Assembly (NCBI GenBank): GCA_017526785.1
Contig: JAFXQV010000035.1
Location: 1-34,442, forward strand
Direction: 5' to 3'
DNA length: 34,442 bases
From: Oscillibacter sp.
GTDB taxonomy: Bacteria > Bacillota > Clostridia > Oscillospirales > Oscillospiraceae
In this document: positions 1 to 34,442 of the stretch, in pieces
Position numbering within the stretch: position 1 is the stretch's first letter
Layout: every line of letters starts with the position of its first letter
Translations under genes and position numbers: made by a program
The notes under the pieces: model-generated
Seen by the model: only the letters and a program-made list of their open reading frames with translations
Database searches by the model: none
What the model was told of the DNA's origin: nothing

Positions 1-2
1 AG

Positions 3-359
3 TTAAAGGAAAACGCCGCGCCCGGCGCGACGTTCCGCCGCCGCTGGGGCGACACTTGGGATATCGTGACAGGGTTCCCCGTGGCGCTGTCCGACTTCTT
101 CCCGCCGCGTACGCGCTGGAAACAAATCCTCTTGCGCGTGGCCGCCGACGAAATCGAGCGGCAGGAGAAACGCGGCCTCGCGCGGTATCACCCCGACTGG
201 CGGCGGCGTATGCGGCGGTACTTCAATCCCGCGAACTATTACGTAACGGCCGAGGGCGTGACGTTTTACTATCCCATGTACGCACTCGCCCCGGCGGCGG
301 AGGGCGTCCCGTGCTTCCTGTACCCGTGGGACAGTGACCCGCCCCTGACAGCGCGGTAA
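3..359 (+). CDS. DUF3298 (RsiV-like) domain protein, C-terminal fragment
   Basis: The reading frame is open at the left edge of the window, so only the last 118 residues are seen and the true start lies outside. The segment LSDFFPPRTRW, a basic helix with IERQEKRG, and then YYVTAEGVTFYYPMYALAP follow the order seen at the end of DUF3298 proteins, where a 'Ls-dlF' helix leads into 'fyLtdeGl-fyf-pYeiaPya'. Members include the anti-sigma factor RsiV and secreted or membrane-anchored proteins of Bacillota. Whether this one has an anti-sigma N-terminus, a DUF4163 domain or a signal peptide cannot be seen. The stop is followed at once by a terminator hairpin. The match is from pattern memory and is moderately sure; the function is not determined. 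Confidence 0.7.
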   Translation, partial: LKENAAPGATFRRRWGDTWDIVTGFPVALSDFFPPRTRWKQILLRVAADEIERQEKRGLARYHPDWRRRMRRYFNPANYYVTAEGVTFYYPMYALAPAAEGVPCFLYPWDSDPPLTAR

Positions 360-366
360 CAGAGAA

Positions 367-391
367 CGAACCGCCCGGAACAGGCGGTTCG
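367..391. terminator. Bidirectional terminator hairpin between convergent genes
   Basis: A perfect 9-bp inverted repeat (CGAACCGCC / GGCGGTTCG, loop of 7) lies 7 bases after the stop of the DUF3298 gene and 5 bases past the stop of the minus-strand flavoprotein gene. No long U-run is present on either side. It probably serves both convergent genes. Confidence 0.6.
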
Positions 392-396
392 TGGAA

Positions 397-966
397 TTAT
401 GCAAGCAACCACTCCATGACTTCGTCAGCGGCTTTCAAATCGTCCGGCTTTTCCATGATACTTCCCGGCACATTTACGCCCCCGGCGACATGCGCCTTGT
501 AGTCACGGAACCCGGCGGTGGCGAAACTTTTCAAGTTGGTTTCGACCATCTGCGTGTAAACGTCCACGGGGCCAAACCCGGCGAAAAAGTACCCGGCCAG
601 TTTCTTGTCCTTGCGTCCGGCCATAGAAAAGTCCGGTTGCGTGAAATCCATAAAGGAGTATGTCCGGTCGAGGAATGCCTTCAACTGTGCGGGGAACTGG
701 TCCCAGTGGACGGGAGCCAGAATCAGCATGGCGTCGCAGGTGTCAATTTCAGGAATCAGCGCGGTGAAGTCGTCCTTCTGCACGCAGTTCGGAACGTTCC
801 GGCGCTTACAGCCATCACAGGCCAGACATACCCGCACGTCCTTTTCTCCGAGACGGAATACGGTAACGTCCGCTTTGCCCTCCATGCCCTCCTTGAAACG
901 CTGTTCCAGCGCGTACGAGTTGCCCTTTTTGCGCTTACTCGCGTTGACAATCAGAATCTTTGTCAT
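397..966 (-). CDS. Flavodoxin-fold NAD(P)H-dependent oxidoreductase (iron-sulfur flavoprotein type)
   Basis: This 189-residue protein has the NADPH-dependent FMN reductase / flavodoxin fold. Its N-terminus (MTKILIVNASKRKKGNS) matches the phosphate-binding loop for FMN, and the APVHWDQFPAQLKAFLDR segment near residue 85-105 is the usual second flavin and dimer motif. Four cysteines (C47, C50, C53, C61) form C-x2-C-x2-C-x7-C. In Isf-type iron-sulfur flavoproteins this compact motif binds a [4Fe-4S] cluster, but some relatives with similar cysteines have no proven cluster. The start overlaps the 3' end of the Rrf2 gene by 32 bases, so the two are likely transcribed and translated together. A role in redox or xenobiotic stress under control of the neighbouring regulator is inference. 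Confidence 0.85.
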   Translation of the reverse strand: MTKILIVNASKRKKGNSYALEQRFKEGMEGKADVTVFRLGEKDVRVCLACDGCKRRNVPNCVQKDDFTALIPEIDTCDAMLILAPVHWDQFPAQLKAFLDRTYSFMDFTQPDFSMAGRKDKKLAGYFFAGFGPVDVYTQMVETNLKSFATAGFRDYKAHVAGGVNVPGSIMEKPDDLKAADEVMEWLLA

Positions 967-1414
967 GACTTACGCTCTCCTTTTGAATTTCCCGTTTGGT
1001 GTCCGCCACGATATCCGCGAATGTGATGCGCTTCATCTGTTCTTCCATAGCGGCCTGTACAGACATAATCCGGTCATCCATGACTTTGTGAATATTCCGC
1101 CCCACGGGGCAATTGGGGTTGGGTTGCTCATGGAAATGAAACAAGCCCTCTGATTCGTTCACGCTGTCCACAGCTTTATAGACATCATACAAGGTGATTT
1201 CCTCCAAAGGCCTTGCGAGTTCGGCACCGCTGGAACCGCGTTGCGTTTTCAGAATACCCGCCTCCCGCAATTTGGAAATGACGGTACGGACAATCACTGG
1301 ATTGACGCCGACGCTTCCCGCCAGAAAGTCACTGTTTACCCGTCCCATGCCCTTGAAATAGTCAATAGCCGTGATGAGATGTGCCGCGATTGTAAATCTG
1401 CTCGTGATTTGCAT
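935..1414 (-). CDS. Rrf2 family transcriptional regulator
   Basis: A 159-residue winged-helix protein. MQITSRFTIAAHLI at the start, VNPVIVRTVISKLREAGIL in the recognition helix region and the RGSSGAELARP wing with ITLYDVYKAVD are all typical of Rrf2 proteins. Iron-sulfur members such as IscR and NsrR carry three clustered cysteines; here only one cysteine (NPNCPVG) lies in that region and another near the end, so a cluster is unlikely and the protein may instead be a thiol or ligand sensor. The ATG at 1414 is preferred because family members begin with M-x-[IL]-[ST]-[ST]-[RK]F and because it leaves a leader of about 30 bases after the promoter; in-frame starts further upstream would begin at or before the transcription start. 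Its gene precedes and overlaps the flavoprotein gene, which it probably controls together with itself. Confidence 0.88.
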   Translation of the reverse strand: MQITSRFTIAAHLITAIDYFKGMGRVNSDFLAGSVGVNPVIVRTVISKLREAGILKTQRGSSGAELARPLEEITLYDVYKAVDSVNESEGLFHFHEQPNPNCPVGRNIHKVMDDRIMSVQAAMEEQMKRITFADIVADTKREIQKESVSHDKDSDCQRE

Positions 1415-1450
1415 GGAAGATACCCGCCCCCACATCCGGCGGATGAAATG

Positions 1451-1479
1451 ATTATAGCGTGTCACCAAATAGTTGTCAA
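1451..1479 (-). promoter_or_regulatory. Consensus sigma-A promoter of the rrf2-flavoprotein operon
   Basis: On the minus strand TTGACA (1474-1479) is separated by exactly 17 bases from TATAAT (1451-1456), a perfect match to consensus. The -35 lies inside an imperfect direct repeat (AACTATTGAC / AACTATTTGG) and an AGTTGT...ACAACT inverted repeat. Such dyads near the core promoter are where an autoregulating Rrf2 protein would bind. The promoter is certain by pattern; the operator is inference. Confidence 0.85.
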
Positions 1480-1607
1480 TAGTTTTATTACAACTTTTGA
1501 GCGTTTTTTCATCATCCGTCGTTGCACAAAATAATTGCGATTTCCCATCATTATACGATAGCTTCCCTTGAATTACAAGGTTATTTACTTCCTGAAAAGC
1601 ATAACAG

Positions 1608-1636
1608 CCGGGCGGGACATAAAATATCCCGCCCGG
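1608..1636 (-). terminator. Terminator after clpC
   Basis: A perfect 10-bp inverted repeat (CCGGGCGGGA / TCCCGCCCGG) with a 9-base AT-rich loop lies 7 bases beyond the clpC stop. The sequence that follows on the minus strand (CTGTTATGC) has only a weak U-tract. Confidence 0.7.
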
Positions 1637-1642
1637 TTTGCG

Positions 1643-4096
1643 TCACTTCGTGACAAGAAGCTGGTTTTCGTTCAAGACAAGTTTCGCGGTGTCGCCCTCG
1701 TGCAGGGTGCCGTCAAGCATACGCTCCGCTACGGCGTCCTCGACCTTGTTCTGAATGGCGCGGCGCAACGGGCGCGCTCCGTACTTGCTATCGAAGCCCT
1801 CTTTTGCGAGTTCCTCTATGGCCTCGTCGGTGGCTTCCAGATGAATCCCCATTGCGCTCATACGCTCCGAGACGGTGTTCAGCATACGCCGCGCAACTTC
1901 CTGAATGTCGGCCTGTGTCAGCGCCCGGAACACGATAATGTCGTCAATGCGGTTCAGGAACTCCGGGCGGAACGTCTGGCGGAGTTCGCCCATGACGGTT
2001 TCTTTCGCCTTCTGGAACGCGCTTTCGGCGTCCTGCTGTTCGTTGCCCTCGTGACTGAATCCCAGTTTCGTCCCGGCGGCGGTCAGGCTCCGCGCCCCGA
2101 TGTTGCTGGTCATGACGATAATGGTATTCTTGAAGTCGACCGTCCGCCCCTGCGAGTCGGTCACGCGCCCGTCGTCCAGAATCTGCAAGAGGATATTCCA
2201 CACATCCTCGTGGGCTTTCTCGATTTCGTCGAACAGCACGACAGAATAGGGCTTGCGGCGTACTTTTTCGGTAAGCTGTCCGCCCTCCTCGTGTCCGACG
2301 TATCCCGGCGGGGAACCAATCAGGCGCGACACGGTGTGGCGCTCCATATACTCGGACATGTCAATCCGAATCATGGCGCTTTCGTCGCCAAACATGACCT
2401 CGGCCAGAGATTTGCAAAGCTCCGTCTTGCCGACGCCCGTGGGGCCAAGGAACAGGAAAGAGCCTGTCGGGCGGCGGGGGTCTTTCAGCCCGACGCGTCC
2501 GCGCCGGATTGCGCGCGCCACGGCCTGCACGGCCTCATCCTGTCCGACGACGCGCTTGTGAAGCGTTTCCTCCATGTGCAGGAGGCGCTCCCCCTCGTCC
2601 TCGGTCAGACGCGTGACGGGGATACCCGTCCAGCCGGAGACTACTTGCGCGATATCCTCCGCGTTTACGTCGCGGTGGGTCTTGGCATTCTTGCGACGCC
2701 GGTCGCGTTCGAGTTCGACCTGTTCGCGGTAGTTCTTCTCGATGTCGCGCAACTGCGCGGCGGTCTCGTAGTCCTGCCGGGAGATTGCGGCGTCCTTGTC
2801 GCGGGCAAGCGCCGAAATTTTCTCCTCCAGACTTTTCAGCTCTTCGGACGGTTCCTCCTCCTCCATGCGGACGCGTGACGCGGCCTCGTCCATTAAGTCA
2901 ATGGCCTTGTCGGGCAGGAAACGGTCGTTGATATAGCGCGCCGACAGCGTGACAGCGGCTTCCAAGGCCTCGTCCGTGATATGGAGTTTGTGGTGCTGTT
3001 CGTAGCGCTCCCGGAGACCCTTTAAGATGATTAGGCTGTCCTCCTGCGACGGTTCGCCGACCTGTACGGGCTGGAAACGGCGCTCCAAGGCGGCGTCCTT
3101 CTCGATATAGCGGCGGTATTCGTTCAGCGTCGTCGCGCCGATGACACGGATTTCCCCGCGTCCGAGTGCGGGCTTGATGATATTCGCGGCGTCTACCGCG
3201 CCCTCCGCCGAACCCGCGCCGACAATCGTATGCAGTTCGTCAATGAACAGTATCACGTCGCCGGACTTCTTGACTTCTTCGAGTGTCTTTTTGATACGCT
3301 CCTCAAATTCGCCGCGGTACTTCGTCCCGGCGACCATGCCGGAGAGGTCAAGCGACAAAATGCGCTTGTCAAGCAGTTCTTCGGGAACGTCGCCCATGGC
3401 GATTTTAGCCGCCAGACCTTCGGCGATTGCGGTCTTGCCGACGCCCGGCTCCCCAATCAGACAGGGGTTGTTTTTCGTACGCCGCGACAGAATCTGTATG
3501 ACGCGCTGAATCTCGTTTTCGCGCCCGATTACCGGGTCAAGGCGGTGGTTGCGGGCGTCGGATGTCAGGTCACGCGTGAACTCCTGCAGCGTCTTGCCGG
3601 ACGCGCCGCCGTCCTCGCGGCCGCTTCCGGCGCGGAAACGCCCGGCCTGCGCCTTCGGGGCGTCGCTGACTTTCTTCCGCAAGGCTTCGAGCAACGTCCT
3701 TGTGTCGACGCCCGCCGTACGCAGAACGCGGACGGCCATATTGTTTCCCTCGCGGAGAAGTCCCGATAGCAGATGTTCCGTGCCGATTTGGACAGTACCG
3801 CCGCGCCGGGCGTCCTCGTTGGCAATCTGAATGGCGTGTTGTGCGCGGGGAGACCACCCTTGTAAGGGGTTCGCCCCCGAAAGCCCCGTCCCAACGATTT
3901 TCTTTACGATATCCTCAATCATATCGTCGGTCAGCCCGGTTTCGGTCAAGACCTCACGCGCAAGCCCTTGGTTTGTCCGAATCAGTCCTAACAACAGGTG
4001 TTCGGTGCCTACATAGCCGTGTCCGAGTTCGGACGCCGCCTCCTGCGATAACTCTATAGCTCTTTCGGCGTCGGCCGTGAATTGAATTTCGTTCAT
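1643..4096 (-). CDS. clpC: ATP-dependent Clp protease ATP-binding subunit ClpC
   Basis: The 817-residue protein is a full-length class I Hsp100 unfoldase that feeds substrates to ClpP in the cytoplasm. In order: a double Clp-N repeat (about 1-145), a first AAA+ module with Walker A GEPGVGKT (215-222) and Walker B LFIDELH (283-289), a middle domain (about 410-480) holding the UVR-like stretch [18 protein letters not shown], a second AAA+ module with Walker A GPTGVGKT (551-558) and Walker B VVLFDEIE (619-626), and a D2-small C-terminal domain with [12 protein letters not shown]. The middle-domain coiled coil separates ClpC from ClpA and is where adaptors such as McsA and MecA act. AAGGAAAGGAAGG precedes the ATG. 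It is the third gene of ctsR-mcsA-clpC and is expected to be repressed by CtsR. Confidence 0.98.
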
Positions 4097-4126
4097 GCTG
4101 CAACCTTCCTTTCCTTATGAGAAGTC

Positions 4127-4146
4127 CGCCCCGGCGAACCGGGGCG
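4127..4146 (-). terminator. Hairpin between mcsA and clpC
   Basis: CGCCCCGG-cgaa-CCGGGGCG forms a perfect 8-bp stem with a four-base loop in the 60-base gap between mcsA and clpC. It lacks a U-tract, so it is more likely a partial attenuator or an mRNA-processing or stabilising stem than a full terminator. Confidence 0.4.
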
Positions 4147-4156
4147 CGGTGCCGGA

Positions 4157-4648
4157 TTACTTCTGTTCGTTCTGTTCCATGCGGCGGAGTTCGTCGCGGA
4201 TTTCGGCCGCCCGCTCGAAATTCTCCTCCTGAATGGCGCGGTTCATTTCGAGTTTCAGGGCGTTGAGCCGCCGCCGCTGGTCGTACTGATTCGGTTCGGC
4301 GTCCTGCGCGGGAGTGGTTTCCGTCTTTTCGGATTCCGCCCGCTGTGCGGCGGGAGCCGCCATGAGGGCGGGCATGTCGGAGAAGAAGTCGTCGAAAGGA
4401 CTTTCCAGCATTCTGCCCATGAGCGTGGACATCGGCGTGTCGAAGAAACTGTTGCCGAAGAAGCCGTTGCCGAAAAAGTCGTCCGAGAAGAAATTCCGCA
4501 TCATGGCGCGGTTATGCGCCGCGACCCTGTTCGTGTAGCCGAGTTTCTCCGCGCAGTCCGCGCACAGATGTTTCTCGTCGACCTTGCCGTTAATGTTACT
4601 GCGGTACACAAAGGTAACGTCATTTTTCCCGCAATGTTCGCATTTCAT
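4157..4648 (-). CDS. mcsA: McsA, zinc-finger/UVR adaptor of the CtsR-Clp system
   Basis: This 163-residue protein has two CxxC pairs at the N-terminus (CEHC at 3-6 and CADC at 29-32) expected to bind zinc, a Phe/Gly/Asn/Asp-rich linker with NFFSDDFFGNGFFGN (about 51-65), and a C-terminal UVR motif (LNALKLEMNRAIQEENFERA, about 129-148). In Bacillus subtilis McsA activates the arginine kinase McsB and helps to remove CtsR under stress. The reading frame continues upstream, but AAGGAGG 8 bases before the ATG at 4648 and homology to MKCExC starts fix the start. The usual next gene, mcsB, is absent and clpC follows directly. McsA may therefore work here as a ClpC adaptor or CtsR modulator without the kinase, unless mcsB lies elsewhere. 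Confidence 0.92.
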   Translation of the reverse strand: MKCEHCGKNDVTFVYRSNINGKVDEKHLCADCAEKLGYTNRVAAHNRAMMRNFFSDDFFGNGFFGNSFFDTPMSTLMGRMLESPFDDFFSDMPALMAAPAAQRAESEKTETTPAQDAEPNQYDQRRRLNALKLEMNRAIQEENFERAAEIRDELRRMEQNEQK

Positions 4649-4740
4649 AACAGAGACCTCCTTAAATATTTTCGTAAGCCGGGAAGCCGCCATTGAGACG
4701 GGTTCCACATTGTTAGAGAGTTTCCGCGTTTTCGCGGGGA

Positions 4741-5193
4741 CTACACCTGTAAAATGAGGGTATTTTTCAGGATATCCGCCCGGACGCGGTTCCGGATTTC
4801 CTTGGGGACACTGACAAGGGACTTGTCGCCGACGGCGGCCAGTAACATTCTGGCGGTGCGCTCGTCCAGCGCGTCGGCGTGGAGCAGGTTCCCCAAAATC
4901 GCCCGCGCCGACGGGAAGTCCAACTCGTCGCCGATACTGTTGATGACGTGCATTAACAGGGTCTCGTGGTCGACGTGTACGCGGGTAATACGGATGTAGC
5001 CGTTGCCGCCGCGCCGACTCTCGACGATATAGCCGCGTTCCGGGGAAAAGCGGGTGGAAACCACATAGTTTATCTGGCTGGGGACACATTTAAAGCGTTG
5101 CGCCAAATCACTGCGCTGGATTTCCAGCACGCCGTCCTCGGCCTCGTCGAGTGAGCCTTGGAGGAACGCGGCAATCAAATCTGTGATTCCCAC
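4741..5193 (-). CDS. ctsR: CtsR, class III heat-shock repressor
   Basis: The 150-residue protein matches CtsR throughout: MGITDLIAAFLQ at the N-terminus, a winged helix-turn-helix (about 22-65) with SDLAQRFKCVPSQINYVVSTRF followed by RGYIVESRRGGNGYIRI, where the glycine-rich wing RRGGNGYIRI is the thermosensing and minor-groove-contacting hairpin, and a C-terminal four-helix domain. CtsR represses clp genes by binding tandem RGTCAAA heptads. The start codon is GTG (5193) with AAAGG upstream. It heads ctsR-mcsA-clpC, and two heptad operators lie upstream, one on each side of the promoter, which indicates autoregulation. Confidence 0.95.
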   Translation of the reverse strand: MGITDLIAAFLQGSLDEAEDGVLEIQRSDLAQRFKCVPSQINYVVSTRFSPERGYIVESRRGGNGYIRITRVHVDHETLLMHVINSIGDELDFPSARAILGNLLHADALDERTARMLLAAVGDKSLVSVPKEIRNRVRADILKNTLILQV

Positions 5194-5224
5194 GGAATCA
5201 CCGCCTTTCTTGATTGCTCTTGAC

Positions 5225-5241
5225 TTTGACTTTCTTTAACC
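5225..5241 (-). promoter_or_regulatory. CtsR operator downstream of the ctsR promoter
   Basis: Minus strand reads GGTTAAA-GAA-AGTCAAA. This fits the CtsR box RGTCAAA-NAN-RGTCAAA with a single mismatch. It lies between the -10 box and the GTG start, roughly +6 to +22, where a bound repressor would block initiation or early elongation. Confidence 0.8.
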
Positions 5242-5253
5242 TTTCTGCGGCTT

Positions 5254-5281
5254 ATTATAGCACGCCCTCCGGATTTGTCAA
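5254..5281 (-). promoter_or_regulatory. Sigma-A promoter of ctsR-mcsA-clpC
   Basis: TTGACA (5276-5281) and TATAAT (5254-5259) on the minus strand, both perfect, 16 bases apart. CtsR boxes lie on both sides. Confidence 0.88.
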
Positions 5282-5300
5282 GGGGTTTTTCAAAAATATT

Positions 5301-5317
5301 TTTGACTTTTTTTGACC
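5301..5317 (-). promoter_or_regulatory. CtsR operator upstream of the ctsR promoter
   Basis: Minus strand reads GGTCAAA-AAA-AGTCAAA, a perfect match to RGTCAAA-NAN-RGTCAAA. It sits about 20 bases upstream of the -35 box. Together with the downstream box it could allow cooperative binding or looping across the promoter. The sequence is AT-rich, so some of the fit could come from A-tracts, but both GTC cores are intact. Confidence 0.75.
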
Positions 5318-5429
5318 TTCTCACCGTTGCAATGTGTCAAAATCCGTCGGTTAGTTCAAACAAACTAATATTCTGGCGTTTTTCCCATGTTTTCCTTGAA
5401 ATTTTGTTGCGATTTTTCGATTTTCCCTC

Positions 5430-5457
5430 TTGCAATTTCGCGGCGGTATGCTACAAT
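5430..5457 (+). promoter_or_regulatory. Promoter of the ferredoxin gene
   Basis: TTGCAA (5430-5435), 16 bases, TACAAT (5452-5457), followed about 30 bases later by the ferredoxin ATG. Confidence 0.75.
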
Positions 5458-5486
5458 ACATGTATTACTGATTGGAGGTACTTATC

Positions 5487-5660
5487 ATGGCATATCAGAT
5501 TTCTTCCGCTTGTGTGAGTTGCGGCTCCTGCGCCGATGTCTGCCCCGCCGGCGCTATCAGTCAGGGCGATGAGCAGTACGTGATTGACGCTTCCGTCTGC
5601 CTCGACTGCGGCTCCTGCGCCGACGCCTGCCCCAACGGTGCCATTTCCCCCGCCGACTGA
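5487..5660 (+). CDS. 2[4Fe-4S] ferredoxin, clostridial type
   Basis: This 57-residue protein is a low-potential electron carrier of the cytoplasm. Two C-x2-C-x2-C-x3-C-P motifs (C9, C12, C15, C19 and C38, C41, C44, C48) bind two [4Fe-4S] clusters, with the pseudo-twofold repeat ADVCPAGAI / ADACPNGAI typical of clostridial ferredoxins. The start is the ATG at 5487, 8 bases after GGAGG (5474-5478); an in-frame TTG at 5472 precedes that ribosome site and is not used. The gene stands alone between its own promoter and terminator and is probably highly expressed. Likely partners are oxidoreductases and hydrogenases encoded elsewhere. Confidence 0.97.
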   Translation: MAYQISSACVSCGSCADVCPAGAISQGDEQYVIDASVCLDCGSCADACPNGAISPAD

Positions 5661-5693
5661 TTCCGGAATGGGAAATTGTACAGGGTACACAGA

Positions 5694-5731
5694 AAAACGC
5701 CTGTCCCACGTTCTCGCGGGGCGGGCGTTTT
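5694..5731. terminator. Terminator shared by ferredoxin and LCP genes
   Basis: AAAACGCC (5694-5701) pairs with GGCGTTTT (5724-5731), with further TCCC/GGGG pairing inside. The stem is bounded by A-runs on one side and T-runs on the other, so it works in both directions for the two convergent genes. Confidence 0.85.
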
Positions 5732-5736
5732 CGTGT

Positions 5737-7125
5737 TCATTTCGGGAAGTTCAGGTCGTCAAATGTCCTGTCGTCCTGATACGGGTTCAGGTGTTCGTTG
5801 ATGAGCGTCAAGGCCTTTTCGGTGTCGGTGTAAAGGTAGGGGCTTTTCCACGTCCCGGAGAGCGTGGCGAACTGGATACCGTCCGCCCCGGCGTAAAAGG
5901 CCTCCTTGCCCAGCCACGCTAAATTGGGGAGATTCAAGTCCGTCTTGACGTACTTCTTGAAAATCCGCGCCATGTCGTCCAACTTCGTCAAGGTGGCGAG
6001 GGATATTATTTGCTTGGCGGCGGCTTTCAGGAAGGCTTGCTGTGTGCGGATACGGCCTAAGTCCTCGTCGCCGTAGCCGGAGCCGTCGCTGTTGTGCCGG
6101 AAGCGTACGACTTTCAGGGCGGTTTCGCCGTCCAAGTGCTGGAAGCCCTTGGAGACGTGAATTTTCAGGTTCTGCTTGGGGTCCTCGTAGTCCATGTCTA
6201 TCGGCACATCGAAGTCGACGCCGCCGATGGCGTCAATGACGGCCGCGAATCCGTTGAGGTCGACTTCCACCGTGTAATCGACGGGAATCGACATCTGCTC
6301 CGCGACAGTCCGCGACAAAAGCTCCATGCCGCCGTTTTTATAGGCGGCGTTGATTTTGTGCGGGGTGCCGTTGACGATGGCTTTCGTGTCGCGGGGGATG
6401 CTGACGCCGAACAGCCGATGCTCTTTGGCGTCGACGGACAGCAAAATCACGGTGTCACTGCCGCCGTTGTGGTCGTCGACGCCCGCCATAAGAATGGTGT
6501 AGAAGCCCTCTTTCCGGTTCCGCGCGGCGGCACGGGCGGGGGCGGCGGCGGTGATGTGGTCGGAGACGGCCTTTTTCGGCGGCAAGGTGTCGCCGACGGA
6601 CAGGGCAGCGGAAGCCGCCTGTTCCGTGGAAATCTGGTCGGGGTGGCGAACCTGCAACTCCTGAAACACCAAGCGGTCGCCGAGCCTGCCCACGGCCAGC
6701 AGAAGCAGAACCAGTATCGCCACATGGGTGAACAGGGAACGCAAGCCGCCACGGGGGGCGCGTCTCCGAGCCTGTCCGCGACGGGCAATCGGTTTCCGTT
6801 CACGGCGTCTCCGTTGCGGTACGCGTTCGCGGCTTGACGCCGTTTTCCGTTGCGGTACGCGTTCGCGGCTTGACGCCGTTTTCCGTTGCGACACGCGCTC
6901 GCGGCTCGACGCTGTTTTCCGTTCCGGGGCGCGTTCACGATTCGACGCCGTTTTCCGTTGCGGCACGCGCTCACGGCTTGACGCCGTTTTCCGTTGCGAC
7001 ACGCGCTCGCGGCTCGACGGGGCTTTCCGTTTCGGTGCGTGTTCCTGTTCCGATGTACGCCCACGGGCAGAGTTGTCTTTTCGAGGGAGCCGCCGTCGCG
7101 GCACACGTTCAAAGTCGGCGGGCAT
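5737..7125 (-). CDS. LytR-CpsA-Psr (LCP) family cell-wall glycopolymer ligase with repeat-rich basic N-terminus
   Basis: This 462-residue membrane protein has a very basic cytoplasmic tail (1-130), one membrane helix (about 133-147, THVAILVLLLLAVG) and an extracellular LCP domain (about 207-400). LCP proteins transfer undecaprenyl-linked polymers such as teichoic acids or capsule to peptidoglycan. Conserved elements seen are SDT (223-225), the PRDT motif (244-247), HKINAAY (256-262), the VRFRH segment with two arginines (340-344) and DLGRIRTQQAFL (355-366). The tail contains six tandem 12-residue repeats near KTASSRERVPQR (34-105), unusual for the family and mostly charged. AAGGAGA lies 7 bases before the ATG. 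The gene is monocistronic, with its own promoter and a shared terminator. Confidence 0.93.
   Translation of the reverse strand: MPADFERVPRRRLPRKDNSARGRTSEQEHAPKRKAPSSRERVSQRKTASSRERVPQRKTASNRERAPERKTASSRERVSQRKTASSRERVPQRKTASSRERVPQRRRRERKPIARRGQARRRAPRGGLRSLFTHVAILVLLLLAVGRLGDRLVFQELQVRHPDQISTEQAASAALSVGDTLPPKKAVSDHITAAAPARAAARNRKEGFYTILMAGVDDHNGGSDTVILLSVDAKEHRLFGVSIPRDTKAIVNGTPHKINAAYKNGGMELLSRTVAEQMSIPVDYTVEVDLNGFAAVIDAIGGVDFDVPIDMDYEDPKQNLKIHVSKGFQHLDGETALKVVRFRHNSDGSGYGDEDLGRIRTQQAFLKAAAKQIISLATLTKLDDMARIFKKYVKTDLNLPNLAWLGKEAFYAGADGIQFATLSGTWKSPYLYTDTEKALTLINEHLNPYQDDRTFDDLNFPK
6811..7026 (-). repeat. Six 36-bp in-frame tandem repeats inside the LCP gene
   Basis: 216 bases encode six consecutive 12-residue units, consensus K-[TA]-[AP]-S-[SN]-R-E-R-[VA]-[PS]-[QE]-R. 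Several copies are nearly identical at DNA level, which points to recent slippage or unequal crossing-over. Each unit carries four or five basic residues and one or two acidic ones. The number of units is likely to differ among strains. Confidence 0.92.
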
Positions 7126-7160
7126 GGAGAGTTCTCCTTATCTGTGACGGTCAATGTAAA

Positions 7161-7172
7161 GCGGTATACCGC
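7161..7172. promoter_or_regulatory. Perfect palindrome at the LCP transcription start
   Basis: GCGGTATACCGC is a perfect 12-bp palindrome immediately downstream of the LCP -10 box. Its position over the predicted +1 suits a repressor site. No regulator is identified. Confidence 0.4.
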
Positions 7173-7173
7173 C

Positions 7174-7202
7174 ATTATATACCCCGTCCCGACAAAATAC
7201 AA
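7174..7202 (-). promoter_or_regulatory. Promoter of the LCP gene
   Basis: TATAAT (7174-7179, minus strand) with TTGTAT (7197-7202) 17 bases upstream. The -10 is perfect and the -35 matches 4 of 6. Confidence 0.65.
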
Positions 7203-7244
7203 GTAGAATTTCAGCCGCCGCGACGCGCGTTGTCTGGTAATTTC

Positions 7245-7493
7245 CTACACACCCCGGTATTTACGCCGCGTGGCAATGCCCCCGCGTATATGCCGCTGGG
7301 CTTTGTTGACTTCCAGCACTTCCCGCGCCTGCAAGTACAGACTGCGGTTGAACTGCGGCAGGCGCTGTGAAATATCCTTATGTACAGTGGACTTGCTGAC
7401 GCAGAACTTCTTCGCGGCGGCGCGGACGGTCGTCCGGTTCTCTATGATGTACAGGGCGAGGCGTTCCGCCCGCTCCTCCATGTTTCCCTTCAA
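7245..7493 (-). CDS. spoIIID: SpoIIID, mother-cell sporulation transcription factor
   Basis: The 82-residue protein closely follows SpoIIID: ERAERLALYIIENRTTVRAA, the helix-turn-helix KKFCVSKSTVHKDISQRLP (about 28-46), then VNKAQRHIRGGIATRRKY, where the basic C-terminal helix contacts DNA in the Bacillus protein. SpoIIID acts in the mother cell after engulfment, activating and repressing many sigma-E genes and helping switch to sigma-K. A TTG at 7493 gives the same N-terminal length as known SpoIIID proteins (M-K-x-x-M-E-E-R), with a GGGGAG ribosome site upstream; the ATG at 7481 is the alternative, removing four residues. The sigma-E-like promoter upstream supports the call. It marks the organism as a spore former. 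Confidence 0.95.
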   Translation of the reverse strand: MKGNMEERAERLALYIIENRTTVRAAAKKFCVSKSTVHKDISQRLPQFNRSLYLQAREVLEVNKAQRHIRGGIATRRKYRGV

Positions 7494-7523
7494 AACCGCG
7501 ACACTCCCCTCGGGTTTTTCTCC

Positions 7524-7553
7524 ATTCTATGCGCCCGCCACGGAAAGTATAAC
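7524..7553 (-). promoter_or_regulatory. Sigma-E-type promoter of spoIIID
   Basis: Minus strand shows GTTATACT (7546-7553), a 14-base spacer and CATAGAAT (7524-7531). Against the sporulation sigma-E pattern (about GTCATATT / CATACAAT) this matches 6 of 8 and 7 of 8. No sigma-A pair is seen here. Known spoIIID genes are transcribed by sigma-E, so site and gene agree. Confidence 0.75.
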
Positions 7554-7920
7554 GGCGTTCGGCCACATTGCGGAATCGTTCACAAAAAGGGAAAATTTGT
7601 GAACAGGCTTTCTTTCTTAAATCCCCCCTTTTAAGGGTATTCGCGTCGAAGAATACTCCCTTTCAGGGGGGACTTACAGGACATGAAAGCGGTTTCAGGT
7701 CTGGTTCCCCCGCCCCTGAAAGAGGATAGGGACAGGGGGTGGGGGCTTCCAAACGTTCAACCGCTCAGGTCGGAAAATTTTGTAGGCTTGCACAACATTA
7801 AAAGAAGTTTTTGTCGAAAACAACCACATTTTCCACGTCTCTGACACGCGAAAACGCACCGCAATGCGCCGGACGGGACATTTCAAGCGCCCGTCCGGCG
7901 CTGGGATTTTTACGGGACGC
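7554..7920. other. Gene-free stretch with several strong inverted repeats
   Basis: No convincing coding frame is present. I see four structures: TTCACAAA-N9-TTTGTGAA (7579-7603), a perfect operator-like inverted repeat; a long hairpin (about 7606-7690) combining CCCCCC/GGGGGG with AAGGGTATTC/GAATACTCCCTT; a GC-rich hairpin with CCCCCGCCCCTG (7707-7718) and CAGGGGGTGGGGG (7733-7745); and the terminator-like stem at 7866-7901. The stretch lies between the divergent spoIIID and opp promoters and could hold a small RNA gene or a cluster of repeat elements. Confidence 0.5.
7866..7901 (+). terminator. Strong terminator-like hairpin upstream of the opp promoter
   Basis: A perfect 12-bp stem (GCGCCGGACGGG / CCCGTCCGGCGC) with a 12-base loop is followed by TGGGATTTTTA. 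This is a plus-strand terminator pattern. No plus-strand gene lies upstream, and the opp promoter begins only 20 bases further on, so it either ends an unannotated transcript or insulates the opp promoter. Confidence 0.6.
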
Positions 7921-7949
7921 TTGCAAACGCGCCGCGAATCGCGTATAAT
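7921..7949 (+). promoter_or_regulatory. Promoter of the opp operon
   Basis: TTGCAA (7921-7926), 17 bases, TATAAT (7944-7949). It lies 55 bases before the first ATG. Confidence 0.85.
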
Positions 7950-8004
7950 GTTTCCCGCACGCGCTGTGTGCGTCAATCAAAGGGGAAGAAGGCGTATAGT
8001 TGAT

Positions 8005-8934
8005 ATGAACTCGAAGACCCTGCTCTACATCGTCAAACGGATTGGGCTGGCCATTCTCACGGTCTGGGTGGTCATTACCATTACGTTTTTCGTCATGCGG
8101 GCGGTTCCGGGCGGACCGTTCATGGGCGAAAAGGCGATTTCTCCGGCGGCGCAGGCCGCGCTGGAGGCCAAATACGGTCTGGACAGGCCGCTTTCGGAAC
8201 AGTATTTCACCTATCTGAAAGACATTCTGACCCGCTTTGATTTCGGCCCCTCGCTCAAACAGAGAGGCCGCAGTGTCACGGAAATCATCGCCGACGGCAT
8301 GAAAACGTCCGTGAAGCTGGGCGTCGTGGCGGCGTTCAGCGCGCTGGCGGCGGGCGTGGTACTCGGAGCCGTGGCGGCTCTGCGGCGCAACAGTGTTCTT
8401 GACCGCGCCGTGATGGTCATTACGACCGCGTTCGTGTCCATGCCGTCATTCATCATGGGTTCGCTGCTGCTGGTGCTGTTCGCGGTTCGGCTGAGGGTTC
8501 TGCCCGCCAACGGCACCACGGGCGCGGGGCTGATTTTGCCAATCATCACGCTTGCGCTCTATCCGATGGCCTACATCACGCGCCTTACGCGCTCTTCCAT
8601 GCTGGACGTACTCGGGCAGGACTATATCCGCACGGCGCGGGCAAAGGGCGTCTCCGGCATGAAAATCATTTTCGGACACGCGCTCAAAAACGCGCTGATT
8701 CCGGTCATTACGTACTTTGGCCCCATGCTGGCCTACATCGTGACGGGTTCGCTTGTCGTGGAGCGCATTTTCTCCGTGCCGGGAATCGGGCGGGCGTTCG
8801 TGCAGAGTATCACGAACAGAGACTACCCCATGGTCATGGGGACGACCATTGTACTGGCCTGTCTGATAGTGGTCATGAATCTGGTCAGCGACATTCTCTA
8901 CAAGGTCGTCGACCCGCGGATTAATCTGGAATGA
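8005..8934 (+). CDS. oppB: Peptide ABC transporter permease, OppB/DppB type
   Basis: The 309-residue inner-membrane protein is the first of two permeases of a peptide importer. A first helix at about 9-31 (VKRIGLAILTVWVVITITFF) precedes the periplasmic-facing region, and the MetI-type permease domain carries the EAA loop DYIRTARAKGVSGMKIIFGH (206-225) that docks onto the ATPases. The ending VSDILYKVVDPRINLE is the standard OppB/DppB terminus. The open frame extends back to 7864, but homology fixes the start at ATG 8005; the ribosome site (GAAGAAGG) is about 12 bases away, longer than usual. It opens the oppBCDFA operon. Dipeptide versus oligopeptide preference cannot be read from it. Confidence 0.93.
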   Translation: MNSKTLLYIVKRIGLAILTVWVVITITFFVMRAVPGGPFMGEKAISPAAQAALEAKYGLDRPLSEQYFTYLKDILTRFDFGPSLKQRGRSVTEIIADGMKTSVKLGVVAAFSALAAGVVLGAVAALRRNSVLDRAVMVITTAFVSMPSFIMGSLLLVLFAVRLRVLPANGTTGAGLILPIITLALYPMAYITRLTRSSMLDVLGQDYIRTARAKGVSGMKIIFGHALKNALIPVITYFGPMLAYIVTGSLVVERIFSVPGIGRAFVQSITNRDYPMVMGTTIVLACLIVVMNLVSDILYKVVDPRINLE

Positions 8935-8945
8935 GGAGGCGCGGC

Positions 8946-9998
8946 ATGAAAAATATGAGTTTGCATATCGACGTGGACGCCTTCCTCCCGGCGACCGACG
9001 CCGAAAAGGCCTACATGGTACAAATGCGCCCCTCGTCCACGTTCTTCAAGGACGGCGTAAAGCGTCTGGTCAAGAACAAAGTCGCCCTGACAAGTTTTGT
9101 TGTCATTGTGCTGATTACGCTGTCCTCGATTTTTATTCCGATGTTCTGGCCGTACGCCTACGACAGCATGCTGGGCGTGACGCCGGGGCGGCCTGTCGAT
9201 TCGTCCTACAACAACCTCGCGCCGTTCGCCTACGGCCGCACCGAACAGAAGCGGATTCAGGACGGCGCGGCGGTCTTTCCGCACATCTTCGGCACGGATT
9301 CCTCCGGGCGTGATTACTTTATCCGCGTCGTGTACGGCACCCGGATTTCCCTTGCCGTGGGATTCTTCGCAAGTATTATTGTGCTTGTTATCGGCATGAC
9401 TATCGGTTCCATTGCCGGATACTGCGGCGGGAAGGTCGACCTTATCATTATGCGTATCGTGGACATCATCTACTCCCTGCCGGACATGCTCATGGTCATT
9501 CTGCTGGCGTCGGTGCTGAAAATCAGCCTCACGCCGATTATCGACGGCACGGTATTCGCACGCATTGGGAGCAACATTATCAGCCTGTTTATCGTATTCG
9601 GGGTGCTGTACTGGGTCTCCATGTCGCGGCTCATCCGGGGGCAGATTCTGTCCCTGCGGGAACAGGAATATGTTTTAGCCTCCCGCGCCGCCGGAGCCGG
9701 GGGACGCTGGATTATCACGAAACATCTCTTGCCCAACTGTATCAGCGTCGTGATTATCTCGACGGCGCTACAGATTCCGAGCGCGATTTTCACGGAAAGC
9801 TATCTGTCCTTCTTAGGATTAGGCGTCAACGCGCCCATGCCGTCGCTTGGCTCTCTGGCCTCTGACGCCCTCAACGGCATTACGTCCTATCCCTACCGGT
9901 TAGTGATTCCGGCTGTGGTCATTTCGCTGATTGTGCTGTCCCTGAACCTCTTCGGCGACGGTCTGCGCGACGCCTTTGACCCCAAACTTCGGACTTGA
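8946..9998 (+). CDS. oppC: Peptide ABC transporter permease, OppC/DppC type
   Basis: The 350-residue second permease has the OppC N-terminal extension with a membrane helix at about 47-68, the signature HIFGTDSSGRDYFIRVVYG region (113-131), further membrane helices and the EAA loop EYVLASRAAGAGGRWIITKH (241-260). The end LNLFGDGLRDAFDPKLRT is typical of OppC. GAGGAGG (8935-8941) precedes ATG 8946, only 11 bases after the oppB stop, so translation is closely linked. It pairs with OppB to form the membrane channel. Confidence 0.94.
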   Translation: MKNMSLHIDVDAFLPATDAEKAYMVQMRPSSTFFKDGVKRLVKNKVALTSFVVIVLITLSSIFIPMFWPYAYDSMLGVTPGRPVDSSYNNLAPFAYGRTEQKRIQDGAAVFPHIFGTDSSGRDYFIRVVYGTRISLAVGFFASIIVLVIGMTIGSIAGYCGGKVDLIIMRIVDIIYSLPDMLMVILLASVLKISLTPIIDGTVFARIGSNIISLFIVFGVLYWVSMSRLIRGQILSLREQEYVLASRAAGAGGRWIITKHLLPNCISVVIISTALQIPSAIFTESYLSFLGLGVNAPMPSLGSLASDALNGITSYPYRLVIPAVVISLIVLSLNLFGDGLRDAFDPKLRT

Positions 9999-10011
9999 GG
10001 GAGGGAAAACC

Positions 10012-11010
10012 ATGTCAACGTTACTGGAAGTCAGGGACTTGCACACGTCCTTTTTCACGCCCGCCGGGGAGGTCAAGGCCGTCAACGGGGTGTCGTTCAA
10101 CCTCGACCGCCGGAAAGTGCTGGGAATCGTCGGGGAGTCCGGCTCCGGGAAGTCCGTCACGGCCTACTCGATTATGCAGATTCTGGAACGTACCGGGAAA
10201 ATCGTGTCCGGCTCCATCAAGTTCGACGGGCAGGAACTCGTCGACGCCGGGGAAAAGGTGCTGAAAACCATTCGCGGCAACCGCATTTCGATTATCTTCC
10301 AAGACCCCATGACATCCTTAAATCCCACGTACACTATCGGACACCAGTTAATGGAGGCCATCCTGCTTCACACGAACCGCAACCGCGAACAGGCCAAAGC
10401 GCGCGCCGTCGAAATGTTGCGCCTCGTGAACATCAACGAACCCGAAAAGCGTATCAAGCAGTACCCGTTTGAGTTCTCGGGTGGCATGCGCCAGCGGATT
10501 ATGATTGCAATGGCGCTGGCCTGTGAGCCCGACATTCTGATTGCGGACGAGCCCACGACCGCGCTTGACGTGACGATTCAGGCACAGATTCTCGAACTCA
10601 TGAAATCCCTGCAGGAAGAATTGGGCATGGCAATCATCATGATTACGCACGATTTAGGCGTAGTGGCGCAACTGTGCGACGAAGTGATTGTCATGTACGC
10701 GGGTTCGATTTGCGAACAGGGTACCGCCGACGAGATTTTCTACAATCCGCGCCACGAGTACACAAAAGGCCTGTTGCGCTCCATCCCGACGGCCGGAAGC
10801 GCCGGAACGCGTCTGCAACCCATCAGCGGCACGCCCATTGACCTGCTGAACATGCCGAAGGGGTGTCCGTTCGCGCCGCGCTGTGACAACGCTATGAAAA
10901 TCTGCCTGTCGCAACGCTGTGAGCGGGCGCAAATCAACGCCGACCATCAGGCGGCGTGCTGGATGAACGTCAAGGCCGAAATGGAAGCGGCGAAAGGGGG
11001 CGCGTCGTAA
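10012..11010 (+). CDS. oppD: Peptide ABC transporter ATPase, OppD type
   Basis: The 332-residue ATPase has Walker A GESGSGKS (41-48), the Q-loop segment [12 protein letters not shown] (94-105), signature FSGGMRQR (155-162), Walker B ILIADE (175-180) and the D-loop ALD. The C-terminal oligopeptide/dipeptide transporter extension ends with [18 protein letters not shown], the cysteine-bearing motif of this subfamily. GGAGGGAA lies just before ATG 10012, 13 bases after oppC. It would pair with OppF as a heterodimeric motor on the cytoplasmic face. Confidence 0.96.
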
Positions 11011-11993
11011 TGGCGGCGAACAATCAGCCTTTAATCGAAGTGCGGAACCTGAAGGAGTATTTCCCGGTGCTGGTGGGCATGTTCCGCACAAAGCCCCTGA
11101 AAGCCGTGGACGGCGTCTCGTTCTCGATTCAGAAGGGGGAGACGCTGGGGCTTGTCGGGGAATCCGGGTGCGGGAAAACGACCGTCGGCCGCACGCTCTT
11201 GCACCTCTACAAGCCCACGGGCGGCGAAATCCTCTACAACGGGAAGCCCGTGCAGTCCAAGGCCGACATTATGGAGTTCCGCAAAAAGGCGACCATGGTC
11301 TTTCAAGACCCGTATTCGTCGCTGAACCCGCGCATGACCGTTTCGGACATCATCGGGGAGCCGCTGGACATCCACAAAATGTACGGCAGTCCCGACGAGC
11401 GCCGGGAAAAGATTCTGGAACTTATGCGCCGCGTCGGCCTCAACAGCGAACACGCCGCCCGCTACGCGCACGAGTTCTCCGGCGGACAGCGGCAGAGAAT
11501 CGGAATCGCCCGCGCCCTCGCGCTGAATCCGGATTTCATTGTCTGTGACGAACCGGTGTCGGCGCTTGACGTGTCCATACAGGCGCAGGTTATCAACATG
11601 TTCGACGAGTTGCAGGAGCAAATGGGGCTGACCTACCTGTTCATCGCGCATGACATTCTGGTAGTCCGGCACATCAGCGACAGGATTGCCGTCATGTATC
11701 TGGGGCGCATGGTCGAGCTTGCCGACGCCGCGGAGATTTACGAGCGCCCCTTGCACCCCTACACAAAGTCGCTTATGTCGGCCGTGCCGCAGCCCGACCC
11801 CAAGACGGCACGGGCGAACAAGCGCATTGTCCTAACGGGCGACATTCCAAGCCCCCTGAACGCGCCGTCCGGCTGCCCGTTCCGGACGCGTTGCGCCCAC
11901 GCCACCGAGGCCTGTTCCGCCGAAATGCCCGAGTTTAAGGAAGTCTCCCCCGGACATTTCGCCGCCTGCCACCGTGTCGGCGAGGTCAATTGA
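11010..11993 (+). CDS. oppF: Peptide ABC transporter ATPase, OppF type
   Basis: The 327-residue ATPase has Walker A GESGCGKT (50-57), Q-loop [13 protein letters not shown] (96-108), signature FSGGQRQR (156-163), Walker B FIVCDE (176-181) and the C-terminal motif [15 protein letters not shown]. The TAATG overlap with the oppD stop (shared A at 11010) shows translational coupling, and AAAGGGGG (10993-11000) is the ribosome site. The insert [16 protein letters not shown] near the N-terminus is typical of OppF/DppF. It completes the two-ATPase motor. Confidence 0.96.
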
Positions 11994-12054
11994 CCGTTCC
12001 GTGTTCAAGTCCGCGTACGCGGTTTGAAAATATCTCTGGAAAGGAACATGAAGC

Positions 12055-13920
12055 ATGAAAAAATCTCTTGCACTGCTCTTGGCACTCTGTCTGGCGCTGT
12101 CCCTTGCGGCTTGCGGCGGCGGAGGCGGCGGTACCGCCGGAAACGCCGAAACAACGCCCGACGAGGAACCCAATGTGGCGGCGTCGCCCGGCGCGTTAGC
12201 GGCCTGTCTGGCGTCCGAGCCGGATTCCATTGACCCCGCCCTCAACTCGTCCGTGGACGGCGCGACGCTCATTATCCACTTGTTCTCCGGTCTCGCCAAG
12301 TGGGACCAGACCGCCGACGGCACCTTGACTATCTCCCCCGACGCCGCCGAGGCGCTCCCGGAGGGCGTACCCAACGACGACGGCACCGTGACCTACACGT
12401 ACACGCTCCGCGACGGCCTGAAATGGTCTGACGGCGAACCCGTGACAGCGGCCGATTTCGTGTACTCGTGGAACCGCGCCGCGTCCGTGGAGCTGGGCGC
12501 CGACTACGGCTACATGTTCGAGGTCGTGAAGGGCTACAAGGAAATTTCGGAGGCCGACGACGACGGCAACCCCGTCAACCCCGACGCGAAACTGTCCGTG
12601 GAGGCCGTCGACGAGCGTACCTTGACAGTCACGCTCTCCAACGCCGTCGCCTACTGGAACGAACTGCTTGCTTTCCCGGCCTACATGCCCGTCCGGGAGG
12701 ACGTGGTGGCCGACGAGAGCTGGGCGACCAAGCCGGAAACGCTTATCTGCAACGGCCCCTACACTATCACCAGTTGGACGCATGACAGCCTCATCACGAT
12801 GGAAAAGAACCCGAACTACATTGACGCCGATTCCGTCACGATGGAGAAGCTGGAATTTTACCTTTCCGACGACGAAAACAATATGCTCTCGAACTTCCAG
12901 AACGGCAGTTGGCAGTTAATCGACGACGTACCCACAAACGAAATCCCGAAGCTCAAAGAGGAATACCCGGAGCAGTTCGTCGTCACGGGGCAGATTGGCA
13001 CGTATTACGTATGCTGGAACATCAACGAGGACATTCTTCCGGCGTCCAGCGAACTGACGGGCGTCGAGGCCGAGAACGCAAAAGCCGAAATCCGCAACGC
13101 CATTACGCTGTTGTTCGACCGCAACTACATTGTCAACGACATCACGCAGGCCGGGCAGGTTCCCGCGTCGTCGTTCGTGGCCATGGGCATGACCGAACCC
13201 GACGGCACCGAGTTCTACAAGAACGCCGGACACAATGACGCCTTTGCCGGCTACTACGACGTGTCCGAGGACGCCATTGAGAGCAACTACGCGGCCGCCG
13301 TCGAGACGCTCAAAAAGTATTACACGTTCGACGACGCCACGCAGACCTTTACCGACTTCCCGACGCTGACCTACCTGTACAACACCAACGAGGGACACAA
13401 GCAAATCGCCGAGTACCTGCAATCGGCGCTTGCGGGAATCGGAATCACGGTCAATCTGGAGAATCAGGAGTGGAAAACGTTCCTGAACACCCGCAAGACC
13501 GGCGACTACTCCATAGCGCGTAACGGCTGGCTCGCCGACTACAACGACCCCATTTGCTTCCTTGACATGTGGACGACCGCTTCCGGCAATAACGACGTAC
13601 AGTTTGGCAAGGGCGACCACGCGTCGGTGGCGGCCTACAGTATGGACTTGACCCCGTACGGCTACGACATCAACGTGCAAGACGGGACGTGGGCGCAGAC
13701 CTATGACGTACTCATCAGCACGATTAAGGCCTGCACCGACAACGATACCCGCTACCAGCTCATGCACGTCGCCGAGGATTTGCTGATGTCCACGGGCTGT
13801 ATCGCGCCGCTGTACTTCTACACCGACCTGTATATGCTGAGTGACAGCGTGGAAGGCTTCTACTCCAACCCGCTGGGATTCAAATACTTCATGCACTGCG
13901 TCGTCACCGCTTACGGCTGA
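12055..13920 (+). CDS. oppA: Peptide-binding lipoprotein, OppA family (SBP_bac_5)
   Basis: This 621-residue protein starts with a lipoprotein signal (MKKSLALLLALCLALSLAAC) whose lipobox LAAC gives C20 as the lipidated residue, followed by a glycine-rich linker. Family-5 features include EPDSIDPALNSSVDGA near the N-terminus, TYTYTLRDGLKWSDGEPVTA-type sequence that fits 'y-f-LRdglkWsdGtpvtA', and the CNGPYTITSW segment. It captures peptides outside the membrane for the OppBCDF importer. The gene lies 61 bases after oppF with GGAAAGGAAC upstream and is followed by a strong terminator. Having the binding protein last is less common than first. Ligand size is not determinable. Confidence 0.95.
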   Translation: MKKSLALLLALCLALSLAACGGGGGGTAGNAETTPDEEPNVAASPGALAACLASEPDSIDPALNSSVDGATLIIHLFSGLAKWDQTADGTLTISPDAAEALPEGVPNDDGTVTYTYTLRDGLKWSDGEPVTAADFVYSWNRAASVELGADYGYMFEVVKGYKEISEADDDGNPVNPDAKLSVEAVDERTLTVTLSNAVAYWNELLAFPAYMPVREDVVADESWATKPETLICNGPYTITSWTHDSLITMEKNPNYIDADSVTMEKLEFYLSDDENNMLSNFQNGSWQLIDDVPTNEIPKLKEEYPEQFVVTGQIGTYYVCWNINEDILPASSELTGVEAENAKAEIRNAITLLFDRNYIVNDITQAGQVPASSFVAMGMTEPDGTEFYKNAGHNDAFAGYYDVSEDAIESNYAAAVETLKKYYTFDDATQTFTDFPTLTYLYNTNEGHKQIAEYLQSALAGIGITVNLENQEWKTFLNTRKTGDYSIARNGWLADYNDPICFLDMWTTASGNNDVQFGKGDHASVAAYSMDLTPYGYDINVQDGTWAQTYDVLISTIKACTDNDTRYQLMHVAEDLLMSTGCIAPLYFYTDLYMLSDSVEGFYSNPLGFKYFMHCVVTAYG

Positions 13921-13932
13921 CGCAAAAAGACG

Positions 13933-13963
13933 CCGTCTGACCGATATGCCGTCGGTCAGACGG
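13933..13963 (+). terminator. Terminator of the opp operon
   Basis: A perfect 12-bp stem (CCGTCTGACCGA / TCGGTCAGACGG) with a 7-base loop, followed by TTT and preceded by AAAAA, 12 bases after the oppA stop. Confidence 0.9.
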
Positions 13964-14052
13964 TTTCCACTTCATGAGACAGGACATCTTACGCCGATTT
14001 TTGGATTTTGCCGCGAGAGATAAAATTTCTGGAATTTTGACAAAAGCGCTTG

Positions 14053-14625
14053 TCATGTCAGCGGGACAATATGGGCGTCGAGTGCGTCGGCGTCGGAACG
14101 CGTATGCGTGGCAAGGAGCGTCACGCGTCCGGCACTGTAGCGCCGCACGGCGTCGAGACAGCGTTCCCGGATTCGCGTGTCAGTTCCGGTAAACGGTTCG
14201 TCGAGTATGAGCGCGTCGGAGGGCGTCAGCAACGCCCGCGCCAGTGCCAGACGCCGCCGCATGCCGCCGGAGTAGTCGCGTACGGGCTTCGCCAAGGCGT
14301 CCGAAAGCCCGAACGCGTCCAGCAATGCCGCCGCTTTCTGTTCATTGTACGCCCTGCCGAGTACGAATCGGAGATTATAGCGGGCGTCGCGCCCTAATAG
14401 AAGCCTGTCCTCCTGAAAGACGGCCGACCAGCGGCAAGGCCGAGGAAGCGTGACCGTGCCGCCGTCCGGGGTTTCCAAGCCCAGCAGAATACGAAACAGT
14501 GTGGTTTTCCCGCCGCCCGACGGCGCGTCCAGACAGGTCACGGTGCCGCGTTCGGCCACAAACGACACGTCACGCAGTACCACGCGCCCCTGATACGATT
14601 TCCGCAGATGTTCCACGACAATCAC
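14053..14625 (-). CDS. ABC transporter ATPase, SsuB/TauB-like
   Basis: A short 190-residue ATPase with Walker A APSGGGKT (34-41, alanine replacing the usual glycine at the first position), the Q-loop at Q71, signature YSGGMRRR (118-125), Walker B ALILDE (138-143) and an H-loop LLATHTRSDA. At 190 residues it is shorter than most SsuB/TauB proteins (about 230-260). The GTG at 14625 overlaps the permease stop (GTGA), with AAGGAGG upstream, and this decides the start over longer frames. It is the last gene of a binding protein-permease-ATPase operon. A short hairpin (TGACAA...TTGTCA, 14038-14055) spans its stop. The substrate is unknown; sulfonate, nitrate, bicarbonate and thiamine-precursor importers all have this layout. 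Confidence 0.9.
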   Translation of the reverse strand: MIVVEHLRKSYQGRVVLRDVSFVAERGTVTCLDAPSGGGKTTLFRILLGLETPDGGTVTLPRPCRWSAVFQEDRLLLGRDARYNLRFVLGRAYNEQKAAALLDAFGLSDALAKPVRDYSGGMRRRLALARALLTPSDALILDEPFTGTDTRIRERCLDAVRRYSAGRVTLLATHTRSDADALDAHIVPLT

Positions 14626-15362
14626 GCGCCCACCCTCCTTGACAGCGCGTCCAGCGCCCACAGCGACACGCGTTCCAAGCAGACCGACAGCGACACGACA
14701 ACCACCGTCCACGCGAACAAATCCGCCGTCAGAAAGTACACTTTCGCGTTATAGAGGCGTTCGCCGACGGTGCCGCGGGGCAGTCCGATAACTTCGGCGG
14801 CAATCCCGGCCTTCCAGCAGAGACCCATGGACAGGGAAACCGCCGTACGGAACGCGGGCAGAATCGCAGGAATGTAAATCGCCGTGACTTGCCGCGTCAG
14901 CGGGACGTCGAACACGCGGGACATTTCCAGTAACTGCGCGTCGGCGCGTCCGATTCCCTCCAAGACGCCCAAGTAGACGGGCGGGAACGTCATCAGGAAC
15001 GCGATAAAGGTCGACAGCGACCGCGACGGAAGCCACACCAGCGCGAGTATCACAAACGAGGCCACCGGAATGGATTTGACGGTAGCGACGGCGGGGTAAA
15101 GCGCTTCGCGCAGGCGGGGGCGCACGCTGGCCGCGACCGCGCAGAGTGTCCCGACGCCGCACCCCAGCGCGAACCCGCACAGGACGCGTCCCGACGAACG
15201 CGCCACCGATTCCCAGAAAGAGGCCGTCAGCGCCAACTCTCCGAGGCGTGCCGCGACCGACAGCGGCGACGGCAACAAAAGCGGCTGATTCAAAAACAGG
15301 CTGACCCCCTCCCACAGGGTCAGCCAGAAGAACGCCGTCCAGATATGAAAGTTTGCTTTCAC
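14622..15362 (-). CDS. ABC transporter permease, SsuC/TauC-like
   Basis: The 246-residue protein has about six membrane helices and the MetI-type permease domain with the EAA loop LLEMSRVFDVPLTRQVTAIY (144-163) followed by IPAILPAFRTAVSL. The order 'LLPSPLSVAARLGEL' near residue 29 is the usual N-terminal signature of the nitrate/sulfonate/taurine permease group. The GTG at 15362 overlaps the stop of the binding-protein gene by four bases, and no strong ribosome site is visible, so initiation probably depends on coupling. It forms the membrane channel with the downstream ATPase. Confidence 0.92.
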   Translation of the reverse strand: MKANFHIWTAFFWLTLWEGVSLFLNQPLLLPSPLSVAARLGELALTASFWESVARSSGRVLCGFALGCGVGTLCAVAASVRPRLREALYPAVATVKSIPVASFVILALVWLPSRSLSTFIAFLMTFPPVYLGVLEGIGRADAQLLEMSRVFDVPLTRQVTAIYIPAILPAFRTAVSLSMGLCWKAGIAAEVIGLPRGTVGERLYNAKVYFLTADLFAWTVVVVSLSVCLERVSLWALDALSRRVGA

Positions 15363-16453
15363 GAGGCGTCCGCGAGATAGTAGAAGTCGGATTCGGGCAG
15401 AGCGCCGCCGACGGATTCCGGCGCGGCCTCATGGAGTACGGACAGGTAGCCGGGGAGTATCGCCGACAGTTCGTCGCCGCTGACACAGACAATGTTACAG
15501 TACGGCAAGGCCTTTTCGGCGACGGGTGCCGGGACGATATCCGCCGCGCCGATGAGCGCCGCCGCGTCGGAGACATTTTCGTTGACCCACGCCACGGACG
15601 CCGCGTAGCCGTTCAGGAACTGCGCGACCGCCGCCGGGTGTTCCTGTACGAACGACCGCCGCGCCGCCGCCACGCCCGTAATCAGCGCGGAACCGTTGTC
15701 GAGCGCGTCCCATTCCCGCGTCAGGTCGAGCGCCACGCGCAAGTCCTCCAACTGGTTTTGCGCCACGGTCACGAACGGCTGCGGCAACAGTGCCACCGTC
15801 GCGTTACCCGTCGCAAGCGCGGTAACGCATTCGCTGTGTTCGCTCTTCCAGTCAATCATGACATCAATTTCGGGTTCGAGGCCGTGCTGGCGCAGGAGAT
15901 AATAAAGCGCGTACTCGGGGGTACTGCCCTTGCCGGACGCCGCGATAGTCATGCCGCGCAAATCTTCGATAGACTGCACCGCGTTCCCGTTCTCCACGAT
16001 GTAGAGTACGCCAAGCGTATTGACGGCTAAGGTCACGATTTCGCCGCCCGTACGGTTATAGAGAACCGCCGCCAGATTCGCGGGAATGCAGGCAATGTCC
16101 AATTCGCCCTGAATCAGGCGCGGGGCGACTTCGTCCGGCGACGCCGCGAGCGTGAAGTCATAGTTGCTGTAGGCGTCGTTCGACATGAGTTCGACAAGCC
16201 CCATGGCAGTAGGTCCCTTGAGTGCCGCGATACGAACCGCTACCGGGTCATATTCTGCAGGCATTTCCAGAAGTCCGGCCGTATCGTCAGGGGTTTGAGG
16301 TTCATTCGAGGTTTCGGCAGTCTCCGAAACGCCGTCATCCGGCGCGGATTTTTCGGGCGCGGCACCGCCGCAGCCGCTCAGAAACACCAACAGCAACGCG
16401 GCCAGAAATAACGCCGCATTCCGTTCAATGGTTTGCATATTCGGGAAATTCAT
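15359..16453 (-). CDS. ABC transporter substrate-binding lipoprotein, NMT1/SsuA-like
   Basis: The 364-residue protein has a lipoprotein signal with lipobox LSGC (C28), then an acidic Ser/Thr/Pro linker (about 30-60). The mature domain shows VRIAALKGPTAMGLVELM, GELDIACIPANLAAVLYN and DLRGMTIAASGKGSTPEY, the two-lobe pattern of the NMT1/SsuA/TauA group, where the last segment forms an anion-binding loop in many members. AGAAAGGTC precedes ATG 16453; ATG 16438 is a less likely alternative. It is first in the operon and delivers an unknown substrate to the permease-ATPase pair. Only a weak promoter (TTCACG-N17-TAGGAT) could be traced, inside the pnp-distal hairpin region. Confidence 0.88.
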   Translation of the reverse strand: MNFPNMQTIERNAALFLAALLLVFLSGCGGAAPEKSAPDDGVSETAETSNEPQTPDDTAGLLEMPAEYDPVAVRIAALKGPTAMGLVELMSNDAYSNYDFTLAASPDEVAPRLIQGELDIACIPANLAAVLYNRTGGEIVTLAVNTLGVLYIVENGNAVQSIEDLRGMTIAASGKGSTPEYALYYLLRQHGLEPEIDVMIDWKSEHSECVTALATGNATVALLPQPFVTVAQNQLEDLRVALDLTREWDALDNGSALITGVAAARRSFVQEHPAAVAQFLNGYAASVAWVNENVSDAAALIGAADIVPAPVAEKALPYCNIVCVSGDELSAILPGYLSVLHEAAPESVGGALPESDFYYLADAS

Positions 16454-16486
16454 GCTTGAATCTGACCTTTCTGTAATCCTATCGGA

Positions 16487-16521
16487 CGGGAAAAGGAACG
16501 TGAAAACATGTCCTTTTCCCG
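16487..16521 (-). terminator. Hairpin after pnp
   Basis: CGGGAAAAGGA (16487-16497) and TCCTTTTCCCG (16511-16521) form a perfect 11-bp stem with a 13-base loop, starting 8 bases past the pnp stop. No U-tract follows on the minus strand, so some readthrough into the ABC operon is possible. Confidence 0.65.
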
Positions 16522-16529
16522 TTTCCGGC

Positions 16530-18683
16530 TTACTTCATCCGCGCTCCGCCCCGGCGTTCCCGGTTCTGGATATCCCGCATGGCGTCGCGGTGGGACAGAT
16601 TGACACGTCCCTTGTCGTCAATGTCCATGACCTTGACCCACATCATGTCGCCGATACGGCAGGCGTCCTCCACGCGGTCAATACGGTGGTCGGCGAGGCG
16701 CGAGATATGCACGAGGCCGTCCTTGCCGGGGGCGAGTTCCACGAACGCGCCAAACGCCATGATTCTGACGACCCGCCCGTAGTACAGTTGCCCGACTTCC
16801 GGCACAAACACAATGTCGTCAATATACTTTTTCGCGGCGTCACATCCGGCGGCCTCCGAACAGGCAATGAAAATCGTGCCGTCGTCGTTGATGTCGATTT
16901 TCGCGCCTGTGTCGGCGATAATCTTCTGAATGACGCTTCCGCCCTTGCCGATAACGTCCCGGATTTTGTCGGGGTCGATGTGCATGGTAATCATCTTGGG
17001 GGCGTAGCGGGAGACTTCCGTCCGGGGCGCGCCGATGGCGGGCAACATCACTTGGTCGATAATCTCACAACGGGCGTCATAGGTGATATCCAGCGCGTTC
17101 CGGATGATTTCCATAGACAGGCCGTCGTTTTTCAAGTCCATTTGAATGGCGGTAATGCCCTTTTTGGTTCCGGCTACTTTGAAGTCCATTTCCCCGTGGA
17201 AGTCCTCCACGCCCTGAATGTCGATAAAGGTCGTGAAAGCGCCGTCGTCGTCCTGAATCAGCCCGCAGGAAATGCCCGCGACGGGCGCGGTAATCGGCAC
17301 TCCGGCGTCCATGAGCGCGAGTGTCGAGCCGCAGACGGAACCTTGTGACGTGGAACCGTTCGAGGACAACACTTCGCTGACAACGCGGATGGAGTACGGG
17401 AAAGTCTCCGTGTCGGGAATCACGGGCAGTAAAGCGCGTTCGGCGAGCGCCCCGTGGCCGATTTCGCGGCGTCCCGGAGAACGTGACGGCTTCGCCTCCC
17501 CGACAGAGTAGCCGGGGAAATTGTAGTGGTGCAGATACCGTTTCTCGGTGTCCTCCCAGATGTTGTCCAGCTTCTGGTTTGCGGAGAGGGTGTCGAGCGT
17601 GACAATGGACAGGACTTGTGTCTGTCCGCGCGTGAACAGACCCGAACCGTGTACGCGGGGCAGTACACCGACTTCCGCCGCCAAGGGGCGGATTTCGTTC
17701 TTTGCGCGTCCGTCGACGCGGTGGCCTTCGAGTAACCACGCCTTGACAATCTTTTTCTGGAACTTGTACGTGAACTCCTCCAGATACTGGTCAAGTTCCG
17801 GGTACGTTTCCAGATACGCTTCCCGCCACTTGTCGACCATGGCGTTCCAGCGGGTTTCGCGTACGTTCTTGTCGTCGGTGTCCATAGCGGCCTTGGCCTC
17901 GTCCTCGTACTTGGACACAATCTCGTCGAACAGCTCCTGATTGAACGCGGCGTGCGGGTAGTCGAATTTGGGCTTGCCGACTTCCTCCACCATGCGGTTG
18001 ATAAGCGCGACCTGTTTCTGATTTTCTTCGTGCGCGAACTGGATGGCGCGGAACATCGTGGCGTTGTCAATCTGGTTTGCCCCGGCTTCAATCATGACAA
18101 CTTTCTTTTCGGTGGAAACCACAGTCACGTCCAAGTCGCTGACTTTCCGCTGTTCGCTGTCGGGATTGAGAACGAGTTGCCCGTCAATCATGCCGATTTT
18201 GGACGCGCCGACGGGTCCCGCCCACGGGATGTCCGAAATGGCCAGCGCGGCGGACGTGCCGATTAAGGCCGCGATTTCCGGGGAGCAGTCGTGTTCCACG
18301 CTCATGACGGTGGCGGTCACGGACACGTCGTTTCGGAAGTCGTACGGGAACAGGGGGCGGATGGGGCGGTCAATGACGCGGGAAGTCAGAATAGCCCTTT
18401 CGCCGGGTCGGCCTTCGCGGCGGGTGAAACTGCCGGGAATGCGTCCGACGGCGTACAATTTCTCCTCAAAGTCGACGCTCAGCGGGAAGAAGTCGACGCC
18501 CTCGCGGGGACGCGGCGCGGCCGTCACGCACACCAACACGCGGGTGTCGCCGTAGCCGACCATGACAGCGCCGTTGGCCAGTTCGGCAAGTTTTCCGGTT
18601 TCGAGCGTCAGGGGATGTCCGGCAAGGTTCATTTCATATTTGCGGTACTGCGGGAACGTTCTTTGATGAATAATGGTTGACAT
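16530..18683 (-). CDS. pnp: Polyribonucleotide nucleotidyltransferase (PNPase)
   Basis: The 717-residue protein has the full PNPase plan: a first RNase PH domain (about 15-150) with DFFPLSVDFEEKLYAVGRIP and RPLFP, an all-helical linker (about 240-315), the second, catalytic RNase PH domain (about 325-560) with GSTSQGSVCGSTLALMDAG and VEDFHGEMDFKVAGT (acidic residues around 493-500), a KH domain (563-625) with the GKGG loop at 579-582, and an S1 domain (630-702). It degrades RNA 3' to 5' using phosphate. TTAGGAGT before ATG 18683 and homology fix the start; the frame stays open upstream by chance. It follows rpsO, the order conserved across bacteria, and a long leader hairpin lies in front. 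Confidence 0.98.
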   Translation of the reverse strand: MSTIIHQRTFPQYRKYEMNLAGHPLTLETGKLAELANGAVMVGYGDTRVLVCVTAAPRPREGVDFFPLSVDFEEKLYAVGRIPGSFTRREGRPGERAILTSRVIDRPIRPLFPYDFRNDVSVTATVMSVEHDCSPEIAALIGTSAALAISDIPWAGPVGASKIGMIDGQLVLNPDSEQRKVSDLDVTVVSTEKKVVMIEAGANQIDNATMFRAIQFAHEENQKQVALINRMVEEVGKPKFDYPHAAFNQELFDEIVSKYEDEAKAAMDTDDKNVRETRWNAMVDKWREAYLETYPELDQYLEEFTYKFQKKIVKAWLLEGHRVDGRAKNEIRPLAAEVGVLPRVHGSGLFTRGQTQVLSIVTLDTLSANQKLDNIWEDTEKRYLHHYNFPGYSVGEAKPSRSPGRREIGHGALAERALLPVIPDTETFPYSIRVVSEVLSSNGSTSQGSVCGSTLALMDAGVPITAPVAGISCGLIQDDDGAFTTFIDIQGVEDFHGEMDFKVAGTKKGITAIQMDLKNDGLSMEIIRNALDITYDARCEIIDQVMLPAIGAPRTEVSRYAPKMITMHIDPDKIRDVIGKGGSVIQKIIADTGAKIDINDDGTIFIACSEAAGCDAAKKYIDDIVFVPEVGQLYYGRVVRIMAFGAFVELAPGKDGLVHISRLADHRIDRVEDACRIGDMMWVKVMDIDDKGRVNLSHRDAMRDIQNRERRGGARMK

Positions 18684-18712
18684 GAAAAAGACTCCTAATT
18701 CTTTTCTGAATT

Positions 18713-18789
18713 TGGGGAGCGGTCTTTTCGCATTTGGCAACGCGTCCGGCGGAGCGGGCGCAGTGCCAAACACAAAAAGCACTCCCCAC
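18713..18789 (-). promoter_or_regulatory. Long stem-loop in the pnp leader
   Basis: Nested helices: outer TGGGGAG (18713-18719) with CTCCCC(A) (18782-18788), middle TTTGGCA (18733-18739) with TGCCAAA (18764-18770), and inner GCGTCCG (18742-18748) with CGGGCGC (18755-18761, one G-U). Together they give a 77-base interrupted stem between the rpsO terminator and pnp. In Escherichia coli a similar rpsO-pnp stem is cut by RNase III and lets PNPase control its own mRNA; the same role here is inference. Confidence 0.6.
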
Positions 18790-18801
18790 GCGCAAAAGGG
18801 C

Positions 18802-18820
18802 GACGGAGGTTGTCTCCGTC
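18802..18820 (-). terminator. Terminator of rpsO
   Basis: GACGGAG (18802-18808) and CTCCGTC (18814-18820) with flanking GGG/CCC pairing form a compact stem, followed on the minus strand by GCCCTTTTG. It lies 12 bases past the rpsO stop and probably lets part of the transcripts continue to pnp. Confidence 0.8.
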
Positions 18821-18832
18821 ACCCCGCCTGTC

Positions 18833-19099
18833 TTATTTCCGGATACCCAGCTTGGCAATCAGGGCGCGGTAACGCTCAATGTCCTTACGCTGGAGGTAGT
18901 CGAGGAGGCTCCGGCGTTTGCCGACCATCTTTAACAGGCCGCGGTTGGAGTGCTTGTCCTGCGGGTTGCGGCGCATGTGTTCGGTCAGAACGTTGATGCG
19001 TTCGGTGAGAATGGCAATCTGGACTTCCGGGGAGCCGGTGTCGTTCTCGTGGGTGCGGTTCGCGTCGATGATAGCGGTTTTCTGGTCTTTGCGCAGCAT
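18833..19099 (-). CDS. rpsO: 30S ribosomal protein S15
   Basis: The 88-residue protein is of exact family length. It shows [20 protein letters not shown], the highly conserved segment that binds the 16S rRNA three-way junction, then [20 protein letters not shown] and a C-terminal [21 protein letters not shown] precedes ATG 19099; the frame upstream of it is leader. The leader is about 90 bases and contains GTTTCG (19141-19146) / CGAAAC (19164-19169), a possible part of an S15 autoregulatory fold, but I cannot recognise a known leader motif with certainty. It is followed by a terminator and pnp. Confidence 0.98.
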
Positions 19100-19194
19100 G
19101 GATGAATCCACCTTTCTTTTCTGATGCCCGTCGGAACCGCGTTTCGGGACAAGGGGCAATCCGCGAAACATGGCACCGGGGTCGCGTAACGCGG

Positions 19195-19223
19195 ATTATA
19201 CCATAGCTTTCCCGGCTTGTAAA
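19195..19223 (-). promoter_or_regulatory. Promoter of rpsO-pnp
   Basis: Minus strand TTTACA (19218-19223), 17 bases, TATAAT (19195-19200). Confidence 0.85.
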
Positions 19224-19289
19224 GCGCTATTTTCACAAAAAGTTACTTCTGTATGTGTACACGGTTTCTTGGCAAAATTCGCTTTGCGG

Positions 19290-19351
19290 CGGAGGGGCAA
19301 AACGAACCTTGCCAACAAATCCTTTCAGCATACTTGACTGCACAGGTCGAA
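19290..19351 (+). repeat. Interspersed 62-bp repeat, copy 1
   Basis: From CGGAGGGGCAAAACGAACC to GCACAGGTCGAA this stretch differs from 33961-34022 at only three of 62 positions, and the first 39 bases are identical. It lies in the gap between rpsO and the 1039-residue gene (19224-19427). The bases just before it (GGCAAAATTCGCTTTGCGG) form part of a short imperfect dyad. Confidence 0.92.
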
Positions 19352-19361
19352 TTTTTTACGA

Positions 19362-19385
19362 AAGCCGCCGAAAATTCGGCGGCTT
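19362..19385 (-). terminator. Terminator of the MATE/1039-residue operon
   Basis: AAGCCGCCGAA-AA-TTCGGCGGCTT is a perfect 11-bp inverted repeat, 42 bases past the stop at 19428. On the minus strand it is followed by TCGTAAAAAATTC rather than a U-run, so efficiency is uncertain. Confidence 0.6.
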
Positions 19386-19427
19386 CAGTCAAGGGATTTG
19401 CAACTTATGCCGGAGCGCCCCGCAAAG

Positions 19428-22400
19428 TCAGGCATTCTCGCGGGGGGCGTCCTCCATGCGGTACTCGAAGTAGTCCGGGGTTTCGAGGCGTTCGCGCTGT
19501 TCGTCGCGGGTCATGACGCTGTCCGGGTTCTGGTACAGGATAGTCGCCGTTTCGTTGTCGATATAGAGCGTGTCCCCGGTCGCGCCCTGCAGAATCAAAA
19601 GGTGTTCGTTAATTGTCCAGAGCGTGACGGGGTTGACCTGTTCAAAGTAATCGTCGGCCTTGTCGTGGAAGGCGAGCAAGTCCCCGGTGTCGTCGTCGAT
19701 ATAGTAGAGCGTGGCGGCATACTCCGGGGTCTGGATATCCTCTCCGGGCGGCAGGCTGTTTTCGAGATAGTGAATGTCGCGCAGAACGCCGCAGCCCTCC
19801 GACATGGGGACGGTACGCAGGTCGTCGGCGTCGAAGTCCCAGCACAGCGCCCCGGTGATGACAATCTGCTTCCCGGCAAAGGCGAACTTCCGCGTATCGC
19901 CGATAATGACACTGCTTTCATAGAGCGGGGCGTCGCCATCGGGCTGGAATATCCGGTAGGCGTAGCGGCCTTCCGGGAAGCCGCGGACATCGGAAAGCAC
20001 GGCGTCCGCGACCCCGGCTTGGAAGCGGGACACAGCGCCGTCGGGAGCCGTCAGCGCGATTTCAAAGCGGCTGTCGGCCTCCCCGACGAAGTTTTCCTCC
20101 GCCTGCCAGAGCAGTTTATCGTTTTCGAGCGCGAGCGGGTCGCGCAGGAAAGACGGCCGGAACATCAGCGTGGCGAGTTGGTACGTGATACGGTGATTGG
20201 GGCCGGAGCCGTCCCAAAGGGAAATCCAAAGCGGAGCCTCTTTCCCGGGCGGTTCCATGCGGGAGAGCATGTCGCCCAGTCGGAAGCGTCCGGAGTTGTC
20301 GGCGTCGGGTACGGGCTGAATGCCTAACATCAGTTGCGCGTTCCAGCCGTACGGCAGGCGGAGCGCCACGGTTTCGCCGGGGTCAATGTCGCGGTGCCAG
20401 ACGGCCTCCGAGGACAGGAACGCGTTCCGCCCCCGGAACGTGCAATGCACCACGGGTACGTCGATTTCCACGGGGTATTCCAGCCCGGGCATAGTCAGGG
20501 ACACGCTGTCCACGCCGGGCGGCAACGGTAACGCGTATTGCCGGGTGCGCCCGTTCCAGACAATCCGCACGGCGGCCTCGTCGGCTCCCTCACGGTAGAG
20601 GCGCTTGTCCATGCTGACGCGGCAGCCGTTGACAATCATGTAGTTGTATTCGTCCTGCAGTACGCCGCTCTGGTTGAATACCTGCACGCGGTGGGGGACG
20701 TGGGGGGTGTCGGGGGGAGTGAACAGAATCTCACTCTGCCCGATTTCGAGCGCCTCGGGGGGGTAGGCCACGCCGTCGACCCGCACGCGGTAGCGGAGGG
20801 CGCGGTCGCGGTCAGTCATTTTAATAAGAAGCTGGAACGCGCCCGGATAGAGGTCATGGAGCTTGCCGCGTACGTCCACGCGGGCGAGTTCCACGCGCCG
20901 GACGGACGTATGGTGCCGGAAGCGGGAGACGGCCGCCGACACGACTTCCTGTCCGTCCACGCACAGTTGGGAGAGGGTGTCCATGCGCAGACGGTAGAGC
21001 CGCCCGGGGAAGTCACAGCGCACGGCGTCGCCGCCGTTGACGGACACTTCCTGTGCGTCGCCGACGAAGAGCCACGCCGTGCCGGATTTGGGTTTCCGGA
21101 AGTTCCCGGCCTCATCGAACAACAGCCAGCGGCGGCGGAGTTCCTCCCCGGAGCGGTACAGCAGTCCGCCCATGTACTCGACTTCCACGCGCAGTTCCGG
21201 CGGACGCGAGAAGTCGTACTTGGTTTCGTCGAGGGGCAGGAAGCGTCCGGCGGTCGTGGGGACGACGCCGGAGGCGTCGAGCGTCTCGGCGTAAATGAGG
21301 GCGTCGCCCTGAAAGACGCGGAACGCGGGACGCGCTTCCCCGGACACGGGCAGGCGGATTCCGGGCAGTTCCAGCCCGACGCGCTCCCCGCGCATGGCGT
21401 AGCGCGCGGACACGCTCCCGCCCGACACCGCCACGTATTCCGCGCGACTGGTGCGGCGCGCCTCCTGAATGCGGGCGCGTTCGGCCGCGCCCTTGCGCTG
21501 GTACCACTCCGTCAGGAGCTGGTTCCAGTAATCGCGGGACGTGTCCAGCTTTTCCTCTTTGAGCAGGGCGTCCATTTTCCGCACCAGTTCGTCGCAGAGC
21601 GCCACGGCGTACGCCGGACGGTAGCGGAACATTGTGTGAAGGCCGGAAATCGCGGGGCTTTCGTTGATGAACATGTCCTCTTTGCGCGGCCGCCCGATTT
21701 TATGACTTTTCGGCCGGGCGAGTTTGCGTTCCTCGGCGAGCGGGTCGCGTTCCGTGGCCTCGGCCTCCCAGCGGCTGAGCAGGTCTTCCGCCAGCACCCC
21801 GAAGCCCACGTCCCCGGCGCGGTACTGGTAGCGCAGTGTCCGCGTGTAGAAGTGGAACAGTTCCCGGAAAAGGTTCTCCATCTCGGAGCGCGGCGCGAGC
21901 GCGTGCAACAATAAAGTGGTGCTGTACTGCAAGCGCCCCTTGGGTGCCAGAAAGCGCTTGTAGAACTCCATCACGGTGTCGACGGCCATCGTGAAGCCGT
22001 CCAACAGGCGTTCTTCCGCCGTGGACGAGTTCTCGGTGTGTACGCCGAACTGCTGGAACAGGTAGCGCCAGAAGGCGCTCTCCGCACCGTTGCTGTCCCT
22101 GTCCTGCCAGTTCCAGCCGCGAATGAGCCGGATGGCCTCCAAGACCAGCACGGCGCATTCCTTGCGCTCTGCGGAGTAGTCCGCCCGGAGAAACTGCTTG
22201 ACCGTGGTTTTCGACGCGTTGTAAAGCAGGCGGTCCTCCTCCGGCGTGAGAATGTAGGAACCCGCCAGCGGGTACTTCCGGAAAATGAAGTGTGCCAAGT
22301 CGGCGGCCTCGAAGCCGCCGGGGGCGTTGGTCTTGCCGCGCGGACGCATATCCTGCTCGACGTACCCGGTCTCCGCCCATATCAGGCCGCGCTCGGCGAG

Positions 22401-22547
22401 CCATTGCGCGGGGGTCTGTCCCGCCGACAGGGAAAGCCGATTCAGCGTGCTATGGAGCTTTTCCTTTTTCCGCAACTGGCTCGCGTACACAGTCCCGTCG
22501 GGGAACATCTTCCCCAGACGGGTGAGTAAAGTTTTTTCCTCTGTCAT
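19428..22547 (-). CDS. Unrecognised 1039-residue beta-rich protein
   Basis: I do not recognise this family. The first third (about 1-360) is mostly helical and charged, with segments such as FRKYPLAGSYILTPEEDRLL, and ends in the basic linker KSHKIGRPRKED. The rest (about 370-960) looks like a chain of beta-sandwich domains with alternating hydrophobic strands (ELRVEVEYMGGLLYRS, RALRYRVRVDGV, AVRIVWNG), including a well-defined block WISLWDGSGPNHRITYQLA to GRYAYRIFQP. The last 110 residues are acidic, with repeated Y-x-D motifs (TLYYIDDDTGDLLAF, TLYIDNETATILYQ). No signal peptide, membrane helix, Walker motif or nuclease motif was found, so it is probably cytoplasmic. GGAGG precedes ATG 22547. 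It starts 41 bases after the MATE gene and is likely co-transcribed with it. The function is unknown; no partner gene of a known defence or surface system lies nearby. Confidence 0.85.
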   Translation of the reverse strand: MTEEKTLLTRLGKMFPDGTVYASQLRKKEKLHSTLNRLSLSAGQTPAQWLAERGLIWAETGYVEQDMRPRGKTNAPGGFEAADLAHFIFRKYPLAGSYILTPEEDRLLYNASKTTVKQFLRADYSAERKECAVLVLEAIRLIRGWNWQDRDSNGAESAFWRYLFQQFGVHTENSSTAEERLLDGFTMAVDTVMEFYKRFLAPKGRLQYSTTLLLHALAPRSEMENLFRELFHFYTRTLRYQYRAGDVGFGVLAEDLLSRWEAEATERDPLAEERKLARPKSHKIGRPRKEDMFINESPAISGLHTMFRYRPAYAVALCDELVRKMDALLKEEKLDTSRDYWNQLLTEWYQRKGAAERARIQEARRTSRAEYVAVSGGSVSARYAMRGERVGLELPGIRLPVSGEARPAFRVFQGDALIYAETLDASGVVPTTAGRFLPLDETKYDFSRPPELRVEVEYMGGLLYRSGEELRRRWLLFDEAGNFRKPKSGTAWLFVGDAQEVSVNGGDAVRCDFPGRLYRLRMDTLSQLCVDGQEVVSAAVSRFRHHTSVRRVELARVDVRGKLHDLYPGAFQLLIKMTDRDRALRYRVRVDGVAYPPEALEIGQSEILFTPPDTPHVPHRVQVFNQSGVLQDEYNYMIVNGCRVSMDKRLYREGADEAAVRIVWNGRTRQYALPLPPGVDSVSLTMPGLEYPVEIDVPVVHCTFRGRNAFLSSEAVWHRDIDPGETVALRLPYGWNAQLMLGIQPVPDADNSGRFRLGDMLSRMEPPGKEAPLWISLWDGSGPNHRITYQLATLMFRPSFLRDPLALENDKLLWQAEENFVGEADSRFEIALTAPDGAVSRFQAGVADAVLSDVRGFPEGRYAYRIFQPDGDAPLYESSVIIGDTRKFAFAGKQIVITGALCWDFDADDLRTVPMSEGCGVLRDIHYLENSLPPGEDIQTPEYAATLYYIDDDTGDLLAFHDKADDYFEQVNPVTLWTINEHLLILQGATGDTLYIDNETATILYQNPDSVMTRDEQRERLETPDYFEYRMEDAPRENA

Positions 22548-22588
22548 AAGTTCGCCTCCATTCGTCAAGACATTTGCAATAGAATCGT

Positions 22589-23962
22589 TCACGGCGCGAC
22601 GCCGCGCGCGCGGAAATTGTCGTCGGCTTCTCTGAGTGTCCGGCGCAGAAAGACAATGCTCAACAGCATGGACACGCCCTCGGCGATGATGAACGCCAGC
22701 CAGACCAGTTCCAGACGCCCCGTCAGCGACAACAGCCACGCCGCCGGGAGTAGAATTACCAGTTGCCGACACACGGAGATGATGAACGTATGAAACGGGT
22801 TGCCGATTGCCTGAAAGACCGAGCCGGACATGATTCCGAAGCCCGCCAGCGGGAAGCACAGGCTAATCAGGCGCAGGGCGACATAGCCGATTTCGCGCAT
22901 TTCGTCGGACGGGTCGAAGAAGCCTAACAGCACCTCCGGCGCACACTGAAAGACCAGCAGTCCGGCGGACATCATGCACACGGCGGAGACAACCGCCAGT
23001 TTGATAGCGGACTTCATGCGGTCTGGCTTCCCCGCGCCGTAGTTGTAGGAGACAATCGGAATCATGGCGTTGTTGAGGCCGAACACGGGCATAAAGACGA
23101 AACTTTGGAGCTTGAAGTAAGCCCCGAATACGGCGGTAGCGGCCTCTGTGAACGAAATCAGAATCCGGTTCAGGAAGAAGTTCATCACGGAACCCACGGA
23201 CATCATGAGAATGGACGGGAATCCGACACGGTAAATTTCCCGCACAGTGCGGCGGTGCCAGCGGACTTCCTGAATGTCCAAATGCACGTCGGGATTGCGG
23301 CGGATATTGAAGAACAGCGCCAGCAACGCGGCGAGAATCTGTCCGGCGACCGTGGCGACGGCCGCCCCGGCGACTTCTAAACGCGGCATGCCAAACAAGC
23401 CGAAAATCAGTATGGGGTCAAGGATGATATTTGTGACTGCGCCCGTGATTTGCGTCACCATGGAGAGCGCGGTTCGCCCGGTGGCCTGTAACATCCGTTC
23501 AAAGCAGGCCTGCCCGAACACGCCGAGCGACAGCCCCAGACAAATCCCCGTGTAGGCGCTCCCGTAGGAAATAATTTGCGGATTCTCCGTCAGGGCGCGG
23601 AAGAACGCGCCGGAAAAGCAGATTCCCAGCACCGCGAACGCCGCCGCACTGCACAGGCTTAGAAAAATGCCGACATTCGCGGCGCGGTCGACGACATCCT
23701 GCCGTTTTTCGCCCAGAGAGCGCGACAAAAGCGCGTTCATGCCGACCGCCGTACCCATGCCCACGCCAATCATGAGGTTTTGCAACGGGAACGCCAGCGA
23801 GACGGCGTTGAGGGCGTCCTGTCCGAGGCGCGCCACGAAAATGCTGTCCACGACGTTGTAGAGCGCCTGAAAGAGCATGGAAACCATCATCGGCACGGCC
23901 ATGCCAAACAGGAGGCGTCCGACAGGCTGGACGCCCATTTTGTTTTCCGCGGGTGCGGACAT
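22589..23962 (-). CDS. MATE family efflux transporter
   Basis: The 457-residue protein has about 12 membrane helices and normal MATE length. Diagnostic segments are MAVPMMVSMLFQALYNVVDSI (about 22-42) followed by IFVARLGQDALNAVSLAFP, ALLSRSLGEKRQD, and in the second half the matching FGLNNAMIPIVSYNYGAGKP. These fit the DinF/NorM-related Bacillota branch. Such proteins export drugs, flavins or other cationic compounds using a Na+ or H+ gradient; substrate and coupling ion cannot be told here. AAAGGATG before ATG 23962 decides the start. It precedes the 1039-residue gene by 41 bases and follows prfB after a 133-base gap that holds a palindromic repeat. Confidence 0.95.
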   Translation of the reverse strand: MSAPAENKMGVQPVGRLLFGMAVPMMVSMLFQALYNVVDSIFVARLGQDALNAVSLAFPLQNLMIGVGMGTAVGMNALLSRSLGEKRQDVVDRAANVGIFLSLCSAAAFAVLGICFSGAFFRALTENPQIISYGSAYTGICLGLSLGVFGQACFERMLQATGRTALSMVTQITGAVTNIILDPILIFGLFGMPRLEVAGAAVATVAGQILAALLALFFNIRRNPDVHLDIQEVRWHRRTVREIYRVGFPSILMMSVGSVMNFFLNRILISFTEAATAVFGAYFKLQSFVFMPVFGLNNAMIPIVSYNYGAGKPDRMKSAIKLAVVSAVCMMSAGLLVFQCAPEVLLGFFDPSDEMREIGYVALRLISLCFPLAGFGIMSGSVFQAIGNPFHTFIISVCRQLVILLPAAWLLSLTGRLELVWLAFIIAEGVSMLLSIVFLRRTLREADDNFRARGVAP

Positions 23963-24012
23963 AACACACACATCCTTTCTTATCCTCTGTAAAGCAGTCG
24001 AACATGACAGGC

Positions 24013-24077
24013 AAGCCCCCACCCGGCGCGCCGCGCCACTGGTAGAAAATGGCGCGGCATGCCGGATGAGGGGAGGG
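24013..24077. repeat. Palindromic interspersed repeat, copy at prfB-MATE gap
   Basis: An inner perfect stem GCCGCGCCA (24030-24038) / TGGCGCGGC (24050-24058) sits inside an outer imperfect stem (CCCCCACCCGGC / GCCGGATGAGGGG). The left half matches the reverse complement of 30563-30591 apart from one indel and one substitution. The ending GCCGGATGAGGGG resembles REP-like elements common in Clostridia genomes. It fills most of the gap and may protect the prfB 3' end. Confidence 0.75.
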
Positions 24078-24095
24078 CGGTTTCCATGGAGGCGC

Positions 24096-25220
24096 TCAAC
24101 GCTGTAACTCACCGGTGGCAAGTTTCGTCAGGTAGGCGTTGAGGAAGCCGTCCAAATCGCCGTCCATCACGCTGTCAATGGCGCTGGTTTCGTATCCGGT
24201 TCGCGTGTCCTTGACGAGCTGGTAGGGCATGAACACATAGGAACGAATCTGGCTGCCCCATTCGATTTTCATCTGCACGCCCTTGATATCCGAGATTTTT
24301 TCGGCGTGTTGCTGCTCTTTGAGTTCGAGCAGGCGGGCGCGGAGCATTTTCATACAGTTGTCCTTGTTCTGGAACTGGCTTCTCTCCTGCTGTGACGCGA
24401 CGACAATGCCCGTGGGCTTGTGAATCAGGCGCACGGCCGACGACGTTTTATTGACGTGCTGGCCGCCGGCACCCGACGCCCGGTAGACCTGCATTTCGAT
24501 GTCCTCGTCCCGAATCTCTATGGTGTCGTCGTCCTCCATTTCGGGCATGACCTCGACGGCCGCGAACGACGTATGACGCCGCGCGTTCGCGTCGAAGGGC
24601 GAGATTCGGACTAATCTGTGAATGCCGTTTTCGCTTTTGAGCAGGCCGTAGGCGTTTTCGCCCTCTATGGAAATCGCGGCGGACTTGATTCCGGCCTCGT
24701 CGCCGTCCTCATAGTTGAGGGTCTTGTAGGTGAAGCCGTGGCGCTCCGCCCAGCGGGTGTACATCCGGTAGAGCATTTGCGCCCAGTCCTGCGCCTCGGT
24801 GCCGCCCGCCCCGGCGTGGAACTGCAAAATTGTATTGTTACCGTCGTACTCCCCGGAAAGCAGTGTCGACATACGGCTTTCCTCGGCCTGCGTCTCGAGC
24901 GCGGCAAATTCCCCTTTGAGTTCCTCCAAAATTTCGGGGTCGTCGGCCTCCTGTCCCATGTCGCAAAGCGCGGTCAAGTCCTCCCAAGCGGTGAGAAGTT
25001 TTTCCTGCCGGGAGATTTTATTTTGTAACTGCTTCAGGCGGGTTTGCACCTTGCGGGAGCGGGCAAGGTCATTCCAGAAGCCGTCCTGTTCGGTCTCGGC
25101 GGTCAGGCGCGCCGACTCCTGCCGCGCCCCGTCCAAGTCCAGCGCGACGGACAGCTTGTCGAGTTCCGGCTTGAGTTCCCGTAACTTCTGCCTGTAGGTA
25201 TCGTACTCGATGAGAGCCAT
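24096..25220 (-). CDS. prfB: Peptide chain release factor 2
   Basis: The 374-residue protein is a complete RF2, which frees polypeptides at UGA and UAA codons. It has the N-terminal helical domain, HAGAGGTEAQDWAQML (135-150), the stop-codon-reading SPF tripeptide (207-209, in VRISPFDANARRHTS) and the catalytic GGQ (252-254, in SGAGGQHVNKTSS). Many bacteria need a +1 frameshift at about codon 25 to make RF2. Here SVALDLDGAR at residues 24-33 is read through in a single frame, with CTG-GAC where CTT-TGA-C would be, so that control is absent. AAAGGAAC precedes ATG 25220. It has its own promoter. Confidence 0.98.
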   Translation of the reverse strand: MALIEYDTYRQKLRELKPELDKLSVALDLDGARQESARLTAETEQDGFWNDLARSRKVQTRLKQLQNKISRQEKLLTAWEDLTALCDMGQEADDPEILEELKGEFAALETQAEESRMSTLLSGEYDGNNTILQFHAGAGGTEAQDWAQMLYRMYTRWAERHGFTYKTLNYEDGDEAGIKSAAISIEGENAYGLLKSENGIHRLVRISPFDANARRHTSFAAVEVMPEMEDDDTIEIRDEDIEMQVYRASGAGGQHVNKTSSAVRLIHKPTGIVVASQQERSQFQNKDNCMKMLRARLLELKEQQHAEKISDIKGVQMKIEWGSQIRSYVFMPYQLVKDTRTGYETSAIDSVMDGDLDGFLNAYLTKLATGELQR

Positions 25221-25261
25221 GTTTTTCCGTTCCTTTCCACGTATGCGGCATTCCTGCGGCT

Positions 25262-25290
25262 ATTATATCGGACGCGGGGGCGTTTGTAAA
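25262..25290 (-). promoter_or_regulatory. Promoter of prfB
   Basis: Minus strand TTTACA (25285-25290), 17 bases, TATAAT (25262-25267); 42 bases before the ATG. Confidence 0.85.
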
Positions 25291-25338
25291 GAGAAAATTA
25301 CGGTTTTCCCGCGTTTTCGGGATACGGGACGGCGTTTT

Positions 25339-26406
25339 TCAGAGTTCCGGGAAGCGGATGTCTTTCACCCAGACGGGGTAGCCGTTTTCAGGGCGTTCGG
25401 CGGGCGTGAAGCCGTAGGCGCGGAAAAACGGGGCGGTCTCCGGCGGAGCCGCGACGCGCACACAAGTTCCGCCGCGCTTGCGGGTGGCCATGACGGCCTG
25501 TCCAATAAGCTGTATCCCCATGCCCTTGCGGCGGAAGGCCTCGCGGAGATACAGAATGGAAACGCGCCCGGGTTCGGGGTCAAACTGCGTCAGCCCGGCG
25601 ACGTTGTCGCCCAGATACGCGGCCAAGGTCGTACACGCCGGGGCGTCGGACAAATCAAAGCCGCGCCCGGCGGCGCGCAAGGCCTCCCCGCACAGTTCGG
25701 CGTACAGCGGGTTGCCGGGCGGGAGTTCCCGGAACCACAGCCCGGTTTCCAAGGCGTTTTTCCGCTTTTTGGACGTTTCCTGTTTGAGATACGCTTCTGT
25801 TTTCAGGTGGCTGTTGTCGTCGCGGAAAATCAGGCGAAACGCGCCGTTTTCGTATTCCAGAAGCGAGACGGCGGTATTGTCGCCGTGGGGTACGGTGCCG
25901 GTCTCTTCGAGCGTCATGCCCTCGATTTTGGACAGCAGGAGCCGCAGAATGTAGCCGTGGGACACGAGCGCGACGGTCTGCCCGTCGTGTTCGGCGGCGA
26001 CGCGGTTGAGGAACTTCCAAGCGCGGTCGAGTACGTCGCGGGGCGATTCCGCGCCGGGGACGTGCCAGAGTTCCATATGCTTCCCGAAGTTTTCCAGCAT
26101 GACGGGGTCGCGGCGGGCGATTTCGCCGAAAGTAAGTTCCTCCCAGTCGCCGACGCGGATTTCCCGCAAGTCCGGGACGCCGATTACCGCCAGTCCGCGC
26201 GGCTTGCTGACGGCGGTCGCGGTCGCCCGGGCGCGTAGCAGGTCACTGGAGTAAACGGCGTCGATGTGTACGCCGTCCAGACGCTTTTCGAGCGCGCGAA
26301 CCTGCCGCCAGCCCCGGTCGGTCAGGGTACTGTCCCGGTGTCCCTGTACGACGCGGTACAGGTTTCCTTCCGCCTCGGCGTGCCGGATGAGATATATTGT
26401 GGTCAT
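25339..26406 (-). CDS. Histidine phosphatase-GNAT acetyltransferase fusion protein
   Basis: The 355-residue protein joins two domains. Residues 1-205 form a histidine phosphatase (phosphoglycerate-mutase superfamily): IRHAEAEGN with R8 and the phospho-accepting H9, SSDLLRAR with R58, the LREIRVGDWEE acid region (80-90), and VSHGYILR with H150. Residues 225-355 form a GNAT N-acetyltransferase with YLREAFRRKGMGIQLIGQAV (286-305), the R-x-x-G-x-G acetyl-CoA loop, and FFRAYGFTPAE at the end. Both active sites look intact. The linker (206-224) is lysine-rich. Substrates are unknown; similarity to CobC/GpmB-type phosphatases does not settle it. The gene lies 27 bases after the leucine-rich-repeat gene and shares its promoter. 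Confidence 0.92.
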   Translation of the reverse strand: MTTIYLIRHAEAEGNLYRVVQGHRDSTLTDRGWRQVRALEKRLDGVHIDAVYSSDLLRARATATAVSKPRGLAVIGVPDLREIRVGDWEELTFGEIARRDPVMLENFGKHMELWHVPGAESPRDVLDRAWKFLNRVAAEHDGQTVALVSHGYILRLLLSKIEGMTLEETGTVPHGDNTAVSLLEYENGAFRLIFRDDNSHLKTEAYLKQETSKKRKNALETGLWFRELPPGNPLYAELCGEALRAAGRGFDLSDAPACTTLAAYLGDNVAGLTQFDPEPGRVSILYLREAFRRKGMGIQLIGQAVMATRKRGGTCVRVAAPPETAPFFRAYGFTPAERPENGYPVWVKDIRFPEL

Positions 26407-26433
26407 TTCGTGATTGCCCCTGTCTGTGAGAAT

Positions 26434-27558
26434 TTACGAGCGTTCAAGGAACAGCAACAGCGCCACCGGAGCCATGAAAAGCGCGAGCGTCGGGAGGCCG
26501 TGGCGCAGAATCACCACGAGCGCGAACAGCGCCAGTAAAAATTTCTGATACATAGCGCCGTTGAGCCAGTCGGGCAACAGGATAGGCTTCCAGCGGGGGG
26601 CGGGTACGTCCTCGGGTTCGGGCGTGTCCCGGGGGGTATCGCGCGTGAGGACGACGGAATCTTCAAAGGCGTTTTCCTCGACCCACGCGGCGGGGGGTAT
26701 GCGGACATGGGACAGGAGCGTACAGCCCTGAAAGGCGCGCTGTCCGATTCCGGCGACGGTCTCCGGAATCACGACGCGGCGCAGGCGGACGCAGTTGCAG
26801 AAAGTCCAGCTCTCGAGCATGCCAACCTCTTTCGGGATGACGATTTCGGACAGGGACTTGCAGTCGGAGAACGCGCCGCGGTCGATACGGCGTACGGTGT
26901 CGGGGAGCGTCACGCCGTCGAGGCGCGTACAGTCGGCAAACGCCCATTCCCCGATACGGAGTACGCTTTCCGGGAGCGTGACCGTGCGCAGTTCGGAACA
27001 GCCGTAAAAGGCCGAATCCCCCACGGCCGTCACGCCGTCGGCGATGACAACGGCCTTGACCTCCGTCCGGCGTCCCCACCAAGGGGAGTTGACGGTATCG
27101 GCCTCGAATGCGTAATTCTCCATAGCGCCGGAACCAAATACCATCAGCGTGCCGTGTTCGTCCAGCGTCCAAGCCAGTTGCCCCGTTTGTCCGGCGGGCA
27201 GGCGGTGCGGGAGCGCGTGCGGGAGTTCGTACAAGTCCAGCAGGAGCGCGGCGTAATACTCCGCGCGTTCCTCGGAGAGTTGCAGATAGTCCGTCAGACA
27301 GGTGTGCAGTCTCATCAGGACGCGCCCGCGCCGGGTGCCGCCGTCGGAATCCGGCAGTTTGTCCAACTCCGAAAGCCGTTCCAGTTCCTCCAATAAGCCC
27401 CTGTCCGCCAGTTGCCGCAAGACGTTGCTTTCGGCCTCCATGCCGGGAGCCAAGTCCCGCAGTATGGCAAACATCCGCTTCGGGTTCCGGAACACCTCCC
27501 GCCCGAACCTGTCCCGCATGCGCCACAAGACTTCCCGAAAATCATTGCCGCTCTCCAC
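26434..27558 (-). CDS. BspA-type leucine-rich repeat membrane protein
   Basis: The 374-residue protein has three parts. Residues 1-115 are helical and contain DRFGREVFRNPKRMFAILRD, a module I have seen at the start of varied Bacillota multidomain proteins but cannot name. Residues 127-150 (LAWTLDEHGTLMVFGSGAME) are the lead-in common to BspA-like repeats, and about 165-300 hold five LRR_5 units of about 23 residues (LRTVTLPESVLRIGEWAFAD, then three close copies). Residues 335-371 form one or two membrane helices. There is no N-terminal signal, so the repeats may face the cytoplasm, unlike secreted BspA proteins. The GTG at 27558 follows GGGAGG at a good distance. It is first in a two-gene unit with the phosphatase-GNAT fusion. 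Confidence 0.85.
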   Translation of the reverse strand: MESGNDFREVLWRMRDRFGREVFRNPKRMFAILRDLAPGMEAESNVLRQLADRGLLEELERLSELDKLPDSDGGTRRGRVLMRLHTCLTDYLQLSEERAEYYAALLLDLYELPHALPHRLPAGQTGQLAWTLDEHGTLMVFGSGAMENYAFEADTVNSPWWGRRTEVKAVVIADGVTAVGDSAFYGCSELRTVTLPESVLRIGEWAFADCTRLDGVTLPDTVRRIDRGAFSDCKSLSEIVIPKEVGMLESWTFCNCVRLRRVVIPETVAGIGQRAFQGCTLLSHVRIPPAAWVEENAFEDSVVLTRDTPRDTPEPEDVPAPRWKPILLPDWLNGAMYQKFLLALFALVVILRHGLPTLALFMAPVALLLFLERS

Positions 27559-27590
27559 GTTCCCCGCCTCCCGGAAATTTCCTATGAGCT

Positions 27591-27619
27591 ATTATAGCCG
27601 ACGCGCCGCCGCTTGTCCA
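27591..27619 (-). promoter_or_regulatory. Promoter of the LRR / phosphatase-GNAT operon
   Basis: Minus strand TGGACA (27614-27619), 17 bases, TATAAT (27591-27596); 32 bases before the GTG start. Confidence 0.8.
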
Positions 27620-27647
27620 CCCCGTTTCAAGGTCCGTTTGCCGCGCT

Positions 27648-28619
27648 TCACACATTTTCCGCCGGGAAATAGGCGTCACGGAACGGGACACGCGGCACGG
27701 TAAATATCCGTCCGCGCAGGTAGTTCAGGCACCCGGCGTCCGTGGGGAACGCGAAGCGCAGTTTGTAGGCGTAGAGCGCCTGCCGCGTCTCGTGGAATTT
27801 CCGGTTGACAGCGCCGTTTCCGTACTTGCCATCGCCCAACAGCGGACAGCCAATTTCCGCCATGGAGACGCGTATTTGATGTGTGCGCCCGGTCAGCAGA
27901 CGGCATTCCACTAAGGATAAGCCGTCGTTTGTTTGGAGCGTCTTGTAGAGCGTGGCGGCGGAGCGCCCGCCCGGCACCGGGTGGCGGTAAAATGTGACTT
28001 GCTTTTTTTGTTCGTCCTTGCGCAGAAAGCCCTCAATTTTCCCCTCCGGCGGGTTCGGGCGTCCGGCCGTGATACAGAGGTAGGACTTCTCAATTTCGTG
28101 GGCGCGGATTTTTTCATTGATAATCCGCAACGTTTCGGCGTTTTTGGCGGCGATGACCAAGCCGCCCGTGTTGCGGTCAATCCGGTTGCACAGCGCCGGG
28201 GCAAAAGACTGTTCCGCCGCCGGATTCCATTCCCCTTTCCGGTAGAGGTACGCCTGAACGTGGTTTATCAGCGTGTTGACCTTCTCCGTCTCGTCGGCGT
28301 GTACGGACTGCCCGGGGCGTTTGTCGGCCAGAAGCAAGTTCCCGTCCTCGTAGACAATGTGCAGTCTCGGCTCGAAGCGCTCCAAAAACAGATTTTCCGC
28401 GTTATCGCCCTTGCCAAAGAACGTGTCATTGATATATAATTGCAGGGTGTCGCCGGGGGACAGGCGCGTGTCACGTCTGGCTCTTTGTCCGTTGAGCTTG
28501 ATTCGCTTCAGGCGGATGTATTTCTGAGCCAGCGGCGACGGCAGCAGCGGCAGATTCTTGGACAGGAAACGGTCTAAGCGCTGTCCGGCGTCGTTCTTGC
28601 CGATGGTGATTTCTTTCAT
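27648..28619 (-). CDS. RluA family pseudouridine synthase
   Basis: The 323-residue protein isomerises uridine to pseudouridine in rRNA or tRNA. An S4-type RNA-binding domain (about 1-62, with RLDRFLSKNLPLLPSPLAQK and IRLKRIKLNGQRA) precedes the catalytic domain. NRIDRNTGGL (145-154) is the family motif HRLDrxTsG with catalytic D148, and GRTHQIRVSMAEIGCPLLGD is the second signature. It belongs to the RluC/RluD group, but the exact target cannot be told. GGAGG lies 10 bases before ATG 28619. It is divergent from rarA. Confidence 0.94.
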   Translation of the reverse strand: MKEITIGKNDAGQRLDRFLSKNLPLLPSPLAQKYIRLKRIKLNGQRARRDTRLSPGDTLQLYINDTFFGKGDNAENLFLERFEPRLHIVYEDGNLLLADKRPGQSVHADETEKVNTLINHVQAYLYRKGEWNPAAEQSFAPALCNRIDRNTGGLVIAAKNAETLRIINEKIRAHEIEKSYLCITAGRPNPPEGKIEGFLRKDEQKKQVTFYRHPVPGGRSAATLYKTLQTNDGLSLVECRLLTGRTHQIRVSMAEIGCPLLGDGKYGNGAVNRKFHETRQALYAYKLRFAFPTDAGCLNYLRGRIFTVPRVPFRDAYFPAENV

Positions 28620-28651
28620 GCTATCAGTCCTCCGCTGTCCGTGGTGGGTAC

Positions 28652-28680
28652 ATCATACCTTTTCCGGACACGCTTGTAAA
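28652..28680 (-). promoter_or_regulatory. Promoter of the pseudouridine synthase gene
   Basis: Minus strand TTTACA (28675-28680), 17 bases, TATGAT (28652-28657). Confidence 0.75.
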
Positions 28681-28718
28681 GTGCGCGGGGCGGAAGTTTT
28701 GCAAACGGGGTGTCGTTC

Positions 28719-28814
28719 ATGGACAATCGGAAGCGTTACGGCGGCGGAATGCGGCCTTTGTGGACGTTGGCGGGCATGGAAATCGGCTCCCGTTACGGAG
28801 ACGACGACAATTGA
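28719..28814 (+). CDS. Possible 31-residue small protein upstream of rarA
   Basis: ATG 28719 opens a 31-codon frame beginning MDNRKRYGGG, with a mildly hydrophobic centre (PLWTLAGMEIGS) and a DDDN tail. Its codons end mostly in G or C like the neighbours, a weak ACGGGG lies upstream, and its TGA overlaps the AAAGGGGG ribosome site of rarA. It could be a leader peptide, a real small protein or chance. I recognise no family. Confidence 0.3.
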   Translation: MDNRKRYGGGMRPLWTLAGMEIGSRYGDDDN

Positions 28815-28829
28815 AAGGGGGTGGCGCGT

Positions 28830-30095
28830 ATGCGTCAGCCATTCGCGGACGCGATACGCCCGGAGACGCTGGACGATGTGGTAGGACAGGCGCATTTACT
28901 GGCACCGGGTGCGGTGTTGCGGCGTCTGATTGAACACGGCACCGAAACAAATATGGTCTTTTACGGCCCCTCCGGCACGGGGAAGACGACGGTTGCCAAT
29001 ATCATTGCCAAGCGTACACAGAAGGCCTTGCGGCGTCTGAACGCGACGACGGCCTCTCTGCAGGATGTCAAGGAGGTGTTGTCGGAGGTCGGTACGCTGA
29101 CGGCTCCCGGCGGCGTCCTGCTGTATCTGGACGAAATCCAGTATTTCAACAAGAAGCAACAGCAAAGCCTTTTAGAGTTCATGGAGAACGGACAAATTAC
29201 GCTGATTGCGTCCACGACCGAGAATCCGTACTTTTACGTATACGGCGCGTTACTGTCCCGGAGCGCGGTCTTTGAGTTTAAGTCCGTGCCGCCGGAGGAG
29301 ACCAAAAAGGCCGTCTTGCGTGCCTTGGAACTCGAAAAAGCGCGTTCGGCGTTGCCGCTGGAATGGGAGGCGGGGCTTCCCGATTATCTGGCGTTGTCGG
29401 GCGGCGGGGACGTGCGGAAGGCCGTCAGCGCGGTGGAACTGCTTTTAGAGGCGGCCTTGCCCGCAGACGGGAGACTGTTCCTGACCCGCGCCGACGCCGA
29501 ACAGATTACCGTCAAGAGCGCCATGCGCTACGACCGGGGCGGCGACGCGTCCTATGACGACGCCTCCGCGCTGATGAAGTCGTTACGCGGAAGCGACCCC
29601 GACGCCGCGTTACACTATCTGGCGCGGTTTCTGGAGGCGGGCGACCTCATTACCCCGTGTCGGCGCTTACTCTGTTCGGCAAGTGAAGATATCGGGCTTG
29701 CCTACCCGCAGGCGGCCGCGATTGTCAACGCGTGCGTGGACACCGCCACGCGTCTGGGACTGCCGGAGGCGCGCCTGCCGCTGGCGCAGGCCGCCATTCT
29801 GCTGGCGACCGCGCCGAAGTCCAACAGCGTCGTGGAGGCCATCGACAAGGCCATGAAGGACGTACGGCAAGGCCGTACCGGGGACGTGCCGCGACATTTG
29901 CAAAACGTCCACGCGGACACGTCCGGCTTTGACAATCAACAGCACTACAAGTACCCCCATTCGTATCCGCGCCACTGGGTGGAGCAGCAGTATCTCCCGG
30001 ACGCGCTACAGGGTACGCGTTACTACGAATGGGGCGACAACCGTACCGAACAGGCCGCCAAAGCCTACTGGGAGGGCATTTACGGGAAGCGTTGA
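28830..30095 (+). CDS. rarA: Replication-associated recombination protein RarA (MgsA/WRNIP1 family)
   Basis: The 421-residue AAA+ ATPase acts at stalled replication forks. It begins with PFADAIRPETLDDVVGQAHLL, the RarA lead-in, and has Walker A GPSGTGKT (46-53), Walker B LLYLDEI (97-103) with IQYFNKKQQQSLLEFMENG, sensor 1 IASTTENPYF (126-135) and the arginine-finger segment LLSRSAVF. The C-terminal part (SASEDIGLAYPQA, then HYKYPHSYPRHWVEQQYLP) is the tetramerisation domain of this family. The ATG at 28830 follows AAAGGGGG at a good distance; a GTG nine bases earlier is the alternative. A DUF951 gene follows 16 bases later. Confidence 0.95.
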   Translation: MRQPFADAIRPETLDDVVGQAHLLAPGAVLRRLIEHGTETNMVFYGPSGTGKTTVANIIAKRTQKALRRLNATTASLQDVKEVLSEVGTLTAPGGVLLYLDEIQYFNKKQQQSLLEFMENGQITLIASTTENPYFYVYGALLSRSAVFEFKSVPPEETKKAVLRALELEKARSALPLEWEAGLPDYLALSGGGDVRKAVSAVELLLEAALPADGRLFLTRADAEQITVKSAMRYDRGGDASYDDASALMKSLRGSDPDAALHYLARFLEAGDLITPCRRLLCSASEDIGLAYPQAAAIVNACVDTATRLGLPEARLPLAQAAILLATAPKSNSVVEAIDKAMKDVRQGRTGDVPRHLQNVHADTSGFDNQQHYKYPHSYPRHWVEQQYLPDALQGTRYYEWGDNRTEQAAKAYWEGIYGKR

Positions 30096-30111
30096 ACGCC
30101 GGAGGACGATT

Positions 30112-30294
30112 ATGGATTTGCACGTACACGACCGGGTGGAACTGAAAAAGCCGCACCCGTGCGGCGGGAAGGCGTGGGAGATTCTGCGCGTGGGCATGGA
30201 CATCAAACTCCGCTGTCTGACTTGCGGACACGAGTTAATGTTGCCGCGCAGTAAGGCGGAAAAGAGCATACGGAAAATGCTTCCCGACGCGTGA
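30112..30294 (+). CDS. DUF951 family small zinc-ribbon-like protein
   Basis: The 60-residue protein has VELKKPHPCGGKAWEILRVG (9-28) and RCLTCGHELMLPR (34-46), the fixed pattern of DUF951 proteins, with C17, C35 and C38 as probable metal ligands. Family members occur widely in Bacillota, often near chromosome-maintenance genes; no function is established. GGAGG (30101-30105) stands 6 bases before ATG 30112. It directly follows rarA and probably shares its transcript. Confidence 0.93.
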   Translation: MDLHVHDRVELKKPHPCGGKAWEILRVGMDIKLRCLTCGHELMLPRSKAEKSIRKMLPDA

Positions 30295-30330
30295 TGTATC
30301 ATTTTGGAGAGGGGAGAGGACATGGGCAAC

Positions 30331-30453
30331 CACTGTCAACAACTTAAGAAAAAAGCCCAAACCATTGCCCCCGAAAACCTGCTCTTTCCATGTCGTTTTA
30401 ACCGATTCCCGGAACTGGGAGACAGGGGTAAAATCCTTAAGTTGTTGACAGTG
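30331..30453. mobile_element. 123-bp MITE with IS4/IS231-like ends
   Basis: Perfect 18-bp terminal inverted repeats, CACTGTCAACAACTTAAG (30331-30348) and its complement (30436-30453), enclose 87 bases without coding capacity. The element is flanked by a perfect 9-bp direct repeat ATGGGCAAC (30322-30330 and 30454-30462), the target-site duplication. The inner end motif CAACTTAAG followed by A-rich sequence recalls IS231-type ends of the IS4 family. No transposase is in the window, so it would need one encoded elsewhere. Confidence 0.88.
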
Positions 30454-30517
30454 ATGGGCAACCGGGAAACGGTAATTGCACTGCCGGACAGTGTGCCGGA
30501 CTACAAAATGGGCTATG

Positions 30518-30592
30518 TTTCCCCGTCAGCAGTCCCGCGAAGCCCTCCCCGCGTGCGGGAGGGTGGCGCGTCGCGCCGGGTGGGGTGCTTTT
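30518..30592. repeat. Palindromic interspersed repeat cluster upstream of the TRAP operon
   Basis: CCCTCCCCGC (30543-30552) pairs with GCGGGAGGG (30555-30563), then GGCGCG-T-CGCGCC (30565-30577). The left part (TTTCCCCGTC and AGTCCCGCGAAGCCC) recurs in reverse at 33860-33890, and the right part recurs in reverse at 24013-24039. These are modules of one repeat family. Confidence 0.8.
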
Positions 30593-30614
30593 AAGTTTAT
30601 GACATCCGGTGAAA

Positions 30615-30645
30615 ACTCCTTTATTTTCACCGCACAGCTCGAAAA
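30615..30645 (+). repeat. Degenerate third copy of the 62-bp repeat end
   Basis: TCCTTT, then TTCACCGCACAGCTCGAAAA, matches the last part of the repeat at 33961-34022 with one substitution in the final 20 bases and a short deletion before them. It ends 27 bases before the -35 box of the TRAP promoter. Confidence 0.6.
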
Positions 30646-30671
30646 AATTGCATGGCTCCCTTCAAAAATCC

Positions 30672-30700
30672 TTGCAAATTGTATCCGGACAGGTTATAAT
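30672..30700 (+). promoter_or_regulatory. Promoter of the TAXI-TRAP operon
   Basis: TTGCAA (30672-30677), 17 bases, TATAAT (30695-30700); 59 bases before the ATG. Confidence 0.85.
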
Positions 30701-30759
30701 TCAAAAATGGCGGGATGTTTCTCCCGGATTGCATGATTGATGAAATGAGGTTGAAGCGT

Positions 30760-31755
30760 ATGAAAAAGAAGCTCTCTATTTTGCTCTCCGCCCTGCTTGT
30801 GCTGGCTCTGCTGACCGCGTGCGGCGGCTCCGGCGCTCCCAACGCTGGCGGCGTCTCCGGCATTGCCGCCTCCAACGGCAACCTGACATTCACCACAGGC
30901 GGCGACCAAGGCACGTATTACGCGCTGGGCAGTGTCCTCGCCGGGCAGGTCAGCGCCGTCACGAACACCAATGTCACCGCCATTACGTCCGGCGGCTCTC
31001 AGGCCAACATTCTGGCTCTCTCCGACGGAGACGCGCAACTCGGCTTCGTGCAGTCCGACGTGATGGCCTACGCCTACAGCGGTACCAACCTCTTTGACAC
31101 CCCCGTACCCGGCTTCTCGACCGTCGCCGCGCTCTATACCGAACAGGTGCAGATTGTCACGCTCAATCCCGATATCAAAAGCGTGGCCGACCTCGTGGGC
31201 AAGACCGTCTCCGTCGGCGACGCCGGCTCCGGTACCTACTTCAACGCCGTCGACATCCTCAACGCCTACGGCATTGACGCCGAAACCGATATCAACCCCG
31301 TGTACGAGTCCTTCGGCACCAGTGCCGACAGCCTCCAAGACGGCAAAATCGACGCGGCGTTTGTCGTCGCGGGCGCTCCGACCAATGCCATCACCTCCCT
31401 GTCCGCGACAAAACAGGTCTACCTCATCAGCCTTGACGACGACCACATCAACGCCCTGATTGCCTCGTCCCCGTACTATACACAAAATGTCATTCCGGCG
31501 TCCACGTACAATCTCCCCGCCGACGTGACGACCGTCGCCGTGGGCGCGGTCGTCGTGGCGCGCGACGATACCTCCGACGATGATGTGTACAACTTCGTCT
31601 CCGGCGTGTTTGAACACCTCGACGACGTGACCGCCTCCCACGCCAAGGGCGCGGAACTCAATCTCGATTTCGCGGCGTCCGTGACCTCCGTGCCGTATCA
31701 CCCCGGCGCGGCGCGCTACTTCGCCGAAAAGGGCTTTGATGTCGACACAAAGTAA
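30760..31755 (+). CDS. TAXI family TRAP transporter solute-binding lipoprotein
   Basis: The 331-residue protein has a lipoprotein signal (MKKKLSILLSALLVLALLTAC, lipidated C21). The mature part reads LTFTTGGDQGTYYALGSVLA, the opening motif of TAXI (TRAP-associated extracytoplasmic immunogenic) proteins, then SGGSQANILALSDGDAQLGF and VGKTVSVGDAGSGTYFNA. It captures a small organic acid or amino acid outside the membrane; reported TAXI ligands include glutamate and 2-oxoglutarate-like compounds, but this ligand is unknown. GAGG lies 9 bases before ATG 30760. A hairpin with TTTT separates it from the permease gene, which would keep the binding protein in excess. Confidence 0.94.
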   Translation: MKKKLSILLSALLVLALLTACGGSGAPNAGGVSGIAASNGNLTFTTGGDQGTYYALGSVLAGQVSAVTNTNVTAITSGGSQANILALSDGDAQLGFVQSDVMAYAYSGTNLFDTPVPGFSTVAALYTEQVQIVTLNPDIKSVADLVGKTVSVGDAGSGTYFNAVDILNAYGIDAETDINPVYESFGTSADSLQDGKIDAAFVVAGAPTNAITSLSATKQVYLISLDDDHINALIASSPYYTQNVIPASTYNLPADVTTVAVGAVVVARDDTSDDDVYNFVSGVFEHLDDVTASHAKGAELNLDFAASVTSVPYHPGAARYFAEKGFDVDTK

Positions 31756-31774
31756 CACCAACTGCCCAACCGTG

Positions 31775-31803
31775 ACGGACTGCGACACACCGCAGTCCGT
31801 TTT
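31775..31803 (+). terminator. Attenuating terminator between TRAP binding protein and permease
   Basis: ACGGACTGCG (31775-31784) and CGCAGTCCGT (31791-31800) form a perfect 10-bp stem with a 6-base loop and end in TTTT. It stands inside the operon, so it probably stops a share of transcripts. Confidence 0.8.
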
Positions 31804-31830
31804 CAACGCTGACAGGAAAGGAGACTTTTC

Positions 31831-33786
31831 ATGAAGCCCAACGACAAAATTTCCATTCTCCCCCATGACAGCGCCGACAGCGGCGCTCTGTCCGATGTCG
31901 ACGCCGTTATGAAAAAGTACGACCGGGAATCCAATGTGCGCCTCTGGGACGGTACCCCGAAATTCGTTATCCGCGCTCTTATGGCGCTGTTCTCCGTCTA
32001 CTGTATCTACACGACACTGACTTTCCGCGGCCTGCGCGAAATCACCCTCACGGCGTTTCTGGCTATGATACTCATCATCGGCTACCTCAACTACCCGGCG
32101 CGGAAACGGGATGTCCGCGTGAACTATATGCCATGGTATGACATTCTCATTATGCTGGCGGGTTCGGCGTCCCTGTTCTACTACACCTTCCACGCCGCGA
32201 AAATCGTGCGGCAGTCCACCGCAATCACGAAACAGCCCCTCATGGTCGCCATGGCGGTTATCGCCATTCTTGCGCTCATGGAACTTTGCCGCCGGAGCGT
32301 CGGCGTGCCGATTCTGTGCGTTGTCGGCGCTCTGCTCGTCTACACGCTCTCCACAACGCGTTTCCAAAAGGCGCTCTACGATATGTACTACGCCAAAACA
32401 GGCATTATGAACACCCCTATTGACGTTTGCGCAAAGTATATTGTCGTGTTCATCATCTTTGGGGCGTTTCTGGAACGTACCGGAATTTCCAACTTCTTCA
32501 TTCAACTGGCGAACTGTGTCGCGGGCGCGTCGGCCGGAGGCCCCGCCAAAGTCGCCGTGATTTCGTCGGCGCTCTGCGGCATGGTCTCCGGCTCGTCCGT
32601 CGGCAACACCGTCACGACGGGTTCCGTCACCATTCCTATGATGAAACGCACCGGATACCGGGGCGATTTCGCCGGAGCCGTCGAGGCCGCCGCCTCTACG
32701 GGCGGGCAGATTATGCCCCCCATTATGGGCGCGGCCGCCTTCCTCATGGCCGAATACATGGGCGTCAGCTACGCCAAAGTCGCGCTGACCGCCGTTCTCC
32801 CCGCCGTGCTGTACTTCACCGGAATCTATATCGCCGTACATCTGGAGGCGCGGAAACTCGGCCTCAAAGGCATTCCCAAAGAGCAGTTGCCGGAATTCCG
32901 CGTACTCGTCAAGAAAATATACCTGCTTCTCCCGCTGGTCGTACTCGTATGGCTTGTGTCCACGTCCACGCGCTCTATGGCCTACTCCGCCGCCGTTGCC
33001 ATTCTTGTGACAATCGTCGTCGGCGTCCTCAACGGCTTCTTCTATCCGGAGGAAAAGCTGACCGCCGTCAAATTCGTCGACGCCCTCGAAGCCGGGGCGC
33101 GGGGTACGATTACCGTCGCCGTCGCCTGCGCGATGGCGGGCATTGTCGCCGGGTGCATTACGTCCACGGGGCTTGCCTCACGCCTTATTACCGCTATCGT
33201 GTCCGTGTCCGGCGGAAAGCCCATGATTGCGCTATTCTTGACTATGCTGTGCTGTATCGTACTCGGCATGGGCGTGCCGACGACCGCTAACTACTGTATC
33301 ATGGCGGCGACATGCGCCCCCATTCTCACCAATCCGGCAATCGGCATTCCCCGCATGGCGGCACACTTTTTCGTGTTCTACTTCGGAATCGTCGCCGATA
33401 TCACGCCGCCCGTCGCGTTAGCGGCCTACGCCGGGAGCGCTATCGCGAAAGCCCCGCCCATGCGTACCGCCTTCAACGCCACGCGCCTTGCTATCGCCGC
33501 GTTTATCGTGCCGTATATTTTCGCGCTGAACCCTGCTATGCTACTGGTCGATGTCGTGGGCTGGCAGGGCGTCTTGGAGGCCGCTTTGATTGTCGTCACG
33601 TCTCTAATTGGCCTGTTCGGCGTCGCGGCGGCGCTCAACGGCTACCTGTTCCGCCCCATTCACCCGCTGTTCCGCGTCCTGATTGCCGCCGGGGGTCTCG
33701 CTATGATGGTTCCCGGTATCCTGACCGATGTCATAGGGCTTGTGGCCGTCGGCGCGGTCGTCGCCGTACAACACTCCCGGAAATAA
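31831..33786 (+). CDS. TRAP transporter permease, 4TM/12TM fusion
   Basis: The 651-residue membrane protein fuses the small (DctQ-like) and large (DctM-like) TRAP subunits, as is usual for TAXI systems. The first 60 residues are hydrophilic and cytoplasmic. Membrane helices start at about residue 48 (IRALMALFSVYCIYTTL). The large-subunit part shows GMVSGSSVGNTVTTGSVTIP followed by MMKRTGYRGDFAGAVEAAAS and later LGMGVPTTANYCIMAATCAP, the repeated inverted-topology motifs that bind substrate and Na+. It imports the ligand with a sodium gradient rather than ATP. AAAGGAGA precedes ATG 31831. After the stop come only repeat sequences. Confidence 0.95.
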   Translation: MKPNDKISILPHDSADSGALSDVDAVMKKYDRESNVRLWDGTPKFVIRALMALFSVYCIYTTLTFRGLREITLTAFLAMILIIGYLNYPARKRDVRVNYMPWYDILIMLAGSASLFYYTFHAAKIVRQSTAITKQPLMVAMAVIAILALMELCRRSVGVPILCVVGALLVYTLSTTRFQKALYDMYYAKTGIMNTPIDVCAKYIVVFIIFGAFLERTGISNFFIQLANCVAGASAGGPAKVAVISSALCGMVSGSSVGNTVTTGSVTIPMMKRTGYRGDFAGAVEAAASTGGQIMPPIMGAAAFLMAEYMGVSYAKVALTAVLPAVLYFTGIYIAVHLEARKLGLKGIPKEQLPEFRVLVKKIYLLLPLVVLVWLVSTSTRSMAYSAAVAILVTIVVGVLNGFFYPEEKLTAVKFVDALEAGARGTITVAVACAMAGIVAGCITSTGLASRLITAIVSVSGGKPMIALFLTMLCCIVLGMGVPTTANYCIMAATCAPILTNPAIGIPRMAAHFFVFYFGIVADITPPVALAAYAGSAIAKAPPMRTAFNATRLAIAAFIVPYIFALNPAMLLVDVVGWQGVLEAALIVVTSLIGLFGVAAALNGYLFRPIHPLFRVLIAAGGLAMMVPGILTDVIGLVAVGAVVAVQHSRK

Positions 33787-33790
33787 CGCA

Positions 33791-33890
33791 ACGCGCCACC
33801 TTCCCCGCACTCCCTACTATCGTCTGATGACAATATTCCCCCACTTCGTGGGGGAGATAGGGGGCTTCGCGGGACTGTCGACGGGGAAAA
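33791..33890. repeat. Composite palindromic repeat after the TRAP permease gene
   Basis: GCGCCACCTTCCCCGCACTCCC resembles the reversed stem of 30543-30570. CCCCCAC-TTC-GTGGGGG (33838-33854) is a perfect hairpin that may also act as the TRAP terminator. GGGGCTTCGCGGGACTG and GACGGGGAAA then match the reverse complement of 30518-30545. Confidence 0.75.
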
Positions 33891-33960
33891 CATGACAATT
33901 CCACGGAAAATGTCAGGTTTTCCAGTTTCTCCGCCGTGCGGGGGAGGTGTCGTGTAACGA

Positions 33961-34022
33961 CGGAGGGGCAAAACGAACCTTGCCAACAAATCCTTTCAGT
34001 ATACTTCACCGCACAGGTCGAA
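33961..34022 (+). repeat. Interspersed 62-bp repeat, copy 2, next to the rRNA promoters
   Basis: This is the near-identical partner of 19290-19351 (three differences in 62). Its end GGTCGAAAATTTTTTGAAAAAAGG runs straight into the first tandem promoter, and the same 'TCGAAAAA...TTGAA' block precedes promoters 2 and 3. Confidence 0.92.
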
Positions 34023-34041
34023 AATTTTTTGAAAAAAGGTA

Positions 34042-34070
34042 TTGACAAACGGGGTTAGGTGTGGTAACTT
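34042..34070 (+). promoter_or_regulatory. Tandem rRNA-type promoter P1
   Basis: TTGACA (34042-34047), 17 bases, TAACTT (34065-34070). The -10 box is poor, but the -35, spacer length, A-tract upstream and the following AAGCTGTCCG agree with P2. Confidence 0.6.
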
Positions 34071-34166
34071 ATGCAAGCTGTCCGGGAGGGCGGCGGGAAA
34101 AGATACCAGTCCGGCGTTGTGTGTCGGAACGGCTCGAAAAATTTTTGAAGAAATTCAAAAAAGGGC

Positions 34167-34195
34167 TTGACAAACGGCTTACGATGTGGTATCTT
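34167..34195 (+). promoter_or_regulatory. Tandem rRNA-type promoter P2
   Basis: TTGACA (34167-34172), 17 bases, TATCTT (34190-34195), 125 bases after P1, with A/T-rich UP-element-like sequence upstream. Confidence 0.75.
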
Positions 34196-34284
34196 AGATA
34201 AGCTGTCCGCGAGAACAGCGGCTGACAACAGAATACTGGCCGGACGGCCTCGAAAAAAGTTCCAAAAAAACTTGAAAAAGGGGC

Positions 34285-34313
34285 TTGACAAACGGCCGGG
34301 CATCTGCTATACT
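34285..34313 (+). promoter_or_regulatory. Tandem rRNA-type promoter P3
   Basis: TTGACA (34285-34290), 17 bases, TATACT (34308-34313), 118 bases after P2. It has the best -10 of the three and lies closest to the leader. All three share TTGACAAACGG. Confidence 0.85.
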
Positions 34314-34337
34314 GACGCTTGTTCCGCAAACGCGGCG

Positions 34338-34442
34338 TGTACCTTGTAAATTAAACAACGTAACGAAAAGAAAGCACCATACGAACACGGTTCTATGGAG
34401 ATTTCACGAAATGTCCGAAAGGGCGGTTTCAAGAAAGAAGCA
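34338..34442 (+). promoter_or_regulatory. rRNA operon leader with boxA-like antitermination sequence
   Basis: TGTACCTTGTAAATTAAACA (from 34338) closely resembles the boxA/leader segment of Bacillota rrn operons (TGTTCTTTGAAAACTAAAC in Bacillus subtilis). No coding frame starts in the remaining 90 bases. With three tandem promoters in front, a 16S rRNA gene probably starts just beyond the window; its first bases are not visible here. Confidence 0.65.

What the first reader, a model, noticed from the sequence alone, without database searches (positions are those of the whole stretch)
30322..30462. A complete 123-bp MITE with perfect 18-bp ends and a 9-bp target duplication
The inverted ends CACTGTCAACAACTTAAG are perfect, the 9-bp flanks ATGGGCAAC are identical, and nothing inside codes. 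Perfect ends and flanks point to a recent insertion by a transposase in trans. The CAACTTAAG motif suggests an IS4-family, IS231-like parent. Insertion plus duplication add 132 bases, a multiple of three, and the element is open in the frame entered, so it adds 44 codons to a small ATG frame with a good ribosome site instead of breaking it.
Basis: partly seen in the sequence, partly recalled or inferred. Interest (0 to 1): 0.72.

Follow-up and report, generated by a model that had tools for sequence, protein, structure and literature searches.

The report
Small IS4-type gene-free jumping element
It is a 123-base mobile DNA fragment without genes of its own, found twice in this bacterium's genome and most likely moved by the enzyme of a related IS4-type jumping gene; it is real and fairly recent, but of a well-known kind.

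Summary
Window 30331-30453 is a 123-bp element with perfect 18-bp inverted ends between 9-bp repeats ATGGGCAAC. A second, 100% identical copy lies elsewhere in the genome (C36:14167-14289) with its own repeat GTATGAGTT. A 122-bp, 90%-identical copy lies in a goat-reticulum Oscillibacter MAG with a third repeat, CTTTCCATG. So it moves. The same end with one base changed starts a larger element at a contig edge of this genome, followed by an N-terminus resembling IS4-family transposases. In a Spirochaetaceae MAG an IS4-family transposase ends 20 bases before the same end, and the MITE's right 24 bases equal that IS end. IS4-family parentage is supported; the IS231 subgroup is not, since its conserved third base fails and annotated relatives are of ISPa1635 type. 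But the small gene it would lengthen has no support: its downstream part enters a dispersed repeat and has no match in 29 relatives' loci. Known kind, new member.

The parts
30322..30330 (.). left target repeat ATGGGCAAC (10 nt if the first C of the end is counted)
30331..30348 (+). left terminal inverted repeat CACTGTCAACAACTTAAG
   Evidence: same end at 5 places of the own genome with up to 3 mismatches
30349..30435 (.). inner part, 87 nt, no family match, no structure of its own
   Evidence: frame open on +
30436..30453 (-). right terminal inverted repeat; outermost 24 bases of this side equal the right end of a Spirochaetaceae IS4-family element (L141)
30454..30462 (.). right target repeat ATGGGCAAC
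30322..30594 (+). frame that stays open through the element (90 codons); probably not a gene
   Evidence: against a gene:
30112..30294 (+). DUF951 gene upstream (context)
   Evidence: Pfam PF06107, 98.8 bits, cut-off 25

Best explanation
[quoted passage not shown] An IS4-type transposase made elsewhere in the cell would bind the two 18-bp ends, cut the element out and paste it into a staggered target, whose repair leaves the 9-bp (or 10-bp) repeat. The probable local source is the element whose left end lies at C31:61274 of the same genome. Shown: two identical copies in this genome and a related copy in another MAG, each with its own target repeat; a larger element with nearly the same end in this genome; an IS4-family transposase beside the same end in a Spirochaetaceae MAG. 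Inferred: cut-and-paste chemistry (shown for IS231A, as stated in PMC2266710), and that the C31 element has or had a complete transposase. Effect in the window: insertion behind the DUF951 gene, probably without consequence; in C36 it cuts a PIN-domain gene short.
For: Perfect ends and repeats. Second copy 100% identical over 123 bases with repeat GTATGAGTT. L107: 90.2% identical, repeat CTTTCCATG. C31:61274, end with 1 mismatch, followed by a 50-aa N-terminus similar to those of IS4-family transposases in L208 (E 1.4e-5) and L207 (E 2.5e-4) in single comparisons. L141 and L144 transposases pass the NCBIfam IS4 model (119.6 and 118.0 bits, cut-off 115); L141 has the YREK motif and ends 20 bases before the end CACTGTCAACAACTTAAG, whose first 24 bases equal the MITE's right end. 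Short elements with these ends and 9-10 bp repeats: 20 of 60 examined pairs of ends, against 1.24 with flanks dealt anew.
Against: No complete parent is assembled in the own genome: PF01609 gave one match there, below cut-off, on C20, and the IS4 model likewise one on C20, below cut-off. The C31 piece itself matched no family model. Beyond the end, C31 shows no likeness to the MITE, so the MITE is not a plain internal deletion of that element. 40 of the 60 pairs of ends elsewhere have no exact repeat of 5 bp or more. No empty site was found. L144 departs from YREK by one place (K where the R stands).
Confidence: 0.92

Rival explanations
1. A MITE specifically of the IS231 subgroup.
For: Ends match 7 of 8 conserved IS231 end positions; cut-and-paste with repeats near 10 bp.
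Against: Position 3 is C, not T; 9-bp reading lies below 10-12 bp. Transposase relatives listed are ISPa1635-like or plain IS4 family, none of Bacillus among the named genera shown (15 of 33 records listed). No IS231 transposase was compared directly.
Confidence: 0.12
2. A functional coding insert: the element adds 44 codons to a translated small protein.
For: 132 bases, frame open through the element, good ribosome site before ATG 30322.
Against: Downstream flank without match in 29 relatives' loci and in a dispersed repeat from 30518; no family match; the goat relative has 122 bp; copy 2 ends the frame it enters.
Confidence: 0.04
3. A hairpin RNA or terminator-type repeat, not a transposable element.
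For: Long stem, RNA z -5.92.
Against: The stem is the two ends alone, the inner part is unstructured; no Rfam match in 30100-30800; no terminator called at the element; target repeats at three different sites.
Confidence: 0.02

Closest known systems
MITEs of prokaryotes in general (review PMC10969869, passages seen)
   Same: Short, inverted ends, target repeats, no transposase gene, ends shared with an IS
   Different: Nothing of principle; this family of copies is unnamed as far as my searches go (exact end sequence in 0 papers of the held library)
IS4 family, ISPa1635-like elements (L207 plasmid record; L208 Desulfosarcina)
   Same: Related transposases (L144 against L207: 33% over 316 columns); ends of the same style, CAATGTCATCAACTT in L207
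   Different: Third base of the end A there, C here; the MITE codes for nothing
IS231 and its mobile cassettes MIC231 (Bacillus; named in PMC2266710)
   Same: Shares the AA--TAA part of the end; IS231 cassettes are also moved in trans (recalled)
   Different: Third base fails; duplication 9 or 10 here, 10-12 there; MIC231 carries passenger genes (recalled)
Rickettsia palindromic elements
   Same: About 150 bp and able to enter frames without stopping them (passages of PMC10969869)
   Different: Those sit in frame in many real genes; here the one open frame has no support and copy 2 breaks its gene

Membership tests
MITE | short element with terminal inverted repeats | tested here: met
   123 bp, perfect 18-bp ends
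MITE | target duplication that differs from site to site | tested here: met
   three copies, three repeats
MITE | no transposase of its own | tested here: met
   87 inner bases; the frame through it matches no family
MITE | ends shared with an autonomous IS of the same cell | tested here: inconclusive
   C31:61274 end with 1 mismatch and a transposase-like start, but cut by the contig end
IS4 family (parent) | DDE transposase of IS4 type | tested here: met
   L141 and L144, NF033592 over cut-off, PF01609 over cut-off; tested on the Spirochaetaceae IS, not on the own one
IS4 family (parent) | YREK motif Y-(2)-R-(3)-E-(6)-K | tested here: met
   L141 YNKRRGIETEYKTVK; L144 has no match to the pattern
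IS4 family (parent) | spacing D(60~110)D(100~150)E (PMC2266710) | tested here: inconclusive
   79 and 89 residues between D14, D94 and E184 of the L141 piece (residues assigned by me); the second lies below the approximate range
IS4 family (parent) | target repeats of about one helix turn | tested here: met
   9 or 10 bp; 18 of 60 pairs elsewhere with 10, 2 with 9
IS231 subgroup | ends CAT-------AA--TAA | tested here: not met
   7 of 8 positions; position 3 is C
IS231 subgroup | direct repeats of 10-12 bp | tested here: inconclusive
   9, or 10 if the shared C is counted
IS4 subgroup | ends -AATR--------WTW | tested here: not met
   6 of 7 positions; position 3 is C, not A; subgroup left open

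The most novel reading that the evidence does not exclude
The element tends to land on start codons and so replaces the leader in front of the gene behind it: in two of the three copies known here the target repeat holds a start codon and the element lies in the same orientation to the frame (window ATG 30322; rsgA of the goat MAG, whose start lies within the repeat CTTTCCATG read on the other strand). The third copy lies inside a PIN-domain gene.
Probability: 0.04. Interest if true: 0.5.

Novelty: new member of a known kind. Interest (0 to 1): 0.2.

Why it matters
It adds an unnamed IS4-type MITE to a little-studied group of gut bacteria, and shows one 18-base end shared letter for letter between Oscillibacter-type bacteria and Spirochaetaceae MAGs, in one of which short elements with these ends are numerous. 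That is useful for annotation and for tracing exchange of elements between gut bacteria, but it is not surprising.

Tried and rejected
Without result: the MITE in plasmid and phage records, the end pattern in viral contigs, the L144 transposase in viral contigs (6 stretches matched a peptide pattern, none a relative by tblastn), the end sequence in papers (three spellings, 0 papers), Rfam. Frames beside the ends in G030 (L105, L015) look like other genes, by inspection only. The IS4-family transposases of G009 and the goat MAG (L209, L210; over the cut-off) have other ends, CAATGTCATTTAGTTAGG and CAATGTCGTTTAGTTAGG, so I do not take them for the parent. The piece on C20 of the own genome (L016) has no such end within 5 mismatches. 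Each end carries an outward TTGACA; no promoter-like site was called at the element. No strictly orthologous empty site was found: relatives share the DUF951 gene but not the flank behind it. Organism groups of the 118 stretches were counted by hand from the accession prefixes. That the Spirochaetaceae and Treponema MAGs come from termites is recalled; their titles do not say so. Papers: PMC2266710, abstract and passages; PMC10969869, passages; all other papers only as search listings.

Full report
What is there. The window holds a 123-bp element at 30331-30453 with perfectly complementary 18-bp ends and the 9-bp repeat ATGGGCAAC on both sides. It lies behind the genes for an MgsA-type AAA+ ATPase (28821-30095) and a DUF951 protein (30112-30294; Pfam). 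Chance is unlikely for the ends alone: in 100 Markov versions of the window the longest such arm was 17 bp, in one run; the window has five arms of 12 bp or more, against 1.05 on average.

It is mobile. The own genome (2.34 Mb, 38 contigs) holds two matches, both 100% over 123 bases. The second, C36:14167-14289, is flanked by GTATGAGTT on both sides and cuts short a frame with a PIN_3 domain match (41.6 bits, cut-off 27). A goat-reticulum Oscillibacter MAG (RGIG3329, L107) holds a 122-bp relative, 90.2% identical over 123 aligned columns, between copies of CTTTCCATG at the start of an rsgA gene. Otherwise it is rare. Of 60 relatives (the own genome counted) 2 have a match: the own genome, and G019 with only a 22-base end at a contig edge. 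Of 400 genomes drawn from the family, 1, the own one, with at most two candidates scored in each genome shown. None in 72,556 plasmid and 50,697 phage records.

Length of the duplication. In all three copies, and in L133, the base after the right repeat is C, like the first base of the end. Each can so be read as a 10-nt repeat. I cannot tell 9 from 10.

The parent in this genome. With up to 3 mismatches the end occurs five times: both ends of both copies, and once with one mismatch at C31:61274; the reversed-pattern control gave 1 forward and 0 reverse. With R at the seventeenth base and at most 1 mismatch the control is 0, and 4 of 99 relatives have the end. The C31 place is 255 bases from the contig end. 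Behind the end starts a frame, MTLLECAERIRAIFSNPH..., that runs off the contig. Its 50 residues resemble the N-termini of two annotated IS4-family transposases (E 1.4e-5 over 28 residues, E 2.5e-4 over 44, single comparisons without composition correction), but no family model matched so short a piece. G019 holds a decayed relative of this start. The rest of the element is not in the assembly as far as searched: PF01609 and the IS4 model each found only one piece, on C20, below cut-off.

The same end elsewhere. By accession (counted by hand) 72 lie in one Spirochaetaceae MAG (Nc350_bin98), 32 in other Spirochaetaceae, Spirochaetales or Treponema MAGs, 10 in a rabbit Ruminococcus MAG, 3 in two Oscillibacter MAGs and 1 in a Chloroflexi MAG. 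In the first MAG a transposase ends 20 bases before such an end in L141; L116 shows what looks like the same place; L144 is a second, with one mismatch in the end. L141 and L144 pass the NCBIfam IS4 model (119.6 and 118.0 bits, cut-off 115) and PF01609. L141 has the YREK motif and DDE spacings of 79 and 89 residues (residues assigned by me); L144 has K in the place of the R. L110 and L148, by their coordinates probably one place seen twice, carry the left end, an IS4-type N-terminus and pieces of nearly the same protein (87-93% identical), broken by another element whose transposase passes the IS1634 model. So the two ends and the transposase belong to one IS type, though no single contig shows it whole. 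The MITE's right end equals that of L141 for 24 of 24 bases, and the goat copy's does too; the MITE's left side and the C31 element agree only within the end.

Short elements with these ends. In the scan's loci I examined 60 pairs of ends (at most 2 mismatches each, 61-420 bp, both flanks held). 18 have exact 10-bp and 2 exact 9-bp repeats; 40 have none of 5 bp or more; flanks dealt anew gave 1.24 with 8 or more on average. Pairs with more mismatches or without flanks were dropped before this count. Several of the listed targets are palindromes such as GGGGAGACTTCCCC.

Which subgroup. Table 1 of PMC2266710 (passages) gives CAT-------AA--TAA and 10-12 bp for IS231, -AATR--------WTW and 10-13 bp for IS4. 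The end here fits 7 of 8 and 6 of 7 positions, failing position 3 of both. Of 33 plasmid records with a relative of L144, 15 were listed; nine are annotated ISPa1635-like, five IS4 family, one transposase. L144 is 33% identical to one ISPa1635-like protein over 316 columns, and the ends of that element and of a Desulfosarcina one are of the same style. I leave the subgroup open, IS231 being the less likely; no IS231 protein was compared.

The open frame. But the right flank (30454-30760) had no match in the loci of 29 relatives fetched around their DUF951 genes (30 loci, the own included, were fetched of 87 genomes with a match among 99). Of 15 other matches in the genome to the flank 30454-30620, 14 lie in its part from 30518 on, some of them short. 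No family matches the frame. The goat element is a base shorter, and in C36 the frame ends about five codons after entering the element. I take the open frame as chance.

Verdict. A genuine and fairly recent IS4-type MITE: known kind, new member, low surprise. The two identical copies speak for recent movement, though gene conversion between them cannot be excluded.

Noticed in passing
relatives' loci L165-L194, just behind the DUF951 gene; window 30292-30330: A tiny single-helix membrane peptide (about 29-41 aa, e.g. MNKKTTRIIALALVVIMILALVASMIAPYV) follows the DUF951 gene in 27 of 30 loci examined, in 25 with a start overlapping the stop by 4 bases; it was not found in the window, L167 and L168 (no shuffled control). 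One of three tested resembles the stressosome miniprotein Prli42 below cut-off (19.2 bits, cut-off 27.5).
   Followed up: partly
G000 C36:14167-14289 (L001 1501-1623): The second MITE copy cuts short a PIN_3-domain frame.
   Followed up: partly
L017-L134, chiefly JAISZQ01 (Spirochaetaceae bacterium Nc350_bin98): Very many short elements of about 120-340 bp with these ends, several in palindromic targets such as GGGGAGACTTCCCC, sometimes side by side.
   Followed up: partly
L090 175-204 and L095 5397-5426 (rabbit Ruminococcus MAG): Two 30-base near-palindromes that look like two element ends back to back.
   Followed up: no
window 30518-30545 and 33862-33889: Inverted pair of a GC-rich dispersed repeat, with further matches across the genome.
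   Followed up: no
window 6774-7061: 36-bp tandem repeat inside a long frame on the minus strand (5737-7125), giving a basic repetitive N-terminal part.
   Followed up: no
G000 C31:61274 to the contig end (L007 1501-1755): An IS4-type element start interrupts a frame with a weak Rpn-type match (22.6 bits, cut-off 52.1); the contig breaks inside the element.
   Followed up: partly
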